From NCBI RefSeq assembly GCF_030846775.1, contig NZ_CP132910.1, positions 4,777,001 to 4,841,000 of the forward strand: a stretch of 64,000 nt of DNA, in the 5' to 3' direction. Source of the stretch: Geothrix sp. 21YS21S-2 (lineage in GTDB: Bacteria; Acidobacteriota; Holophagae; Holophagales; Holophagaceae). The notes beneath the pieces were generated by a model. It was given only the letters and a program-made list of their open reading frames with translations. It did not search any database and was not told the DNA's origin. This document shows positions 1-64,000 of this stretch, piece by piece. How positions within the stretch are numbered: the first letter of the stretch is position 1; every line of letters begins with the position of its first letter. Made by a program: the position numbers and the translations under genes.

Positions 1-2
1 TC

Positions 3-323
3 GCGATGAACAACTATGGCCTGGGCGCGGACGGCCTCCTGACGCTGGCCCCCGATTCGGCCTTCCATCCCACGATCTCCGCGGGGGTGGTCCTCCAGAA
101 ATGGCGGATGGGATCCGAAGGGACGTACGACCAAGCCACCGGCCTGGGCAACAGGGGCACCTACAACGGCTCCACGGGCCTTCTCAAGCTGGCGGTCCGG
201 GCGGAGGCGGGCATCCAATACAAGGAGCGGTTCGCCCTCTACGTGGGGATGCTCACGGGCCGGATCGGGTGGGACCGCCGGGCCCGGTGCCCCTACGTGG
301 GGTTCTCGGTGAACATCCTGTAG
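3..323 (+). CDS. outer-membrane beta-barrel-like protein, C-terminal part
   Basis: The frame is open from the window edge, so this is probably the 3' end of a longer gene; the ATG at position 6 has no visible ribosome site. The last ~105 residues alternate polar and hydrophobic/aromatic positions, as in amphipathic beta-strands (for example AVRAEAGIQYKERFALYVGM), and the protein ends in a hydrophobic strand, PYVGFSVNIL, as outer-membrane barrels usually do. A strong hairpin follows the stop. The family cannot be named from this fragment; an outer-membrane location is inferred from the strand pattern only. Confidence 0.5.
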   Translation, partial: AMNNYGLGADGLLTLAPDSAFHPTISAGVVLQKWRMGSEGTYDQATGLGNRGTYNGSTGLLKLAVRAEAGIQYKERFALYVGMLTGRIGWDRRARCPYVGFSVNIL

Positions 324-324
324 A

Positions 325-358
325 CGCGAAAAGGGGCCCCGCAGGGCCCCGTTTCGCG
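325..358. terminator. bidirectional intrinsic terminator
   Basis: Arms of 15 bp (325-339 and 344-358, one mismatch) around the loop CGCA, with a GGGGCCC core and A/T-rich flanks within the stem. It lies between two convergent genes, the barrel gene on + and the peroxiredoxin on -, so it can end both transcripts. Confidence 0.75.
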
Positions 359-370
359 CGATCCGGCAGG

Positions 371-952
371 CTAGTGGTTGGCCGCGTACTCGCGCAGGCC
401 TTCCTGGGTGGGCTTCATGGCCTTGTCGCCCTTCTTCCAGTTGGCGGGGCAGACCTCGCCGTTCTTGGTGTGGAAGTCCAGCGCGTCCACCACGCGGAGG
501 ACCTCCTCCACGTTGCGGCCCAGGGGCAGGTCGTTGACGGTGATGTGGCGCAGGATGCCCGCCTCGTCCACGAGGAACAGGCCGCGCAGGGCGATGCCGC
601 CGGGGAGCAGGACGTTGTAGTCCGCCGCGATGGACTTGGACAGGTCGGAGACCAGCGGGAAGCTGACGCCCTTGATGCCGCCGTTCTTGATCTCGGTGTT
701 CGCCCAGGCCCAGTGGCTGAAGTGGGAGTCGACGCTCACGCCCAGCACCTGGGTGTCGCGGGCCTCGAACTCCTTGACGGCGTCGGAGAAGGCCAGGATC
801 TCGGTGGGGCAGACGAAGGTGAAGTCCAGGGGGTAGAAGAACAGGACGACCTTCCTGCCCTTGTACTGGCTGAGGGTGACTTCCTTGAACTCGCCGTTCA
901 CGAGGGCGGTGGCCTTGAAGTCGGGTGCGGGTTGAGTTACGAAAGCAGCCAT
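371..952 (-). CDS. typical 2-Cys peroxiredoxin (AhpC/TSA family)
   Basis: Cytoplasmic thiol peroxidase that reduces hydrogen peroxide and organic peroxides. The 193 residues are a normal length. The peroxidatic Cys is C48 in FTFVCPTE and the resolving Cys is C168 in GEVCPANW; the internal motif HITVNDLPLGRN places it in the Prx1/TSA branch rather than with enterobacterial AhpC. The chain stops soon after the resolving Cys, without the C-terminal YF extension, and the GGLG motif is replaced by GGIK. By family knowledge this suggests a robust enzyme not easily over-oxidised. The start is set by AGGAGG just upstream of ATG. No ahpF or thioredoxin reductase gene is adjacent, so the reductant is not evident here. 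Confidence 0.95.
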   Translation of the reverse strand: MAAFVTQPAPDFKATALVNGEFKEVTLSQYKGRKVVLFFYPLDFTFVCPTEILAFSDAVKEFEARDTQVLGVSVDSHFSHWAWANTEIKNGGIKGVSFPLVSDLSKSIAADYNVLLPGGIALRGLFLVDEAGILRHITVNDLPLGRNVEEVLRVVDALDFHTKNGEVCPANWKKGDKAMKPTQEGLREYAANH

Positions 953-1108
953 GTGGCCTCCTGTGGGGGAACGATTTCCAGTGAGTTTCCAGGCTACGAT
1001 GGGGCCCGCAGGCGAGGCAAGGGAATTGTGACCAGTTTGGTAAACTTTCGGTAAATCGCTTTTTCGGATAAGCTTATCTTCAACTTTTGTGCCCTTTTTG
1101 AGGACGTC

Positions 1109-2392
1109 ATGCCCGCAATCCAGTTATCGATATTTTCCGAGATCGGCCGCCTGAAGCAGGTGGTCGTGCACAACCCCGGCCCCGAAGTGGACATGATGGT
1201 TCCGGACATGATGGAGGAGCTGCTCTTCGACGACATCCTCTACGGGGACCTCGCCCGGGCCGAGCACGGGGTGTTCCGGAAGGTGCTGGCCCGGGTGGCC
1301 GACGAGGTGCTGGACATCCAGGACCTCTTCGTGGAGTCGCTCGATTCCGAAGGGGTGAAGCTGGCCTTCATCGAGGACTTCCGGCGCCTGGTGGACATGC
1401 CCGACGAGTCCGCGAACCTGCTGCGGGCCATGGCTCCCGCGGACGTGGCCCGGGCCGTGATCACCGGCATCCCCTGGGACGACACCCTGAGCCACACTCA
1501 CTGGCAGAAGCGCTTCGACTACACCGTGCGCCCCATCCCGAACCTCCTGTTCATGCGGGATCCCGCCGCGGTGGTGGGCCGCGGGTACAACATCAACTTC
1601 ATGGCCACCTGGGCCCGGGAGCGCGAGCCGCTGATCCTCAGCTACGTCTTCCGCCACCACCCGCGGCTGTGCCACCTCCAGGAGGCGGACCGGCTCTTCG
1701 ACCAGCTCACGCCGCTTCTCAAGGGCGAGATCCGCATGCCCCAGAGCCTGGAGGGCGGGGACACCCTGGTGCTCTCCGACAAGGTGCTGGCCGTGGGCTG
1801 CAGCGAGCGAACTTCCGCCGACGCCATCCACATGCTGGCCGAGAACCTGCGCCGGCAGGACCTCTCCTTCGACACCCTGCTCATGGTGCTCATGCCCAAG
1901 GTGCGCAGCGCCATGCACCTCGACACCATCTTCACCCGGGTCAGCGAAGGCGAGTGCCTGATCTACCCGCCCTTCTTCACGGACCACAGCCGCGAGCTGC
2001 TCAACGTCGTGAAGTTCGACCTGCGCCACAAGACCCTGCAGACCTCCGTGGAGGCCAACCTCCTGCGGGCCCTGAAGGGCGTGGGCATCGACCTCGAACC
2101 CATCCGCTGCGGCGGGGACAACTACATCATGCAGCAGCGGGAGCAGTGGACCGACGGCGCCAACGCCTTCTGCCTGGCCCCGGGCGTGATCGTCATGTAC
2201 AGCCGCAACCACGCCACCGCCGGCGAACTCGCCAAGGCCGGCTACCGGATCCTCATGGCCCGGGACCTCATCGCCGACCCGTCCATCGATCTTCTGGACG
2301 GCGGCAAGTGGGCGGTGATGCTCGAGAGCGCCGAGCTGAGCCGGGCCCGTGGGGGGCCGCGGTGCATGACCATGCCGCTGGCGAGGGGCTAG
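1109..2392 (+). CDS. arcA: arginine deiminase
   Basis: Hydrolyses L-arginine to citrulline and ammonia. At 427 residues it is slightly longer than the usual ~410. Family motifs appear in order: FMRDPAAVV (substrate-binding FxRDP), EGGDTLVL, HLDTIFTRV (catalytic His region) and, near the C-terminus, GGPRCMTMPL with nucleophile Cys419. The start ATG follows GAGG. The usual partners arcB (ornithine carbamoyltransferase), arcC (carbamate kinase) and arcD are not next to it, so a complete fermentative ADI pathway cannot be claimed from this window. The stop codon overlaps a small dispersed palindromic repeat. Confidence 0.93.
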   Translation: MPAIQLSIFSEIGRLKQVVVHNPGPEVDMMVPDMMEELLFDDILYGDLARAEHGVFRKVLARVADEVLDIQDLFVESLDSEGVKLAFIEDFRRLVDMPDESANLLRAMAPADVARAVITGIPWDDTLSHTHWQKRFDYTVRPIPNLLFMRDPAAVVGRGYNINFMATWAREREPLILSYVFRHHPRLCHLQEADRLFDQLTPLLKGEIRMPQSLEGGDTLVLSDKVLAVGCSERTSADAIHMLAENLRRQDLSFDTLLMVLMPKVRSAMHLDTIFTRVSEGECLIYPPFFTDHSRELLNVVKFDLRHKTLQTSVEANLLRALKGVGIDLEPIRCGGDNYIMQQREQWTDGANAFCLAPGVIVMYSRNHATAGELAKAGYRILMARDLIADPSIDLLDGGKWAVMLESAELSRARGGPRCMTMPLARG

Positions 2393-2424
2393 GAGCCTGA
2401 ATCCTGTTACGTAGACAGGCTCCC
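2391..2424. repeat. half copy of a dispersed palindromic repeat
   Basis: Starts inside the arcA stop codon. GGAGCCTG (2392-2399) pairs with CAGGCTCC (2416-2423). The right part, CTGTTACGTAGACAGGCTCC (2404-2423), matches the right arm of the 60-bp palindrome at 35282-35341 with one substitution (TAGAC for TGGAC). It probably acts as a terminator for arcA and looks like a member of a small REP-like family. Confidence 0.7.
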
Positions 2425-2503
2425 GGCCCAAGGTGTGACCTCCGACACCATGGATTCGGATCCCAGGGACTCATAATCATCCTGCCAAGGATCCGGAGCC
2501 CCC

Positions 2504-3736
2504 ATGACCGTCAAGCCGCAGACCCGCATCTTCTCCCACGGATACGACCCCCAGCGCTCCGAGGGCGCCGCGGTGCCTCCGGTGTTCCGCACCTCCACGT
2601 TCATCTTCAAGACCGCCGCCGAGGGCAAGCGGGCCTTCGAGATCGCCTACGGCCTCGACTGTCCCAAGGCCGGGGAGAGCCCGGCCCTCATCTACACCCG
2701 CGTGAACAACCCCAACAGCGAGATCCTGGAGGACAAGGTCGTGGTGTGGGACGGCGCCGAGGCCGCCGCCCTGTTCTCCTCGGGCATGGGCGCCATCTCC
2801 AGCACCTGCCTGGCCTTCCTGAAGCCCGGCGACACGCTGCTCTTCTCGGATCCGGTGTACGGCGGCACCGAGTACTTCTTCCGCCGGGTGCTCCCCCAGT
2901 TCAACATCCGGACGATCCCGTTCCCCGCCGGGACCCCCCGCGAGGAGCTGGAGCGCTTCGTCAAGACCGATCCCACCGTCAAGGTCATCTACATCGAGTC
3001 CCCCGCCAACCCCACGATGATGCTTTCGGACATCCGGGGCGCCTCGGAGCTGGCCGCCGCCTATTCCCGCGAGGACCACAAGATCCTGGTCGTGGTGGAC
3101 AACACCTTCATGGGACCCATCTTCAGCAAGCCGCTCGAACTGGGCGCCGACGTGATCCTCTACTCCGCCACGAAGTTCCTGGGCGGGCACTCCGACCTGG
3201 TGGCGGGCGTGGCCATGGGCAGCGCCGCCCTGGTGGGCCAGATCAAGGTCATGCGCACCATCCTGGGCTCCAACTCCGACCCGGACACGGCCTGGCTCAT
3301 CCAGCGCTCCCTGGGCACGCTCCAGCTGCGCATGGAGCAGCAGCAGGCCAGCGCCCTGCGCATCGTGGACTTCCTGCGCACCCACCCCAAGGTCCAGTGC
3401 GTGGCCTACCCCGGCAGCCCGGCCATGGGCGAGGCCCAGACGGCCCTCTGGAAGGACCAGTGCACCGGCACCGGGAGCATCATCGCCTTCTGCGTCAAGG
3501 GCGGCGAAACCGAGGCCTTCAGGGTGCTGGACGCCGTGCGGCATATGAAGCTGGCCGTGAGCCTCGGGGGCATCGAGAGCCTCATCGAGCACCCCTCCTC
3601 CATGACCCACTCCGACATGACCCCGGAGGAGAAGGCCCAGGCCGGCATCACCGACAACATGGTGCGCATGTCCGTGGGCCTGGAGGACGCCCAGGACCTC
3701 ATCGCCGACCTCGCCCAGGCCCTGGGGACCATCTGA
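2504..3736 (+). CDS. Cys/Met-metabolism PLP-dependent enzyme (cystathionine gamma-synthase/lyase type)
   Basis: Fold-type I PLP enzyme of transsulfuration or sulfur amino acid breakdown, 410 residues. The PLP-binding lysine is K224 in YSATKFLGGHSD, preceded by VVVDNTF (cofactor Asp). The family C-terminal SLGGIESLIEHP motif, which shapes substrate specificity, is intact. The position that is Cys in true methionine gamma-lyases (GCT) reads VYGGTEYF, so a gamma-synthase or gamma-lyase role is more likely than methioninase; O-acetylhomoserine sulfhydrylase remains possible. It is transcribed alone, about 110 bp after arcA. The start ATG follows GGAGCC at a workable distance. Confidence 0.85.
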   Translation: MTVKPQTRIFSHGYDPQRSEGAAVPPVFRTSTFIFKTAAEGKRAFEIAYGLDCPKAGESPALIYTRVNNPNSEILEDKVVVWDGAEAAALFSSGMGAISSTCLAFLKPGDTLLFSDPVYGGTEYFFRRVLPQFNIRTIPFPAGTPREELERFVKTDPTVKVIYIESPANPTMMLSDIRGASELAAAYSREDHKILVVVDNTFMGPIFSKPLELGADVILYSATKFLGGHSDLVAGVAMGSAALVGQIKVMRTILGSNSDPDTAWLIQRSLGTLQLRMEQQQASALRIVDFLRTHPKVQCVAYPGSPAMGEAQTALWKDQCTGTGSIIAFCVKGGETEAFRVLDAVRHMKLAVSLGGIESLIEHPSSMTHSDMTPEEKAQAGITDNMVRMSVGLEDAQDLIADLAQALGTI

Positions 3737-3748
3737 CCCTCTAGGAGC

Positions 3749-4171
3749 CTAGGGGTTCTGCACGATCTTGACCGTCGGCTGCCCCGGCTCTTCCAGGAGG
3801 TAGGCCGCGACGAATCTGGCAGGGGTGTCCCCGACGTTGTCGAAGCGTGCCACATGAACGCCCGCAGGTTCATAAAAGGCGTCCCCGGCCTTGAGGAACG
3901 TCGTCGGCTCACCCTCGATCTGGTAGGCGATGCGACCTTCGATCACAACCCCGATGACGGGGCATGGGTGCAGGTGAAGGGGCGCCTTCTGCCCGGTCGC
4001 CATCGTCACGTCCTGGACGCTGACGCTCCCGACGGCTTTCGGGGGTGCGAGGGCCGCCTCGAGCAGATTCCTCCTCTGGACGGCTCCCGGGCTTGCCATG
4101 GGACCCCCTTGCGCATTGAGATGCGGGATCGCCAGCAGGGTTACAAGCATGGGGATCTGGAACTTCAGCAT
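3749..4171 (-). CDS. secreted cupin-domain protein
   Basis: 140 residues with an N-terminal signal peptide (hydrophobic MLVTLLAIP, likely cleavage after LNAQ). The rest is one cupin_2 domain: metal-site motif 1 around PLHLHPCPVIGVVIEG with two His, and motif 2 around AGDAFYEPAGVHVARF. Periplasmic cupins of this kind bind a metal and often small carbonyl or phenolic substrates, but the substrate cannot be deduced here. A strong ribosome site, GGGAGG, precedes the ATG. It converges with the PLP-enzyme gene, 12 bp apart. Confidence 0.8.
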   Translation of the reverse strand: MLKFQIPMLVTLLAIPHLNAQGGPMASPGAVQRRNLLEAALAPPKAVGSVSVQDVTMATGQKAPLHLHPCPVIGVVIEGRIAYQIEGEPTTFLKAGDAFYEPAGVHVARFDNVGDTPARFVAAYLLEEPGQPTVKIVQNP

Positions 4172-4656
4172 GGTCGACCTCCCTGGCTATTTCGTCTGGA
4201 TCGCGCCCATTCCCTTCACGCTTCCGGCAAGGCGACCGCTTTCGCCACCACCCCGGAGACGCCATCCGATTATGGGGCAATGCCCCTGGGCGGAATGGGT
4301 AGGATCCGGCGGAAAGATGATCCGAATGCCCTGGTTCACACCTTCTGGCAGCTCGGCGTTCAATTGGGCGAACAGGCAAGGATCCGTGGCTGATGAAAAC
4401 GCGATAAGCGTCCGGGTGGCCGGGGGTTCCCAGGAATCTCGCGTGGTTGCGCTGCGCGCCCGGGCCTCCACCGAAAAAAAAGCACCCTGAAGAGGGTGCT
4501 TTGGGGTCTCGCCAGCGGGCGGTTTCCGGAACGCCGTCACTGGGGAAGGGGCTCGTTCTTAGACGGCCTCAGGTGTAAGGGAAGAGCGACTTTTTTCTAC
4601 CCTGCACCCAATCTAGGCCCCCGGGGACCGGAAACAAGGCGGTGTTTTCTGCCTTC
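4172..4656. other. intergenic region, no gene recognised
   Basis: About 480 bp between the cupin start and the kinase stop. Open frames exist on both strands but have no ribosome site, family motif or convincing codon pattern. The only clear signal is the minus-strand terminator at 4474-4500. The cupin promoter presumably lies within 4180-4300. Confidence 0.5.
4474..4500 (-). terminator. rho-independent terminator of the kinase transcript
   Basis: Perfect 8-bp stem (AGCACCCT / AGGGTGCT) with a 4-nt loop, followed on the minus strand by seven or eight T. It lies about 155 bp past the kinase stop codon and is the only good terminator in this gap. Confidence 0.85.
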
Positions 4657-6705
4657 TCAGGCTGCTGGGACGGCTCGTTGCTGGGCGTGCGGGCGAAGAA
4701 TGTCCGGGTGCCCTTCCATGGGCAGGCCGGAGGCCTTGACGGCCCTGGGCAGGACCGGCCGGCTCCGGGCCCGGTCACGTTCGGTTGTCAATCCGTTCAG
4801 CATCCGCTGGGCGGCGGTCAGGGCCGGGGGACGGGGATCCTGGGTCCGGGTCCAGTAGAAGGCCAGGGCCCGGTCCAGCGTGGGCTTGGGATCGAGGCCC
4901 GCATCGGCCTGTTGCCGGGCGACCAGGCACTGCACGGAAATCCAGTCCGCCTGGGCGGTCCCGCCGTCCGGATTGATGAGGAGGCTCTGGTCCGCGCGCG
5001 CGACGAGCGCCTGGACCGTCTCCCGGGTGAGCTGGCCCCGGGCCCGGTCCAGCTCGGCCAGCCCCATGGCGGCGACCAGGGCGGCATGGCGGAGTCCGCC
5101 GTCGCTCTGGGCCTGGCGGGCGCCGTCCTCGGCCCACCGGAGGGCCTCGCGGTAGGCGCTGCCGGCGGCGGCGTCATCCCCGCCCGCAAGGTAGGTGCGG
5201 GCCAGACGGGCCAGGCAGTGGGAGCCCAGGGCGCCCGCGTCGCGAAGCCAGGGGTTGGCCTGCTCGGCAGCACGGCAATGGGCCAGGGCGCCCGGAAGGT
5301 CATGGGCCATGAGGGCGAGGAGCGCCTGGGCGAACGCCTCCCGGTCCCGGCTCAGGCCCTTGGCCTTCTGGAACCACGCCTGGGCCTGCGCGCGCAGGTC
5401 CGCCGCGGCGGCCTGCCCCCGCTGGGCGGGCTCCTGCTCCAGGTCGAGCCACTGGCGCGCGCAGACGAGGCCCAGGAGGTAGGCGGTGCCGGGAAGGGCC
5501 GGTCCCCTTGCCAAGGCCTTCTCCAGTTCGGCGTGGGCGGCGGGAAGGTTGTCCAGGCAGTAGTCCGCGGTCCCCCGCACCAGGGCCCAGGCGGGGTCGT
5601 CGGCGGGCGCCGTGGCGGCGTCCCTGACGGCCCGGATGCGCGCGAGGGCGCTCCGGGTGTCGTGGAGCGGCTGCTCCTGCTCGTAGCGGAGGCCGGCCAT
5701 GAGATTGCTCGCTTCCTGGGCCGCGCGGTTAAACCGCTCCGCCGAGCGTTCCTGGGCGGCGGCCCGGTGCCAGGCAAGGCCTCCCAGCCCCGCCACCAGC
5801 CCCAGGGCCGCGGCGGTGGCGGCCAGGCTCCGCCATTTCCCGGCGGCGCGCCGCGGGGCCCGGCCCAGGAACCCCCACAGGTCGGCGGCCAGGGCCTCCA
5901 TGGTCGGGTACCGCTCCGCCGGGGCCGGGGCGAGGCAGCGCAAGAGGATGGCCTCCAGCGCCTCGGGGATGGACGGCTCCAGGGCCCGGGGGGTGGGGAA
6001 CCGCCGCTCCTTCTTCACCTTCAGCATTTCCTGGGTGACGGTGCTGACGCAGGGGGGCCGGCCCACCAGAAGGAAGTAGAGGGTGCCGCCCAGGGCGTAG
6101 ACGTCCGTCGCGGGCCCGATGTGCCGGCGGTCCCCCCGCACCTGCTCGGGAGCCATGTAGGCGGGCGTCCCGGTGAGGGCGTTGGGCAGGGTGAGCACGG
6201 AGGCGTCGACCTGCAGGGCCAGGCCGAAGTCGCAGAGGATGGGCTTCCAGCCCCCGGCCGGCAGGGGCTCCAGGAGGACGTTGCCGGGCTTGATGTCCCG
6301 GTGGATGAGCCCGTGGCGGTGGGCATCCTCCAGGGTCTCGGCCACCTGGGCGATGAGGGCCACGATCTCCTCAAGCTCCAGGTCGTTGGTGGCGTCCTCC
6401 AGCGTGGGGCCCCGCACCAGCTGCATGGCGATGCGGGGCACGCCCTCGTGGGCCTCGATGTCATAGATCCGGCAGATGTTGGGGTGCTCGAGCTTGGCCT
6501 GGAGCTGGGCTTCGTGCATGAAGCGCACCATGGCCGCGGGCTCGGCGTGGTTGAGGATCTTGAGGGCCACCACGCGCCCCAGGATGGTGTCCCAGGCCTC
6601 GACCACGTCCCCCATGCCGCCGTGGCCCAGGAGGGGACCCAGCACGTAGCGTCCGTCCTTCTTCCCCTTCTCGAACCAGTCGGGCCTTGAACTGGGTTGG
6701 GCCAT
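4657..6705 (-). CDS. membrane-anchored PknB-type serine/threonine kinase with TPR-like C-terminal domain
   Basis: 682 residues. The kinase domain spans about 20-280: glycine loop GHGGMGDV (~27-34), ATP lysine K49 in VALK, catalytic HRDIKPGN (D137), DFG (D159) and APE at ~185, all intact. One membrane helix follows (~293-312). The ~370-residue C-terminal part is Ala-rich and helical with TPR-like repetition, so it should lie outside the membrane as a sensor or protein-interaction module. The 39-residue N-terminal run before the catalytic core is cytoplasmic. The start ATG has GGGAG upstream. No phosphatase or FHA gene is adjacent, so substrates are unknown. Confidence 0.92.
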   Translation of the reverse strand: MAQPSSRPDWFEKGKKDGRYVLGPLLGHGGMGDVVEAWDTILGRVVALKILNHAEPAAMVRFMHEAQLQAKLEHPNICRIYDIEAHEGVPRIAMQLVRGPTLEDATNDLELEEIVALIAQVAETLEDAHRHGLIHRDIKPGNVLLEPLPAGGWKPILCDFGLALQVDASVLTLPNALTGTPAYMAPEQVRGDRRHIGPATDVYALGGTLYFLLVGRPPCVSTVTQEMLKVKKERRFPTPRALEPSIPEALEAILLRCLAPAPAERYPTMEALAADLWGFLGRAPRRAAGKWRSLAATAAALGLVAGLGGLAWHRAAAQERSAERFNRAAQEASNLMAGLRYEQEQPLHDTRSALARIRAVRDAATAPADDPAWALVRGTADYCLDNLPAAHAELEKALARGPALPGTAYLLGLVCARQWLDLEQEPAQRGQAAAADLRAQAQAWFQKAKGLSRDREAFAQALLALMAHDLPGALAHCRAAEQANPWLRDAGALGSHCLARLARTYLAGGDDAAAGSAYREALRWAEDGARQAQSDGGLRHAALVAAMGLAELDRARGQLTRETVQALVARADQSLLINPDGGTAQADWISVQCLVARQQADAGLDPKPTLDRALAFYWTRTQDPRPPALTAAQRMLNGLTTERDRARSRPVLPRAVKASGLPMEGHPDILRPHAQQRAVPAA

Positions 6706-6782
6706 GGCCGACTCCCGGGTCGGCCTTTAGATGACCAAATGGATCATGTATCGGCCGCCGGATCAAAAATAAGGATGGTTCA

Positions 6783-8759
<1,977 letters not shown>

Positions 8760-8890
8760 AGTCGACTCCGGAAGTCGACATTCTGGCACGGATCGTGAGT
8801 TCCAAGCCTTTCCGTTGAGTCCCAGCCGCTTTGGCGCTAAGATCATGGGTTCATCCCACTCTGGGATGGCTCTGCCTGTCTCTGGGACCC

Positions 8891-10246
8891 ATGTTCGAAA
8901 CCCTGTCCGATAAACTCAGCCGCGCGATGAAGTCCCTCCGGGGGCAGAGCCGGCTGTCCGAGAAGAACATCGAGGAGGCCCTCCGGGACGTGCGCATGGC
9001 GCTCCTGGAAGCGGACGTGCACGTGCAGGTGGCCAAGGCCTTCCTGCAGCGGGTCAAGGAGAAGGCCCTGGGCGTCGAGGTCCTGAACGGCCTCAACCCG
9101 GCCCAGCAGTTCATCGACATCGTCTACCAGGAGCTCACCGCCATCATGGGCGGCCAGGCTCCCGAGCGGCCCCTCGACATGGCCCCGAAGCCGCCCACCG
9201 TGGTGATGATGGTGGGCCTCCAGGGCTCCGGCAAGACGACCACCTGCGGCAAGCTCGCCAAGTATCTGAAGAAGAACGGTTACTCCCCCCTGCTGGTGCC
9301 CGCGGACGTGTACCGCCCCGCCGCCATCGAGCAGCTGCACGTGGTGGCCAGGGACGCGGGCGTGCCCAGCTTCCGCACCGAATCCATGGAGCCGGTGGCC
9401 ATCTGCAAGGCGGCCGTGCAGGAAGCCGCCCTCAAGGGCTGGGACGTGGTGATCCTGGATACGGCCGGCCGCCTGCATCTGGACGAGACTCTCATGAACG
9501 AACTGGCGGCCATCAAGGGCGCCTGTTCCCCTACCGAGATCCTCTTCGTGGCCGACGCCATGACCGGGCAGGACGCCGTTCGCTCCGCCGGGGCCTTCCA
9601 CGAGAAGCTGGCCACGACCGGCGTCATCCTCACCAAGGCCGACGGCGACACCCGCGGCGGCGCGGCCTTCAGCATCCGGCACATCACCGGCACCGCCATC
9701 AAGTTCGTGGGCTCGGGCGAGAAGCTGGACGACTTCGAGCGCTTCCACCCCGACCGCATGGCCCAGCGCATCCTCGGCATGGGCGACGTGCTCACCCTCA
9801 TCGAGCACGCCAAGGACACCATCGACGAGAAGGACGCCGAGCGCATGGCGCAGCGCCTCGTCAAGAACCAGTTCACGCTCGACGACATGCGCAGCCAGTT
9901 CCAGCAGATCCAGAAGATGGGCTCCATGCAGAAGATCATCGGCATGCTGCCGGGGCTCGGGAAGATGAAGGAGCAGATCGAGTCCGTGGCCACGGACAAG
10001 CGGATCAAGCACCTGGAGGCCATCCTCAATTCCATGACGCCGCGGGAGCGGCAGAACCACAATCTCCTGGACGCCAAGCGCAAGCGCCGCATCGCCGCGG
10101 GCTGCGGCCGCCCCGTCCATGAAGTCAATCAGCTTCTCAAGCAGTACCTGCAGATGAAGAAGATGATGTCCCAGATGAACAACCCCGGTTTCATGAAGCG
10201 GATGCAGGCCATGCAGGGCATGCAGAAACCGCCCTTCTCACTCTAA
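8891..10246 (+). CDS. ffh: signal recognition particle protein Ffh
   Basis: 451-residue GTPase that binds signal sequences at the ribosome and targets membrane proteins to FtsY/SecYEG. N domain at 1-95; G domain with P-loop GLQGSGKTT (109-117), DTAGRLHLDE, TKADGDTRGG and GSGEKLDDFE; Met-rich C-terminal M domain with LLDAKRKRRIAAGCGRPV (4.5S RNA binding) and KKMMSQM. An in-frame ATG 20 codons upstream is rejected because the conserved N-terminus is MFETLSDKL. It heads the ffh-rpsP-khpA-rimM string. Confidence 0.97.
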   Translation: MFETLSDKLSRAMKSLRGQSRLSEKNIEEALRDVRMALLEADVHVQVAKAFLQRVKEKALGVEVLNGLNPAQQFIDIVYQELTAIMGGQAPERPLDMAPKPPTVVMMVGLQGSGKTTTCGKLAKYLKKNGYSPLLVPADVYRPAAIEQLHVVARDAGVPSFRTESMEPVAICKAAVQEAALKGWDVVILDTAGRLHLDETLMNELAAIKGACSPTEILFVADAMTGQDAVRSAGAFHEKLATTGVILTKADGDTRGGAAFSIRHITGTAIKFVGSGEKLDDFERFHPDRMAQRILGMGDVLTLIEHAKDTIDEKDAERMAQRLVKNQFTLDDMRSQFQQIQKMGSMQKIIGMLPGLGKMKEQIESVATDKRIKHLEAILNSMTPRERQNHNLLDAKRKRRIAAGCGRPVHEVNQLLKQYLQMKKMMSQMNNPGFMKRMQAMQGMQKPPFSL

Positions 10247-10280
10247 CCCGCAATTTTCTTTCAACACCCAAGGAGTCCCG

Positions 10281-10523
10281 ATGCTTTCCATCCGTCTCGC
10301 CCGCAACGGCGCCAAGAAGCGGCCCTTCTACCACATCGTCGTGTCCGAGAACGACCGCATCCCCACCGGCCGCGCCATCGAAGTCCTGGGCTTCGTGAAC
10401 CCCATCGCGCAGAACGGCGAGACCGTGCGCATCGACGCCGAGAAGGCCAAGGCCTGGATCGCCAAGGGCGCCCAGCCCTCCAAGACCGTCCTGGAACTCT
10501 TCAAGAAGAATTCCATCCTGTAA
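10281..10523 (+). CDS. rpsP: 30S ribosomal protein S16
   Basis: 80 residues, full length. Begins MLSIRLARNGAKKRPFYHIV, the classic S16 start, and continues with GRAIEVLGFVNP. It is a structural protein of the 30S body. AAGGAG lies just upstream of the ATG, 34 bp after ffh, and a stable GC hairpin follows before khpA. Confidence 0.97.
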   Translation: MLSIRLARNGAKKRPFYHIVVSENDRIPTGRAIEVLGFVNPIAQNGETVRIDAEKAKAWIAKGAQPSKTVLELFKKNSIL

Positions 10524-10531
10524 GCTCGACA

Positions 10532-10556
10532 CGCCGGCCCGGCATCCGGGCCGGCG
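10532..10556 (+). promoter_or_regulatory. GC hairpin between rpsP and khpA
   Basis: Perfect 11-bp stem, CGCCGGCCCGG / CCGGGCCGGCG, with a CAT loop and no T-run. Within an operon, such a structure more likely stabilises the rpsP mRNA end or attenuates downstream expression than fully terminates transcription. Confidence 0.55.
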
Positions 10557-10604
10557 AATCTGGCCTTGAAGGCCGGTTGGCCACGGCCGCCCGGCGGAGC
10601 TTCC

Positions 10605-10892
10605 ATGAACTTTGAAGCGTTTGTTACCGATGTCCTGACACCCATCCTCGACCACCCCGAAGCGCTGCGGGTGGACGTGAAGGAGGGCGGGCGCAAGCTG
10701 GACGTCCTCATCTACGCCGAGGCCCGGGACCGCGGCCGGATCATCGGCAAGGGCGGGCGCATGATCACCTCCCTGCGCACCCTCGCGAAGGTCGCCGGCG
10801 AGAAGGCCGGCCTTACGGTGAACCTCGAGCTGTTCGACGGCGACGAGCGCCCCGCCAGGCCCGAGGCCGAAGCGCCCCTGGGCGACCAGTAA
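10605..10892 (+). CDS. khpA: KH-domain RNA-binding protein KhpA (YlqC)
   Basis: 95 residues. Contains a single type-II KH domain with the GxxG loop in RIIGKGGRMITSLRTL. KhpA binds RNA, commonly as a partner of KhpB/Jag, and is regularly found between rpsP and rimM. The start at MNFEAF follows CGGAGC; a start 13 codons earlier has no ribosome site. Its stop codon TAA overlaps the ATG of rimM (TAATG), indicating translational coupling. The short C-terminal tail is acidic and Pro/Ala-rich. Confidence 0.92.
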   Translation: MNFEAFVTDVLTPILDHPEALRVDVKEGGRKLDVLIYAEARDRGRIIGKGGRMITSLRTLAKVAGEKAGLTVNLELFDGDERPARPEAEAPLGDQ

Positions 10893-11440
10893 TGTTCCTC
10901 CTGGGCCACCTCGCCAAGGTGCAGGGCCTCAAGGGCGAGTTCCTGCTGCACGAGCTCATGGACGAGCCGGAGAAGCTGGACGGCATGGCCGGCCTCGTGC
11001 TGGCCCCCCCGAGCCTGGACCTGGAGGGCGCCGGCGAAGCGCCGCCCCCCGCGCGACCCGCCAAGGTGCGCACCTTCCGCTTCCACCAGGACCGCGCCTG
11101 CGTCGCCTTCGAGGGCATCCCCGACCGCACCGCCGCCGAGCCCTTCAAGGGCTGGGCCATCTGGGCCCCCGACGAGGCCATCATCCTGCCCGAGGGCGAG
11201 ACCTTCCGCCACGAGTGGGCCGGCTGCCAGGTCTACGTGCACGGCGCCCTGGTGGGCGAGGTGCTGCGCCTGGACCCCACGCCCATGGGGTACGACATGG
11301 TGGTCCTCAAGGACCTGCGCCCCGGCCGCACCGGCCAGCGGGACGTGCCCTACATCAAGGCCTGGTGGCAGGTGGACCTGGCCGGCCGGCGCCTGGAACT
11401 GGATCCCCCTCCGGGGCTGCTGGACCTGGATCTGGACTGA
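10892..11440 (+). CDS. rimM: ribosome maturation factor RimM
   Basis: 182 residues. The N-terminal domain starts FLLGHLAKVQGLKGEFLLHE (RimM consensus) and a PRC-barrel follows with the typical GEVLRLDPTPMGYDMVVLK and VPYIKAWWQVDLAGRRLELD. RimM helps mature the 3' domain of 16S rRNA around S19. There is an insertion of about 25 residues in the N-terminal half (PSLDLEGAGEAPPPARP). The gene would normally be followed by trmD and rplS; here the strand switches at once and a minus-strand gene overlaps its last 86 bp. Confidence 0.93.
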   Translation: MFLLGHLAKVQGLKGEFLLHELMDEPEKLDGMAGLVLAPPSLDLEGAGEAPPPARPAKVRTFRFHQDRACVAFEGIPDRTAAEPFKGWAIWAPDEAIILPEGETFRHEWAGCQVYVHGALVGEVLRLDPTPMGYDMVVLKDLRPGRTGQRDVPYIKAWWQVDLAGRRLELDPPPGLLDLDLD

Positions 11441-11957
11441 CCGTCTCCGAGACGATGCGGATTCGGGCCACGGCATAGCCTTCGAGGTCGCCGTTGCCGT
11501 AGGCGTAGGCCAGGACCCCCTCGACCTTCGAACTGCAAGCGGGCAGCACGAAGCTGAAGACCGGCGGGGCGCCCTCCCTGGCCGGGCGGGCCACGTCCAG
11601 GAGGATCCTCCGGCCCTGGCTGTCCTTGAGGTAGAGCCGGCCGGTGAAGTCCTCTCCGGTCTTGAGGAACCCCATGTAGGCGGGCGGGCAGGGCGCAAGG
11701 TGGAGGCCCCGGCCCGGAGGCAGGACCATCTCACGGCCCGGTTCCAGGTTCCCGGCCGTCTTCCAGGCCTGCCGTTTCCCGTCGAAGTCCATGATCCGGA
11801 GCCTCCCCTTCAGGCCGGTCCTCCGGTCCACCCCCACCGTCCAGGGCCCCCGGGAATCGTTGGAGAAATGAACATAAGTCCTGGCCAGGCGCTCCGGACC
11901 GTGGGAGGGGACCAGGGCCAGGAAGCCGGCCAGGAGGGGGGAAAGGGGGTGGCTCAA
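11355..11957 (-). CDS. hypothetical exported protein, overlapping the end of rimM
   Basis: About 200 residues if it starts at the TTG at 11957, which gives a signal-peptide-like start (PLSPLLAGFLALVPS); an ATG 29 codons upstream sits in an AT-rich stretch and gives an unusual N-terminus. The middle has beta-rich segments (FTGRLYLKDSQGRRILLDVA, VEGVLAYAYGNGDLEGYAVA) and no family I recognise. The last ~28 residues are a Pro/Gly/Ala-rich tail that is simply the antisense of rimM. Evidence for coding is moderate: no strong ribosome site, but the sequence composition is plausible. Confidence 0.5.
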   Translation of the reverse strand: MSHPLSPLLAGFLALVPSHGPERLARTYVHFSNDSRGPWTVGVDRRTGLKGRLRIMDFDGKRQAWKTAGNLEPGREMVLPPGRGLHLAPCPPAYMGFLKTGEDFTGRLYLKDSQGRRILLDVARPAREGAPPVFSFVLPACSSKVEGVLAYAYGNGDLEGYAVARIRIVSETVSPDPGPAAPEGDPVPGAGRPGPPATRP

Positions 11958-11974
11958 AGGGGGATTCCAGAACT

Positions 11975-12005
11975 CCAATATATAAATTAAATATATAAAA
12001 ATGTC
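11975..12005. promoter_or_regulatory. AT-rich promoter segment between divergent genes
   Basis: A run of TATATAAATTAAATATATAA in otherwise GC-rich DNA, between the minus-strand exported protein and the plus-strand gene at 12078. It contains several -10-like TATAAT variants on both strands, so it may serve both genes. Confidence 0.4.
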
Positions 12006-12077
12006 TGTCAATGGCTGGAACGGCCGTAGGGGTTGAGGGCACATGAAAGACAGCCCGACGATCGGGATGGAGAATTA

Positions 12078-12794
12078 ATGAATCTGCGCCTGCTTCTTGT
12101 CCCCGCCCTTCTGGTGGTCCAGCCCCTGCTCGCGACCAACCCGCCCGGCTACGACGTCGAGGCCGATCTCAGGGCCCAGGCGTGGCTCGACAAGCTGCAG
12201 GAGGAGGCACTCGCCCAGGGCCTGGCGACCCTGCAGGCTGCCCGGAAGGGACCGGTGCCTGTCGGTGCCCAGGCCAGGGCCCAGGAATGCCTGGTCCAGG
12301 TGGTCGGCAGCATGGCGGCGGTGCACCCCGACGCCTTGAGTTATCCAGGCAGCCAGGTGGCTTTCAGCTACCATGCGGTCATTCAGCCCAGGCTCGCGGA
12401 AAACGGCTTTCCGGGCTGGCAGGACCTGGGCGCGACGCTGGTCGCCCTGGGCTGGATGAAGGCGCCCCAGGCCTCCGTCCGTTCCAGCAGCAGTACGGGC
12501 TCCTCCAGTTCCAGCACCACCACTCTCCCCGCCACCCCTTCCGCCAGCCCGGCCAAGGCGCCCGCCACTCCGGCCCCCGCCGCCAGGACCCTGGCCACGG
12601 AAGGCCTGACCTTCCAGGAGGCCACGGCCCTGATCGCCGCCCTGAATCCCATGCTCCCCGACGGCACCTACGATGTTCCGGCCCTGAACGCGCGCCTCGC
12701 CACCGTGGCCTCCCACGACCTGGCGCTGGCCGCGAACCTGATGGGCCATTACCGCCTCGAGCAGGCCCGCCTGAAGGCGGCGATCACCCGCTAA
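12078..12794 (+). CDS. hypothetical exported protein with Ser/Thr/Pro linker
   Basis: 238 residues. Signal peptide MNLRLLLVPALLVVQPLLA, then a helical segment of ~90 residues, a low-complexity linker rich in Ser, Thr, Pro and Ala (~135-175), and a helical C-terminal domain (LTFQEATALIAALNPMLPDG...). GGAG lies 7-9 bp before the ATG, which decides the start over an upstream one. No known family was recognised. It is directly followed (TAA-ATG) by a small ORF in the same frame. Confidence 0.65.
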   Translation: MNLRLLLVPALLVVQPLLATNPPGYDVEADLRAQAWLDKLQEEALAQGLATLQAARKGPVPVGAQARAQECLVQVVGSMAAVHPDALSYPGSQVAFSYHAVIQPRLAENGFPGWQDLGATLVALGWMKAPQASVRSSSSTGSSSSSTTTLPATPSASPAKAPATPAPAARTLATEGLTFQEATALIAALNPMLPDGTYDVPALNARLATVASHDLALAANLMGHYRLEQARLKAAITR

Positions 12795-13013
12795 ATGCGC
12801 GCCACCCCGGGCCTCACGTTGCACACCAGGGCCCAGGCCGTCCACAACGCCAGCAGCGCCGTTCTTGGGCTTGGCATCGGGGGGCCTCCCATTGGAGGTG
12901 TTGGGGCTGCAGGCGGCGCAATTATTGCTGGTGTTGGAGCATTGAGTTATACAGGAGTCACAGAGGGTATTAAATTGCAGAAAACGTTGAGCACGATTAA
13001 ATATAACTGGTAA
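12795..13013 (+). CDS. small Gly-rich hydrophobic protein, function unknown
   Basis: 72 residues beginning right after the upstream stop codon, so any translation is probably coupled. The middle is Gly/Ala-rich and hydrophobic (GGPPIGGVGAAGGAIIAGVG), resembling a glycine-zipper or bacteriocin-like membrane helix, and the end is basic and AT-rich. Base composition shifts from GC-rich to AT-rich inside the gene (~12880), suggesting a DNA junction. The frame stays open for 23 more codons beyond its TAA stop to a TAG at 13083. It could be a real small peptide or the remnant of a longer protein. Confidence 0.35.
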   Translation: MRATPGLTLHTRAQAVHNASSAVLGLGIGGPPIGGVGAAGGAIIAGVGALSYTGVTEGIKLQKTLSTIKYNW

Positions 13014-13121
13014 GCAAATTACAGAGCAATCCAAAATTATTCAGATATAAACTGCGCTGGAGCTCTTCCTGAAATTCGGTATTAGGTGCCTTTTGGGCCA
13101 ATTATGTTGAAAGAACTAGCA

Positions 13122-13346
13122 ATGAAACACAAAAGAATAAAATGGACCCAGGCTATAATAATTCTTGTGTCATTGTGTCTGCAAAAACCTTTTTATAAAT
13201 TAACTGGTATAAACAATTGCATTGATAATCTTGGATTTTTCCCAAGCCTTGCAGTTGCATCCATGGTGCTTCTCGGAATTATGCATATTTTATTTTTATT
13301 TGTTTATCGTATCATTAAACACCTTTGTCCTGATTTTTTCGCTTAA
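13122..13346 (+). CDS. small membrane protein A of a tandem paralogous pair
   Basis: 74 residues from ATG 13122 (MKHKRIKW), preceded by GAAAG; alternative starts are ATG 13104 and GTG 13086, the last giving 86 residues. Two hydrophobic helices (AIIILVSLCL and VASMVLLGIMHILFLFVY) flank a conserved loop, KLTGINNCIDNLGFFP, and the end is HLCPDFFA. The protein aligns along its length with the next gene, including the G-I-x-N-C-I-x-x-L motif. Codons are AT-rich, unlike almost all other genes in the window. No family recognised; an immunity-type or inner-membrane role is a guess. Confidence 0.55.
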   Translation: MKHKRIKWTQAIIILVSLCLQKPFYKLTGINNCIDNLGFFPSLAVASMVLLGIMHILFLFVYRIIKHLCPDFFA

Positions 13347-13428
13347 TGACTCATTTTATACGGGATCTGATTCGGGTGATAGCTGCTAAGCGAAGTCAAA
13401 TTCATGGCAAATTGAACAGAGGTGGTGA

Positions 13429-13689
13429 ATGGTTAAAATGAATAATATCAATATTATACGAATCGCAATTATTTTGCCTTGTGTTGCTCTTAAGCAACCC
13501 ATTAATAATTTCCTTGGTATTGGCAATTGTATTCATGATTTGACTCTATTCCAGCGGTTCGTGTTTGAGATCGTAACGCTTTTGGGCCTGTTCTACATGT
13601 TTGGCTTCATTGTATTTAATTTTTTTAAATTATGTTATCCGTCTTGTTCTGCCAAAATGAATGAGCTGATCCACAAGAATTCAAGATAA
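13429..13689 (+). CDS. small membrane protein B of a tandem paralogous pair
   Basis: 86 residues. The start ATG follows a strong ribosome site, AGAGGTGG, which is the best evidence that this islet is translated. Helix 1 (IIRIAIILPCVAL), the loop with FLGIGNCIHDLTLF, and helix 2 (VTLLGLFYMFGFIVF) followed by LCYPSC match the layout of protein A; the C-terminal tail is longer and polar. Shared Cys in the loop and a Cys-Pro near the end are notable. AT-rich codon use suggests horizontal origin. Function unknown. Confidence 0.65.
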   Translation: MVKMNNINIIRIAIILPCVALKQPINNFLGIGNCIHDLTLFQRFVFEIVTLLGLFYMFGFIVFNFFKLCYPSCSAKMNELIHKNSR

Positions 13690-14129
13690 CCGCCCTGCGA
13701 ATCACCCCTGATCCGGCGTCGGACAACTTTCCTTCCCCAATTCCGGTCCTTTATCCCAAACCTGGCGGCCGCGTCGTTTGGGATGATGGTATTAATTGCA
13801 GCCGCTAACCTTCCCGGGTGGTCCGGAGAAGGGCAGGACCTTCAAGGCGCCTTGAAGTCCGTGGAGGCTTTCTGCTCAGCCGAGTTCGACGGCAAGTATC
13901 AGAATAGTTAGTAAATCGGGCTCGCAGGAACACGAACGCACACCTGTGCCGGCGCGATGACGCGCAGCCCGATCTTACGTTCTTGGACAGGCCCGGATCG
14001 GTCCCTGGACCCGAGCTTCGCCCTTCGGGATCACTGTTCCCGGCGGTAGGCTGAGATGCGGAAAGACCCTGGTCCACCTACCCCAATCGGGCAGGCCGGG
14101 AACTGACGTCACGGGCGTTGCAGGGACGG
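13690..14129. other. intergenic region between AT-rich islet and transposase remnant
   Basis: No gene is supported. It returns to GC-rich composition. A perfect 9-bp inverted repeat, ATCCCAAAC (13753-13761) / GTTTGGGAT (13776-13784), with a 14-nt loop could be a terminator for the small-protein genes or an end structure of the IS91-type element. Open frames on the minus strand here (for example 13805-14077) are Arg/Ser-rich and lack ribosome sites. Confidence 0.45.
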
Positions 14130-15074
14130 TCAGCTTGGATCGTCCCCGGGCGGTGCGGGGACGGCGGCGGGCAGGGGTGTCCGGCGGAGGGCGCCACCGC
14201 AAACGGGGCAGATCTGGGATTCGCGCTCCAGACGTTCCAGATCAGACGGGTCCTTCCGGGGCTTCTTGCAGGTACCGACGATGGCCCTGGCCTTCTCCAG
14301 AAGGCCGCCAGCCTGGAGGGAGCCGTAGAGGCCGGCATGACGGATCTTGTGGAAGCCCGGGGGAAGGACGTGCTGAACCAGGCGCTCGAGGAATTCCACG
14401 GGGTGGACCGTGGCGGTCTTGCCGTTCTTGGTGGCGAACGTCACCCGGTCCTCGGTGACGTTCAGGAGCCGGGAGTTGGCGATGCCGACCCAGCGGGTAT
14501 ACCGGGCCAGGTAGCCGGCCACGTGGCTGGAGTGCGCGAATGGCTTCTTGGCGTGGACGCCCCAGTCCAGGTCGCTGACCGCGGCCATCCGGGTAGCGTA
14601 AAGTTCCTTCTGAACCTCCGGGAAGGCGCCCTTCTCCTGGAGCCTGCCCAGGGCGTTGAGCATCTTGGCCCGGAACACCTCACCCATCATGGCCACCGGG
14701 AACAGGTACCTCTTCCCACTGGGGATGAAGCTTCCGCCGTCGAAGGCGAGGCCCCCGGCGGTGACCCGTACGTGGAGGTGGGGGTGGAAGGTCAACTCCC
14801 GGGTCCAGGTGTGAAGCACCAGCAGCAGGCCCGGGGTGGCCTTCAGGCGGGTCCGGAACAGCTTCAGAAGGGTCCGGGTCGCGGCCCGAAATAGGGCGCC
14901 GTAGAACTTGGCCGGGTACTGCCGGGCCAGGAACCGCAATTCCGCCGGGAGGGCGAACACCAGGTGGTAGTGGGGCAGGTCCAGAAGGCGCTGGGTCTCC
15001 TTGTCGAGCCAGCGTTCCTGGGCCAGGGCCTGGCACTTGGGGCAGTGCCGGTCGCGGCAGGAGTTATAGGCAAT
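14130..15074 (-). pseudogene. 5'-truncated IS91-family transposase (HUH, Y2 type)
   Basis: The open frame runs from ATT at 15074, directly after an in-frame TAA. It begins IAYNSCRDRHCPKCQALAQE, the second half of the N-terminal zinc-binding domain, and continues through FALPAELR, the HUH motif FHPHLHVRV, and AGYLARYTR, which holds the two catalytic tyrosines (YxxxY), to a C-terminal zinc-knuckle-like CPVCGG. The first Cys pair of the zinc domain and the start codon are missing, so the gene is probably dead unless translated from the internal GTG at 14960. IS91 elements move by rolling-circle replication and can carry adjacent DNA. The 130 bp upstream holds no matching sequence. Confidence 0.85.
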
Positions 15075-15203
15075 TTAGGGCCGAGTTGTGGAGGGCCAGC
15101 CGGGAGGCACCGATCGCCTGCTGCCGGAGGACGTCCACCCGCCTCCGCACCGATTCCTGGCTGGCATCGGATGGGTCGTGGCCCAGAATTTCCTCGGAGC
15201 CGC

Positions 15204-16715
15204 CTAGTCTTCCCGGCCGTGCCCGCTGAGCGGGATGTCGTAGCCGGCGTCCCGGTATTCGTTGATCTTGTTCCGCACGGTGCGCAAGGCGATGTCCAGC
15301 TTCTGGGAGCAGTGGGTGCGGTTCCCCTCCAGGGCCGAGAGCGTGGACAGCAGCCAGAACCGCTCCAGCTCGGGCAGGGGGATGCCCAGGGGCAGGGCCA
15401 CCAGGGTGCCCAGGGGCACGCCCTTCAGGGGCTCGGCGGGGTCGGCGATGCGCAGGTCGCCGGAGGCGGCGGGGGGGGCGGGCAGGGCCTCCTCCAGGGG
15501 GCGCAGGAAGGGGGATTCCCGGGGCGGCTCGGGGGGGTCCTCGGGCAGGCCTTCCAGCTGGGCGGGGTCCAGGAGCCAGGCGAGGTCCTTGTGGGTGAGG
15601 AGGTCGCCGGGGTTCAGCACCACGCAGCGCTGCACGGCGTTCTCCAGCTCGCGGATGTTGCCGGGCCAGGGGTGGCGGGTGAGGGCCTCCCGGAAGCTGG
15701 GGGAGAGGCGGGGGGTGGGGCGGTCGTTCTCCCGGGCGTAGCGCTCGGCGAAGTGCAGGGCCAGGAGCTCCAGGTCGGCGGTGCGCTCCCGAAGGGGGGG
15801 CAGGCGCAGGGGGATGACGTTGAGGCGGTAGTAGAGGTCCTCCCGGAACCGGCCTTCCTTCACTTCCGTGGCCAGGTCGCGGTTGGTGAGGGCAATGAGG
15901 CGGACATCCACGGCGATGGGGCGGTTTCCGCCCAGGCGATCGACGGTGCGCTCCTGGATGGCCCGCAGGAGCTTGCCCTGGAGGGCCAGGGGCAGTTCGC
16001 CGATCTCGTCCAGCACCAGGGTGCCGCCGTCGGCCTGCTCGAAGCGGCCCGGCTTGGCGCTGGTGGCGCCGGTGAAGGCCCCCTTCTCGAACCCGAAGAG
16101 CTCGGATTCCAGGAGGTTCTCGGGGATGGCCGCGCAGTTGATGGCCACGAAGGCCGCCTTGCGCCGGGGGCTGGAGGTGTGGATGAGCTTGGCCAGGAGC
16201 TCCTTGCCGGTGCCGCTCTCGGCCTGGATGAGGATGGTGGCCTTGCTGTCGGCGGCGCGCCGGGCCAGGGCCAGGGTCTCGGCCAGGGCCGGGTCCTGGG
16301 TGAGGATGACGGGGGCCTCGGCGGGGATCTCGGCCTTGAGGCGGTCGTCGCTGCGGATGGCCTTGCGCACGGCCTGGACCAGCTCGTCGGGGCTGAAGGG
16401 CTTGGAGAGGTAGTCGAAGGCCCCCAGGCGCATGGCCTCCCGGGCCGTGTCCAGGCTGCCGAAGGCCGTCACCAGGAGCACCGGGAGGCCCGTGTCCAGG
16501 GCCTTGAGCCGCGCGGTGAGCTGGAGGCCGTCCATGCCGGTCATGCGCAGGTCGGTGACCACGGCGTCGAAGGCGCCGGGCCGGGTCATGCGCAGGGCGT
16601 CCTCGCCGGACCGCGCCTGTTCCGTGACGAAGCCGGCGCGCTTGAGGCTCAAGGCCATGCCATCCCGCATGCCGGGATCGTCATCCACCACCAGAACTCT
16701 CAGAGGATTCGCCAT
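15204..16715 (-). CDS. NtrC-family sigma-54-dependent response regulator
   Basis: 503 residues from MANPLRVLVVDDD (an ATG 6 codons earlier is possible). Receiver domain 1-120 with phospho-acceptor D55 in VVTDLRM and a conserved K in LSKPFS; AAA+ domain with Walker A AESGTGKE, the sigma-54 contact loop GAFTGA, Walker B GGTLVLDEIGELP, and R-fingers in FREDLYYRLNV; C-terminal Fis-type HTH ending TVRNKINEYRDAGYDI. It should activate RpoN promoters on phosphorylation. No histidine kinase gene adjoins; instead it follows a degenerate activator-like gene and hemolysin III in one co-directional string. Confidence 0.95.
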   Translation of the reverse strand: MANPLRVLVVDDDPGMRDGMALSLKRAGFVTEQARSGEDALRMTRPGAFDAVVTDLRMTGMDGLQLTARLKALDTGLPVLLVTAFGSLDTAREAMRLGAFDYLSKPFSPDELVQAVRKAIRSDDRLKAEIPAEAPVILTQDPALAETLALARRAADSKATILIQAESGTGKELLAKLIHTSSPRRKAAFVAINCAAIPENLLESELFGFEKGAFTGATSAKPGRFEQADGGTLVLDEIGELPLALQGKLLRAIQERTVDRLGGNRPIAVDVRLIALTNRDLATEVKEGRFREDLYYRLNVIPLRLPPLRERTADLELLALHFAERYARENDRPTPRLSPSFREALTRHPWPGNIRELENAVQRCVVLNPGDLLTHKDLAWLLDPAQLEGLPEDPPEPPRESPFLRPLEEALPAPPAASGDLRIADPAEPLKGVPLGTLVALPLGIPLPELERFWLLSTLSALEGNRTHCSQKLDIALRTVRNKINEYRDAGYDIPLSGHGRED

Positions 16716-16738
16716 GGTCCGCCCTGTCTCCATTCAGT

Positions 16739-17476
16739 TTATCGGTGTGGATCCAGGATGTTGGAGTTTTGTCCGCGCAGGAGCCTTTTGGGGCCTTCCG
16801 CCGTGGGAGCCTCGCCCCGCACCGGGTCCCCGTGGCGCGCGATGAGGAGGTACAGGTGCCTGCGGCTCACGCCCAGGCGCTTCGCGGCCTCCACCCGGTT
16901 GCCGTAGCTGCGCCGCAGGGCGCGGTGGAGCAGGAGCCGCTCCAGCACGTGGAGGTTGGCGGCGAGGTCCTCGGTGTCGGCCAGGGGCAGGCGCGGGGTG
17001 GCGTCGTCGGGCAGCTGGCCCAGGAGCTTCCACCGCACCAGCCGGTTCCGCAGCCCGCGCAGGTTGCCGGGGCAGGGCAGGGCCGTGAGGAGCGGCGGCA
17101 GGGGGCCGGTGACGCCCTCCTCCCGGGCCATGATCCAGAAGGTTCGCTCCAGATCGCCCTCCTCCTCCTCGAGACTGGGAAGCCGGAACGGGAGGCAGCG
17201 GGAGGCGGCCCGCGCCACCGCCGGATCCTCGGGGGGCAGATGGGAGGCCAGTACGCCGGCGGGGTGCGCTTCGATCCAGGCGCCCAGCGCGGCCGGGTCC
17301 AGGCCCTCGGCGTCGTCCTGGAAGGGGGCGCCGCGGCCCCGGGCCAGCCAGGCCCCCAGGGTGCTCAGGCCGCAGCCGGCCTCGCCGTAGACCCACAGCG
17401 GCCCCGGATGGCCCAGGAGCACGTCCAGGGAGGCTCCCCACCTCCCGTAGCCAGGCAGTCCCTCCAGGCCCGCCAT
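16739..17476 (-). CDS. degenerate sigma-54-activator-like protein with Fis-type HTH
   Basis: 245 residues. The N-terminal part has a P-loop-like GEAGCGLST (31-39) in which the catalytic Lys is Leu; there is no GAFTGA loop and no clear Walker B. CPGNLRGLRNRL (135-146) corresponds to the WPGNIRELENAV motif of NtrC-type activators, and the C-terminus has a Fis-like HTH (NRVEAAKRLGVSRRHLYLLI, ~193-212). So it looks like a shrunken enhancer-binding protein able to bind DNA but not to hydrolyse ATP or touch sigma-54. It starts 3 bp after the hemolysin III stop and ends just before the NtrC-type gene, suggesting a modulator of that regulator; this role is inference. Confidence 0.7.
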   Translation of the reverse strand: MAGLEGLPGYGRWGASLDVLLGHPGPLWVYGEAGCGLSTLGAWLARGRGAPFQDDAEGLDPAALGAWIEAHPAGVLASHLPPEDPAVARAASRCLPFRLPSLEEEEGDLERTFWIMAREEGVTGPLPPLLTALPCPGNLRGLRNRLVRWKLLGQLPDDATPRLPLADTEDLAANLHVLERLLLHRALRRSYGNRVEAAKRLGVSRRHLYLLIARHGDPVRGEAPTAEGPKRLLRGQNSNILDPHR

Positions 17477-17479
17477 GGG

Positions 17480-18130
17480 CTAGGCCCGCGGGATGACGAA
17501 GAACAGCACCGAGGCCACGTGGCAGGCGCTGCCCCCGAGCACGAAGAGGTGCCAGACGGCGTGATGGAACTTCATGCTCTTCCACGCGTAGAAGACGGTG
17601 CCCAGCGTGTAGAAGAGCCCGCCCGCGCCCAGCCAGAAGAGGCCTCCCGGGGGCAGGTGCTGGGCCAGGGGCTTGGCCGCGATCACGACGATCCAGCCCA
17701 TGCCCAGGTACACCGCCAGGCTCAGCCAGGAGAGACGGCGGATGAAGATGCTCTTGAAGACGATGCCCAGCACCGCCAGGCCCCAGATCACCCCGAAGAT
17801 GCTCCAGCCCCACCCCGCCGGCAGCGTGCGCAGGCAGAAGGGGGTGTAGGTGCCCGCGATGAGCACGAAGATGGAGTTGTGGTCCAGGACCTTGAAGACG
17901 AACTTCACCCGCGGGCCGCGGAAGGCGTGGTAGAGGGTGCTCATGGAATAGAGCAGCACCAGCGAGGCTCCGAAGATGGAGGCGCCGACGATGTCCCGGG
18001 CCGAACCGTGGAGGCTGGCCTGGACCACCATGACCACCAGGGCCGCCACGCCCAGGACCGCGCCGAGACCGTGGGTGAGGCTGTTGGCGAATTCCGCGGC
18101 GGGGCCTTGGGCTTCGGGATGGGCTTGCAT
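17480..18130 (-). CDS. hemolysin III family (PAQR-type) membrane protein
   Basis: 216 residues, seven predicted helices. Family motifs: NSLTHGLGAVLGVAAL at the N-terminus, STLYHAF, LDHNSIFVLIAGTYTPF and the C-terminal FHHAVWHLFVLGGSACH, which supply the conserved metal-site His and Asp residues. PAQR/HlyIII proteins are inner-membrane and possibly hydrolytic; real haemolytic activity is rarely shown. The start at MQAHPEA is favoured by CGAGGATCTCCC before the ATG. First gene of the string that continues into the degenerate activator and NtrC-type regulator. Confidence 0.9.
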   Translation of the reverse strand: MQAHPEAQGPAAEFANSLTHGLGAVLGVAALVVMVVQASLHGSARDIVGASIFGASLVLLYSMSTLYHAFRGPRVKFVFKVLDHNSIFVLIAGTYTPFCLRTLPAGWGWSIFGVIWGLAVLGIVFKSIFIRRLSWLSLAVYLGMGWIVVIAAKPLAQHLPPGGLFWLGAGGLFYTLGTVFYAWKSMKFHHAVWHLFVLGGSACHVASVLFFVIPRA

Positions 18131-18319
18131 GGGAGATCCTCGTTCGAATGATGGCATGGGTCCGCGGGGGCTTCCCACCATTGTTCCAGCGGGCGGGCCA
18201 CGACTGGATGGAAATTTCATTCCGGAACGGATTCGGCCCGGGGTGAATCCTCCGGCCCCTCCGCCCCACATAGGAGGCAGTCCGTGTCCTGTGCGGACCC
18301 ACCCCCCTGGAGGAGCACG

Positions 18320-19672
18320 ATGCCCCGAGCCATTCCCTGGCCCCTGCTGGTCCTGTGTGCGTTCGCCCCCTTGCATCCGGCGTCCACCCAAGCTTTTCAT
18401 TATCCGTTCGTGGAGGGATCCACCCTCATCGGCTTCCGCGGAACGGCCCTGTCCCCCGGCGCCTCCGGCCAGGCGATCGTGCGCGGGGAGGGGGGCCGGA
18501 TGCGGGTCCACGCCCATTTCGCGGGCCTGGAGCCCGCCAGCCGGTTCGGCCCCGGCTACCTCACCTACGTGCTCTGGGCCGTCTCGCCCCAGGGCCGGAC
18601 CGTGAACCTGGGGGAGGTCGCGGCGGTGCGCGGGAAGGCCCACGTGGTGGCCATCACCCCCTTCCCGTCCTTCGGGCTCATCGTCACCGCCGAGCCCCAC
18701 TTCGCCGTGACCCGGGTGAGCGACGCCCTGGTCCTGGAGAACCAGCCGGTGCGCGGCGCGCGGCCGGCCTTGGAGGCGGTGGAGGCCCCCCTCGGCCCCG
18801 GCACCGGCCACGGCCTGGAGCCCGGCACCCCCGCCCCCCGGGACCCCACGGCCTCGCCCTACGTCTTCCAGGCCCGCAATGCCGTGCGGCTCGCCGAGGC
18901 CGAGCAGGCCGAGGCCTTCGCCCCCGCGGAGTACCGCGCGGCCCTGGGGGAGCTCGGCCGCATGGAGGCGGAAAAGCACCTGGGGGGGAAGGAGGCCGTC
19001 CTGGCCGCGCGGCGGGCGGTGCTGCAGGCGGAGGACGCCCGCATCGTCGCCGGCCGGCAGAAGGAGGCCCTCCTCCTGGCCCGGGAACGGGAGACCGCCG
19101 AGGAACTGCGGGCCAGCCTGGAATCCGCCCGCGCCCAGGCCGACGCGGCCCGGGTCCAGGCCGATGCCGCCCGCGCCACCGCCGACGCGGCCCGGGCCGC
19201 GGCGGCCAGCGCGGCCCGCGGAAAGGAGCGGGAGGTCACCCAGGCCCAGCTGGAGGTGCGCCGCCGGCTCATCGAGCAGCTCAACCGCCTGCTCCAGACC
19301 CGCGAAACGGAGGAGGGCCTCATGGCCACCCTCACGGACGTGGCCTTCCCCTCCGGAAGCAGCCGCCTGTCGGCGCCCGCCCGGGTGAACCTGGCCAAGA
19401 TCGCCGGCATCCTCCTGACCCGTCCGGGCCTGAAGATCCGCGCCCTGGGCCACACCGACGCCACCGGGAGGCCCGCCCTGAACGCCCGCCTATCCCGCCA
19501 GCGGGCCGAGGCGGTGCGGAGGTTCCTGGCGGGCCAGGGCCTCGCCGCGGGCAGCCTCCAGGCCGAGGGGCTCGCCGCCTCCCGTCCCGTGGCGCCCAAC
19601 GAGACCCGCGAGGGCCGGATGCGCAACCGCCGGGTGGAGCTGGTCGTCAGCGGGGACCCGATCGGGTTGTGA
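18320..19672 (+). CDS. OmpA-family protein with coiled-coil linker
   Basis: 450 residues. Signal peptide (MPRAIPWPLLVLCAFAPLHP), an N-terminal beta-rich domain (~30-170), an Ala/Glu-rich coiled coil (~190-315) containing short repeats such as ADAARVQADAARATADAARA, and a C-terminal OmpA peptidoglycan-binding domain (TDVAFPSGSSRL, LGHTDATGRPALNARLS..RA, NRRVELVVSG). It probably tethers the outer membrane to peptidoglycan; no transmembrane barrel is evident, so it may be periplasmic. GGAGG precedes the ATG. Divergent from hemolysin III and followed by a strong terminator. Confidence 0.88.
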   Translation: MPRAIPWPLLVLCAFAPLHPASTQAFHYPFVEGSTLIGFRGTALSPGASGQAIVRGEGGRMRVHAHFAGLEPASRFGPGYLTYVLWAVSPQGRTVNLGEVAAVRGKAHVVAITPFPSFGLIVTAEPHFAVTRVSDALVLENQPVRGARPALEAVEAPLGPGTGHGLEPGTPAPRDPTASPYVFQARNAVRLAEAEQAEAFAPAEYRAALGELGRMEAEKHLGGKEAVLAARRAVLQAEDARIVAGRQKEALLLARERETAEELRASLESARAQADAARVQADAARATADAARAAAASAARGKEREVTQAQLEVRRRLIEQLNRLLQTRETEEGLMATLTDVAFPSGSSRLSAPARVNLAKIAGILLTRPGLKIRALGHTDATGRPALNARLSRQRAEAVRRFLAGQGLAAGSLQAEGLAASRPVAPNETREGRMRNRRVELVVSGDPIGL

Positions 19673-19687
19673 CCCGGTACGTGAAAA

Positions 19688-19713
19688 GGCCCCGCAACCG
19701 GAGTTGCGGGGCC
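19688..19713. terminator. bidirectional intrinsic terminator
   Basis: Perfect 11-bp stem GGCCCCGCAAC / GTTGCGGGGCC with loop CGGA, flanked by AAAA on the left and CCTTT on the right. It sits between the OmpA-type gene (+) and rpsA (-) and can serve both. Confidence 0.88.
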
Positions 19714-19732
19714 CTTTCCCTGGTGCGGCTGC

Positions 19733-19782
19733 CTAGTCCTCGCGCTCGACGTTCTTGAACGCGTCGGCCAGGGTGGCCTTCC
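19733..19782 (-). repeat. duplicated 3' tail of rpsA
   Basis: Read on the minus strand it encodes KATLADAFKNVERED and a TAG stop, the same C-terminus as rpsA, whose own copy ends at 19827. About 46 of 49 bases match (substitutions near 19748, 19766 and 19769). The copy is 94 bp downstream of the rpsA stop and so in a different frame, with unrelated sequence between. Confidence 0.85.
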
Positions 19783-19826
19783 TCTTCGCCTGCGGCTCAG
19801 ACTCCACCGACAGGGCGAACGGTTGC

Positions 19827-21584
19827 CTAGTCCTCGCGCTCCACGTTCTTGAACGCGTCAGCAAGGGTGGCCTTCTTGAACGGCTGCAGGTTCTTGGCGG
19901 TCTCGATCTCGCCGCGCTCCGCGTCCATCTCGTACTGCTTCACGGAGAGGCCGATGCGGTGCTCGGTGGGATCCAGCTTGACGATCTTCATCGTCAGTTC
20001 CTGGCCGGCGGCGAATTCCTTGGTGATCTCCTCGACCCGCTTGCGGCTGAGCTCGGAGACGTGCACCAAGCCCTCGATGCCCTCGCCCAGGTCCACGAAG
20101 GCCCCGAAGTCGGTGAGGCGCGCGATGCGGCCGACGATGGTGTCGCCCACGTGGTGGCCTTCGAAGAAGATCTCCCAGACGTTGGGCTCCATCTGCTTGA
20201 CGCCCAGGCTCATGCGCTGGTTCAGGGGATCCAGGCTGAGGACCTTGGCGGTGACGCTGTCGCCCTTCTTCACGATCTCGCCGGGGTGCTTGATCTTCTT
20301 GGTCCAGCTGAAGTCGGACACGTGGATCAGGCCGTCGATGCCCTCTTCCAGCTCGACGAAGGCGCCGAACTCGGTGATGTTGCGCACCAGGCCGGTGACG
20401 ATCTGGCCGATGTTGTACTTCTCGGCCACTTCCATCCAGGGGTTGGGGGTGATCTGCTTCATGCCGAGGCTGATGCGGCGGCTCTCGGGATCCACCTGCA
20501 GGATCTGGGCCTCGACCATGTCGCCGAGGTTGACCATGCCCTTGGCGGACTTGACCTTCTTGGTCCAGCTCATCTCGGAGACGTGCACCAGGCCTTCGAC
20601 GCCGGGCTCGAGCTCGACGAATGCGCCGTAGTCGGTGATGGAGACGACCTTGCCCTTGACCGTGGCGTTGACGGGGTAGCGGTCCTCGACGGTGAGCCAG
20701 GGATCAGCGAACTTCTGCTTGTAGCCCAGGCTGACGCGCTCGGTCTCCTTGTCGTACTTGAGGATGGCGACCTCGACCTTGTCGCCCACCTGGAACATCT
20801 CGGAGGGGTGGTTCAGGCGGCCCCAGCTCATGTCGGTGATGTGCAGCAGGCCGTCCACGCCGCCCAGGTCCACGAAGGCCCCGTACTCGGTGATGTTCTT
20901 GACGGTGCCTTCCACCAGCTTGCCTTCTTCCAGGCCGGCCAGGGTCTCTTCCTTCATGTTCGCGTTGATGGTCTCGAGGAAGAGCTTGCGGCTCAGGACG
21001 ATGTTGCCCCGGCGGCGGTTCACCTTGATGACCTTCATGTCGAAGGACTTGCCGAGGTAGGGGTCCAGGTTGCGCACGGGCTTGGTGTCCACCTGCGAGC
21101 CGGGGAGGAACGCCCGGATGCCGATGTCCACGGCCAGGCCGCCCTTGACCTTCTCGAGAACGACGCCGTGGACGGTGAGGTTGGCGCGGAACGCCTTCTC
21201 CACCTCGTCCCAGATCTTCATCTTCTCCGCGCGTTCGCGGGAGAGGCGGACGTTGCCGTTCTGGTCCTCGAGGTGCTCGAGGAGCACTTCGACCACGTCG
21301 CCGACGGCGACGCCGACGGTGCCGTCGGGATTGTTGAACTCATCGATGTTGACCGTGCCCGAGCCCTTGTAGCCGATGTCGATGATGACATCCTTGCCAC
21401 GGATCTCCACGACCATGCCGCGGACCACTTCTTCCTCGCGGAGCGCGCGGGTCTCACCCTGAAGGGCGTCGAGGAACTCCTGGCTGTCAGGCGTCTCGTC
21501 CTCCAGCATGGTCGCGTCCAGCACCGTGATGCGGCCCATCTGCTTGGAGCCTTTGCCCTTGATGAGTGTTGAAAGTTGGGACAT
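19827..21584 (-). CDS. rpsA: 30S ribosomal protein S1
   Basis: 585 residues with six S1 (OB-fold) RNA-binding repeats at roughly 50-120, 137-200, 222-290, 308-378, 395-464 and 481-550; repeats 3-6 share the strong motif YGAFV(D/E)L...GL(V/L)H(V/I). It recruits mRNA to the 30S subunit, especially leaders with weak Shine-Dalgarno sites. The start at MSQLSTL is set by AGAGGTGG four bases upstream. The gene lies 106 bp downstream of a TrpF-like gene on the same strand and ends in KNVERED, a tail duplicated just beyond its stop. Confidence 0.96.
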   Translation of the reverse strand: MSQLSTLIKGKGSKQMGRITVLDATMLEDETPDSQEFLDALQGETRALREEEVVRGMVVEIRGKDVIIDIGYKGSGTVNIDEFNNPDGTVGVAVGDVVEVLLEHLEDQNGNVRLSRERAEKMKIWDEVEKAFRANLTVHGVVLEKVKGGLAVDIGIRAFLPGSQVDTKPVRNLDPYLGKSFDMKVIKVNRRRGNIVLSRKLFLETINANMKEETLAGLEEGKLVEGTVKNITEYGAFVDLGGVDGLLHITDMSWGRLNHPSEMFQVGDKVEVAILKYDKETERVSLGYKQKFADPWLTVEDRYPVNATVKGKVVSITDYGAFVELEPGVEGLVHVSEMSWTKKVKSAKGMVNLGDMVEAQILQVDPESRRISLGMKQITPNPWMEVAEKYNIGQIVTGLVRNITEFGAFVELEEGIDGLIHVSDFSWTKKIKHPGEIVKKGDSVTAKVLSLDPLNQRMSLGVKQMEPNVWEIFFEGHHVGDTIVGRIARLTDFGAFVDLGEGIEGLVHVSELSRKRVEEITKEFAAGQELTMKIVKLDPTEHRIGLSVKQYEMDAERGEIETAKNLQPFKKATLADAFKNVERED

Positions 21585-21690
21585 TCGTCCACCTCTAATA
21601 GTAGCCCCCTCCTGGAGGGCTGGAATCCCGGCACATGCGTCCGGCAGAACAGGTAGGTTATCGCGGAATTCCAAGATTCGGCAGGGAAAT

Positions 21691-22383
21691 TCAGGCCCCG
21701 GCCCGGAGGGCGGCGAAGAACATCTCCAGCTTGGTGGCATTGAGCTTGCCGCTCCGGCGGACCCCGCTGCACAGGTCCAGGCCGTAGGGGCGCACCACGG
21801 CCACGGCCTGGGCCACGTTGCCCGGGTTCAGGCCCCCGGCCAGGAATACCGGCAGCGTGGTGGCCTCCACGATGGCCCGGCTCAGCCCCCAGTCGTGGGT
21901 GCGCCCGGTGCCCCCCAGCTCCTTGACCGCCAGGGCCGGGTTCCCCGAATCCAGCAGCAGGGCGTCCACCAGGCCCTCCAGGGACCGGGCCTCGGCCAGG
22001 GAGGCCTCCCCGGTCACGTGGACCACCTGGACGAGGCGGACCCCGGGCAGCTCCTGCCGGATCTTCCTCAGGTCGGCCCGGGGCACCTCGTCCACCAGCT
22101 GGATCGTGGTGGTGCGGCAGAGCCGGTGCTGGCGGAGGATCCCGTCGGCGTCCTGGCGGGAGGTGAGGAGGAAGGTGGCGATGGGCGGCGGCACCGCCGC
22201 CGCGATCTCGGCGATGAGGCCGTCGCCGATGATTCCCGGCCCGCTGGGCATGGCCGACACCAGGCCCAGGGCCGAGGCCCCGCAGGCGATGGCCAGCCGC
22301 GCCTCCTCGAGGCTCGAGATGCAGCAGATCTTCACGAAGGGCAGATGGGGGAGGCGCAAGGGAGGACCGGTGGGATTTCCCAC
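21691..22383 (-). CDS. TrpF-like (phosphoribosylanthranilate isomerase family) protein
   Basis: 230 residues, TIM-barrel. Family marks: VKICCISSLEEARLA (canonical TrpF has KICGI), LLLDSG with the catalytic-type Asp, GGTGRTHDWGLSR, FLAGGLNPGNV (phosphate site) and GLDLCSGVRRSGKLN. The segment that in TrpF reads GFVFYPPSPR reads GLVSAMPSGPG here, so substrate specificity could differ from tryptophan synthesis. No other trp gene is near. The GTG start at 22383 is tentative; an internal start closer to VKICC is possible. It lies 18 bp after dacB and may be co-transcribed with it. Confidence 0.75.
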   Translation of the reverse strand: MGNPTGPPLRLPHLPFVKICCISSLEEARLAIACGASALGLVSAMPSGPGIIGDGLIAEIAAAVPPPIATFLLTSRQDADGILRQHRLCRTTTIQLVDEVPRADLRKIRQELPGVRLVQVVHVTGEASLAEARSLEGLVDALLLDSGNPALAVKELGGTGRTHDWGLSRAIVEATTLPVFLAGGLNPGNVAQAVAVVRPYGLDLCSGVRRSGKLNATKLEMFFAALRAGA

Positions 22384-22401
22384 TCTACCGCCTTCGCGGC
22401 C

Positions 22402-23799
22402 TCACTGCACGCGCGCCGCCTGCTCCGCCAGGAGCACGGCGGCGGCGTCCAGGTCCGCGGCCGGGGCGGGGGACACATGGTTGTTGAGGATGATGGAGAA
22501 CGCGAGGCGCTCCCCGGCCGCGGTGGTCACGTAGCCGGCCAGGGAATGGGTGTTGCGCAGGGTGCCCGTCTTGGCCCGGACGTTGGCCGCGGCGGGGGAA
22601 TCCCCCATGCGGCTGCGCAGGGTGCCGTCCACCGCCGCCAGGGGCAGGGCGTCCGCGAAGGCCGGGCCCTCGGGGCGGGCGGCCATGAATTTCAGGAGGG
22701 CCGTCAGGGCCCGGGGCTTCACCAGGTCCTTGCGGGAAAGCCCGGCCCCCTCCTCGAGCAGGACGTCCCCGGCCGGAATCCCGGCCTCTTTCAGGAAGTC
22801 CGCCAGGGTCGCCAGGCCCGCCTCCTCGGATCCCCCCGCCTGGAGCAGGAGGAGCTGGGCGTAGAGGTTGATCGAGTCCTTGAGGGTGGCCTTCACCAGG
22901 TCGCGGACGGCGGGGGATTCCACGAAGGCCAGCTCCACCGGGGCAGGCGCGGTCCGCGCGGCGGCGCCGCCCGTGATCCGCACGCCGTGGCGCTCCAGGG
23001 CCCGGCGCAGGAGCCCGGCCGCGAAGAGGGCGGGGCGCCGCACCGGGACGGCGAGGGAGGCCGGGGCGGCGCCGGCGGCGAGGCTGCCGGTGACGACCAG
23101 CTCCTCCCCTTCCCAGAGGGCCCGGAGGCCGGGCCCCGCGCCGGTGGAGGTGAGGTTGCGCAGGGGCAGGAGCCCCAGGCCGGGGATCGGGAAGAGGTGG
23201 CAGGGCCCCCCGCCGGCCCCCGGGTAGATCCGCAGGTCCACCATGTTGTCGTGCACGGTGAGGGCCGACACGTCGGCCCCGAAGGCGTAGTCCCGGTCCC
23301 CGCTCTCCCAGCCCGACCCGAAGGGCCGGGTGCGGAAGAAGCTGTCGTCGCCCACCACGTCCCCCCGCACCACCCGCACCCCGGCGGCGGCCACCTGGGC
23401 CGCGAGGGCCTCGAAGGGGTCCGGCGTGCCGGGATACCCGTGCCACCGGGCCAGGAGCATGGGATCGCCGCGGCCGAAGAGGACCAGGTCGCCCTGGAGG
23501 ACCCCGTCCGGCCCGGGGCGGCCCCCGGCCAGCACCGACGTGCGGATCCGCCGCTCCGGCCCCAGCCTGCAAAGCGCCATGGCGCAGGTGAACAGCTTGG
23601 CGTTGCTGGCAGGCACGAAGTACTTGCCGGCGTCCTGCTCGAAGACCGTGCGCCCCGTGTCCAGCGATACCACCGAGGCGCCCCACCTGGAGGCTTCGAA
23701 GCGCGGCGCCTGGAGGTGGGCCTGGAGCCGGGTGGCCAGGGGCTGGGCGAAGGCCGCGGGGGCGAGGAGGAGGGCCAGCATGAGGCGGAGGATCGGCAT
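22402..23799 (-). CDS. dacB: D-alanyl-D-alanine carboxypeptidase/endopeptidase (PBP4, DacB type)
   Basis: 465 residues. Signal peptide (LMLALLLAPAAFA) then a class C penicillin-binding fold: active-site SNAK (S65-K68), SxN motif in SINLYAQ and KTG in VRAKTGTLRN. It trims peptidoglycan cross-links in the periplasm. The large insertion between SxxK and SxN (~100-300), with GDVVGDDSFF, is typical of PBP4. GGAGG precedes the chosen ATG, and the upstream extension lacks a signal sequence. Confidence 0.93.
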   Translation of the reverse strand: MPILRLMLALLLAPAAFAQPLATRLQAHLQAPRFEASRWGASVVSLDTGRTVFEQDAGKYFVPASNAKLFTCAMALCRLGPERRIRTSVLAGGRPGPDGVLQGDLVLFGRGDPMLLARWHGYPGTPDPFEALAAQVAAAGVRVVRGDVVGDDSFFRTRPFGSGWESGDRDYAFGADVSALTVHDNMVDLRIYPGAGGGPCHLFPIPGLGLLPLRNLTSTGAGPGLRALWEGEELVVTGSLAAGAAPASLAVPVRRPALFAAGLLRRALERHGVRITGGAAARTAPAPVELAFVESPAVRDLVKATLKDSINLYAQLLLLQAGGSEEAGLATLADFLKEAGIPAGDVLLEEGAGLSRKDLVKPRALTALLKFMAARPEGPAFADALPLAAVDGTLRSRMGDSPAAANVRAKTGTLRNTHSLAGYVTTAAGERLAFSIILNNHVSPAPAADLDAAAVLLAEQAARVQ

Positions 23800-24028
23800 G
23801 CCTCCATCATAGACGGCCCGGGCGGCGCCCACACCGGGGCCGGCGCCGCGCGCCGGGACAGAGGGGATCCCGGTGACCGTGATTGAATTGGTCGATCGAT
23901 CACAAGGGGCTTTCCTGGAGCTGGAAGTGTGAGGCGCCGCCTCCATCCCGCGTGATCAACATCTCATTGCCAGCTCCCCTTCGGGCCTTCCTGGGTTTTT
24001 CATGCTAAATTCAATTTGCGTTGATCAA

Positions 24029-24049
24029 ACGAACGAATAACCCGTTCGT
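24029..24049. promoter_or_regulatory. inverted repeat upstream of the duplicated barrel gene
   Basis: ACGAACG (24029-24035) / CGTTCGT (24043-24049) with a 7-nt spacer, within an AT-richer stretch about 90 bp before the next start codon. Could be an operator or part of the promoter. Confidence 0.35.
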
Positions 24050-24132
24050 GGACGCTCCACCCCCAAGGGTCCCGCTTGCCCCGCCTTGACCCCGGGACTG
24101 CGGATCTCCCCGGACCCGCCTTCGGAACCCCC

Positions 24133-25122
24133 ATGCGTCCTCTCCTTCTCCTCGTGCTCCTGGCCGCCGTGGGCGGGTCCCACGTCCGCGGCCAGGAGGT
24201 GAGCGCGGCCCTCGGCAGGCTGCATGTCATCGGGGCGCGGGAGGCGACCTACACGTGGCAGTTCCAGTACCTCCATCCCTTGGCGGGAGCCTGGTCGGCG
24301 AGCTTCACGTGGCTCAATGAAGGGCACCTGGATGGCCACCACCGGGACGGGGCCTCCGTCCAGGTCTGGCGCTTCCATCGAATGGAGCGGAACAGCCTGC
24401 GGCTGGGAGCCGGCCTGGGCATCTACCGCAACTTCGACACCACGCCCGGCCAGGACGGCGGCGGGTACCAGAACGACCACGGCCTGCGGACCCTGCTGAG
24501 CCTCCGGGCCCAGTATCCCTTCGCGGGCGGCGCCTGGGAGGGGTTCGTGCAGCTGAACCGCGTCCTGGGCGCCCCCGGGCCCCAGACCCAGGGTTCCCTG
24601 GTGGGGGTGAGCACCCGGTTCGGCGGGCATCCGTCGGTCCGCCCTTCCGCCTCCCCGGCCCCCCGTGAGGACCCGGCCAATGAGCTGGTCTTCCTGTTCG
24701 GCCGAACCATCCTCAACAGCATGGAAAGCGAGACGACCGAATTCCTGCAATCCTTCGCGGTGGAATACCGCAGGCGGCTGGCCCGGAATGTGGACGTCTC
24801 GGTGACCTACTGCGACGAAGGGGGCATCGACGCCGCCAGGCGGGACGGCCTGTCGGTGCAGGCCTGGCTGTCCACCCGGAGCGCCAACCGGGACTGGATG
24901 CTGAGCGTGGGCATCGGACCCTACCTCTCCCGCACCTTCCCCGACCGGGGAAAGTCCGAACCCCCGGATACCGTGAACATCCGCTCCAGCGGGCGCATCT
25001 CCATGCTGGCGGGACGGAGCCTGGGACCGCACCTGGGCCTGCGCCTGCAATGGAACCGCACCATCACGCTCAACGACCGGGATACGGACGTGCTGCTGAC
25101 GGGCCTCGCCTATTCCTGGTGA
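24133..25122 (+). CDS. outer-membrane beta-barrel-like protein with two homologous halves
   Basis: 329 residues. Signal peptide MRPLLLLVLLAAVGGSHVRG. Two halves align: ~25-170 and ~195-329, sharing for example HRDGASVQVW with RRDGLSVQAW and LGAGLGIYRNF with LSVGIGPYLSRTF. Each half looks like a set of amphipathic strands (about 6-8), and the end (VLLTGLAYSW) finishes in an aromatic residue as barrels do. Function unknown; an outer-membrane channel or acyl-transfer type barrel cannot be told apart. Start chosen at the signal peptide. Confidence 0.65.
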   Translation: MRPLLLLVLLAAVGGSHVRGQEVSAALGRLHVIGAREATYTWQFQYLHPLAGAWSASFTWLNEGHLDGHHRDGASVQVWRFHRMERNSLRLGAGLGIYRNFDTTPGQDGGGYQNDHGLRTLLSLRAQYPFAGGAWEGFVQLNRVLGAPGPQTQGSLVGVSTRFGGHPSVRPSASPAPREDPANELVFLFGRTILNSMESETTEFLQSFAVEYRRRLARNVDVSVTYCDEGGIDAARRDGLSVQAWLSTRSANRDWMLSVGIGPYLSRTFPDRGKSEPPDTVNIRSSGRISMLAGRSLGPHLGLRLQWNRTITLNDRDTDVLLTGLAYSW

Positions 25123-25216
25123 GGCGGGCCTTCCGCGGAACCGCCAGGGCCGTGGAGGAATTCGCGGCCCTGGCGGGTGGGTGTCGGGAATGGACCGGAA
25201 GGTCCGGGGCGCCCCG

Positions 25217-28200
25217 CTACCGGAAGGCGACCTTCATGACCGCGTCCGGGGTGGAGACGAGGAGGTTGCCCGTGGCCGGGTCGACGGAAACGCCCTTGGG
25301 TTCGGCGAAGGCCGTCGGCAGCGGTCCGGGGGCGACCCCTCGCATCCTCGGGTACCCCGCAAAGCCCAGGACCGTGGTGACCGTCCCGTCCGGCGCGATC
25401 ATGCGGAGGGCCTCATTGTTGAAGTCCGCGACATAGGCGTTCCCGTCGGAGTCGACCGCCAGGGAGGCCGGCTTGTTGAAGCGGGCCAAGGAGCCGTTCG
25501 CGTCGACGTACCCAGGGTCCGTCGGGAACCCGGGTGCGCCCGCGTCCCCGGCCAGCGTGCTCAGCGCGCCGGTCGCGAGGTTCACCTTCCGGATGGTGTG
25601 GGAACCGAAATCCGAAACGAGCAGGCTTCCGGCACCATCCAGGGCGATTCCGAAGGGCGCGGTGAGGGTGCCCTGCCCGGCCGGCCCGTCCAGGGAATCA
25701 GCCCGCAGGGGGTCGCCGGCCAAGGTGGTCACCTGCCCGGTCGGGTCGATCTTCCTGATCACGTGGTTGTCGCGATCGGCCACGTAGAGGTTGCCGGCTC
25801 CATCCACGGCGATGCCCGAAGGGCGGTTGAAGCGCGCCGCGGTTCCCAGGCCATCGGCAAACCCGCCCGGCTGTGTCACATCCCCCGCCACCGTGGTCAC
25901 GACGCCGTCCTGCGCGACCCTGCGGATGGCATGGTTCATCATGTCAGCGACGAACAGGACCCCCGCGGAATCGATGGCGATGGCATAGGGCTGGTTGAAC
26001 CGGGCTCCGGTGCCGGTCGCGTCAACGGCCCCAGGGGTGCCGTTCCCGGCAAGGAGGGTGACGGTGCCGTCCGGCGAGATCCTGCGAATGGCGTGGTTCT
26101 GGGTGTCGCACACGTAGGCGACGCCGGCGGCGTCGGACACGGAGCCCCTGGGTTCCCTGAATTTGGCGCCAGTCCCCACGCCGTTCACCGCACCTGCCGA
26201 GGGAAGGGTGCCGGCGACGGTATACGTATTGGAGGCCGCGGGAATCGCCCGGATGGCGTTCCCGAAGGGGCCGTTGACGCCGGCTTGGCCATCCGCAAGG
26301 AATACCGTTCCGGTCGCGTCCACCGCCAGGCCCCCTGGCTGGGTGAACCGGGCCTGGGTCAAGGGATGGCCATCCAGGGTCCCCATGGCCGAGGTGTCGC
26401 CGGCCAGAGTGGAGACGAGGTACCCGTTGGGGGTCTGGGTGAGCTTGCGGACACTCTTGTGCGCGAGATCCGTCACGTAGAGGTTGTTTGCGGAATCCAC
26501 GGCAATCTGGATGGGATTCGTGAACGTCGCGACCGTGAGGCCGTCACCGTCCGTGACGCCGTTGAGGGTTCTGGCCAGATCCCGGCCCGCGACGGTGGAG
26601 ACGAAATAGGTGCCGTCCGCCTGCGGCGTCAATTTGCGAATGACGCTGGAGGTCGTATCCGTCACGTAGAGGCTGCCGTTTCCCCCCAGGGCCAGGCCTC
26701 CCGGTTGCCGGAAACGCGCGGTGGCGCCTGGCCCGTCCATGAATGCAGGGACGCCATCCTGGCCCGCGATCGTCATCGTCACCAGGGGGGCCATGCCGGG
26801 ATTGAAGGCCCGGATGGTTCGGCTGCTTCTGTCCGAGACGAACACCTGGGTGCCATCCGGACTCACCGCGATGCCGTAGGGCTCCCTGAAGAGGACGTCA
26901 CCGTTGGTGCCGTCCGTGGAACCCTGGGTTCCAGGCACGCCCGCGAGGGTGGATACGGTCCCGTCCACGGCGACCTTGCGGATGGTGGCATTGCCGAAGT
27001 CCGCCACATAGATGTTGCCGCTGGCGTCCAGGGCCAGTCCCACCGGGGTGTTGAACCGGGCCTCACGCCCTTGGCCGTCCGCGCTGCCGGGGACGCCGGG
27101 ATTCCCAGCCACGGTGGTCACCGTGCCGTCGGCGGCCACCTTTCGGATCGTATGGTTCAGCGTATCCGCCACGTAGTTGTTCCCAGCGGCGTCCATGGCG
27201 AGCCCGCGAGGGTTCCTGAACCGCGCGAAGCGGGCCGCGCCGTCACCATTGCCGTACCCGGAGGGGAAGCCGGCCACCAGTTCGAGGGCCGCCACGCGCA
27301 CCGTCACGTCGCGGGTGATGCTGTCGCCCCCGGCGTTGGTCACCCGGAGGGCGAAGCGCCGGCCGTTCTGCAGGGGGCCCGTGCTGATCGGCTGGCCGCT
27401 GGTGACCGCGCCGAGGGTTTCCACCTGGGCCGTGCCGCCCGGACCGGCGTCGAAGACGGCGGTGAGGTCGGCCTCCCGGCCGGGGCCGAGGATGGGGTGG
27501 CTGGTGGTGAATCGGGTGATGGTGGGCATGGGGACGGTGGAGATCGTCCGCTCCGCCCGGTCCACATTGCCGGCGGCGTCCAGGACCGTCAGGGTGTAGG
27601 TGCCGGGAGCCACCTGGACGCTGCCGGGACTGGTGACGGCGAGGTTGCCCGGCGAGAGGGTTCCGGTGCCGCCACTGAAGGTGAAGTTGAGGGTGGCGTT
27701 CCGCCCCGCCGTGACCACGCTCTGGTTGGGTGCGAACTGGTCGATGACCGGGTAGGTGGGGGTGAAGCCCACCGAACCTTCGCGGGTGGAGCCGTCCGCC
27801 AGGGTCATGGCGCAGCGAAGCGTGGCGGGTGCCGGACCGCCGGCGGTGAAGACGATCGCGTTCGTGCCCGCGCCCAGGTCGATGGTGCCGTCCGAGAGCG
27901 TCCAGGCATACGTGGCCCCGGGCTCAGGGTTCACCTCCGCCCGGAGTCCGCCCCCGTAGGCGGGGAAGGCCGGCCGGAGCAGCGACACGGCCAGCGCGCC
28001 GGGGGCGGGGGCGCTTTGGACCGTCAAGGCCAGTGAAGGAGCATCGATGGAATCGCCGGCCGGGTTGGTGATCGTGCAGTCCAGGGTCAGCGGTCCGGCG
28101 ACGCCGGCGGTGAAGGTGACGGTGTCGGTGCCGTCGCCTGCGGTGAGGGTGCCATTGCCGATCCTCCACCGGTAGGTGCAGCCGGCCTGGGGAGCCACCC

Positions 28201-29155
28201 TAGCCTGGTAGCCCGAAATGCCCGCCTGGACAGCGCCCGAAACGGTGATGGGGGTGGCGGCCAGGGCCGGCAGGACCTTCACCAGCGTCTGGGACGACAC
28301 CAGGGGGGTGGTTCCGCTGTGGACGGTCAAGGTGTAGGTGGTGTCCCCAGCGGGGGTGACCACCACCGCCGTGCCGCTGGTGATGGGCAGGCCGCCGGGC
28401 TCGATGAGGCCCGTGCCGCCGGTGAAGGTGGCCATCAGGGACGTGGGCCTGCCGGCGGTGATCCGGGCCGGCGACGCCTTGAAGTCGGTGATGGTGGAGA
28501 CCCTGACGGCGACCGTGAAGGTGCTGGCCTTGGCCTCCTTGCCGGCGGCGTTGGAGACGACGCAGGTCAGCACCAGGTCTCCGGTGGCGCCCGCATCGAA
28601 GGTGACGGTGTTCTCGTTCTGGCCGGAGGTGATGGAGCCGTTGCTGATGCTCCACTTATAGGTACTGCCCGCCTCGAAGGGGACCGTGGCCACCATGCCG
28701 GTCTGGAACGTCGCCACCTGGGCCGGCGCCTGGATCTCGGGGGCCGCGGGCGCCTGCGCCACCTTCACGGTGACGACCCGGTGCACCGCGGCGTTGTCGG
28801 CGCCCTTGACGGTGAGGGTGTAGTCGGTGTCCTGGTCCGGCGAAACCGTCAGGCTTCCGCCGCTGGTCACGGGGCCGAGGTTCGGATCGAGGGTGGCGGT
28901 TCCCCCCTCGAACGCGAACGTCAGGATCGCCGAGTCGCCTTTCGTGATGATCGACTTGTCCGCCTGGAAGCTGGCGATCTTCGGCGCCGCCGGTTCCGTG
29001 GGGGTGGGAACGGACCCGCCGGAGCCGGACCGCCTGGTGCAGGCCGGGGCCAGGATCAGGAGGAAGGACGCCGCTGCGGCCGTGATCAGGTGCACGGCCA
29101 CTCCCGGGGAGGGGGCGGGTGTGGGTTGAGGGTGGATGGGTTCGGGAAGGGCCAT
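25217..29155 (-). CDS. lipoprotein-like surface protein with Ig-like repeats and an NHL beta-propeller
   Basis: 1312 residues. The N-terminus has a membrane helix ending LILAPACTRRS, a weak lipobox (Ala at -3), then a Ser/Gly linker. Residues ~50-640 hold repeated Ig/PKD-like modules with recurring ITSG, DTTYTLTV and TFTAG motifs. About a dozen NHL repeats follow to the C-terminus (GLAMDAAGNNYVADTLNHTI and variants), enough for two propellers. Such proteins are usually extracellular or outer-membrane-attached and bind proteins or carbohydrates. GGAGA precedes ATG 29155, while an ATG 8 codons upstream lacks a site. No partner gene adjoins. Confidence 0.8.
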   Translation of the reverse strand: MALPEPIHPQPTPAPSPGVAVHLITAAAASFLLILAPACTRRSGSGGSVPTPTEPAAPKIASFQADKSIITKGDSAILTFAFEGGTATLDPNLGPVTSGGSLTVSPDQDTDYTLTVKGADNAAVHRVVTVKVAQAPAAPEIQAPAQVATFQTGMVATVPFEAGSTYKWSISNGSITSGQNENTVTFDAGATGDLVLTCVVSNAAGKEAKASTFTVAVRVSTITDFKASPARITAGRPTSLMATFTGGTGLIEPGGLPITSGTAVVVTPAGDTTYTLTVHSGTTPLVSSQTLVKVLPALAATPITVSGAVQAGISGYQARVAPQAGCTYRWRIGNGTLTAGDGTDTVTFTAGVAGPLTLDCTITNPAGDSIDAPSLALTVQSAPAPGALAVSLLRPAFPAYGGGLRAEVNPEPGATYAWTLSDGTIDLGAGTNAIVFTAGGPAPATLRCAMTLADGSTREGSVGFTPTYPVIDQFAPNQSVVTAGRNATLNFTFSGGTGTLSPGNLAVTSPGSVQVAPGTYTLTVLDAAGNVDRAERTISTVPMPTITRFTTSHPILGPGREADLTAVFDAGPGGTAQVETLGAVTSGQPISTGPLQNGRRFALRVTNAGGDSITRDVTVRVAALELVAGFPSGYGNGDGAARFARFRNPRGLAMDAAGNNYVADTLNHTIRKVAADGTVTTVAGNPGVPGSADGQGREARFNTPVGLALDASGNIYVADFGNATIRKVAVDGTVSTLAGVPGTQGSTDGTNGDVLFREPYGIAVSPDGTQVFVSDRSSRTIRAFNPGMAPLVTMTIAGQDGVPAFMDGPGATARFRQPGGLALGGNGSLYVTDTTSSVIRKLTPQADGTYFVSTVAGRDLARTLNGVTDGDGLTVATFTNPIQIAVDSANNLYVTDLAHKSVRKLTQTPNGYLVSTLAGDTSAMGTLDGHPLTQARFTQPGGLAVDATGTVFLADGQAGVNGPFGNAIRAIPAASNTYTVAGTLPSAGAVNGVGTGAKFREPRGSVSDAAGVAYVCDTQNHAIRRISPDGTVTLLAGNGTPGAVDATGTGARFNQPYAIAIDSAGVLFVADMMNHAIRRVAQDGVVTTVAGDVTQPGGFADGLGTAARFNRPSGIAVDGAGNLYVADRDNHVIRKIDPTGQVTTLAGDPLRADSLDGPAGQGTLTAPFGIALDGAGSLLVSDFGSHTIRKVNLATGALSTLAGDAGAPGFPTDPGYVDANGSLARFNKPASLAVDSDGNAYVADFNNEALRMIAPDGTVTTVLGFAGYPRMRGVAPGPLPTAFAEPKGVSVDPATGNLLVSTPDAVMKVAFR

Positions 29156-29767
29156 AGGTGGGGTCTCCAACTGGATCATTTTAATTTATAGTTAATATAA
29201 TGCAAACATTTTAGTAACTTCGGCACGATCGATTTCACGATGTTTGACTTTTAAATATTTTATTTTTTAACACTTAGAATTAAGGTAATCGGATTGTGTT
29301 TCAGGTCGGAATATTAAAAACATTAAATAAATATACAAATGGAATCCACGGATGGAAGCTCCGGACCGGCCAAGCTGGTGACGCGGCGCCAGGGCGGGCA
29401 CCGGGGCCTGCACTTGTATAAAACTTAGAATTGTGGTGCTTGCCGATTCTTGAGATCGGGTGGGTCGGAACCTTGGGCCAGGCTTCAACCCCGGCTCACC
29501 CCTTAGCGGAGTTCAAAGGTGGCGCCATGACCCCAACGCTCCCGGCCGGACTCCTTCCGTTGGCGCCGGCCCCGCCGGCGGCAACGAACCCGGGCGTCCT
29601 GGAGGAAACCGGACCTGCCGCCATCCGAGCGCCACGGTGGAACCCGGGCAGGCCGCCAGAAATCCAGGTACCTAATCCCGGATTCGGCAGCAGGGCCTTG
29701 AATTGGCAGTCGCGCCATTTGGAACGCCTGATTTCCTTGGGTTTGTCGAGAACGCAGGGAGGATCGG
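29156..29767. other. AT-rich upstream region followed by gene-free GC-rich DNA
   Basis: From 29175 to 29345 the sequence is very AT-rich (TTAATTTATAGTTAATATAA and similar), probably holding the promoter of the NHL protein gene. From 29350 to 29767 I see no supported gene; the open frames present have no ribosome sites. It may be decayed DNA around the transposase fragment that follows. Confidence 0.5.
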
Positions 29768-30019
29768 ATGGCGGACCCAAGGGTGCAGCCGAAGCTTACC
29801 GCGGCCGGGGGCCAGGAGGTTGAAATCGGCCTGACCCGGAAACCGGTTTCCCCATGGGGCGGGTTGGCCTTGTTCGCCGCGTTTGGGGAGCCGATCGGTC
29901 TTCGCCAGGCCATGGAGCAGGCCCTGGCCGGGGTTTGCAGGACATCGCCCAACGCCCTTCCCTCGGACCGTTGGCGAATCCTCCGCGCCGCTGCGTTTGA
30001 CTGTTTTCTTATGAAATGA
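29768..30019 (+). pseudogene. N-terminal fragment of a DDE-type transposase
   Basis: 83 residues. VEIGLTRKPVSPWGGLALFA...IGLRQAMEQAL and RTSPNALPSDRW resemble the N-terminal domain of IS1380/IS4-type transposases, which begin with a 'pl-sp-GGlall' stretch before the DDE core. The reading frame ends after FDCFLMK with no catalytic domain in any frame downstream, where carB begins on the other strand. So this is a truncated remnant; the family assignment is from memory of the motif, not a search. Confidence 0.5.
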
Positions 30020-30084
30020 CAGCCATTAGCCCTTGCATGGCGGGTCGTGGGCAAGGGGTCGGAACGCCAGCCGACCCGGCCGGT

Positions 30085-33000
30085 CTAGATCCGGGTTCCC
30101 AGCTCCTGCAGGTTGCGCACCCGCACCTCGCCCCGCAGCGTCTCCACCGCCTCGCACGCGGCCAGGGCGGCGCTCATGTTGGTGACGCAGGGGATCTTCA
30201 GGCGCAGGGACTGGCGACGGATGGTGTCCTCGTCCACGAAGGCGTTCTTGCCGTGGGGGGTGTTGACCACCCACTGGATCTCGCCGTTCTTCAGGAGGTC
30301 CACGGCGTTGGGGCGGCCCTCGTTCACCTTGTGGATGCGGCGCACCCGGTACCCGGCGGCCTCCAGGGCGCGGGCGGTGCCGTCCGTGGCGCACAGGCCG
30401 AAGCCCAGGCTCGCCAGGCGCCGGACCAGCTCGGGGAGCTGGGGCTTGTCCTGGTCGCTGACGCTGAGGAAGACGGTGCCGGACAGGGGCAGGACCATGT
30501 TGGCGGCCTGGAGGGCCTTGGCGTAGGCCTCGCCGAAGGTGGCGCCCACGCCCATCACTTCGCCCGTGGAGCGCATCTCGGGGCCCAGGACCGGGTCCAC
30601 GCCCGGGAACTTGGCGAAGGGGAAGACCACGCCCTTGACGGCCACGGCCAGGGCCTGGCCGTCCTGCACGCCCTGCTCGCGCAGGGTCTCGCCCAGCCCG
30701 ATCCGCGCGGCCACGCCGGCCCAGTTGACCCCGGTGGCCTTGGAGATGAAGGGCACGGTGCGGCTGGCCCGGGGGTTGGCCTCCAGGCAGTAGGGGAGGC
30801 CGTCCTTGATGGCCCACTGGAGGTTCAGGAGGCCGCGCACCCCCAGCTCGAAGGCCAGGGCGCGGCTCATGGCCTTCACGGTCTCCAGGGTCGCCTCGGG
30901 CACGCCCAGCGGGGGGAAGACGGCGTACGAGTCGCCTGAGTGCACCCCGGCCTCCTCGATGTGGGCCATGACGCCGGCGATGACGGCGGTCCCGCCGTCG
31001 CACACCAGGTCCACGTCCAGCTCCTGGGCGTTCTCCAGGTAGCGGTCGATGAGCACGGGACGGTCCTCGCTCACCAGGGTGGCCTCGCGCATGTACTTCT
31101 CCAGGCCCGCGTCGTCGAAGACGATGGCCATGGCCCGGCCGCCCAGCACGAAGCTGGGCCGCACCATGACGGGGTAGTGGAGCTTCTCGGCCACGGCGAG
31201 CGCCTGGGCGGGGTTGGAGGCCATGCCCCAGGGCGCGGCCGGGATGTCCAGCTTGCGGAGCACCTCGCCGAAGCGGTTCCGGTCCTCGGCGTCGAAGATG
31301 GCCTTGTGGGCCGTGCCCAGGAGCGGCACGCCCGCGGCCTCCAGCTTCTGGGCGAGCTTGAGCGGGGTCTGGCCGCCGAACTGGGTGAAGACGCCCAGCA
31401 GATGTCCGCCCGCGCCCTCCCGGTCCACCACGGCCTTCACGTCCTCGAAGACCAGGGGTTCGAAGTAGAGGCGGTCGGAGATGTCGAAGTCCGTGCTCAC
31501 GGTCTCGGGGTTGCAGTTGACGAGGATGGCCTCCACCCCCTTGGCGCGGATGGCCTCCACCGCCTGCACGCAGCAGCAGTCGAACTCCACGCCCTGGCCG
31601 ATGCGGTTGGGGCCGCTGCCCAGGACGATGGCCTTGGGGCGGTCCGTGGGCGGGGCCTCGCTGCGCTCCTCCCAGGTCTGGTAGAGGTAGGGCGTCTCCG
31701 CCTGGAACTCGCCCGAGCAGGTGTCGATGCGCTTGACGGCGTGGCGCAGGCCCATGGACGCCCGCAGGGCGCCCACGCCGGCCTCGGTGGCCCCGCAGAA
31801 GGCGGCGATCTGGGAATCGGTGAACCCGGCGCGCTTGCCCTTCTCCAGCAGCTCGCGGGGGAGCCGCTCCAGGGGGAAGCCCCGCAGGCGCCCCTCCAGC
31901 ACCACGATCTCCTCCATCTCCCGCAGGAACCAGGCCGAGATGCAGGTGAGGCGGTGCAGCTCCTCGACGGAGTGGCCCGCGCGCAGGGCCTGGTAGATCC
32001 AGAAGATCCGCTGGGGGCCCGGCGTCAGGAGGTGCTCCTTGAGCCGCGAGAGGTCGAGCTTCCCGTCGAGGGCGCCCGCGAGGCCCAGGTGGCCCTCCTC
32101 CAGGCTGCGCAGGGCCTTCTGCAGGGCCTCCTGGAAGCTGCGGCCGATGGCCATGGTCTCGCCCACGCTCTTCATCTGGATGCCCAGCACCGGTTCGGTC
32201 TCGGGGAACTTCTCGAAGGTGAAGCGTGGGACCTTGACCACCACGTAGTCCAGCACCGGCTCGAAGGCCGCCTTGGTGCGCGCGGTGATGACGTTGGGCA
32301 GCTCCCACAGGCGGTAGCCCAGGGCCAGCTTGGTGGCCACCCAGGCGATGGGGAAGCCCGTCGCCTTGCTGGCCAGGGCCGAGGAGCGGGATACCCGGGG
32401 GTTCATCTCGATGACGATCATGCGGCCCGAGGCGGGATCCAGGGCGAACTGGATGTTGCTGCCGCCGGTCTCCACGCCCACGCCGCGGATGACGGCCTTG
32501 GCGGCCTCGCGCATGCGCTGGTACTCGGGGTCCGTGAGGGTGAGGATGGGGGCGACGGTGATGCTGTCGCCGGTGTGGATGCCCATGGGGTCCAGGTTCT
32601 CGATGCCGCAGATGATCTCCACGTTGTCGTCCAGGTCCCGCACCACCTCCAGCTCGAATTCCTTCCAGCCCAGGATGCTCTCCTCCACCAGGACCTGGTG
32701 GATGGGGCTGAGGTCCAGGCCCCGCTGGGCGATGGCCTCGAAGTCCTCCACGTTGTAGGCGATGCCCCCGCCGGAGCCGCCCAGGGTGAAGGAGGGGCGC
32801 AGGATCGCGGGGAAGCCGGTCATCTTCGAGATGGCGCGGGCCTCCTCCATGCTGTGGGCGAAGCCGCCCCGGCAGGTCTCCAGGCCCAGTTCGTCCATGA
32901 GGGCCTTGAACTGCTCCCGGTCCTCGCCGCGGTCGATGGCCGCGGGCTGGGCGCCGATGAGGCGCACGCCGTAGCGCTCCAGGATGCCGGCCTTGTGGGC

Positions 33001-33303
33001 CTCCATGGCCAGGTTGAGCGCCGTCTGGCCCCCCACGGTGGGCAGGAGCGCCGCGGGGCGCTCCCGCTCGATGACCTTCTCCAGCACCGCCAGGTTCAGG
33101 GGTTCCAGGTAGGTGGCGTCGGCCCGCTGGGGATCGGTCATTATGCTGGCCGGGTTGGAGTTCAGGAGGATGGTGCGCACCCCCTCCTCGCGCAGGGCCT
33201 TCAGGGCCTGGGTGCCGGAATAGTCGAACTCGCAGGCCTGGCCGATCTGGATGGGGCCGGCGCCAAGCACCAGGACTGAAGTGATCTCGGGGTTCCTAGG
33301 CAT
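30085..33303 (-). CDS. carB: carbamoyl-phosphate synthase, large subunit
   Basis: 1072 residues, full length. Two homologous ATP-grasp halves: the N-terminal half starts [20 protein letters not shown] and carries out the carboxyphosphate step; the second half starts [20 protein letters not shown] and phosphorylates carbamate. The C-terminal MGS-like allosteric domain (~940-1072) includes [18 protein letters not shown] and VNTPHGKN. Product feeds pyrimidine and arginine synthesis. The ATG overlaps the carA stop by 8 nt (same strand), so the two are translated together. Confidence 0.97.
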
Positions 33304-34378
33304 GGTGGTCCTCCATCATGCGGACGAACCTGCCGAAGGCCCCGCGCGCGTCGTGGGGTCCGGGGGAGGCCTCCGGGTGGTGCTGGATGCTGAAGATGGG
33401 GAGCGTGCGGTGCCGGAGTCCCTCCACGGTGTCGTCCGAGAGGTGGCGGTGGGTCACCTCGATCTCGGGAGGCAGGGTCGCCTCGTCGACGGCGAACCCG
33501 TGGTTCTGGGCGGTGATCTCGACGCGGCGGGTGGCCAGGTCCAGCACCGGCTGGTTCGCGCCGCGGTGGCCGAACTTCAGCTTGAAGGTGCTGCCCCCGA
33601 AGGCCTGGCCCAGGAGCTGGTGCCCCAGGCAGATGCCGAAGATCGGGAGCCGGCCGATGCAGGCCTCCACCTCCTTGCGCATGCCGGGCAGCGCCGCGGG
33701 GTCGCCGGGGCCGTTGCTAAGAAAAAGCCCGCTGAAGCGGGCCGCGGTCAGCTCGGAGGCCGGGGCGTCCCAGGGGAAGACCTCCAGGTCGAGCCCCGAG
33801 GCGGCGAGCCGGGTGAGGATGGAGGCCTTGATGCCGCCGTCCAGGACCGCCACCCGGAACTTCGCGCCCTCCCGCAGGAGCTCGTAGCGGTCCGTGCAGC
33901 TCACCTCGCCCGCCAGGGCCTGGCCGGACATGTCCGGCAGGTGGGAGGCCGCGGCCACCCCCGCAGCGAGGGAACCGTCCGTCTCGGTCCAGATGAGGCC
34001 GGGCTGGGCGCCCCGGTCCCGCACGTGCTGGGTGAGGGCGCGGGTGTCCACCTCGGTGATCACGGGGATCCGGTGGCGCTTGAGCCAGCTGCCCAGGTCG
34101 CCCTCGGCCCGCGCGTGGTCGGGCTGGAGGGTCAGGCGCCGGCAGATGAACCCCGCCGCCCAGGGCCGCGGGGCCTCGTTGAGGTCGCCATGGACGCCGT
34201 AGATCCCCTGCTCGGGGAAGGTCATGCAGACCATCTGCCCCGCGAAGCTGGGGTCCGTGAGGATCTCCTGGTAGCCGGCCATGGCGGTGGTGAACACCAC
34301 CTCGCCGCTCCCGCCCCGGCCAAGGGGGGCGTCGCCTCTGAAGCACTCACCGTCTTTCAGGATCAGGTGCGCGAGCAT
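33296..34378 (-). CDS. carA: carbamoyl-phosphate synthase, small (glutaminase) subunit
   Basis: 360 residues. The N-terminal CPSase small-chain domain ([34 protein letters not shown]) and the class-I glutamine amidotransferase domain with nucleophile C250 in [11 protein letters not shown] and H334/E336 in QHHPEAS. It supplies ammonia to CarB through the internal tunnel. GAGGAG precedes the ATG. The upstream 350 bp is AT-rich and contains a TGAATATGTAT stretch near 34475 resembling half an ARG box, so ArgR control is possible but unproven. Confidence 0.97.
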
Positions 34379-34729
34379 GGGGTCTCCTCACGCTGCCTTG
34401 GGGCCGGGATCTCATGACCCCTTCGTTCCGGCATTCCGTCGAGATTAGTGCGAACGCCTCTGGATAAACAGACTTGAATATGTATGGTTTTTCGGGCGAT
34501 AATAGTGGCTTCTTTCCTGAACGGACCTGGATGGCCCCAAGCGCGTGGCCGGATCCAAGCAGTTGATAAATAAGGCAATCTTGGGTTCGCTTCGGCGGAT
34601 TCCGGGTTTCGGCTTTTCGGGTCTGCAAATGATTAAATAGTTTTTTGGTTTAGACAATAATTTTCATTCATCCCTTTTGTGCTCGCTTGTTCATTCGTTT
34701 GGATGCAATGCGCGCGGCCGTACGAGAGC
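34379..34729. other. divergent promoter region of carAB and the LOG-family gene
   Basis: About 350 bp, AT-richer than its surroundings, particularly 34560-34680. No gene is supported; short frames here have no ribosome site. The only regulatory hint is TTGAATATGTAT at 34474-34485, similar to a single ArgR half-site. No PyrR or riboswitch-like structure was recognised. Confidence 0.45.
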
Positions 34730-35281
<552 letters not shown>

Positions 35282-35299
<18 letters not shown>

Positions 35300-35341
35300 C
35301 AGGAGGCCCCGCGAGGCCTCCTGTTACGTGGACAGGCTCCT
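35282..35341. repeat. 60-bp perfect palindrome shared by two convergent gene ends, likely bidirectional terminator
   Basis: Perfect 27-bp arms (35282-35308 and 35315-35341) around loop CCGCGA. The left arm contains the LOG-gene stop TAA (35297-35299) and the right arm the kinase-gene stop (35324-35326, minus strand), so both proteins end with the same RSLST peptide. The right arm's core CTGTTACGTGGACAGGCTCC recurs with one change at 2404-2423. Confidence 0.9.
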
Positions 35342-36484
35342 CGGTAGCTCCAGCACGAACCGGCTGCCCCGGGGCTGGTTGTCCTCGACCCAGATGCGCC
35401 CCCCGTGCAGCTCGGCCACGTGCCTGCAGAAGGCCAGGCCGAGGCCCTTGCCGCCTCCCGTCCCGGCGTCCTCCCCGGCCTTGAAGAGCCGGTCGAAGAT
35501 CTGCTCCTTCAAGGGGTCCGGCACGCCCGGCCCCTGGTCCTCCACGGAGATCCGGCACTGGCCGGCCCGGGCGTCGAGGGCCGCCCGCACCTGGATCGCC
35601 TCGCCCGGCGCGTGGCGGGCGGCGTTCTCCAGCAGGTTGAAGAGCACGCGCCGCACCAGGTGCGGGTCGGCCTGGATCGTGCCCGGGCCGTCGGCCTTCA
35701 CCTCGAAGACCTGGGGGCGCCGGGTGCCGAAATTCCCGAACTCGCTCACGACCCGCGGGAGCCAGCGGGCCACGAGGATGGCCTCGGTGCGCAGGACCGG
35801 GCGGTCCCGGCGGGACAGGGAAATGTCCAGGAAGTTGTCCACCAGGCCGTGCAGGCTCCGGGTGCAGGAACCGATGCGGCGCTGGTGCTTCTCCCAGTGG
35901 TCCGGGGAGGCGTCGTGCTCGAAGATCTCGACGCTGGCGAGGAGGCCCGCCAGCAGGTTCTTCACGTCGTGCAGGATGAACTGGACCATCTCCTCGTGCT
36001 GGACCTGCATCTGCAGGACGGCCTCCTTCTCCTGCCGGAGCTGGATGCGCAGGCGCCGCAGGCGCAGGAGGCTGCGCACCCGGGTCAGGAGCTCGGGGGG
36101 CAGGATCGGCTTGCGCAGGAAGTCGTCGGCCCCCGCGCGAACCGCGTCCCCGTGGTTCCGGGGCGAATCGTCCACGGTGACGATGAGGATGGGGATGTCG
36201 TCCCCCTGGGGGTCCGCCCTCAGCTGCCGGCAGATCTCCAGGCCATGGGCGTCCGGCAGGAGGAGGTCCAGAACCAGCAGGTCGGGAAGCCGCTCCCGGA
36301 GCGCCGCGAGGCCCTCCTCCACGGTCGTGGCGGCCCGCACGCGGTAGCGGCTCTCGGCGAGGATGAACCGGAGGAATTCCATCGTGACGGGAGCGTCCTC
36401 GACGACGAGGATCTCGGCGCCCTCGTCGGCCCTCACGTGGGGGTGGCTGTCGGGGTCTGCGGGCTGCACGGGGCGTTCCTTCAC
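35324..36484 (-). CDS. receiver-histidine kinase fusion
   Basis: 386 residues, GTG start with a weak site. The receiver domain (24-140) has phospho-acceptor D73 in VLDLLLPDA and KPILPP. A short helical linker follows, then the HisKA segment with H172 in FILHDVKNLLAG, and HATPase_c with NLLENAARHA (N box), EDQGPGVPD and GGGKGLGLAFC (G boxes). There is no sensor or membrane domain, so it is a soluble kinase whose input is phosphorylation of its own receiver. No partner regulator is adjacent. Its C-terminal RSLST comes from the palindrome at 35282-35341. Confidence 0.9.
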   Translation of the reverse strand: MKERPVQPADPDSHPHVRADEGAEILVVEDAPVTMEFLRFILAESRYRVRAATTVEEGLAALRERLPDLLVLDLLLPDAHGLEICRQLRADPQGDDIPILIVTVDDSPRNHGDAVRAGADDFLRKPILPPELLTRVRSLLRLRRLRIQLRQEKEAVLQMQVQHEEMVQFILHDVKNLLAGLLASVEIFEHDASPDHWEKHQRRIGSCTRSLHGLVDNFLDISLSRRDRPVLRTEAILVARWLPRVVSEFGNFGTRRPQVFEVKADGPGTIQADPHLVRRVLFNLLENAARHAPGEAIQVRAALDARAGQCRISVEDQGPGVPDPLKEQIFDRLFKAGEDAGTGGGKGLGLAFCRHVAELHGGRIWVEDNQPRGSRFVLELPRSLST

Positions 36485-36697
36485 AAGTCCGGCTGGGGGA
36501 ACTGTAAATGAATTAATAATTTGAGCTTATGGGGTGGTGTCGGCGTTTCCGTATTGTCCGCCGCTTCGGGGGCTATGCCTAGCCATCATGCGTCCGGCAC
36601 GTCGGTCCACGGCCCATCCCCCCCCGGGTTCTCGGACCAGGAATCAGAAGCTGGGGCGCCGGGAACTGCAAATGGAGAAATATCTGTCAGGAGGGGA

Positions 36698-36743
36698 TTG
36701 ACGAATGCCAAGCAAAGAGTACTCTGTAATGCAGAGTTCTCTT
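36698..36743 (+). promoter_or_regulatory. promoter with palindromic operator candidate for the membrane protein/regulator pair
   Basis: A TTGACG -35-like hexamer (36698-36703) is followed by an inverted repeat: left arm AAGAGTACTCTG (36715-36726), spacer TAATG, right arm CAGAGTTCTCTT (36732-36743), 11 of 12 positions matching. The palindrome would cover the -10 region, a good place for a dimeric winged-helix repressor such as the one encoded at 37402. Confidence 0.6.
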
Positions 36744-36767
36744 AACCCAATTTCAAGGAGGCGACCC

Positions 36768-36821
36768 ATGAATCCAACCTGCCTTTCGCTCGCCCGACTG
36801 CGGAGGTGCCGCCATGCCTGA
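36768..36821 (+). CDS. 17-residue leader peptide overlapping the next start
   Basis: ATG 36768 has a near-perfect ribosome site, AAGGAGG, six bases upstream, and encodes MNPTCLSLARLRRCRHA. Its TGA stop (36819-36821) lies inside the first codons of the membrane-protein gene (ATG 36814), in another frame. This looks like a leader ORF for translational coupling or attenuation. Arg-rich, but no stalling motif is recognised. Confidence 0.5.
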   Translation: MNPTCLSLARLRRCRHA

Positions 36822-37398
36822 CCTCACCCCGGACCAGGCGCGCGAAGCCCTGGCCGACATCGAGATGGTGGCCCGCCACACCCGCCGGGCCGTGGCCGGC
36901 AGCCAGATGGGCGACAACCTCCTCCTCTGGGGGGCCCTCTGGATCGTCGCGTTCACCCTGTCACACCTGTCCCCCGCCCACACCAGCCGGATCTGGATGG
37001 TGCTGGGGAGCCTGGGCATGGTGGCCACCCTGGGGCTGGGCCTCCGGGACCACCGCCAGGGCAACGTCCGGAGCGCCCAGACCCGCAGGCTCATGGCCCA
37101 GGTGGCCCTGTTCTGGCTGACGGTCATGGTCTACGCCATGGCCCTGGGCATGCTGCTGCCCCTGAGGAACGGCGCGGACCAGCTCGCCGTGATCGTCACC
37201 GTGCTCATGATGGCCTACGTGCTCATGGGGATCTGGGTGCGCAGCGGGCTGCTCGCCGCCATCGGCCTGGTGGTGAGCGTGGCGGCCCTGGCGGGCCGGG
37301 CCTTCCTGGACTTCCGGGGCTTCCTCCTGTGGATGGCCGTGTTCGGTGGGGGCGGCCTCTTCCTGCCCGGACTCTACATCAAGCTCCGCTGGAGGTAG
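36814..37398 (+). CDS. multi-pass membrane protein paired with a winged-helix regulator
   Basis: 194 residues: a soluble helical N-terminus (~1-32), then about six membrane helices, including LLLWGALWIVAFTLSHL, VALFWLTVMVYAMALGML and LAVIVTVLMMAYVLMGIWV. GGAGG lies 8 bp before the ATG. Gene pairs of this type (helix-turn-helix regulator plus short membrane protein) are common in Acidobacteriota and Gram-negatives, where the membrane protein often is of unknown role. The regulator begins 3 bp after the stop. Confidence 0.7.
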   Translation: MPDLTPDQAREALADIEMVARHTRRAVAGSQMGDNLLLWGALWIVAFTLSHLSPAHTSRIWMVLGSLGMVATLGLGLRDHRQGNVRSAQTRRLMAQVALFWLTVMVYAMALGMLLPLRNGADQLAVIVTVLMMAYVLMGIWVRSGLLAAIGLVVSVAALAGRAFLDFRGFLLWMAVFGGGGLFLPGLYIKLRWR

Positions 37399-37401
37399 GC
37401 C

Positions 37402-37689
37402 ATGGCCGGGCTGAACGAGATCATCCACCAGACGGCGCGGCTGCGCATCGTGGCCGCCCTGGCGGCCCTCGATGCCGACGCGAAAGTCGACTTCACCTAC
37501 CTCCGGAACCTGCTCAAGCTTTCCGACGGCAACCTGGGGGCCCACCTGCTCAAGCTGGAGGAGGCCGGGTTCCTGGCCCAGGAGAAGACCTTCGTGGACC
37601 GCAAGCCGCGCACCTACCTGTCGCTCACCGGCGCGGGGCGGGAGGCGTTCCAGGAGCACGTCAAGGCGCTGCGGGAGATCCTGGGCTAG
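37402..37689 (+). CDS. winged-helix transcriptional regulator (ArsR/MarR-like)
   Basis: 95 residues, a single winged helix: recognition-helix region FTYLRNLLKLSDGNLGAHL, wing AGFLAQEKTFVDRKPRTYLSL, and a C-terminal helix for dimerisation. The pattern matches the HTH_34/YjjQ group of small regulators that are co-transcribed with membrane proteins. It likely regulates its own operon through the palindrome at 36715-36743. Its TAG stop shares CTAG with the stop of the convergent gene (37686-37689). Confidence 0.85.
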   Translation: MAGLNEIIHQTARLRIVAALAALDADAKVDFTYLRNLLKLSDGNLGAHLLKLEEAGFLAQEKTFVDRKPRTYLSLTGAGREAFQEHVKALREILG

Positions 37690-38216
37690 CCGTGCCGCCG
37701 GGCGTGGGCGTAGAGGGCAGGCCACAGCACCGCCAGGGCCTCGTCCACCAGCACCGGCAGGACGGGCCGGCCCCGGCCCTTGACCCATAGCCGCTGGGCG
37801 CCCTGCAGGGCGGCCAGGGCGAGGGCGGCCTCCAGGTCGGAGATCCGCTCGCCCTGGGGGCCCGCGGCGCCCCAGCGGCGGAAGTGGCCCGACAGGACCT
37901 CCAGGTAGTCGCGGTCGAGTTCGGCGCGGCGGGCGCGCAGGGCGGGGTCGGCCTCGATGCGCTCCAGGCGGCGCAGCCATGGCCCGCCGTCCTCCTCCAG
38001 GTGCCGGGCCAGGGCCTGGAAGGCCTCCACGAGGCCCGAGCGGTCCAGCACCTCGGCCAGGCCCCGGACCAGGTCGGCGTGGTCATGGAAGATGATGGCC
38101 TCCAGGTCGGCCTGGGAACGTACGTCCGCAGGACCGCCCGAGTCCAGGGCGGCCAAGGTCCGGTCCAGGATCTCTCGCTGTTTCTGTAGTTGGCGCTCAC
38201 GCCTGCCTGCCGTCAT
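37686..38216 (-). CDS. all-helical protein, TetR-like without a clear DNA-binding HTH
   Basis: 176 residues, rich in Ala, Leu and Arg. The N-terminus (RRERQLQKQREILDRTLAALD) and the C-terminal helices (DLEAALALAALQGAQRLWVKG) resemble the ligand-binding part of TetR proteins, but the usual three-helix DNA-binding segment with GVSxGTLYYYF is absent. It may be a diverged TetR regulator or another helical protein; function not assigned. Its stop overlaps that of the winged-helix gene by four bases. Confidence 0.5.
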   Translation of the reverse strand: MTAGRRERQLQKQREILDRTLAALDSGGPADVRSQADLEAIIFHDHADLVRGLAEVLDRSGLVEAFQALARHLEEDGGPWLRRLERIEADPALRARRAELDRDYLEVLSGHFRRWGAAGPQGERISDLEAALALAALQGAQRLWVKGRGRPVLPVLVDEALAVLWPALYAHARRHG

Positions 38217-38343
38217 GGGGTCAGTGTACGGGAAGGGGCGAGGGAATCGAAAGGATGAGAAGGAATATCCACCCTCCTCGCCCCGCTGGAGGCCTCCTCC
38301 AGCTCGCCGCAGGCTCCCCTGGATACCGGCGTCGAGAACCGGT

Positions 38344-38895
38344 TCAAACGGTGATGACGACGATCTCCGGGTCCACTTCCTTGCGCAGGATGCCCTCGAT
38401 GGCCATGAGCGTGCCCGTAAGTCCCGACGGGCACGACCCGCAGGCGCCCAGGTAGCGGATCATCACCTGCTTCTCGTGGCGGCCGACGATGTCCAGGCCG
38501 CCGCCGTCGGCGGCCAGGGCGGGGAGGATGCTGGCGGCGAGGACCTTGCGGATCTGCTGGATGAGGGGGTCGTTCTCGTCCACCTCGGGGCGGTCCCAGT
38601 GGGGGGCCTCCTGGGTGGAGCCGGCCGCCGACGGGGCCTGGCGGATGGGGGGGGCCAGCTTGGGCAGGAGCTCGGTCCAGCCGATGCCGTCGTCCTTGGT
38701 GACCGTGATGAACTTGTCCTGCATGAAGACCGACACCACGTGGCCGATGGCGAAGAGGCCCCGGGCCAGCTCGTCGTGCTCGGCCATCTCCGCGTCCCGG
38801 AAGGCCTTGGGGAAGCCCACGGTGACGGGCTCCTTCAGCTGGAACTTCACGGCGTTGGGATTGGGGGTGTACTCGATTTCGGCGATCTTCGGCAT
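38344..38895 (-). CDS. Nfu-type iron-sulfur carrier protein
   Basis: 183 residues. N-terminal Nfu_N-type domain (EIEYTPNPNAVKFQL) and C-terminal NifU-like domain with the cluster-binding CxxC in LGACGSCPSG. It delivers [4Fe-4S] clusters to target enzymes. It follows sufU by 8 bp at the end of the suf operon, so it is the carrier of that assembly line. Start ATG at 38895. Confidence 0.9.
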   Translation of the reverse strand: MPKIAEIEYTPNPNAVKFQLKEPVTVGFPKAFRDAEMAEHDELARGLFAIGHVVSVFMQDKFITVTKDDGIGWTELLPKLAPPIRQAPSAAGSTQEAPHWDRPEVDENDPLIQQIRKVLAASILPALAADGGGLDIVGRHEKQVMIRYLGACGSCPSGLTGTLMAIEGILRKEVDPEIVVITV

Positions 38896-38903
38896 GGGGC
38901 GTC

Positions 38904-39353
38904 CTATTCGGTGCTGACGATGTCTTCGCCGTGGAGCGCGCTGTGCAGCGTGGCCCAGGGCAGCACGGCGCACTTCACCCGGCTGGGCAGGTCCCGCACG
39001 CCCTGGAAGAGGCTGAGGCGGCCCAGGACGTTGGGGTCGGTGGCGGTGTCGAGGGCGCCGCGGATCATGGCGCGGAACTGCTCCACCAGGACCTCGGCGT
39101 CGGCCACGGGCTTGCCCTTGACGTTGACGGTCATGAGGCTGCTGGAGGCCTTGGAGATGGCGCAGCCGTGGCCCGTGAAGCGGATGTCCTGCACGAGGCC
39201 GTCCTCCACCACGAGCTTGAGGACGATGTCGTCCCCGCACAGGGGGTTCAGGCCGTGGGCGTGGTGGGTGCAGGGCTCGAGGTCCCCGAAGTTGCGGGGC
39301 TTCTTGTTGTGCTCGATGATCACCTGCTGGTACAGCTCCCGGGGGTCGCTCAC
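38904..39353 (-). CDS. sufU: SufU, Fe-S/zinc sulfur-transfer protein
   Basis: 149 residues. GTG start (GTGAGC) overlapping the sufS stop. Conserved ligands: C in NPLCGDD, the Cys in GHGCAISKAS and the Cys in SRVKCAVLPW, plus Asp. SufU-type proteins accept sulfur from SufS. The size and three Cys match the family. Part of sufBCDSU-nfu. Confidence 0.93.
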   Translation of the reverse strand: MSDPRELYQQVIIEHNKKPRNFGDLEPCTHHAHGLNPLCGDDIVLKLVVEDGLVQDIRFTGHGCAISKASSSLMTVNVKGKPVADAEVLVEQFRAMIRGALDTATDPNVLGRLSLFQGVRDLPSRVKCAVLPWATLHSALHGEDIVSTE

Positions 39354-40585
39354 TGGAAGATCTCCTGGACGTTCAGGATGCCAGAGACCAGGGCGTCCAC
39401 GTCGGCCCGCGTGTTGAAATAGGCGAACGAAGCACGGGTGGTGGCGGGGATGCCGAACCGGGTCATGACGGGCTGGGCGCAGTGGTGGCCGGCGCGCACG
39501 ACCACGCCGGCGTGGTCCAGGATGGAGCCGATGTCGTGGGGGTGGATGCCCTCCAGGACGAAGGACAGGACCGAGGCCTTCTCCCGGGCCTCGCCGATGA
39601 TGCGCAGGCCGGGGATGGCCTTGAGGCGCTCGGTGGCGTAGAGGAGCAGGTCGTGCTCGTGGGCGGCGATGCGGTCCAGGCCGATGGCCTGCACGTAGTC
39701 GATGGCCGCGCCCAGCCCGATGGCCTGGGCGATGGGGGGGGTGCCCGCCTCGAACTTGCCGGGGATGGCCGCGAAGGTGGTGCCCTCCCAGGTGACCGAG
39801 AGGATCATGCTGCCGCCGCCGTGCCAGGGTGGCATGGCCTCCAGCAGGCTCTTCCTGCCGTAGAGGACGCCGATGCCGGTGGGCCCGGAGAGCTTGTGGC
39901 CGCTGAACACGTAGAAGTCGGCGTCCAGGTCCACGACGTCCACCTTGAGGTGCGGCACCCCCTGGGCGCCGTCCACCAGCACGGGCACGCCCTTGGCGTG
40001 GGCCCGCCGGATGATCTCCTTGACGGGGTTGATGGTGCCCAGGACGTTCGAGACGTGGGTGACGCCCACGATTTTCGTGCGCTCCGTGATGAGGTCGTCC
40101 AGGCCGTCCAGGATGAGCTCGCCGGCGTCGTTCATGGGGATGACGCGGATTTTCGCGCCGCGGTCCTCGGCCAGCAGCTGCCAGGGGACGATGTCGGAGT
40201 GGTGCTCCATGGCCGACAGGAGGATCTCGTCGCCCTCGTGGACGTTCTGGCGGCCGAAGGTCTGGGCCACCAGGTTGATGCTCTCGGTGGTGCCGCGGGT
40301 CCAGATGATCTGCTTGACGCTGGGCGCGTTGATCAGGGCGCGCACCTTCTCCCGGGCCTCCTCGAAGCGGTCCGTGGCCTCCTGGCTGAGGGTGGAGACG
40401 CCCCGGTGCACGTTGGTGTGCTCGAAGGACTGGTAGTGGGCCATGCGCTCGATGACGGGCAGGGGGGTGAGGCTGGACACGGCGCTGTCCAGGTACACCA
40501 CCGGCTTGCCGTGGAAGGGCGTGGTGAGGGTGGGGAAGTCCGCGCGGATCTTCTGGATGTCCAGGGGGGCGGTGGCGGTGCTCAT
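39350..40585 (-). CDS. sufS: cysteine desulfurase SufS
   Basis: 411 residues. PLP lysine K231 in FSGHKLSGPTG and active-site C368 in RAGHHCAQP on a short loop, as in type-II desulfurases (SufS/CsdA). It mobilises sulfur from cysteine for Fe-S cluster assembly and hands it to SufU. The ATG overlaps the sufD stop by 4 nt (ATGA), and its own stop overlaps the sufU GTG. Confidence 0.96.
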   Translation of the reverse strand: MSTATAPLDIQKIRADFPTLTTPFHGKPVVYLDSAVSSLTPLPVIERMAHYQSFEHTNVHRGVSTLSQEATDRFEEAREKVRALINAPSVKQIIWTRGTTESINLVAQTFGRQNVHEGDEILLSAMEHHSDIVPWQLLAEDRGAKIRVIPMNDAGELILDGLDDLITERTKIVGVTHVSNVLGTINPVKEIIRRAHAKGVPVLVDGAQGVPHLKVDVVDLDADFYVFSGHKLSGPTGIGVLYGRKSLLEAMPPWHGGGSMILSVTWEGTTFAAIPGKFEAGTPPIAQAIGLGAAIDYVQAIGLDRIAAHEHDLLLYATERLKAIPGLRIIGEAREKASVLSFVLEGIHPHDIGSILDHAGVVVRAGHHCAQPVMTRFGIPATTRASFAYFNTRADVDALVSGILNVQEIFQ

Positions 40586-41858
40586 GACAGGGCCTCGAGG
40601 GTGCCGGACTGGGTGCGGGCCAGCACGGTCTGCCTCAGCTGGCGCCGCAGGCTCGTGACGGGGATGCGGGCCAGGAGGTCGGCCGCGAAGGCGTAGGTGA
40701 GGACGTTGCGGGCCAGGGCGGGGTCCATGCCCCGGCTCTGCAGGTAGAAGAGGCCCTCGGGGTCCAGCTGCCCGATGGCCGCGCCGTGGGCGCACTTCAC
40801 GTCGTCGGCGAAGATCTCCAGCTCGGGCTTGGTGTCGATGCGGGCCTTGGGGGACAGCAGGAGGCCGCGGCACTGCTGCTGGGCGTCGGTGCCCTGGGCG
40901 CCGGGGCGCACGAAGATCCGGCCGTTGAACACGGCGCGGGAGGCGTCGTCGGCGATGACCTTGTGGGACTGGCGGGTGGTGCAGTGGGGGACCGTGTGGT
41001 CCACGAAGGAGTGGGTGTCCGAGAGCTGGGAGCCGCCCAGGAGGGCCAGGCCGTCCAGGCTGAGCTCGGCGCCCTCGGCGGCCATGACCACGTGGGGCGT
41101 GGACCGGGAGAGGCGCCCGCCGAAGCTGATGGTGCGGCAGGCGTAGTTCCCGCCGCGCTCGACCCGGGCCGCCAGGTGGGAGAAGTGGAAGGCCAGGTCG
41201 GATTCCCGCTGGATGCGCTCGTGGATGAGGCGCCCGTCCTCGCGGACGATCACCTCGGCGACCCCGCTGGTGAGGTAGGTGCCCGTCCCCAGGTGCTCCT
41301 CCACGAGGACGGCCGAGGCCCCGCGCTCCACCACCACCAGCAGGCGGGGCAGGGCGAAGGTGGGCACGGCGCCCTCCTGGCGGTTCACGAACACCACGTG
41401 GAGGGGGGCCTCCACCTGGACGCCCTTGGGCACGACGACCAGGGCGCCGTCCTGGAACCGGGCAAGGTTGAGGTCCGCGAAGAAGTCCGATCCGGAGAGG
41501 GTCCCCAGGTCCCGGGCCATTTCCGTGGCGCAGGAGAGGTTCAGGAACCGCACGCCCGCGGGCAGGTTGGTGACGTTGCTGGCGTGGGGGGCGTAGTGGC
41601 CGTTGACGAAGACCAGGCGCGAGCCGCGGGCCTCCGGGAGGATGACGTGGGCGATGTCGGCGTCCAGGGCGGCGCCGGGGGCGAACTCCAGGTCGCGCAT
41701 GGGGGCCAGGTCGGTGTACTTCCAGTCCTCCTGGCGCGTGGCGGGGAGCTCCCTGCCCTCCAGGGCCGCCTCGGCCTTGGCGCGCAGGGCCTCCCAGCCC
41801 GAGGGCCGGAGCCGGGAGAGGATGCCCTCGAGCAGGGGCACGGCGTCCAGCGCCACCA

Positions 41859-41859
<1 letters not shown>
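40582..41859 (-). CDS. sufD: Fe-S cluster assembly protein SufD
   Basis: 425 residues. Right-handed beta-helix of the SufB/SufD family; typical DWKYTDLAPM near the N-terminus, DTKPELEIFADDVKCAHGAA and GQLDPEGLFYLQSRGM near the C-terminus. Forms the SufBC2D scaffold complex with SufB and SufC. The ATG overlaps the sufC stop by one base (TGATG). Start chosen at this overlap; an upstream in-frame extension is antisense to sufC. Confidence 0.95.
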
Positions 41860-42643
<784 letters not shown>

Positions 42644-42644
<1 letters not shown>

Positions 42645-44083
42645 CAGCCGACGCTCCCTTCGAGCTTGAGGCCCAGGAGGCGGGTGGCCTCCACGGCGAA
42701 CTCCATGGGCAGCTCCCGGAACACGTCCTTGCAGAAGCCGTTGATGATCATGGAGATGGCGTCCTCGGGAGGGATGCCCCGCTGCTGGAAGTAGAAGAGC
42801 TGCTCCTCGCCGATCTTCGACGTGGTGGCCTCGTGCTCGACCTTGGCCGAGACGTTCTGCACTTCGATGTAGGGGAAGGTGTTGGCCGAGCAGTGGCTGC
42901 CGATGAGCATGGAATCGCACTGGCTGAAGTTCCGGGCGCCCTCGGCCTTGGGGTGGACCTTCACGAGGCCCCGGTAGCTGTTGCTGGAGAACCCGGCCGA
43001 GATGCCCTTGGAAATGATGGTGGACTTGGTGTTGCGGCCCAGGTGGATCATCTTGGTGCCCGTGTCGGCCTGCTGCCGGTGGTTGGTCAGCGCCACGGAG
43101 TAGAACTCGCCCACGCTGTTCTCGCCCAGGAGCACGCAGCTGGGGTACTTCCAGGTGATGGCGGAGCCCGTCTCCACCTGGGTCCAGCTGATCTTGGCGT
43201 TGCGGCCCTTGCAGAGGCCGCGCTTGGTGACGAAGTTGAAGATGCCGCCCACGCCGTCCTTGTCGCCGGCGTACCAGTTCTGCACGGTGCTGTACTTGAT
43301 GCTCGCGTCGTCCAGGGCCACCAGCTCGACCACCGCGGCGTGCAGCTGGTTCACGTCGAACTGCGGGGCGGTGCAGCCCTCCAGGTAGCTGACGGAGGCG
43401 CCCTCCTCGGCCACGATGAGGGTCCTCTCGAACTGTCCGGATTCCTTGTTGTTGATCCGGAAGTAGGTGGAGAGGTCCATGGGGCAGGTGACGCCCTTGG
43501 GGATGAAGCAGAAGGAGCCGTCGGTGAAGACCGCCGAGTTGAGGGCGGCGTAGTAGTTGTCCGAGGTGGGCACGACCGAGCCCAGGTACTTCCGGACCAG
43601 CTCGGGGTGCTCGCGCACCGCCTCGCTGAAGCTGCAGAAGATGATGCCCTCTTCGGCCAGCCGGGCCTTGTAGGTCGTCGTGACGCTCACGCTGTCGAAC
43701 ACCACGTCCACGGCCACGCCGGCCAGGGCCTTCTGCTCGTTGATGGGCACGCCCAGCTTCTCGAAGGTGCGCAGGAGCTCGGGATCCACCTCGTCCATGC
43801 TCTGGTACTTGGCTTCCCGGGGCTTGGGGGCGGAGTAGAAGACGATCTTCCGGACGTCGGGCTTCTCGTAGTGGACGTTGGCCCACTCCGGCTCGGTCAG
43901 GGTGAGCCAGTGGCGGTAGGCCTTGAGGCGGAATTCAAGCAGCCAATCGGGTTCGCCCTTCTTGGCGGAGATGAACCTGATGACATCCTCATCAAGCCCC
44001 GGAGGCACGCTGTCGGACTCGATGTCCGTGACGAACCCGTACTTGTATTCCTGACCTGTGACCTGCTGCAGTGACGTGCTCAT
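42644..44083 (-). CDS. sufB: Fe-S cluster assembly protein SufB
   Basis: 479 residues. Contains the family motifs [55 protein letters not shown] and the C-terminal [21 protein letters not shown]. First gene of the suf operon; no iscR/sufR gene lies upstream, so the operon's regulator is elsewhere. The ATG at 44083 is preferred to one four codons earlier because the family starts MST-x; the ribosome site is weak (GGTTGGG). Confidence 0.96.
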
Positions 44084-44153
44084 GGCCGGACCCAACCTTC
44101 CCGAATAATCATGACTAGACTTGTCAACTTTGTCACGGACCCTTTGACCGCGA
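44084..44153 (-). promoter_or_regulatory. candidate suf promoter
   Basis: Read on the minus strand this short gap holds a TTGACA hexamer and an AT-rich GTCATGATTATT ahead of sufB, with a direct repeat GACAA-x4-GACAA. Spacing to a good -10 is poor, so the call is tentative; the repeat could be a regulator site. Confidence 0.3.
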
Positions 44154-46007
44154 TCACAGATGACCGGCCGGCTGCTCTAGGTCATGAATCATTCCTTCCA
44201 TCCGGGACCGGAGCAGGGTGGTCTGGCTCTCGGGCAGATCCCCCGGGTCCGAGTCCAGGCCGTCCCGCAGCACCGCCAGGGCCTCTTCCTTCTCCCTGAG
44301 GGCCGCCAGGGCCATCCCCAACTGGAAATGATTGATCATCGTCGGCTCGCTTGCAAGGACCGGGTCCACGAGCTGGACGACCTCCCGGGGATGCTTGAGC
44401 TCCAGGAGGTACTGGCCCAGCAGGGTGCGGGCCCGGGCCTCCTGGCCGGGCAGGGGGTTGGCCTGGAGCCGGCGCACCTCGGCGAGGTCGGCTTCGGTGA
44501 TCTTCGCGTTCATGAGCCGGTGGGCCTGGCGGATGATGGCCGCCTCCCAGGCGCCGCTGCTCTTGGGGTGGGCGTTGAAGAACACGTCCAGGGCCTGGTT
44601 GAGGCCCTTCTCGTCGTTGCGGTCCATGAGCGAGTCCAGGGCCAGGCGCAGGGCCTGGAAGCACAGGCGCGGATGGCGGGGGCTGCCGGCGAAGAGGACG
44701 GCCTTGCCCAGGTGGGCCTTGGGGTCCTTCTGGTAGGCCAGGTTCAGCTCCAGCCACTCCAGGCGCTCGCTCCTGTCCTTGCGCCGGGCCTTCTTGAGGA
44801 CGCCCTCGGCCTCGGCGAGGTTGCCCTCGGAGAGCCAGTCCTCGGCGTCGTCCAGCAGGTAGCGGGCCTCGGCCTTGCCGCCCCTGGCGCTGCGGAGCTG
44901 GGCGGCGTTCTCGGCGTCCAGGAGCAGGAGGAGCTGGGGATCGCCGGGGTGCTGGCGCAGCAGCTCGGCGAGGATGGAGAAGGCCTTGGGACGCTCGTCG
45001 GCGAGGATGTAGCCCTCGGCCAGGAGCTCGCGGACCCGCAGGTCCCCGGGGAGGTAGCCGGAGGCCTCCTTGAGGAGCGGGATGGCCTTGGGGGCCTCGC
45101 CCCGGGCCAGGAGGGCCTCGGCCAGCAGGCAGAGGGTCTCCCCGTCCCGCTGGAGGTTCACGGCCTCCTGCGAGCTCTCGAGCGCGCCCTGCAGGTCCTC
45201 CTCCTCCAGGAGGAGCTCGGCCAGCTGGATCTTGGGGCCGGCCTCGTCGGGGCGCAGGTCGGAGGCGATGCGCAGGGTCTCGATGGCCGCGTCGGCCCGC
45301 GCGGGGTCGTCCTGGAGCACCTTGGCCAGGAGCATCCAGCCCTCGAAGTGGCGGGGGCTGAGCTGCACCACGCGCCGCGCCAGCTGCTCGGCCTCGTCCC
45401 ACACCTGGGCCACCTCCTTGAGGGCGGCCACGGTGAACACCAGCTCGTAGTTGCGCGGGTCCAGCGCCAGGGCCTCGCCCAGGCGCGTGGCGGCCTCGGG
45501 CAGCTGGCCGTTGTCCAGCAGGGCCGAGGTCTCCAGGAGGGCCCGCTTGAGCTGCGAGGCGGCCTTGGGCTTGGCGATGGGGAGTATCCGGGCGCGGTAG
45601 CGGGTGAAGAGCTCGCGCGCGCTGATGAGCTGCAGGTTCTCCTCCACCAGCTGCTCCCACCGGGAGGAGAAGGCGCGGCCGTCGAGCTGGCCCTTGTGCT
45701 CCATCTCCTGCACCAGGGACATGAGGCCGTTGCGCAGCATCACCTCGCTGCGCTCCAGGCGGCCCATCTGGTCGGAGACGGTCTCGAGGTAGGTCTCCAC
45801 CCGGCGCAGGGTCTCCTCCAGGCCGGTGATGCGCTCGAGGAGATGCTCGTCGAGGTCGTCCTCGGCCTCCATCTCCTCGGTCTCCTCCCAGGTCTGGTCC
45901 CCGGCGACGATCAGGAGCCTGGTGCCGCACTTGCGGCAGATCTCCCTTTCTCCCGGGTTCCAGGTGAAACAGTTCTGGCAGAAGGTTCCAGGGATCTCGT
46001 TCGTCAT
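44154..46007 (-). CDS. TPR protein with N-terminal zinc ribbon
   Basis: 617 residues. An N-terminal zinc ribbon (C10, C13, C24, C27: FCQNC...ICRKC) is followed by an acidic coiled coil (~40-110) and many TPR-like helical repeats from ~140 to the C-terminus ([31 protein letters not shown] and others). Soluble; no signal peptide or membrane helix. Such zinc-ribbon/TPR proteins act as protein-interaction scaffolds; the partner is unknown. The start ATG has AGG close upstream. Confidence 0.75.
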
Positions 46008-46069
46008 CCTACAAGGATAGCCGTACCCGGGTCGGGCCTTGCCCGGTAGAATCCCGGCAGAGGTGAAAA

Positions 46070-46822
46070 GTGCTCGAGACCTGGCTCAACCAGTCCCACG
46101 CCCTGCCCTGGCTCGTGATCATGTGGATCGCCGGGCTCCTGGGCTCCGTGGGCCACTGCGCGGGCATGTGCGGGCCCATCGTGGCCTCGTTCGGCCTGGC
46201 CCAGGCCAGGGAGGGGGGCCGCATGTGGCCCCGCCACCTGATGTTCCAGGCGGGCCGGGTGAGCACCTACGCGGTCCTGGGGGCCGCCATCGGCTTCCTG
46301 GGCGGATTCGCGAGGCTCCAGACCGTGCAGGACATGCACGCCTGCTGCCGCCCCGACGGCCAGGCCCTCATCGCCGCCCAGGCCTGGCCCTGGCAGGTGT
46401 GGGTCAAGCTGGGCATCGGGTTCCTGATGCTCCTCCTGGGGCTGTTCATGGCCCTGGGCCGGCGCGCCGACAGCCTCATGGAATTCCCCATGCCCCGGCC
46501 CCTCCAGAGCTTCCTGGCCCGGGGCCTCAAGTGGGGGGGGGCCCCCTACCTCCTGGGGCTGGCCTGGGGCTTCATCCCCTGCGGGCTGGTCTACATGATG
46601 CTCCTGCGGGCCCTGGACGCCGGATCCTGGCGCATGGGGGCGGCCGGAATGGTCTGCTTCGGTCTGGGAAACCTTCCCATTCTCCTGGGGCTCGGCCTGG
46701 CGGCGACCCGGCTTCGCCAGTCCTGGCGGACCGGCCTCCTCCGGGTGGGGGGGGTGCTGGTGGGGGCGATGGGCGGGTATATCCTGTGGCAGGCGGTCAG
46801 TCTTCTCCGCCTTCAAGCTTAG
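46070..46822 (+). CDS. TauE/SafE-like (UreH domain) membrane protein
   Basis: 250 residues, six or seven membrane helices. The family's two half-motifs are GSVGHCAGMCGPIV near the N-terminus and LAWGFIPCGLVYMML in the second half; the paired Cys-containing loops resemble CcdA/DsbD-type transporters of reducing equivalents and the cytochrome-oxidase-associated SafE group. A role in copper or sulfite transport is also discussed for the family. GTG start, preceded by AGAGGTG. Divergent from the zinc-ribbon TPR gene. Confidence 0.8.
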   Translation: MLETWLNQSHALPWLVIMWIAGLLGSVGHCAGMCGPIVASFGLAQAREGGRMWPRHLMFQAGRVSTYAVLGAAIGFLGGFARLQTVQDMHACCRPDGQALIAAQAWPWQVWVKLGIGFLMLLLGLFMALGRRADSLMEFPMPRPLQSFLARGLKWGGAPYLLGLAWGFIPCGLVYMMLLRALDAGSWRMGAAGMVCFGLGNLPILLGLGLAATRLRQSWRTGLLRVGGVLVGAMGGYILWQAVSLLRLQA

Positions 46823-46872
46823 GCTCCCATCTGCCGGAATTGTCCTATGATGGGGTTCCCTCGAGGCCCTCC

Positions 46873-47388
46873 ATGAGCACCGACGACAAGAAGCAAGAGG
46901 CGATGGAACTGGTCAGCAAGGCCTACCAGCACCACATGCGTGGCGAGGTGGACCGGGCCATCGAGCTGTACACCAAGTCCCTGGACCTGCACCGGACGCC
47001 CGAGGCCTACACGTACCGCGGGTGGGCCCGCTCCTTCCAGAAGGACTTCGACGCCGCCATCGCCGACTGCCACCGGGCCATCGACCTGGACCCCGAGTAC
47101 GGCAACCCCTACAACGACATCGGCGCCTACTACCTGGAACTGGGCCAGTACGAGGACACCATCCCCTGGCTCCACATGGCCCTCAAGGCCAAGCGCTACG
47201 AAAGCTACTGCTACCCGCACTACAACCTGGGCCGCGTGTACGAGGCCCTGGACAAACTGGAGCAGGCCCTGGATCATTACCGCAGCGCCGTGCAGGAGAA
47301 CCCCGGATACGCCCTGGCCGTGAAGGCCGTGGAGCGAGTGAAGGAAAAGCTCGCGTCGCTCCACGCACCCCTTCACGGAGCCCGTTGA
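46873..47388 (+). CDS. small TPR protein
   Basis: 171 residues of consecutive tetratricopeptide repeats (AYQHHMRGEVDRAIELYTKS, AIADCHRAIDLDPEYGNPYN, AKRYESYCYPHYNLGRVYEA, ALDHYRSAVQENPGYALAV). Soluble, probably a protein-binding adaptor. Its stop TGA overlaps the mqnD ATG (TGATG), so the two are co-translated; whether it has any link to menaquinone synthesis is unknown. Confidence 0.8.
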   Translation: MSTDDKKQEAMELVSKAYQHHMRGEVDRAIELYTKSLDLHRTPEAYTYRGWARSFQKDFDAAIADCHRAIDLDPEYGNPYNDIGAYYLELGQYEDTIPWLHMALKAKRYESYCYPHYNLGRVYEALDKLEQALDHYRSAVQENPGYALAVKAVERVKEKLASLHAPLHGAR

Positions 47389-48185
47389 TGCCCTTCACGA
47401 TCGCCCACAGTCCCGATTCCGACGACGCGTACATGATGGCGCCCCTGGCCCTGGGGTGGATGGACACCGAGGGCTTCGACTTCCGCTTCGTGCGCAAGGA
47501 CATCGAGACGCTCAACGCCGAGGCCCTGGGGGCGCCGTACGAGGTGACCGCCATCAGCTTCGGCGCCTACCCCGAGCTGGCGTCCACCTACCAGCTGCTC
47601 ACCGCCGGCTCCAGCATCCAGGAGGGCACGGGCCCCGTGGTGATCTCCCGGAAACCCCTGGCCCCCGCGGACCTGGCCGGCGTCACCGTGGCCATCCCGG
47701 GCCTGCGCACCAGCGCCTACCTGGCCATGCGCCGGTGGATGCCGGGCCTGAAGGTCGAGCTGGTCCCCTTCGACCGGATCATGGAGTCGGTAGCCGAGGG
47801 CGCCTTCGAGGCGGGCCTGCTCATCCACGAGAGCCAGCTGATGTTCCGGGACCGGGGGCTGCACCTCGTGGAGGACCTGGGCGCCTGGTGGAAGGCCGAC
47901 TGCGGCCTGCCCCTTCCCATGGGCGGCAACGCCATCCGCAAGGACCTCCCCGAGGACGTGAAGGCGCGCTTCGCGAACCTCATGCGCCGCAGCGTCGAGT
48001 TGGCGCGGGAGCGGCACGACGAGGCGGTGGCCTATTCCCAGTCCTTCGGGCGGGGCATGGACACCGAGATGATCGGACGCTACGTCCGGGCCTGGGTGAA
48101 CGACTTCACCGTGGATCCCGGGCCCCGGGGACGGGCGGCGGTGGACCGCCTCCTGGGCCTTTCCGCAGAGTGGATCCAGGGCTGA
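47388..48185 (+). CDS. mqnD: 1,4-dihydroxy-6-naphthoate synthase (futalosine pathway)
   Basis: 265 residues, periplasmic-binding-protein-like fold. The start FTIAHSPDSDDAYMMAPL is diagnostic of MqnD, and later motifs (EVTAISFGAYPEL, EAGLLIHESQLMF, LPLPMGGNAIRKDL) match. It converts cyclic de-hypoxanthine futalosine to 1,4-dihydroxy-6-naphthoate in menaquinone synthesis. Its presence implies menaquinone is made by the futalosine route; the other mqn genes are not in the window. Confidence 0.93.
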   Translation: MPFTIAHSPDSDDAYMMAPLALGWMDTEGFDFRFVRKDIETLNAEALGAPYEVTAISFGAYPELASTYQLLTAGSSIQEGTGPVVISRKPLAPADLAGVTVAIPGLRTSAYLAMRRWMPGLKVELVPFDRIMESVAEGAFEAGLLIHESQLMFRDRGLHLVEDLGAWWKADCGLPLPMGGNAIRKDLPEDVKARFANLMRRSVELARERHDEAVAYSQSFGRGMDTEMIGRYVRAWVNDFTVDPGPRGRAAVDRLLGLSAEWIQG

Positions 48186-48278
48186 GCCGAAGGCGGCTCC
48201 CGGGGCATTGCGGCACCTTGGTTCTGGTAAATCAGGTTTTCAAAGCGGTAAGGTGGACATCATGCCGAAGGGGAGACC

Positions 48279-49046
48279 ATGAAACCCATGCTGCGCTGCT
48301 TCGTGCTCACCGGGCTTGGTCCGATCCTGCTCTGCGGCTGCACCATGGGCGGCTGGAACAGCCCCAGGGAGCGGCTCTCCATCAACTCGCCCCCCGCCGT
48401 GACGCCGCCGAAGGCGAGCACGAACGACACCAACCTGTCTCAATATAAAACATACCTATTCACGACCGGCGCCACGGATCCGGATCTCTACGACCAGGTC
48501 GTGAGCTGCACGTGGGACTTCGGGGACGGCTCCCTCCCGGAGGCGGTCACCACCTCGCCCTTCTCGGTGCAGCACGCCTTCCTGGCCGCGTCCGCGGCGG
48601 TGAAGGTGACGGTCACCGCCCGGGACACCCACGGCCTGAACGGCCCCGCCTCCGCCACGACCTTCGTGGTGGCGCCTTCAGCCAATCCCTTCACCGTCAT
48701 CCCCGTCACCCCCGCCGCCGCCATCAGCGTGCAGGCCGGCCAGGGCACCAGCACCACCGTCATCTTCCAGTTCCGTGTCACCTACAACGGGATGGGGACG
48801 GTGCCCAACGAGGATTTCCTGTTCACGCCGGGCAGTCCGCTGGCCACCGCGGTGCCCGTGGTCAAGATCATGGGCACCCTGGACGGGGCCGTGCCCTGGT
48901 CCATCGCCATGGCCTACCCCGCCTCCGGGGGCGCCGGCGCCGTCTACACGGCGACGCCTTCCTTGAAGATCAAGGACAGTCTGAATATCCAGAGCGTGCC
49001 GGTGCTCTTTCCCCCGGTAACGATCCAGACAGTGGCCCGTCCCTAG
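48279..49046 (+). CDS. PKD-domain lipoprotein, short member of a tandem pair
   Basis: 255 residues. Signal peptide with lipobox LLCGC, so a lipoprotein. One PKD-like domain around residues 55-130 (CTWDFGDGS, FSVQHAFLAAS), then a beta-rich domain with SANPFTVIPVTP. Residues ~35-150 align with residues ~45-165 of the much larger next gene (TDPDLYDQVVSC / TDPDLGDSVASC, FVVAPSANPFTV / FTVTQASNPFTV). Surface or periplasmic location inferred; no enzymatic motif. Confidence 0.78.
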   Translation: MKPMLRCFVLTGLGPILLCGCTMGGWNSPRERLSINSPPAVTPPKASTNDTNLSQYKTYLFTTGATDPDLYDQVVSCTWDFGDGSLPEAVTTSPFSVQHAFLAASAAVKVTVTARDTHGLNGPASATTFVVAPSANPFTVIPVTPAAAISVQAGQGTSTTVIFQFRVTYNGMGTVPNEDFLFTPGSPLATAVPVVKIMGTLDGAVPWSIAMAYPASGGAGAVYTATPSLKIKDSLNIQSVPVLFPPVTIQTVARP

Positions 49047-49218
49047 GCAAATCGTGAAGCCCAGGCCTTCCGGGCATCTATTTTCATAGAGTCATGGAAA
49101 TAAATGGCCCCTGGATGGGGTTGATTGTATGATCGGAGCCATCATATCGGCCGATCTTTCTGTACTAATTTGGGTAATTGCTGGTTCTTTTCTTCGGCTT
49201 CAATGCGAAGGGGCATCC

Positions 49219-52200
49219 ATGAGATTCACATTGCGCAACTCCGGGATCATCCTTTCTGCCACCTGCTTGGCGCTGCTTTGCGCATGCGGCGGAGGTGGTA
49301 ACAGTCCCAGCAACAAAGTTGCGGTGAATTCGGCGCCGTCGGCCACGGCCCCCGTTGTCAATGCCACGACCAACACCCTCGTGGAATATAAGATATACAC
49401 CTTTACCACCAGCACGACGGATCCCGACCTGGGCGATTCCGTCGCCAGCTGCATCTGGAATTTCGGGGACGGCACGCCGGTCCAGACCGTGACCGCCGCG
49501 CCGTTCACCGCCCAGCACGCGTTCCGGTCGGCGTCCAACGCCCTCACGGTGACGGTGACGCCCACCGACAGCCACGGCCTCGCCGGGACCGCCGTCGCCA
49601 CCACCTTCACCGTCACCCAGGCCTCCAACCCCTTCACGGTCAGCCCGGTCGCGCCGGCCGCGCCCAGCACCCTGCAGACCCAGGTCGGCAGCAACGTTCT
49701 CTACACCTTCGACTTCACCATCGACCTCGACCCCGCCAGCGGGCTCACCTACAACGCCGCCGGCATCACCTTCAAGACCAACGACCCCCTGGCGACCGGC
49801 AGCAGCCCTGTGGTAACGGCCAAGCCCGGCACCACCAACGAATGGACCGCCACCGCCACGTTCCCGGCGGCCGCCACCACCGACAGCCGCACCTTCTCGC
49901 CGACCGTCTCGGTGCAGGACACCACGGGCGTCCTGCTCAGCGATCTCGTGACCCTGCCGGCCATGACCGTCAACACCACCCTCAGCGTCGCGCAGGCGCC
50001 GATCATATCCCTGGTCGCGTCGGCCGACATTCCCGTCCCAGGCGCCGCCAATTCGACCTGGCAGAACGTCCCGATCACGTTCACCGCCACGGCGGTGGAT
50101 CCCCAGAACGCCTCCCTGACCTACAGCTGGACCTTTGGCGACACCGGCGCGGTCGGGGACGTCTCCAGCACCACCTCCCTGACCCAGACCCACACCTACG
50201 CGGCCGCCGGCATCTACACGATGGCCTTCAAGGCCGACAACGGGATCCCGGGCGGGAACAAGTCCATCTCCCTGGTCCTGAACATCCTGGCCAACGCCCC
50301 GCCCGTCCTCGCCTACACCCAGAACCCCACCGGCAACCCCTTCGCCTACCAGCCCATCACCTTCACCGCCGGCGTGACCGACGCCAACGCCGACACGCCG
50401 ACCATCACCTGGGATTTCGGCGACGGGACCGCCAAGGTCACCGGCGCCACCGCGACCCACGCCTGGACGGCCCAGGGCATCTCCAACGCCTCCGTGACGG
50501 CCGACGACGGCAAGGGCGGCGTCACCACGGTCGCCATTCCCATCACGGTCCAGGCCAACCTGCCCCCGGTCTCCAGGATCACCACCCCCGCGGCTTCCGG
50601 CCTGCTCCAGAACAAGGTGTACGCCTTCACCGCCTCCGCCACGGACCCGAACACCTCGGACACCATCCAACAGTTCGTCTGGGACTTCGGCGACGGCAAC
50701 ACCGTGACCTCGGCCCCCGACGCGAGCCCCACCGGCACGACCCGCACCACCACCGTCAACCACACCTTCCCCACCACCGTCACCGGGACCATCCCCGTGC
50801 GGGTCCGGGCCATCGACGCCAACGGCGGCGTGGGCGACTTCAGCCCCTCCGTGGCCTTCCAGGTGGTCAACACCCCCCTGCCCGTGGTCGCCTTCACCAC
50901 GCCGGGCGCCACCACCCTTAACGTGGACCTGAACGGGACCGTGAGCCAGGTGTTCACCTTCACCGTGACCAACCCGAGGGCCGGCGCCGGCGGCGCGACC
51001 GATCCCATTCCCGCCAACCTCATCACCTTCCAGCCCAACGACGCCGGGGCGACGGTCACCAGCCTCGTCAGCACGGGCGGGGGCGCCTACGCCGCCACGG
51101 TGCAGTACCCCGGCGCGGCGGCCACCGGCACCCGGACCTCCACCCCCTCGGCCTTCGCAACGGACAGCCTGGGCATCGTCGGCGTCCCCGCCAGCGGCCC
51201 GGTCATGACCATCAAGACCCTGGGCGCGAACCACAAGCCCGGGTTCACCATCAGCACCCCGGCGGCGCCGATCACCTCGGCCCTGACCTCCAAGGCCGTC
51301 AGCCTCGTCTTCGCCGTTTCCGACCAGGACAACGATCCGGTCTCCTACACCGTCGACTGGGGCGGACCCGACTCCGCCTGCCAGCCCAGGGTCGTCACCG
51401 GAACCACCACCACCAGCACCAGCGCCTCGGGCGGATCGGTGGTGACCCTGAGCCACATCTACCCGGATGCGTTCACCGGGAATGCCACGGTCACCATCAA
51501 CGGCACCGACAACCGCAGTTCGAACGCCGCCGCCACCCAGGTGTCGTTCACGGTCACGGTGTCCCTGAACGCGCTTCCCACGGCTTCCATCTCCTCCCCC
51601 CAGGCCTCGGGGACCCCGCCCCCGGATCCCAAGACGATCCTGGACGGCGGCAAGGGCGTCCCCGTCATTCCCGCGGGCGACTCCGATCCCGACGTCGTCT
51701 ACATCCCCGCCGGCGGCAAGCTCCTCTTCGCCGGCACCGGCGTGGCCCCCACCTCCGGTGGAGCCCTCACCTACGCCTGGACGTTCCCGGGCGGCGTGCC
51801 CAGCGCCAGCGGCGTCGCCAGCCCCGGCGAGGTCTCCTTCCCCGGCGAGGCCGGCAAGATCATCGCCTACCGCGTGGACCTCACGGTGACCGACACCACC
51901 GACGTGCAGGACCCGGCCAACAGCTGCGCGAAGGTCGGCCGCTCCAGCCTGGTGGTCCCCAAGAAGACGCGCAAGTGGGTGGTTGTGGACGGCATCAACA
52001 CCCAGCTGTTCACCCTGAACTTCCTCTACCGCCAGATCAAGGACGATACCGGCCAGGCGGTCACGCCCCTGCCGAAGGTCACCACCGCCGCCAACGGCCT
52101 GGGCGCCACCATCCAGATCTTCCAGGACGGCATCACCTACAGCTATGCGGTGGCCGATTCCCAGGGCATCAACGCGACCATCTCGGTGCCGGTCCGCTCG

Positions 52201-54108
52201 GACCTGCCCTTCTGGATCGACATCCCCTCCTGGACGAATCCGGCGATCCCCGACAGCCGGTCCTACTTCATGCGCATCCCCAACGCCCCCACCGGCGCGT
52301 TCATGGATCCGACCCTGGGCGCGACCCTGGATTCCACCACCACGGTCTCCTCCTTCGGCTTCGAGAATCCCGCGGCTGCCGTCGCCCCCTGGAACCCGGT
52401 CCTGAACATCGTGACCGCCCAGGGCTTCGCGGCCGAGACGGCCGTCGCCTCCCTGCGCAAGCTGCAGGGAACGACCGCCCTGCCCGGCGGGATCCCGACG
52501 GACCGCTGGCTGTTCCGTCCCTCCGTGCCCTGGACCGCTCCCGTCTGGGAAGAGAAAGACAACATGGCGGCCACCTTCTCGGGCATCCAGGCCTTCCAGA
52601 TCTTCGCGGAATGGCCCCTGATGCTCAAGACGATCCCCACGGTGGAAACCACCAGCGCCGGCACCTCGGCCAACCTGGGCTTCAACCTCGACTACCCCAC
52701 CTATCAGGGTGACTCGGCCGTCCCCAATACCTACAAGGCTTCGGAGTTCCAGGCCTTCCGCGCCCCCGGCGCGTCCACGGACCCCTATGACCTGGATGTG
52801 GCCGGCTGGAGCTCGGACACGGTGAGCCTGTCCCCGCTGCCTGTGGCAGGCGCCGTTCCCGCCTTCTTCAACGCCGCGGTGTACGACTCTCAGGGTGCCT
52901 CGGCCTTCTCGGGCGGTCTGGCCGACCTCCTCATTCCCTACGACGCCAACGACGTCAACCGCCAGGTGATCACCCCTTCCACCCGGCCGCTCAATCCCAT
53001 CCGGAGCGTCTTCTCCTACTCCGAATACCTCTGGTCCAGGGTCTGGCAGTGGCCGGTCACTCTGAACGCCGCCGCCCTTGACTGGCAGAACTCCAAGAAC
53101 GGGATGCTGGCAGGCTTCCCGGGCTTCCGCTACACCTCGGCCACCACCTGGCCGAGCCACGCGGGCATCACCCCCCGGAACAGCGCCTTCAACCTCAACG
53201 CCACGGGCCAGGGCACCTTCGATGCCTCCTTCCCGGCGGCGGAGAACGGGCTGGTGCCCAGTCCCAACGGCGTCGGCCGCTTCTTCTGGACCGCGTTCAC
53301 GCCCTACTACAACAGCGTCTCGGGCTGCACCATCGCCCGCACCTGGCTGGCCGACGGCACCACCCTGCAGCCGCCCACCGGCCTCACCGGGGTCGCCTCC
53401 GGCGACGCCACGGCCAGGTTCGGCTTCGTCCCGCCCCAGGACACCATGGTCGACAAGCGCGGCCGGAACGCCGACGGCAGCCTCAAGATTCCCAACCCCC
53501 TGGTCACGGATACGCCCAGCCTCGGCGGCTACCGGGTCACCTGGTTCAATGCCACCAAGGACAGCCTCGGCGCCCCGGTCGCCCCCGATTTCTGGGTCGT
53601 GGAACTGGCAACCGACCAATCAACTCAGCACTTCATGTTGCCAGGCAGCTTCCCGGCCCAGACCGTTGCCGGCAATCCGTCCAGCGGCTATCCGGTCTTC
53701 AGCGGCACCACCACCCCCAACCCGGACACGCTCCCCATCCTCACCGACGCCCGGGTCACCATGACCAGCGGCCAGATCTATACCGACCCGGTGGCCAAGA
53801 CGACGTTGATGACCACCGTCGCCCCAGGCTACTGCTGGTTCGACGTCCCCTTCGAACTCCGGCCCTCCGGCTCCGCCACCCTGCGGGTATACGCCCTCAA
53901 GGCGATCACAGCCAACAACGCCGGGGGCAAGCTGGTTCCCCGCGCCCTCAACCGGACGGAGTGGATCGAGGCCATCAAGACGGCAACCGGCAACGTCCAC
54001 ATCAAGGCCAGCGATGGCAAGGATCTCAGCTACGCCTACAAGATCCCCTTCAACTACCACTGGGACATCGTGGTCACCAACGGCCCCGCCACCCCCGTGG
54101 CACCCTGA
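49219..54108 (+). CDS. giant PKD-repeat lipoprotein
   Basis: 1629 residues. Lipobox CLALLCAC then Gly-rich anchor. Residues ~35-900 hold several PKD domains with the hallmark WDFGDG or WTFGD and trailing HTF/HTY strands. The C-terminal ~700 residues are a non-repetitive domain with many aromatics (RTWLADGTTLQPP, WLFRPSVPWTAPVWEE), not recognised as a known enzyme. It is the large paralogue of the preceding gene. The chosen ATG at 49219 gives a proper lipoprotein signal; an upstream in-frame ATG does not. A terminator and small barrel gene follow. Confidence 0.8.
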   Translation: MRFTLRNSGIILSATCLALLCACGGGGNSPSNKVAVNSAPSATAPVVNATTNTLVEYKIYTFTTSTTDPDLGDSVASCIWNFGDGTPVQTVTAAPFTAQHAFRSASNALTVTVTPTDSHGLAGTAVATTFTVTQASNPFTVSPVAPAAPSTLQTQVGSNVLYTFDFTIDLDPASGLTYNAAGITFKTNDPLATGSSPVVTAKPGTTNEWTATATFPAAATTDSRTFSPTVSVQDTTGVLLSDLVTLPAMTVNTTLSVAQAPIISLVASADIPVPGAANSTWQNVPITFTATAVDPQNASLTYSWTFGDTGAVGDVSSTTSLTQTHTYAAAGIYTMAFKADNGIPGGNKSISLVLNILANAPPVLAYTQNPTGNPFAYQPITFTAGVTDANADTPTITWDFGDGTAKVTGATATHAWTAQGISNASVTADDGKGGVTTVAIPITVQANLPPVSRITTPAASGLLQNKVYAFTASATDPNTSDTIQQFVWDFGDGNTVTSAPDASPTGTTRTTTVNHTFPTTVTGTIPVRVRAIDANGGVGDFSPSVAFQVVNTPLPVVAFTTPGATTLNVDLNGTVSQVFTFTVTNPRAGAGGATDPIPANLITFQPNDAGATVTSLVSTGGGAYAATVQYPGAAATGTRTSTPSAFATDSLGIVGVPASGPVMTIKTLGANHKPGFTISTPAAPITSALTSKAVSLVFAVSDQDNDPVSYTVDWGGPDSACQPRVVTGTTTTSTSASGGSVVTLSHIYPDAFTGNATVTINGTDNRSSNAAATQVSFTVTVSLNALPTASISSPQASGTPPPDPKTILDGGKGVPVIPAGDSDPDVVYIPAGGKLLFAGTGVAPTSGGALTYAWTFPGGVPSASGVASPGEVSFPGEAGKIIAYRVDLTVTDTTDVQDPANSCAKVGRSSLVVPKKTRKWVVVDGINTQLFTLNFLYRQIKDDTGQAVTPLPKVTTAANGLGATIQIFQDGITYSYAVADSQGINATISVPVRSDLPFWIDIPSWTNPAIPDSRSYFMRIPNAPTGAFMDPTLGATLDSTTTVSSFGFENPAAAVAPWNPVLNIVTAQGFAAETAVASLRKLQGTTALPGGIPTDRWLFRPSVPWTAPVWEEKDNMAATFSGIQAFQIFAEWPLMLKTIPTVETTSAGTSANLGFNLDYPTYQGDSAVPNTYKASEFQAFRAPGASTDPYDLDVAGWSSDTVSLSPLPVAGAVPAFFNAAVYDSQGASAFSGGLADLLIPYDANDVNRQVITPSTRPLNPIRSVFSYSEYLWSRVWQWPVTLNAAALDWQNSKNGMLAGFPGFRYTSATTWPSHAGITPRNSAFNLNATGQGTFDASFPAAENGLVPSPNGVGRFFWTAFTPYYNSVSGCTIARTWLADGTTLQPPTGLTGVASGDATARFGFVPPQDTMVDKRGRNADGSLKIPNPLVTDTPSLGGYRVTWFNATKDSLGAPVAPDFWVVELATDQSTQHFMLPGSFPAQTVAGNPSSGYPVFSGTTTPNPDTLPILTDARVTMTSGQIYTDPVAKTTLMTTVAPGYCWFDVPFELRPSGSATLRVYALKAITANNAGGKLVPRALNRTEWIEAIKTATGNVHIKASDGKDLSYAYKIPFNYHWDIVVTNGPATPVAP

Positions 54109-54121
54109 TTGCATCCCCCTT

Positions 54122-54149
54122 GGGAAGCGTCGGATCCCCGACGCTTCCC
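54122..54149 (+). terminator. hairpin terminator after the PKD lipoprotein
   Basis: Perfect 12-bp stem GGGAAGCGTCGG / CCGACGCTTCCC with loop ATCC, followed by CCCTTGTTC. It lies 14 bp past the stop. The T-run is short, so termination may be partial, letting the barrel gene be read through. Confidence 0.7.
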
Positions 54150-54190
54150 CCTTGTTCGCCCCCCTGGTTCCCAACTCTTAAGGAGGACTC

Positions 54191-54850
54191 GTGAAGATCA
54201 CAACAGTCCTGGTCGCAGCACTTTCCGCAGGATCCCTCTTCGCCCAGACGCCGGTCCAGGCCCTGGACGCCCGGATCCAGGTCTTCGGGGAACTGATCCG
54301 GCCCACCTCCATCACCGTGCAGGCGGGCACCAAGGACCAGGCGGACCGCTCCATCGGGGTGGGGATCCGCTTCATGGGCGAGATCGCCTCCGCCCGCAAC
54401 TGGTACTACGAAGTGGGCGGGAAGCTGGACTCCTCCTCCCAGATGGCGCTCAACACCGGCGCCGTGGATCTCACCGACATCAAGATCACCCACAGCTACT
54501 GGTCCCTGGGCGCGGGCTACCTCATGCCCCTGGGCTCCAGCGTCTCCCTGGGCTTCCACCTGGAGGGCAGGGGCGAAGCCCTTTCCGCCCAGGGCGCCAT
54601 CTTCCAGAACGGCGTCATCACCGGCCGCGTGGATGCCTCGAACACCTACCTGCGCCCCTGGGTCCGCCTGAGCCTGGATGGCACCTGGCGCATGGGCTCC
54701 CTCCGTCCCTACGTGGGCGTCGATGTGGCCGGCACCCCCGTGAAGACCACCCAGACCCAGCTCCAGGCCCTCAGCAGCATGGACAACCGCACCCTGCGCG
54801 CCATGGCGCCCCAGGTCGCGGGCTCCTTCTACCTGGGCCTGCACTTCTAG
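54191..54850 (+). CDS. small outer-membrane beta-barrel protein
   Basis: 219 residues. Signal peptide MKITTVLVAALSAGSLFAQ; then about eight amphipathic strands and a terminal aromatic residue, VAGSFYLGLHF, as in outer-membrane barrels. AAGGAGG precedes the start (reads GTG-less ATG... AGGAGGACTCGTG) with the ATG at 54191. It lies 82 bp downstream of the giant PKD lipoprotein, which suggests they work together at the outer membrane, but no export motif proves it. Confidence 0.7.
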   Translation: MKITTVLVAALSAGSLFAQTPVQALDARIQVFGELIRPTSITVQAGTKDQADRSIGVGIRFMGEIASARNWYYEVGGKLDSSSQMALNTGAVDLTDIKITHSYWSLGAGYLMPLGSSVSLGFHLEGRGEALSAQGAIFQNGVITGRVDASNTYLRPWVRLSLDGTWRMGSLRPYVGVDVAGTPVKTTQTQLQALSSMDNRTLRAMAPQVAGSFYLGLHF

Positions 54851-54869
54851 TCCGTCCGTACGCACTGGA

Positions 54870-54893
54870 AGCGGGCCTCCGGGCCCGCTTTCC
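54870..54893. terminator. terminator between barrel and aminotransferase genes
   Basis: Stem AGCGGGCC (54870-54877) / GGCCCGCT (54882-54889), loop TCCG, followed by TTCCTTTT. Lies between the convergent barrel and ornithine aminotransferase genes. Confidence 0.75.
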
Positions 54894-54895
54894 TT

Positions 54896-56104
54896 TTACC
54901 TGCCCAGGACCCGCTCCAGCTTCTCCAGGGCCCAGTCCAGCTGCTCGCGGGTGATCACCAGGGGCGGTACGAGGACGATGACCGTATCACACACCGCCTG
55001 GCACAGGAGCCCCTCGTGGGCCAGGGCCTCGCAGATCCGGACGGCCTCGGGGCCCCGCAGCTCCAGCCCCACCCAGAGGCCCAGGCCCCGCGCCTCTTGC
55101 ACGCGGGGGTTCTCCATGGCCCGCAGGCGTGCGAGGAAGTAGGCACCCAGCTCGGCGGACCGGTCCGCAAGGCGCTCCTCGGCCAGCACGTCCAGGGCGG
55201 CGGAGGCCACGGCGCAGGCCAAGGGGTTGCCTGCGAAGGTGGACCGGTGGGAACCGGGGGTGAACAGGTCCATGACCTCCCTGGAGGCCAGGAAGGCGCT
55301 GGCCGGATAGAAGCCTCCGGTCAGCGCCTTGCCCAGGACGGCCCCGTCGGGGCGGATGCCCTCGTGTTCGAAGGCGAACAGTTTGCCGGTGCGCCCCAGG
55401 CCGGACCGCACCTCGTCCAGCAGCAGCAGGAGCCCGTGGCGATCGCAGAGTTCCCGCAGGCCCCGCAGGTAGCCCCGGGGGGGGATCCGGAGCCCGGCCC
55501 GGCCCTGGATGGGCTCCACCAGGATGGCGCAGGTGCAGGGCCCCACCGCCGCCCCTGCCGCGTTCAGGTCGCCGTAGGCCACCATGTGGAACCCCGGGCC
55601 GAAGGGGCCGAAGTCCCCGGCGGCGTCCGGGTCGCAGGACAGTCCCGCCAGGGTCGTGGTCTGCCCGTGGTCGTTGCCCGTGAACACGAGGATCTCGGCC
55701 TTGCCCGGCGGAATGCCCTTGACCCGGTAGGCCCAGCGCCGGGCGGCCTTGATGGCCACCTCCACGGCCTCGGCGCCGGTGTTCATGGGCAGGGCGGCCC
55801 CGAACCCCGTCACGGTGCAGAGCTTCTCGAGGAAGGGGGCCAGCCGCGCGTGGCGCACCGCCTGGGTCACCAGGGAGAGCCGGAGGCACTGCTCCACCAT
55901 GGCGGCGGCGATGCGGGTGTGGTTGTGGCCCTGGCTGACCGCGCCGTCCCCCCCGAGGAAATCCATGAAGCGGTTCCCCTGGAGATCCCACAGGTAGGCG
56001 CCGTCGGCGCGCAGGAACACCTGCTCAAGGGAACGGGGTCCGGGGGTCCCGTACCGCTCCTCCTGCTCAAGTAGATGACGGCCCAGCCCTGGATCAACCT
56101 TCAT
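54896..56104 (-). CDS. rocD: ornithine aminotransferase
   Basis: 402 residues, class-III aminotransferase. PLP lysine K259 in LGKALTGGFYPASAF; NTGAEAVEVAIKAARRW and LLDEVRSGLGRTGKLFAFEHE are near-identical to the ornithine transaminase signature (usually EVQTGLGRTG). NDHGQTTTLAG corresponds to NFHGRTT. It converts ornithine and 2-oxoglutarate to glutamate semialdehyde. The start at 56104 has GGAGACGAG upstream. Other class-III transaminases (e.g. acetylornithine) are possible but less likely. Confidence 0.85.
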   Translation of the reverse strand: MKVDPGLGRHLLEQEERYGTPGPRSLEQVFLRADGAYLWDLQGNRFMDFLGGDGAVSQGHNHTRIAAAMVEQCLRLSLVTQAVRHARLAPFLEKLCTVTGFGAALPMNTGAEAVEVAIKAARRWAYRVKGIPPGKAEILVFTGNDHGQTTTLAGLSCDPDAAGDFGPFGPGFHMVAYGDLNAAGAAVGPCTCAILVEPIQGRAGLRIPPRGYLRGLRELCDRHGLLLLLDEVRSGLGRTGKLFAFEHEGIRPDGAVLGKALTGGFYPASAFLASREVMDLFTPGSHRSTFAGNPLACAVASAALDVLAEERLADRSAELGAYFLARLRAMENPRVQEARGLGLWVGLELRGPEAVRICEALAHEGLLCQAVCDTVIVLVPPLVITREQLDWALEKLERVLGR

Positions 56105-56236
56105 GGTCTCGTCTCCGTTCCCAGTTGTGTGCGGCGAGCGTGGCCATCGTTCCTCGAGGGGGAGGAGCGGGAATTTGACATTGAAAGCGGCGCCGATGCT
56201 GCGAAAATTTACCAACAACCCCGAACGAGGCCAGCC

Positions 56237-56983
56237 ATGAATGAATCCAATCCGTCCGAAAGCCTCTATGGCAGCGAGGCCGCTCCGCAACCCGTGAAGG
56301 CCCCGGGCCTCCTGGAGCAGCTCGTGGGGGTGTTCACCGAGCCCGAGGCCCTGTTCAGGCGGCTGGAGGCCACGCCGGTGTGGGGAGGCGCGCTGGCCCT
56401 CCTGACGCTCCTCAACACCGTGGTCGCGGTCCTGTGGGCCCGCCGGGTGGACGTGGACGCCATGCTCCGTCCCATGCTCGAGGCCAATCCCAAGATCCCC
56501 GCCGAGTCCATCGACAATATCATCTCCATGCAGGCCAAGATGATCCTTCCCTTCAGCGTGCTGGGCGGGCTGCTGGGCCTTGCGGTCGTCAGCCTCATTC
56601 TGGCCCTGGTCTACTGGATCGTGGGTTCCTGGAGCCACGAGGGCCGCAAGCCCAGCTACCGGCAGGCCTTCTCCGCCACGGTCGTCGCCGGCCTGGTCGG
56701 CGCCCCCAAGGCCATCCTTCTGGGGATCATCTGCTCCCTGAAGACCATCGGCGGCGCCAAGCCCGACGCCCTCTCCCCCACGTCCCTGGGTTTCTACCTG
56801 GCCCCCGACAGCGTCAAGCTCCACGCCCTCTTCAACGCGCTCGACCTCTTCACCTTCGCCTCCATCTTCCTCATCTTCATCGCCACCAGGCACACCATGC
56901 GCCTGAAGGCGTCCGGGGCCGCCATCTGCGCCGTCATCGCGGCGCTCCTGATGATCGCCCTGCCTGTCCTGGGAGCGCGCTAG
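56237..56983 (+). CDS. Yip1-family membrane protein
   Basis: 248 residues. A short soluble start, then PGLLEQLVGVFTEPEALFRRL (typical entry to the Yip1 domain) and five membrane helices, the last being AAICAVIAALLMIALPVLG. Bacterial Yip1-type proteins have no settled role. The next gene starts three bases after its stop, so they are probably co-transcribed. Confidence 0.8.
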   Translation: MNESNPSESLYGSEAAPQPVKAPGLLEQLVGVFTEPEALFRRLEATPVWGGALALLTLLNTVVAVLWARRVDVDAMLRPMLEANPKIPAESIDNIISMQAKMILPFSVLGGLLGLAVVSLILALVYWIVGSWSHEGRKPSYRQAFSATVVAGLVGAPKAILLGIICSLKTIGGAKPDALSPTSLGFYLAPDSVKLHALFNALDLFTFASIFLIFIATRHTMRLKASGAAICAVIAALLMIALPVLGAR

Positions 56984-56985
56984 CC

Positions 56986-57345
56986 ATGGCCACCATCTCC
57001 ATCCACCAGATGCCCATCCTCACCACCTTCGAGCCGCCCCCCGGCACGGAGATCGAGCGGATCATCGGTCCCTGCTGGGGCATCACCGTGCGCTCCCGCA
57101 GCATCGTGGGGACGGCCTGCGCGGGATGCCAGCAGGTGTTCGGCGGCGAGATCACCATGCTGACCGAACTGGCCGGGGAATCGCGCAACGAGGCCATGAA
57201 CCGCCTGGAATTGCACTCGCGCCAGATGGGCGCCAACGCCATCCTCGGGTTCCGCTTCGATTCCGGGGACCTCATGCAGAACACCAACGAGATCGTGGCC
57301 TACGGCACCGCCGTGGTCCTGCGTCCCAAGCCGCCCGGCGCGTGA
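56986..57345 (+). CDS. YbjQ-family (DUF74) putative metal-binding protein
   Basis: 119 residues. The family pattern is complete: pentameric YbjQ fold with GPCWGITVRSRSIVG, FGGEITMLTELAGESRNEAMNRL and ANAILGFRFDSGDLM. Cytoplasmic. A heavy-metal role is proposed for the family but unproven. Its TGA overlaps the next gene's GTG (GTGA). Confidence 0.9.
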   Translation: MATISIHQMPILTTFEPPPGTEIERIIGPCWGITVRSRSIVGTACAGCQQVFGGEITMLTELAGESRNEAMNRLELHSRQMGANAILGFRFDSGDLMQNTNEIVAYGTAVVLRPKPPGA

Positions 57346-57875
57346 TCGACCGGGACCTGGCCCGCCGCATCGACCGGTTCAGCCGGCGCGCCCACCGGTT
57401 CCACCGCTTCGCCCACCACCCCCTGTGCGCCGCCTACCGCGGCGAGGTGGTGGCGTTGGGGCGCATGCGGGTCTGCAAGGGCTGCCTTCTGACGGGAATG
57501 GGGTTCGTGGCGGGGACCGGTGCGGGCCTGCTCGCACCTTCCGGTTCGCTTTGGGCCCTGATGGCTTCCTGGGGCGTCCTGCTCCTGCTGCTGACGCGCG
57601 GGCGGCCCTCCAAGTGGTTGTCGCGCTTCCTGCCGGCGGCCCTGGGGACCTTCCTGGCGGTGCGGGGCCTGCGTTCCGGGCCGGCCGGCTGGGGGGTGGC
57701 CCTGGCCGTGCTTGCGGGCTTTTTCGCCTTCTGGCGGCACTACCGGCACCGGGGCCCGGATCGGCAGGCATGCAACGCCTGCCCCGAGTTGGCAGGGCCG
57801 ACCGTCTGTTCCGGCTTTCGGCCTATCGCCCGCCGGGAGAAGGCCTTCAGACGAATGACTGGCGGCTGGTACTGA
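57342..57875 (+). CDS. membrane protein with paired cysteines, function unknown
   Basis: 177 residues, GTG start overlapping the ybjQ-like stop. The N-terminus (RAHRFHRFAHHPLCAAYRGEVV) and MRVCKGCLLTGMGF hold His and CxxC-type cysteines before two or three membrane helices (WALMASWGVLLLLLTRG, WGVALAVLAGFFAFW). The C-terminal CNACPELAGPTVCSGFRPIAR carries three more cysteines. The layout suggests a metal- or redox-binding face. No family name is certain (DUF2085-like is possible). Confidence 0.6.
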   Translation: MIDRDLARRIDRFSRRAHRFHRFAHHPLCAAYRGEVVALGRMRVCKGCLLTGMGFVAGTGAGLLAPSGSLWALMASWGVLLLLLTRGRPSKWLSRFLPAALGTFLAVRGLRSGPAGWGVALAVLAGFFAFWRHYRHRGPDRQACNACPELAGPTVCSGFRPIARREKAFRRMTGGWY

Positions 57876-57883
57876 ACCCGTTT

Positions 57884-58028
57884 TCTCTCGGCGATCCTCA
57901 GCCCCTCGGCTGCCTCGGCGATGCCTTCCTTGTCCGGGATCCCGCGGCGCAACGCTTCAGCGCGCCGTCGAGTCTAGAAACAGAAGGTATCGCCGAGGCG
58001 GCCGTGGGGCCGAGGTTCGCCGAGAGAA
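57884..58028. repeat. 145-bp imperfect inverted repeat between convergent genes
   Basis: Arms of 46 bp, 57884-57929 and 57983-58028, match at 41 of 46 positions and enclose a 53-nt spacer. Each strand can fold as a long hairpin. The arms begin 8 bp after the upstream stop and end 3 bp before the downstream stop, so the whole element fills the gap between the genes. It is too long and imperfect for a simple terminator; a MITE-like or REP-like element is possible. Confidence 0.8.
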
Positions 58029-58031
58029 GAA

Positions 58032-59111
58032 TCAGAGACGGTCGATGCGGATCTCGATCTTGCCGGCCTTGACCGTGGGCTTGGGGGCCTCGGGCACGTG
58101 GCGGGAGGGCTCGGGCTTGCGGCGGGGTTCCGGGGCGGAATCCCGGGGTTCGCGCGTCTCCCTGGCTTCCCGGGGCTCCCGGTTTTCCCGTTCGGACCGG
58201 TGCTCGGAGCGGTGCTCCTTGTGGCCGTGGTCCCGGCGGGGGCGGTCGGAGGCGGGGCGGTCGGCGGCGGGCGCGGGGGCCGGGGCGGGTTTGCCGGCCC
58301 AGGCGATGCCCACCTGCTTGATGCGGTCCTGGAGCCGCTGCGGCTCGATCACCTGGATTCCGTCCCCGAACTGCATGGCCCAGCGGGCGATGGCCCGCAG
58401 ATCCGTGCCGACGAAGGTGACCTGGGCCTTGCCTTCCTCCAGTTCCTCGATGACGAATTCGGGGAAGGGGGCGGGGGCCTGGCGCACGGCGAAGATCCAC
58501 TGCTTGAGCAGCACGGCCTTCACGCGGATGGGCTCGCCGCCAAGCCAGCCGCCGATGAGGTTCGCGGCGGTGCCTTCCTTGTAGGGGCCCTGGGCCGCGC
58601 GGCCCATGCCCTCGACGGGACCCACCTGGGCGATGAGGTCCAGCCGGTGGTGGCGCTCGGCGTTGTACCGGCGGTCCCAGCCCCAGACGTACCATTCCCT
58701 GGCGAAGGTGTCGAAGATCAGCTGGCGGGGTTCGAAGGTGCGGGGCGGATTGGTCTCGGCGTCGACAAAGAGCAGCTCCACGGCGGCCCCGTCCTGGATG
58801 GCCTGCAGCACGGCCCGGGCCGGGGCGGTGAGGGGGTCTCCCGCGGGGGCCGCGGGCAGGACGGCGGGCACGGGCGCGGCGACGGCGGGAACGGACGCCT
58901 CGAGGGTGGGTTCGGGCACGGCGGCGGGGGCCGTCGGCGCGGCGGCCCTGGGCTTGCGCGCCGCTTTCGGGGCGGGGGCGGCAGGCGGGGCGGCTACGAC
59001 GGGGGCTGCGGCTTTCCGGGTCCGGGGCTTGGCCGTCTTTGCTTCGGGGGCCGCCTCAGGCGTTCCAGCTTCAGGGGCGGCGGCAACCTTCGTGGATTTT
59101 CGTGGGGCCAT
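58032..59111 (-). CDS. WYL-domain protein with basic and acidic disordered tails, no HTH
   Basis: 359 residues. Residues ~100-260 form a WYL domain (REWYVWGWDRRYNAERHHRL, DLIAQVGPVEG, then a WCX-like LLKQWIFAV...GDGIQVIEP). The first ~90 residues are Ala/Pro/Lys-rich with repeats like KPRTRKAAAP, similar to histone H1 tails. The C-terminus is a charged Arg/Glu/His tail (HKEHRSEHRSERENREPREA). WYL proteins usually have an N-terminal HTH; here it is replaced by these tails. Binding to nucleic acid via the tails is a guess. Confidence 0.75.
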   Translation of the reverse strand: MAPRKSTKVAAAPEAGTPEAAPEAKTAKPRTRKAAAPVVAAPPAAPAPKAARKPRAAAPTAPAAVPEPTLEASVPAVAAPVPAVLPAAPAGDPLTAPARAVLQAIQDGAAVELLFVDAETNPPRTFEPRQLIFDTFAREWYVWGWDRRYNAERHHRLDLIAQVGPVEGMGRAAQGPYKEGTAANLIGGWLGGEPIRVKAVLLKQWIFAVRQAPAPFPEFVIEELEEGKAQVTFVGTDLRAIARWAMQFGDGIQVIEPQRLQDRIKQVGIAWAGKPAPAPAPAADRPASDRPRRDHGHKEHRSEHRSERENREPREARETREPRDSAPEPRRKPEPSRHVPEAPKPTVKAGKIEIRIDRL

Positions 59112-59224
59112 CAGTGGATTCTCCAGATCCCATCATGGCGGGAAGCCGCGGCTTCGTCCACCTGCCTAACCTCCCCTTTTGCCGACGCCCTCCTTGAGGG
59201 TGTTTTGGAAACAGAAGGCTCTCT

Positions 59225-59662
59225 TTAGATGCGCGCCCGGGGTGGGCCGAGCACCTGCTCGACCTCCTTCTGCACTTCCTCCAGGGAGGAATCGCCGTGG
59301 ATGGCGATGAACAGGGCGTCTTCGCCCGCCACGGTGCCCGCCACGCCCCTGACGGTGGTGCGGTCCACCCGCAGGGCGAGGGCCTGGCCGAGACCCTGGT
59401 GGGTCTGGAGCACGAGGAGATTGGGTGCGGACGGGACGAAGGCGTAGGGCGGGGGGGGCTGGGCGGCGCTGGGGACCCGCTGGTAGCGGCCTCCCCGCTT
59501 GCGGATGGAAAGCCGGGCCAGGCGCCGGGACAGGGTCCCCTGGGTGAGGGCGTAGCCGTCCCTGGCCAGCAGGTCCAGAAGGGTCGCCTGATCGGGCACC
59601 GCATGTTCGGCCAGAAGCCGGAGGATGACTTGATCAATGATTCGTTTTCCGGATTCGATCAC
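59225..59662 (-). CDS. argR: arginine repressor ArgR
   Basis: 145 residues. N-terminal winged helix (ALTQGTLSRRLARL, cf. VTQATVSRDL) and C-terminal oligomerisation/arginine-binding domain with RGVAGTVAGEDALFIAIHGD. As in other ArgR proteins it should be a hexamer that represses arginine biosynthesis genes and may activate breakdown genes; arcA, carAB and rocD in this window are candidate targets. The upstream region is AT-rich and could hold an ArgR box. Confidence 0.88.
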   Translation of the reverse strand: MIESGKRIIDQVILRLLAEHAVPDQATLLDLLARDGYALTQGTLSRRLARLSIRKRGGRYQRVPSAAQPPPPYAFVPSAPNLLVLQTHQGLGQALALRVDRTTVRGVAGTVAGEDALFIAIHGDSSLEEVQKEVEQVLGPPRARI

Positions 59663-59914
59663 TGCGGGTCCTCAAACGGAAGTGATGGGGCTTGCCCCAA
59701 CCCAATCCGTCCATTTCAGGGCTGAAATATGAACAGATCTTGGATTCATTATGCACGAAGGGTCCATTCCGAAATGCAGGAATTGAAATCGAACCGAATC
59801 AACAGCATTTTCGGGGACATGCCCGATTCCGCCTCATGGGTATGGTTTGGCCAAATATAACTAAAATATTGAATTAATCGAATTCATTAAAATTTACGAT
59901 GCATTAATTAACAT
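59663..59914 (-). promoter_or_regulatory. AT-rich argR upstream region
   Basis: Between the xerC/D stop and the argR start, 252 bp with long A/T runs. TGAATT-AATCG-AATTCA (59870-59886) is a palindrome loosely like an ARG box, although with a spacer of 5 rather than the canonical spacing. A second TGAAT-type hit is at 59752. Otherwise nothing recognised. Confidence 0.35.
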
Positions 59915-60883
59915 TTATGATCTTGGGTGCATCCGGTCGTACAGCGCCCTGAGCCGGGTCTGGTGCACGTGGGTGTAGATCTGGGTGGTGGAGATGTCCG
60001 CATGGCCGAGCATCGACTGCACGGCCCTCAGATCGGCGCCATGGTCCAGGAGGTGGGTGGCGAAGGCGTGGCGCAGCACATGGGGGCTCACGGCCTCCTG
60101 GCGGATGCCCGCCCGGACCGCGTAGGCCTTCAGGAGGCGCCAGAACTGCTGCCGGGTGAGGGGTTCCCCCCGCCTTCCCACGAACAGGGTGTCGTCCTGG
60201 GGCCTGAAGGAGGGGCGCAGGGCCAGCCACCGGCGCACCCAGTGCTCGGCGCTCTCGCCGAAGGGGATCAGGCGCTCCTTCCGGCCCTTGCCCATCACCT
60301 TGAGGAAGCCCTCGTCCAGGAACACCGTGAGGCCGGAAAGGCCCGCCAGCTCGGAGACCCGGAGGCCCGAGGCGTAGAGCAGCTCGATCCACGCCCGGTC
60401 CCGCACGCCCAGAGGCGCGTTCAGGTCGGGCGCGCCCAGGAGGGCCTCCACCTGGGTTTCGGAAAGGGTCCTGGGAAGGATGCGGGGAGGGCGCGGCGGG
60501 CGCACCACGGACTCGGGGCCCGCGGCGCCTTCGCCCTCCATGCGCATGAAACCCAGGAACTGGCGGAGCGCCGAGGAGAGGCGCGCGATGCTCCGTGCCG
60601 CCTTGCCTGTGGACTGCTGTGACACCAGGAACGCCGTGACCCGGTCCCGGTCCAGGTCCGAGGGCGGCAGGCCGGCCCCGGCGGCCCACAGGGCCAGGTG
60701 CTGGAGGTCGGAGAGGTAGCCCGAAACCGTGTGGCGGGAGAGCCCGCGCTCGACGGCGAGGAAGACCTCGAACTCGCGCAGGGAGGTGCTCCACCCTAGG
60801 GGCCAGCCCCTTTCGGGGACGGGATTCTGGACGGGTCGCGGCATGCCATCCAGTCTAGCCGCTTGGCATTCCGGAAAAGCCAT
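59915..60883 (-). CDS. xerD: XerC/XerD-family tyrosine recombinase
   Basis: 322 residues from ATG 60883, chosen because ACGAGG sits just upstream; an ATG 13 codons later is the alternative. N-terminal SAM-like DNA-binding domain and C-terminal catalytic domain with R175 in GLRVSEL, K around 199-202, H268-x-x-R271 in SPHVLRHAF, H294 in MLGHADIS and the nucleophile Y303 in QIYTHV. It resolves chromosome dimers at dif, usually with a XerC partner. XerC versus XerD cannot be decided from the sequence alone. Divergent from acpP. Confidence 0.87.
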   Translation of the reverse strand: MAFPECQAARLDGMPRPVQNPVPERGWPLGWSTSLREFEVFLAVERGLSRHTVSGYLSDLQHLALWAAGAGLPPSDLDRDRVTAFLVSQQSTGKAARSIARLSSALRQFLGFMRMEGEGAAGPESVVRPPRPPRILPRTLSETQVEALLGAPDLNAPLGVRDRAWIELLYASGLRVSELAGLSGLTVFLDEGFLKVMGKGRKERLIPFGESAEHWVRRWLALRPSFRPQDDTLFVGRRGEPLTRQQFWRLLKAYAVRAGIRQEAVSPHVLRHAFATHLLDHGADLRAVQSMLGHADISTTQIYTHVHQTRLRALYDRMHPRS

Positions 60884-60913
60884 GCTAGCCTCGTCAGGTT
60901 CTAAGGAGAGACC

Positions 60914-61153
60914 ATGGCTGAAATCCGCAAAAAGGTCATTGCGATCATCGCCGAGCAGCTTGCCAAGCCCGAGGATTCCATTTCCGAGAACAGTCACTTC
61001 GTTGACGATCTCGGCGCCGACAGCTTGGATACGGTTGAGATCATCATGGCCATCGAAGAAGCCTTCGGGATCGAGATCCCCGAAAGCGAGCAGGAGAAGA
61101 TCCGTACGGTTGGCGATGCCATCTCGTACATCGAGAAGAATGCCAAGGCCTGA
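60914..61153 (+). CDS. acpP: acyl carrier protein
   Basis: 79 residues, acidic. The 4'-phosphopantetheine attachment serine is S37 in DDLGADSLDTVE. It carries fatty-acyl chains in type-II fatty acid synthesis. AAGGAG precedes the ATG. It is followed by fabF, the common arrangement; fabD, fabG and rnc are absent here. Confidence 0.96.
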   Translation: MAEIRKKVIAIIAEQLAKPEDSISENSHFVDDLGADSLDTVEIIMAIEEAFGIEIPESEQEKIRTVGDAISYIEKNAKA

Positions 61154-61175
61154 ACATTCCTTGGGAACCATCCCG

Positions 61176-61260
61176 GCGCCGCAGAACGAAAAGTCCTGCG
61201 GCGCTCGCCGTTAGAAAATTTCAGGCAGACGTCCGAGCCCTCCCGTTTCCAGTGAAACGG
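61176..61260 (+). promoter_or_regulatory. two stem-loops between acpP and fabF
   Basis: First stem GCGCCGCAG (61176-61184) / CTGCGGCGC (61196-61204), 9 bp with an 11-nt loop; second CCGTTTC (61243-61249) / GAAACGG (61254-61260) with a CAGT loop. Neither has a T-run. They may stabilise or separate the strongly expressed acpP message from fabF. Confidence 0.5.
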
Positions 61261-61311
61261 AGAGGTTGCCGGACCCATGCCTGTGGCATCCTTGTCATCT
61301 GAGGTGAGGCC

Positions 61312-62556
61312 ATGACCACCATTCAGCGCAGGCGCGTCGTCATCACGGGCATGGGGACCGTCAACCCCTGCGGCAACACCGTCGCCGAAACCTGGGAGAA
61401 CCTCCTGGCCGGCCGGAGCGGCATCGGGACGATCACGAAGTTCGACGTCACCGACTACGCGTGCAAGATCGCGGGCGAGGTGAAGAACTTCAACGCCGAC
61501 CTGTACATCGACCGCAAGGAACAGAAGAAGATGGATCTGTTCATCCAGTACGCCATGGCCGCCTCCCAGGAGGCCATGAACGACTCGGGACTGGGCGAGC
61601 TGAGCAAGGCCGAGCGGGAGCTGTTCGGCATCTCCATCGGCTCGGGCATCGGAGGCCTCTCCACCATCTGGGAGGAGGCCAACGGCTACCGGGGTCCCCG
61701 GCGCACGAGCCCCTTCTTCATCCCCAGCCTCATCATCAACCTGGCCTCCGGCTTCGTGAGCATCAAGTACGGCCTCCAGGGCCCGAACGCGGCCATGGCC
61801 ACCGCCTGCGCCACGGGCACCCACGCCATCGGCGACGCGGCCCGCCAGATCATGTTCGGCTATGCCGACCGCATGATCGCCGGCGGCAGCGACTCGGTCA
61901 TCAACCCGCTGGGCGTGGGCGGCTTCGGCGCCATGCGCGCCCTCTCCACCCGCAACGAGGCCCCCACCGAGGCCAGCCGTCCCTTCGACAAGGGCCGGGA
62001 CGGCTTCGTCATGGCCGAGGGCGCGGGCGTGGTGGTGCTCGAGGAGTACGAGCTGGCCAAGGCCCGGGGCGCGAAGATCTACGCCGAGGTCTGCGGGTAC
62101 GGCATGAGCGGGGACGCCCACCACATCACCAGCCCCAGCGAGGACGGCGACGGGCCCCGGCGCGTCATGGCCGCGGCCATCAAGGACGCCGGCATCGCCC
62201 CGGAGCAGGTGGGGTACGCGAATGCCCACGGCACCTCGACCCCCGCCGGCGACCGCATCGAGTGCTCCGCCCTCAAGGGCGTCTTCGGAGCCCACGTCGC
62301 CAGGCTCAAGGTGAGCTCCACCAAGTCCATGACCGGCCATCTCCTGGGCGCGGCGGGCGGGTTGGAGACCATCGTGGCGGCCCTCGTGGCCGGCACCGGG
62401 AAGATCCCGCCCACCATCAACGTGGTGGACCAGGACCCCGACTGCGACCTGGACGTGACGGCCAACGTCGCCGGCACCTTCGACGGCGAATACGTCCTGA
62501 ACAACAACTTCGGGTTCGGCGGCACCAACGGCTGCCTCGTCCTGCGGAAAATTTAG
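61312..62556 (+). CDS. fabF: 3-oxoacyl-ACP synthase II
   Basis: 414 residues. Catalytic triad of KAS II: C166 in [12 protein letters not shown]306 in [11 protein letters not shown] and H343 in [12 protein letters not shown]; the C-terminus ends [18 protein letters not shown]. Elongates acyl chains by condensing with malonyl-ACP. GAGGTG lies just ahead of the ATG. Follows acpP and is probably expressed with it. Confidence 0.96.
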
Positions 62557-62624
62557 CTTGCCAATGCCGGCGATTTGAAGGAATTTGATCCCATCAAGGT
62601 GAAACCACACGTTGAGGGGGGCCC

Positions 62625-63158
62625 ATGTTCCACCTGTCCACCGGTAGGATCCTTGCGGCTGCTGCCATCCTCTGCGCCCCCCTCCGGGCGGGCGACTTCG
62701 ACCACCTCTTCGACGTGGTCAAGGAGATCTGGCCCGAGCGCCTGGTGGCCATGGCCATCTGCGACAAGGACGCCAGCCAGTTCGAGCTCATCGACCTGGC
62801 CGACACCGCCAAGGCCCGCAACATCTCCCTGCTGATCGTCGACCTGCGGGAGGAGAAGGACTACAACAAGACCCTGGCCAGCGCCATGAGCCGGAACCCC
62901 GGGTTCATCTTCATCGTCGAGGGCGACCCCCTGCTGGGCGCCAAGGGCCGCCTCACCGCCCGGATGATCTACCGCGCCTCGGGCCGGGACGTCCCCACGG
63001 TGGGCCTGTCCCAGGGCCTGCTGCAGCTGGGCGCGGTGCTCACCGCGGGGCCGGGCGCCAAGGATCCCGTATACGTCAGCAAGGAGACTGCTGAGCGCAT
63101 GAAGCTCCCCCTCCCGGCCGGCGCCATCGATCCCACCGTGAAGAAAAAGGGCAAGTAG
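62625..63158 (+). CDS. periplasmic protein resembling ABC substrate-binding fold
   Basis: 177 residues with a signal peptide ([14 protein letters not shown]). The body ([71 protein letters not shown]) resembles one lobe of the ABC_sub_bind family, but is too short for a full two-lobed receptor. No permease or ATPase gene is adjacent. The C-terminus is basic (PTVKKKGK). Function uncertain. Confidence 0.55.
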
Positions 63159-63193
63159 CGTTCGCCAATTGTTCGCCCCGTGTAGAATGGGGC

Positions 63194-64000
63194 ATGGCCG
63201 CCGCGAAACCCTTCAAGCTCCATGCGCCCTATGAGCCCGCCGGCGACCAGCCGGAGGCCATCGAGCAGCTCGTGCGCGGCATCGAGGCCGGGGACCGCTG
63301 GTCCACCCTCCTGGGCGTCACGGGCAGCGGCAAGACCTACACCATGGCCTCCACCATCGCCCGGCTGCAGCGGCCGGCGCTGATCTTCGCGCCCAACAAG
63401 ACCCTGGCGGCCCAGCTGTTCTCGGAGTTCAAGCAGTTCTTCCCCGAGAACGCGGTGGAGTACTTCGTCAGCTACTACGACTACTACCAGCCCGAGGCCT
63501 ACGTCCCCGAGCGGGACCTGTTCATCGACAAGGACGCCAAGATCAACGAGGAGCTGGAGAAGCTGCGGCTCTCGGCCACCCGCAACCTGCTGGAGCGGCG
63601 GGACACCATCGTGGTGGCCTCGGTGTCCTGCATCTACGGCCTGGGCGACCCGAGCAGCTACATGAACCTCTCGGTGACGCTGCGCCGGGGCGGCACCCGC
63701 GACCGGGCCATGCTCCTGCGCGACCTGGTGGCCATCCAGTACGCCAGGAACCAGATGGCCTTCGAGCCGGGCGTGTTCCGGGTGCGGGGGGACGTGGTGG
63801 AGGTGTACCCCGCGTACGAGGACACCGCCTACCGCATCGAGCTCTTCGGCGACGAGATCGAGCGGCTCAGCCGCATCGACCCCCTGCGGGGCGTGGTGCT
63901 CGAGACCCTGGACGAGCTGACCATCTGGCCCAAGAGCCACTACGTCACGCCCGAGGACAAGCTGCTCCAGGCCATCCGCGAGATCAAGGCGGAACTGGAG
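63194..64000 (+). CDS. uvrB: UvrABC excinuclease subunit B, 5' part
   Basis: First 269 residues; the window ends in frame. Walker [11 protein letters not shown] (41-50), [15 protein letters not shown], and the DNA-damage beta-hairpin region [17 protein letters not shown], together with [15 protein letters not shown], are typical. UvrB verifies lesions in nucleotide excision repair. Start ATG 63194 is preceded by a GGGG stretch. The rest of the gene lies beyond the window. Confidence 0.96.

Follow-up and report, generated by a model that had tools for sequence, protein, structure and literature searches.

Our analysis suggests that the most AT-rich stretch (12,861–13,689) of the window, by which we mean the whole 64,000 nucleotides analysed (positions 4,777,001–4,841,000 of the 5.25-Mb single-contig genome of Geothrix sp. 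21YS21S-2, hereafter G000), is very probably an orphan, or displaced, Rhs-CT/immunity cassette, in which a membrane-acting glycine-zipper toxin tip would be dead and two hairpin immunity proteins, A and B, intact. This reading is supported by homology, by gene order, by a relative in which the tip is fused to an Rhs core, by the exclusive linkage of the small genes to the tip, by the differing tails of related proteins and by an empty site in a congener.

The GC content falls to 0.33–0.40 over 12,901–13,800, with a minimum of 0.33, against a window mean of 0.68 (sd 0.06, 400-base windows), and in the rest of the window it is never below 0.47 on the same scale; the AT-rich islet in GC-rich DNA noted in the preliminary description is thereby borne out. 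By segment, GC is 0.74 at 12,795–12,860, 0.46 at 12,861–13,088, 0.32 around gene A and 0.33 in gene B, and the foreign DNA begins at about 12,858–12,861. The sole other low-GC spots of the window, 29101–29500 and 59501–60000 (0.47–0.52), lie around gene ends and hold no evident long gene. Table 1 lists the features of the region.

Table 1. Features of the islet and its flank, in window coordinates.
Feature	Coordinates	Strand	Basis or remark
Rhs-type toxin gene 3′ end, last ~75 codons of the C-terminal tip	12861..13085	+	N-terminus, Rhs core and start of the tip missing; match to the end of the 779-aa L014 protein
In-frame TAA inside the toxin tail, 23 codons ahead of the conserved end	13011..13013	+	Translation
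Gene A, encoding a likely immunity protein (two-helix membrane protein, 80 aa)	13104..13346	+	Orthologue L027:2028-2300; profile E 1.5e-30
Gene B, paralogue of A, encoding a likely immunity protein (two-helix membrane protein, 86 aa)	13429..13689	+	Orthologue L027:2339-2602; profile E 1.0e-30
IS91-type element remnant	13900..15196	-	91% identity to G066 copies; Y2_Tnp E 1.8e-42
Block of islet and IS, absent from congener G068	12795..15203	.	Flanking genes abut in G068

The islet had been proposed to hold a peptide plus immunity-protein cassette headed by a Gly-rich hydrophobic small ORF. Such an ORF is present (12,795–13,013, 72 aa), but it is no free-standing gene: its ATG lies one base past the stop of the upstream gene, in GC-rich DNA ahead of the foreign stretch, and the foreign DNA begins inside it. 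When searched against G000 itself, the 72 residues weakly matched the end of an 800-codon frame, and protein B gave two further matches directly behind that same frame. The intact 779-aa protein encoded at this locus (L014:6599-8938, that is G000:C1:3,591,598-3,593,937) in turn recovered window positions 12,861–13,082 (E 1.1e-14, one in-frame TAA) as well as a third own-genome copy at 2,737,856. The window tail matches the tail profile with E 3.0e-39, again with 1 TAA, and is 72% identical in DNA to that of the congener G067 over 12,858–13,082. Past the TAA, the frame still encodes the conserved end, with 16 of 23 codons giving the G067 residue (...IKYNW*ANYRAIQNYSDINCAGALPEIRY*), and its own stop at 13,083–13,085 lies 18 bases ahead of the gene A start. 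As the ORF matches the end of the 779-aa protein and the conserved frame continues beyond the TAA, the ORF is, on these matches, the truncated 3′ end of a large Rhs/YD-repeat toxin gene carrying a nonsense codon. The immunity side and the cassette character of the earlier proposal therefore stand, and its peptide does not.

These matches also bear on the idea that the Gly-rich ORF is a small secreted bacteriocin-like peptide with its immunity proteins. The ORF is indeed Gly-rich and hydrophobic and has a weak class IIc bacteriocin match (E 0.85); against this, the match reaches 10.1 bits where the cut-off is 27.1, all homologues are ends of longer Rhs-type genes, and the conserved end lies beyond the stop. 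We found neither a class IIc profile match above the cut-off nor a free-standing peptide with a double-glycine leader, and we consider this explanation highly improbable.

The link to Rhs proteins is clearest in G053, an acidobacterial groundwater MAG, where the tip lies behind a canonical Rhs core (TIGR03696, E 6.8e-14) at L052:4243-6213 (L052 being contig JACQZU010000004.1). This tip gene is a 5′-truncated copy 0.3 kb downstream of another rhs gene, of which 1,305 codons were read; that gene has a tail and an AT-rich small membrane gene (L052:3942-4235) of its own. The two rhs genes have a highly similar core stretch in common. Most relatives that share the N-terminal part of the 779-aa protein have lengths of 1,600–1,850 aa; Rhs repeats and a core are present in those tested, and the shell of one matches Tse5 in the PDB (8cp6_B, 1121 aa; E 2.7e-8). 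L053, L054, L055, L058, L061-L063 and others have a common N-terminal part and/or core with differing, unrelated tails, and behind the tails of full-length relatives there are often small, AT-rich ORFs that encode hydrophobic segments. Given the constant N-terminus and core, the Tse5-like shell and the exchangeable tails, the full-length relatives with their tails are, judged from sequence, a polymorphic toxin family. The marks of a CT–immunity module are thus found together: a tip behind an Rhs core (in L052; lost in the window), exchangeable tails, and a small gene downstream that is linked to the tip. As a separate observation, L053-L055, L058, L059, L061-L063 and L065 hold Rhs-type proteins from this bacterial family with many different tails, several with AT-rich small membrane genes behind, and together provide a set of unnamed toxin tips and immunity candidates.

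The tail and the small membrane proteins occur at five loci in three genomes (G000, G067 and G053). The preliminary description had suggested looking for the same trio in other genomes, and G067 has it in the same order: tail at L027:1198-2025, A at 2028–2300 and B at 2339–2602; in G053, the tail is followed by a single small protein (L052:6229-6468). Across 77 genomes of the family, the small-protein profile gave eight matches with E < 1e-9, confined to these three genomes and every one directly downstream of the tail, the next match having E 0.03; the profile was built from seven of the eight, the eighth, which carries a stop codon and stands second behind the L014 copy, being left outside it. 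The partner proteins are 79–90 aa long. The tail profile matched only G000 and G053 among 396 genomes of the phylum (a set for which G067 was evidently not drawn), and a profile search of genome contigs with the tail alignment returned L052 only. No match was found in a DNA search of plasmids or in a protein search of the tip against phages and plasmids.

All five tip copies are truncated or rearranged: the L014 copy is without an Rhs core, the L015, L027 and window copies are without most of the body, and the L052 copy is without its 5′ part; among the five, no complete full-length Rhs protein bearing the tip was found, which counts against the cassette reading. The 779-aa L014 protein has a signal-peptide-like start and a YD/Rhs-like body, with sub-threshold YD/Rhs repeats alone in Pfam/NCBIfam. 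In it, the N-terminal ~550 Rhs-family residues are joined directly to the tip, and without Rhs repeats and core it is either a functional short form or a deletion product. In the third own-genome copy (L015:7712-8351, or G000:C1:2,737,700-2,738,351), the start of the N-terminus is fused to the tip by a deletion and a frameshift; one intact 81-aa two-helix protein follows, another orphan immunity candidate.

Genes A and B are intact ORFs, each with two hydrophobic segments, and the earlier claim of two tandem paralogous two-helix membrane proteins holds: their local alignment has 19 of 56 residues identical, 9 sd above shuffles, and the loop motif G-I-x-N-C-I-x-x-L is common to both. The AlphaFold model of protein B, of moderate confidence (pLDDT 73), has two long helices and a loop. 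The ribosome site described as excellent for the second gene is there (AGAGG, six bases ahead of the B ATG), and of the late Cys-Pro claimed for both proteins, that of A is exact (LCPD) while B reads C-Y-P. Protein A is identical to its G067 orthologue at 25 of 70 positions and to the single G053 protein at 24 of 73; protein B is identical to its orthologue at 31 of 74, 25 sd above shuffles. As A–A and B–B are closer than A–B, the duplication probably predates the split of the two species. Between the window and G067, identity is 34–38% for A and B versus 79% for the tail.

On this evidence, A and B are likely immunity proteins against the Rhs-type tip. They could instead be helpers of the toxin (chaperones, export factors or membrane-insertion factors), since gene order alone cannot separate an immunity from a helper role and there are two genes per toxin. 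However, Rhs relatives with the same N-terminus and core and other tails have other small genes behind them, which means that the small proteins track the tail and not the body, and the much faster evolution of A and B compared with the tail fits immunity better; we therefore regard a helper role as improbable.

It is also possible, though on balance doubtful, that the islet has the same origin and is now plain debris, A and B being silent and unselected with their decay still pending. The toxin part is plainly inactive and its breakage recent, a stop codon has already arisen in one of the pair of small genes that follow the L014 copy, and no good promoter or terminator signal beyond chance was found at the islet. 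On the other hand, both A and B are stop-free, B retains its good ribosome site, and the A–A and B–B pairs differ least at second codon positions, a pattern that shows coding constraint over the long run and does not extend to the recent past. The co-directional upstream gene, which ends at 12,794, could supply A and B by read-through.

The IS91 remnant reported to follow the small proteins is present. Its transposase gene lies at 14,130–14,960, and the remnant corresponds to 2.2-kb copies in G066 with an internal deletion of ~0.8 kb, at whose junction there is a 10-base overlap. In the congener G068, the genes matching 12,078–12,794 and 15,204–16,733 abut, with neither islet nor IS between them; 12,795–15,203 is thus either extra in the window genome or lost in G068. 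Because islet and IS lie side by side in this block, the islet might be thought cargo of the adjoining element. However, the other cassettes in G000 and G067 have no IS match beside them, and most IS copies are placed away from cassettes. Moreover, with the transposase on the minus strand, it is the 3′ side of its gene that faces the islet, whereas the flanking DNA carried along in one-ended IS91 transposition is that of the other side. Carriage by the IS is accordingly quite unlikely, and we treat the IS91 remnant as probably a separate neighbour that is not part of the cassette. The gap between the convergent genes 12078-12794 and 15204-16733 holds nothing in G068, ~2.9 kb in G067, 2.5 kb in G066 and 10 kb in G070; as its content differs among congeners, the 12,794/15,204 gap may be a variable site. 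Within the G067 counterpart of this gap, L079:1500-2100 (G067:C1 ~3,573,500-3,574,100) is AT-rich, with GC 0.39–0.45.

The intact tip, encoded in G053 at L052:5737-6213, has ~150 residues, with two Gly-rich hydrophobic segments and a conserved end that contains an invariant Cys; its AlphaFold model is unusable (pLDDT 41). Pfam, NCBIfam, PADLOC and PHROGs gave nothing above curated cut-offs for the window proteins, and neither tip nor small proteins matched a named toxin or immunity family above cut-off. No Tse5 chain was matched by the tip profile among PDB sequences, where the shell-matching 8cp6_B (1121 aa) may not contain the tip. Several sub-threshold candidates were set aside. In PHROGs, the G053 tip matched lysins and tape-measure proteins; these matches, a SlyB match (E 0.065) and a DUF6861 match (18.2 bits against a cut-off of 28) look like generic matches of Gly/Ala-rich hydrophobic sequence, and the literature searched held no mention of DUF6861. 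A 61-residue partial match of B to the CBASS-type '2TM' effector of PADLOC reached 16 bits and had no counterpart in A or the G053 protein; in that system, a protein of ~290 aa carries the 2TM domain at its effector end and is accompanied by partner genes, and the neighbouring ORFs include no such partners. Tip and small proteins are thus, by homology, a narrowly distributed Rhs-CT/immunity family without a name in the libraries searched.

The orphan arrangement of an Rhs tip with immunity genes is itself of an already known kind. Orphan rhs-CT/rhsI modules of Enterobacteriaceae, as in Salmonella LT2, form main-plus-orphan arrays (PMC3967940), and clusters of paralogous immunity genes are known as polyimmunity loci (PMC3482391). 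Like these orphans, the window copy is an rhs fragment that has a toxin tip but lacks the parts for initiation and export, adjoined by the intact immunity candidates A and B, and the G053 copy likewise lies downstream of another rhs gene with a common core stretch. Unlike them, the window copy is placed between a host gene and a regulator gene and not beside a main rhs gene that shares its core; its tip is broken, and it has two paralogous immunity candidates.

Three further systems pair a toxin that depolarises the inner membrane with membrane immunity. Tse5 of Pseudomonas aeruginosa has a C-terminal membrane-depolarising tip countered by Tsi5, a small two-TM immunity protein (PMC9637101, PMC10684867). 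Kinship to our proteins is detectable in the Rhs shell, but Tse5 has a T6SS/PAAR-type N-terminus in place of the signal-peptide-like one here; the two-TM partner is a resemblance and not homology, and no sequence kinship was detected between Tse5/Tsi5 and the window tip or A and B. The CdiI proteins against CDI ionophores are two-helix hairpins of 72–100 residues and highly polymorphic, with ~30% identity within one group (PMC11630599). Hairpin partners, a glycine zipper in the toxin and immunity candidates divergent relative to the tip recall our cassette, whereas the CdiA carrier, the separate entry domains and the single immunity gene per toxin do not, and no homology was detected. EsxX of Staphylococcus aureus, a glycine-zipper depolarising toxin, is countered by the membrane pair ExiC/ExiD, which also occurs as an orphan (PMC12744356). 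This combination of a glycine-zipper toxin with a pair of membrane proteins resembles ours, but the carrier is of the LXG/T7SS type in a Gram-positive bacterium, and the extra cytoplasmic pair ExiA/ExiB was not seen here. Given the same pairing in all three systems, we infer that the tip is membrane-acting and that the small proteins are membrane immunity proteins. Glycine zippers can also serve translocation instead of toxicity (PMC10240207), which counts against this reading of the tip.

To the observations, the cassette reading adds export, membrane action, immunity function and expression, which we infer as follows. An exported Rhs/YD-repeat protein would carry the ~150-residue tip behind its Rhs core; in a neighbouring cell, the glycine-zipper segments of the tip would enter the inner membrane and cause its depolarisation; and the producer would keep the small hairpin proteins, encoded directly behind the tip, in its membrane, where they would block the tip. 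In the window, the toxin could no longer be made as a deliverable protein, while A and B still could. With N-terminus, Rhs core and half the tip missing and a nonsense codon in what is left, the toxin is dead, while A and B are intact; the pair therefore most likely remains as a shield against relatives in which the tip is still in use. More speculatively, A and B may form a two-part membrane shield, a heterodimer, against lineage-specific glycine-zipper Rhs tips, the pair having been retained after the death of the toxin as a dedicated orphan immunity islet, captured behind a host gene. Orthology between the two species holds for the A line and for the B line, and their pairing is therefore old; even so, we hold this extension to be rather unlikely.

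In conclusion, an anonymous AT-rich patch becomes a traceable unit of bacterial warfare in a family of Acidobacteriota whose Rhs toxins seem little studied, our literature search having returned general matches only. If the cassette reading is true, profile libraries have missed a tip/immunity family in which two immunity genes have outlived their toxin. Our analysis also suggests that, in GC-rich genomes, a search for toxin tips and immunity genes would do well to start from AT-rich islets that contain small membrane ORFs.

Follow-up and report, generated by a model that had tools for sequence, protein, structure and literature searches.

An HTH-less WYL-WCX protein with two predicted disordered tails in Holophagaceae

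The gene, its domains and its neighbours

The window, a stretch of 64,000 nucleotides from the Geothrix sp. 21YS21S-2 genome (Holophagaceae, in Holophagales, Acidobacteriota), carries an open reading frame at positions 58032–59111 of the minus strand. It starts with ATG, shows a GGAG 9 nt 5′ of the ATG, and encodes 359 aa followed by a stop. Pfam identifies a WYL domain at residues 100–163 (PF13280, E-value = 1.4e-6, 28.6 bits against a curated cut-off of 21.8) and after it a WCX domain at residues 213–266 (PF25583, E-value = 6.3e-9, 36.5 bits against a cut-off of 23.9). Beyond these two, a Pfam scan of the 359 aa protein at E ≤ 1 shows nothing, including no helix-turn-helix (HTH) family and no Hfq family (PF17209), and NCBIfam yields no family for it at E ≤ 1. 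The features of the locus are as follows.

58032..59111, minus strand: whole gene, 359 aa plus stop, HTH-less WYL-WCX protein with two disordered tails (open reading frame, Pfam, ortholog alignment, AF2)
58836..59111, minus strand: N-terminal Ala/Pro/Lys-rich disordered segment (N-tail), residues 1–92, beginning MAPRKSTK (composition, AF2, orthologs)
58623..58814, minus strand: WYL domain (Sm-like barrel), residues 100–163 (Pfam PF13280, AF2, fold search)
58644..58694, minus strand: ligand loop WYVWGWDRRYNAERHHR, residues 140–156 (ortholog alignment, profile alignments)
58314..58475, minus strand: WCX domain, residues 213–266 (Pfam PF25583, AF2)
58071..58292, minus strand: Arg/Glu/Pro/His-rich disordered linker, residues 274–347 (AF2, dN/dS, charge)
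58035..58070, minus strand: conserved C-terminal tip KAGKIEIRIDRL, residues 348–359 (ortholog alignment, pattern search)
59225..59662, minus strand: second ArgR paralog, 113 bp upstream of the WYL gene and flanked on its other side by xerD (profile match; 5 of 20 informative loci)
59915..60796, minus strand: xerD-type tyrosine recombinase, the usual upstream neighbour (Pfam/NCBIfam; 17 of 20 informative loci)
60914..61147, plus strand: acyl carrier protein gene, divergent from xerD, edge of the conserved block (locus comparison)
61312..62556, plus strand: fabF, divergent, edge of the conserved block (Pfam, locus comparison)

The original prediction described a WYL domain between an Ala/Pro/Lys-rich segment of about 90 residues and an Arg/Glu/His-rich segment. 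The WYL domain is borne out by the Pfam score over cut-off and by the fold search. The two segments were placed correctly, at residues 1–92 and 274–347, and their composition is extreme. Among 361 mechanically called open reading frames, some probably in the wrong frame, from a 464-kb sample of this genome, made up of the window and twenty stretches of 20 kb, the protein ranks first for the fraction of A+P+K in any 80 aa (0.69) and second for the fraction of R+E+H+P+K in any 60 aa (0.73). The WCX domain, the C-terminal tip and the altered ligand loop are all three additional to that prediction.

Of 23 loci examined, three (G051, G062, G075) have too little flanking sequence, leaving 20 informative. 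The usual order is fabF and acpP in divergent orientation, xerD, in some genomes a second argR, and then the WYL gene. The xerD gene lies upstream on the same strand in 17 of the 20 (7 genera; two seen only partly): close by in 7, separated by the second argR in 5, and at a distance of 1 to 2 kb in 5. It is not nearby in G057, G060 and G061, which belong to genera g7 and g8. The second argR lies between xerD and the WYL gene in G000 (the genome of the window), G066, G067, G053 and G071 (genera g1, g5 and g10); ArgR matches, which occur in 66 of 77 genomes overall, number two or three in each of these five. Genes downstream of the WYL gene vary among loci. In two g7 genomes (loci L046 and L052) a gene that by eye resembles RNase E/G is divergent upstream of the WYL gene, in the place of xerD.

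A PADLOC scan at E ≤ 0.01 gives no defence family in the 9 neighbouring proteins of the window, and the WYL protein itself matches only generic WYL models. A defence island in this window was rejected on this basis. A promoter and terminator scan showed nothing useful.

Predicted fold, tails and tip

The AF2 model, built with 29 orthologs, displays no secondary structure before residue 96, and the N-tail blocks have pLDDT values of 42–51. The core is confidently predicted, with a helix at 96–107, the WYL strands within 111–165, and WCX elements between 195 and 271. Residues 271 to 350 appear disordered (block pLDDT 42–49). The last block, which contains the tip, has a pLDDT of 55, and in the model the tip is neither folded nor docked. 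The mean pLDDT of the whole model is 63.9 with a pTM of 0.34, and thus the model is confident in the core only.

As a positive control, an HTH-WYL-WCX paralog encoded in the same genome (G000:C1:1082662-1083693) was modelled. With only 16 sequences, AF2 recovers a winged HTH in it (helices 16–32, 36–42 and 48–60; strands 64–70 and 75–82). Lack of an HTH was part of the original prediction, which named a hidden HTH found by structure prediction as what would refute it; AF2 finds none in the N-terminal segment, and with the control a hidden HTH there was rejected. Pfam finds no HTH over cut-off in the paralog either (KfrA_N at 0.086 at best), and for this reason the silence of Pfam on an HTH is not counted alone. 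The paralog has a WYL-WCX core as well (hhalign E-value = 1.9e-21, 28% identity to the HTH-less protein), but differs in having the predicted winged HTH and linker helices and in having no tails.

A Foldseek search gives the DriD C-domain with a 9-mer ssDNA as the top PDB match (E-value = 3.7e-9), followed by PafBC, CapW with ssDNA, and BrxR; absence of a family from the matches of this search excludes no family. The sensor fold of the original prediction is thus supported. VIA-align of the model against DriD (9cu3_B) gives Z = 12.9 over 169 aligned residues with an rmsd of 11.4, a high value that is taken to reflect free placing of the WYL and WCX domains in the model. The Sm-like fold also matches Hfq in VIA-align (Z = 8.2 to 8.7), but unrelated or designed small barrels score higher (Z = 9 to 9.9).

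DriD of Caulobacter has an N-terminal HTH. Its WYL-WCX region with ssDNA (PDB 7tzv, 8tp8) is the best structural match of the core and has the same domain order, but the protein described here has two long tails and a changed loop arginine. DriD is described as a promoter-bound transcription activator (PMC12340889). At E ≤ 0.01 the family profile finds a single PDB sequence, PafC (2.1e-5 over the whole chain, the single stretches being weak), one chain of the mycobacterial DNA-damage activator PafBC (7p5x_AX, also 9fnd).

WYL architecture classes covering more than 90% of sequences are described as having an HTH before the WYL domain (PMC6789036), and because of this WYL is usually read as the sensor of a transcription factor. 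The class A HTH-WYL-WCX regulators of that account have an N-terminal winged HTH, which this protein lacks. WYL proteins with other fusions are described as well (PMC4012209). RspWYL1, a Cas13d accessory protein, is likewise a WYL protein without a canonical HTH, and is reported to bind ssRNA and interact with Cas13d (PMC6547453). However, it has a ribbon-helix-helix N-terminal domain and a CRISPR partner, whereas the present protein shows disordered tails and no defence genes among the scanned neighbours. In the literature, as partially covered here, no HTH-less WYL-WCX protein of this kind was found. The WYL and WCX domains themselves are already known.

The N-tail is present in all 29 aligned orthologs and varies from 46 to 143 aa. 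Its net charge, +6 for the 92 aa here, ranges from +1 to +19 across the orthologs and is thus positive in every one; on average the first half carries more of it than the second (mean +7.1 vs +3.3). The spread of charge across genera is no narrower than that given by random signs, and the sequence drifts. No histone or AT-hook Pfam family is matched in the 29 orthologs at E ≤ 0.1, a search to which such tails are poorly suited. "Histone-like", the term first given to this segment, is therefore overstated, since the N-tail is only mildly basic and its charge spread is no narrower than chance.

The linker is 40 to 80 aa long and has 11–37 charged residues, yet its net charge stays at +1 to +4 in 29 of 29 orthologs. 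Taken with one row per genus, the standard deviation is 1.2, compared with 5.0 for independent signs, and 0 of 20,000 simulations gave a value as low. The narrow range is weak evidence, because alternating Arg/Glu repeats would give balance without selection.

The tip, KAGKIEIRIDRL or a variant of it, ends the protein and is recognisable in 29 of 29 orthologs, with E353 and L359 present in all. It is unevenly conserved, and an additional residue occurs in g3-type rows (KVEVIRFDRL type). A degenerate form of the pattern matches once in the 5.25-Mb genome, in the WYL gene only, and a reversed-pattern control matches 0 times, ruling out a tag common to many proteins.

Distribution, selection and the ligand loop

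The HTH-less gene is found in 68 of 77 genomes of the order and in 10 of 11 genera, with one ortholog per genome. A match of some kind occurs in 69 genomes, but that of G027 (44 bits) is the paralog only. Among near-complete genomes of the order, 45 of 48 match. The gene was not found in three small g2 genomes, three g11 genomes, the incomplete G023 and G069, and G027, in a search that scored at most 26 candidates per genome. In a sample of 396 genomes of the phylum, with at most 5 candidates scored in each, a strong match is seen in 37 of 39 genomes of the family, and the other 357 show no full-length match and three weak partial ones; at these search depths weak relatives may have been overlooked. 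The three partially matching proteins have a long N-terminal region of ordinary composition in place of the tail.

WCX matches in 60 genomes of the phylum number 49. Among the 30 loci listed, of which about six have truncated or doubtful starts, only two (L153 and L154, both orthologs) show the tailed layout, meaning that an A/P/K segment exceeds 0.5 and that over 35 aa follow the WCX match. On these sequence comparisons, the HTH-less tailed WYL-WCX protein appears so far only in Holophagaceae. A mobile gene was rejected as a candidate: no relative is found in plasmids and none in viral contigs, the viral scan consisting of two short peptide patterns.

The ortholog alignment holds 29 of 37 distinct open reading frames, near-duplicates, truncated sequences and those with doubtful starts having been omitted. 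All 29 share the layout of two tails around a WYL-WCX core, and both Pfam domains are matched in each (E ≤ 0.1). The core is 181 aa long in 29 of 29, and 63 of its 181 positions are invariant, against 1 of 92 in the N-tail, 0 of 74 in the linker and 2 of 12 in the tip. In seven pairs, core dN/dS is 0.10–0.28. For the tails, where dN/dS rests on doubtful alignment, the linker gives 0.38 to 1.29 in the same number of pairs, and the tip (12 codons) gives 0 to 0.73, lying above the core in 3 of 7 pairs (0.40, 0.51, 0.73). Compared with seven loci of genus g3, the WYL core shows 68–73% identity (7 of 7), xerD 74–77% and fabF 76–79%. The HTH paralog and its best match per g3 genome share 41–46%, measured over the whole protein and thus on a different footing from core identity. 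By these comparisons the gene evolves as a housekeeping gene does, unlike the rapid change of a defence gene, and its core is under strong selection.

All 29 HTH-less rows cluster together (98/89) in a tree built from 47 cores, next to the group of HTH paralogs (93/98). The tree is midpoint-rooted, and a program warning states that the long branches between these groups may not be real. The direction of change, an HTH lost and not gained, is insecure because of the rooting and the long joining branches.

The ligand loop of the WYL domain has been rewritten and then frozen (WGWDRRYNAERHHR). R147, R148, R153, H154 and H155 are present in 29 of 29 orthologs, and R156 in 27 of 29. Position 159, just past the loop stretch 140–156 and the site of the canonical second arginine, is L, Q, A or I and is Arg in 0 of 29. 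hhalign matches L159 to R222 of the HTH-bearing paralog, a position that is Arg in 16 of 16 sequences. A weak HMMER alignment (9.0 bits for the stretch) pairs F200, R201 and R204 of PafC with H155, R156 and L159, and published residue numbers agree. Thus of the two canonical loop arginines (R201/R204 in PafC, R211/R214 in PafB) the first is kept in 27 of 29 orthologs, the second is absent in 29 of 29, and other basic residues are fixed.

In PafBC, replacing the arginine pair in both subunits, or in PafB alone, is reported to abolish ssDNA binding (PMC11804915). The protein described here shares with PafBC the R201 equivalent and the WCX Pro and Leu, but PafBC bears an HTH and is heterodimeric, and the R204 equivalent is replaced in every ortholog. 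Two WCX residues, P257 and L260, occur in all 29 orthologs and agree with the Pro and Leu that are described as conserved at the WCX interface of PafBC (PMC6789036), where WCX is a dimerisation module. Since the predicted groove is basic and frozen but non-canonical, a changed ligand is as likely as ssDNA. From the alignment, the lost canonical arginine could mean no ssDNA binding at all.

Proposed mechanism and alternatives

The protein is best read, with a probability of about 0.4, as a WYL-WCX sensor of a nucleic-acid-type ligand whose output would pass through a partner-binding tail and not through promoter binding. Its origin is most likely an HTH-WYL-WCX regulator that lost its HTH and was then kept under strong selection. 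The WCX domain would make a dimer. The basic WYL groove would take single-stranded nucleic acid, or some other anion of nucleotide type, as its ligand. Its specificity would be shifted from that of PafBC and DriD, because one canonical arginine is lost while R147, R148, H154 and H155 are fixed. The mildly basic N-tail may keep the protein near nucleic acid. The signal would be passed on as the C-terminal tip, carried on the charge-balanced flexible linker, binds a partner protein. Overall the protein would act as a ligand-gated adaptor rather than as a promoter-binding transcription factor.

A wider proposal is possible but less probable. It is that these proteins form a WYL class in which the DNA-binding head was traded for disordered tails, a ligand-gated nucleic-acid sensor presenting a conserved C-terminal peptide to a partner (e.g. 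XerD, RNA polymerase or a nuclease), and that WYL domains may be general nucleic-acid-sensing adaptors and not transcription-factor modules. A family kept without an HTH, with its loop frozen and its C-terminal peptide kept, would show a WYL sensor wired to another output. It also offers a small testable set of residues and one peptide usable as bait.

The HTH-less protein may instead be one half of a PafB/PafC-like heterodimer with the HTH-WYL-WCX paralog, modulating the DNA binding of the latter. The paralog is a close relative by profile, the two groups adjoin in the tree, and P257 and L260 of the WCX domain are kept in the HTH-less protein. The paralog (E < 1e-50) co-occurs in 56 of the 68 genomes with the HTH-less gene, and is found without it in only 3 of 59 (G023, G027 and G069), genomes that are 80, 58 and 81% complete. 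However, 12 of the 68 (G053, G055 to G063, G071 and G075) have the HTH-less gene and no paralog, among them all five g7 genomes, four of which are at least 90% complete. In addition, a large distance separates the two genes in this genome, and 22 kb separate them in G052. Such a heterodimer is unlikely.

The reading first given for this gene, a nucleoid- or RNA-associated protein with a WYL sensor, is about equally improbable. By an Hfq-like logic, its tails would bind nucleic acid without specificity and the WYL domain would sense or regulate this. It draws on the match of the Sm-like fold to Hfq, on an N-tail whose net charge is positive in every one of the 29 orthologs and on average higher in the first half, and on the report that Hfq controls its Sm core through a disordered C-terminal tail whose tip is acidic (PMC5606850). 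Both proteins combine an Sm-like barrel with a disordered tail that has a conserved end, but Hfq is a hexameric ring without WCX, and the tip described for E. coli Hfq is acidic (PMC5606850), whereas the tip here is of mixed charge. Against this reading, the N-tail has only a mildly basic character (+6 of 92), with a charge no more constant over genera than chance and a drifting sequence, and unrelated or designed barrels outscore Hfq. In addition, this genome already has an Hfq-family match, though a weak one (2.5e-4, under cut-off), and such matches occur in 65 of 77 genomes, 15 of them over cut-off. The idea that the WYL protein replaces a missing Hfq is weakened by this.

Another Sm-fold protein of the lineage, of the Hfq family, also carries tails with conserved ends in the five genomes compared. 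Its gene (L127, at G000:C1:972500-974100, and L128–L131) encodes a long N-terminal extension starting MNRKLIRP and a short C-terminal tail ending in YD or FD.

In Xer recombination of ColE1, ArgR serves as an accessory protein. The recurrent order of xerD, in some loci the second argR, and the WYL gene, with xerD lying upstream of the WYL gene and on its strand in 17 of the 20 informative loci, could point to an accessory factor for Xer recombination or the handling of chromosome dimers. This is very unlikely, as a gene order shared by relatives counts for little, other genes lie in between at some loci, and genomes of g7 and g8 (G057, G060, G061) keep the WYL gene without a nearby xerD. A decayed transcription factor on its way out, which the missing HTH and the missing canonical ligand arginine might suggest, is ruled out for practical purposes by the core dN/dS of 0.10–0.28 in seven pairs, by the 181 aa core without length change in 29 of 29, by the presence of the gene in 68 of 77 genomes, and by frames open in the 29 aligned sequences, the in-frame stops seen in G053 and G075 being outside the aligned open reading frames.

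Elsewhere in the window, positions 49129–54108 hold a 1659 aa open reading frame with no PADLOC family which, by eye, displays a lipoprotein-like start after the first ATG and repeated Ig/PKD-like stretches. Positions 12001–14000 show a G+C fraction of 0.544, compared with about 0.65–0.74 in the other 2-kb steps, and may be an acquired stretch.
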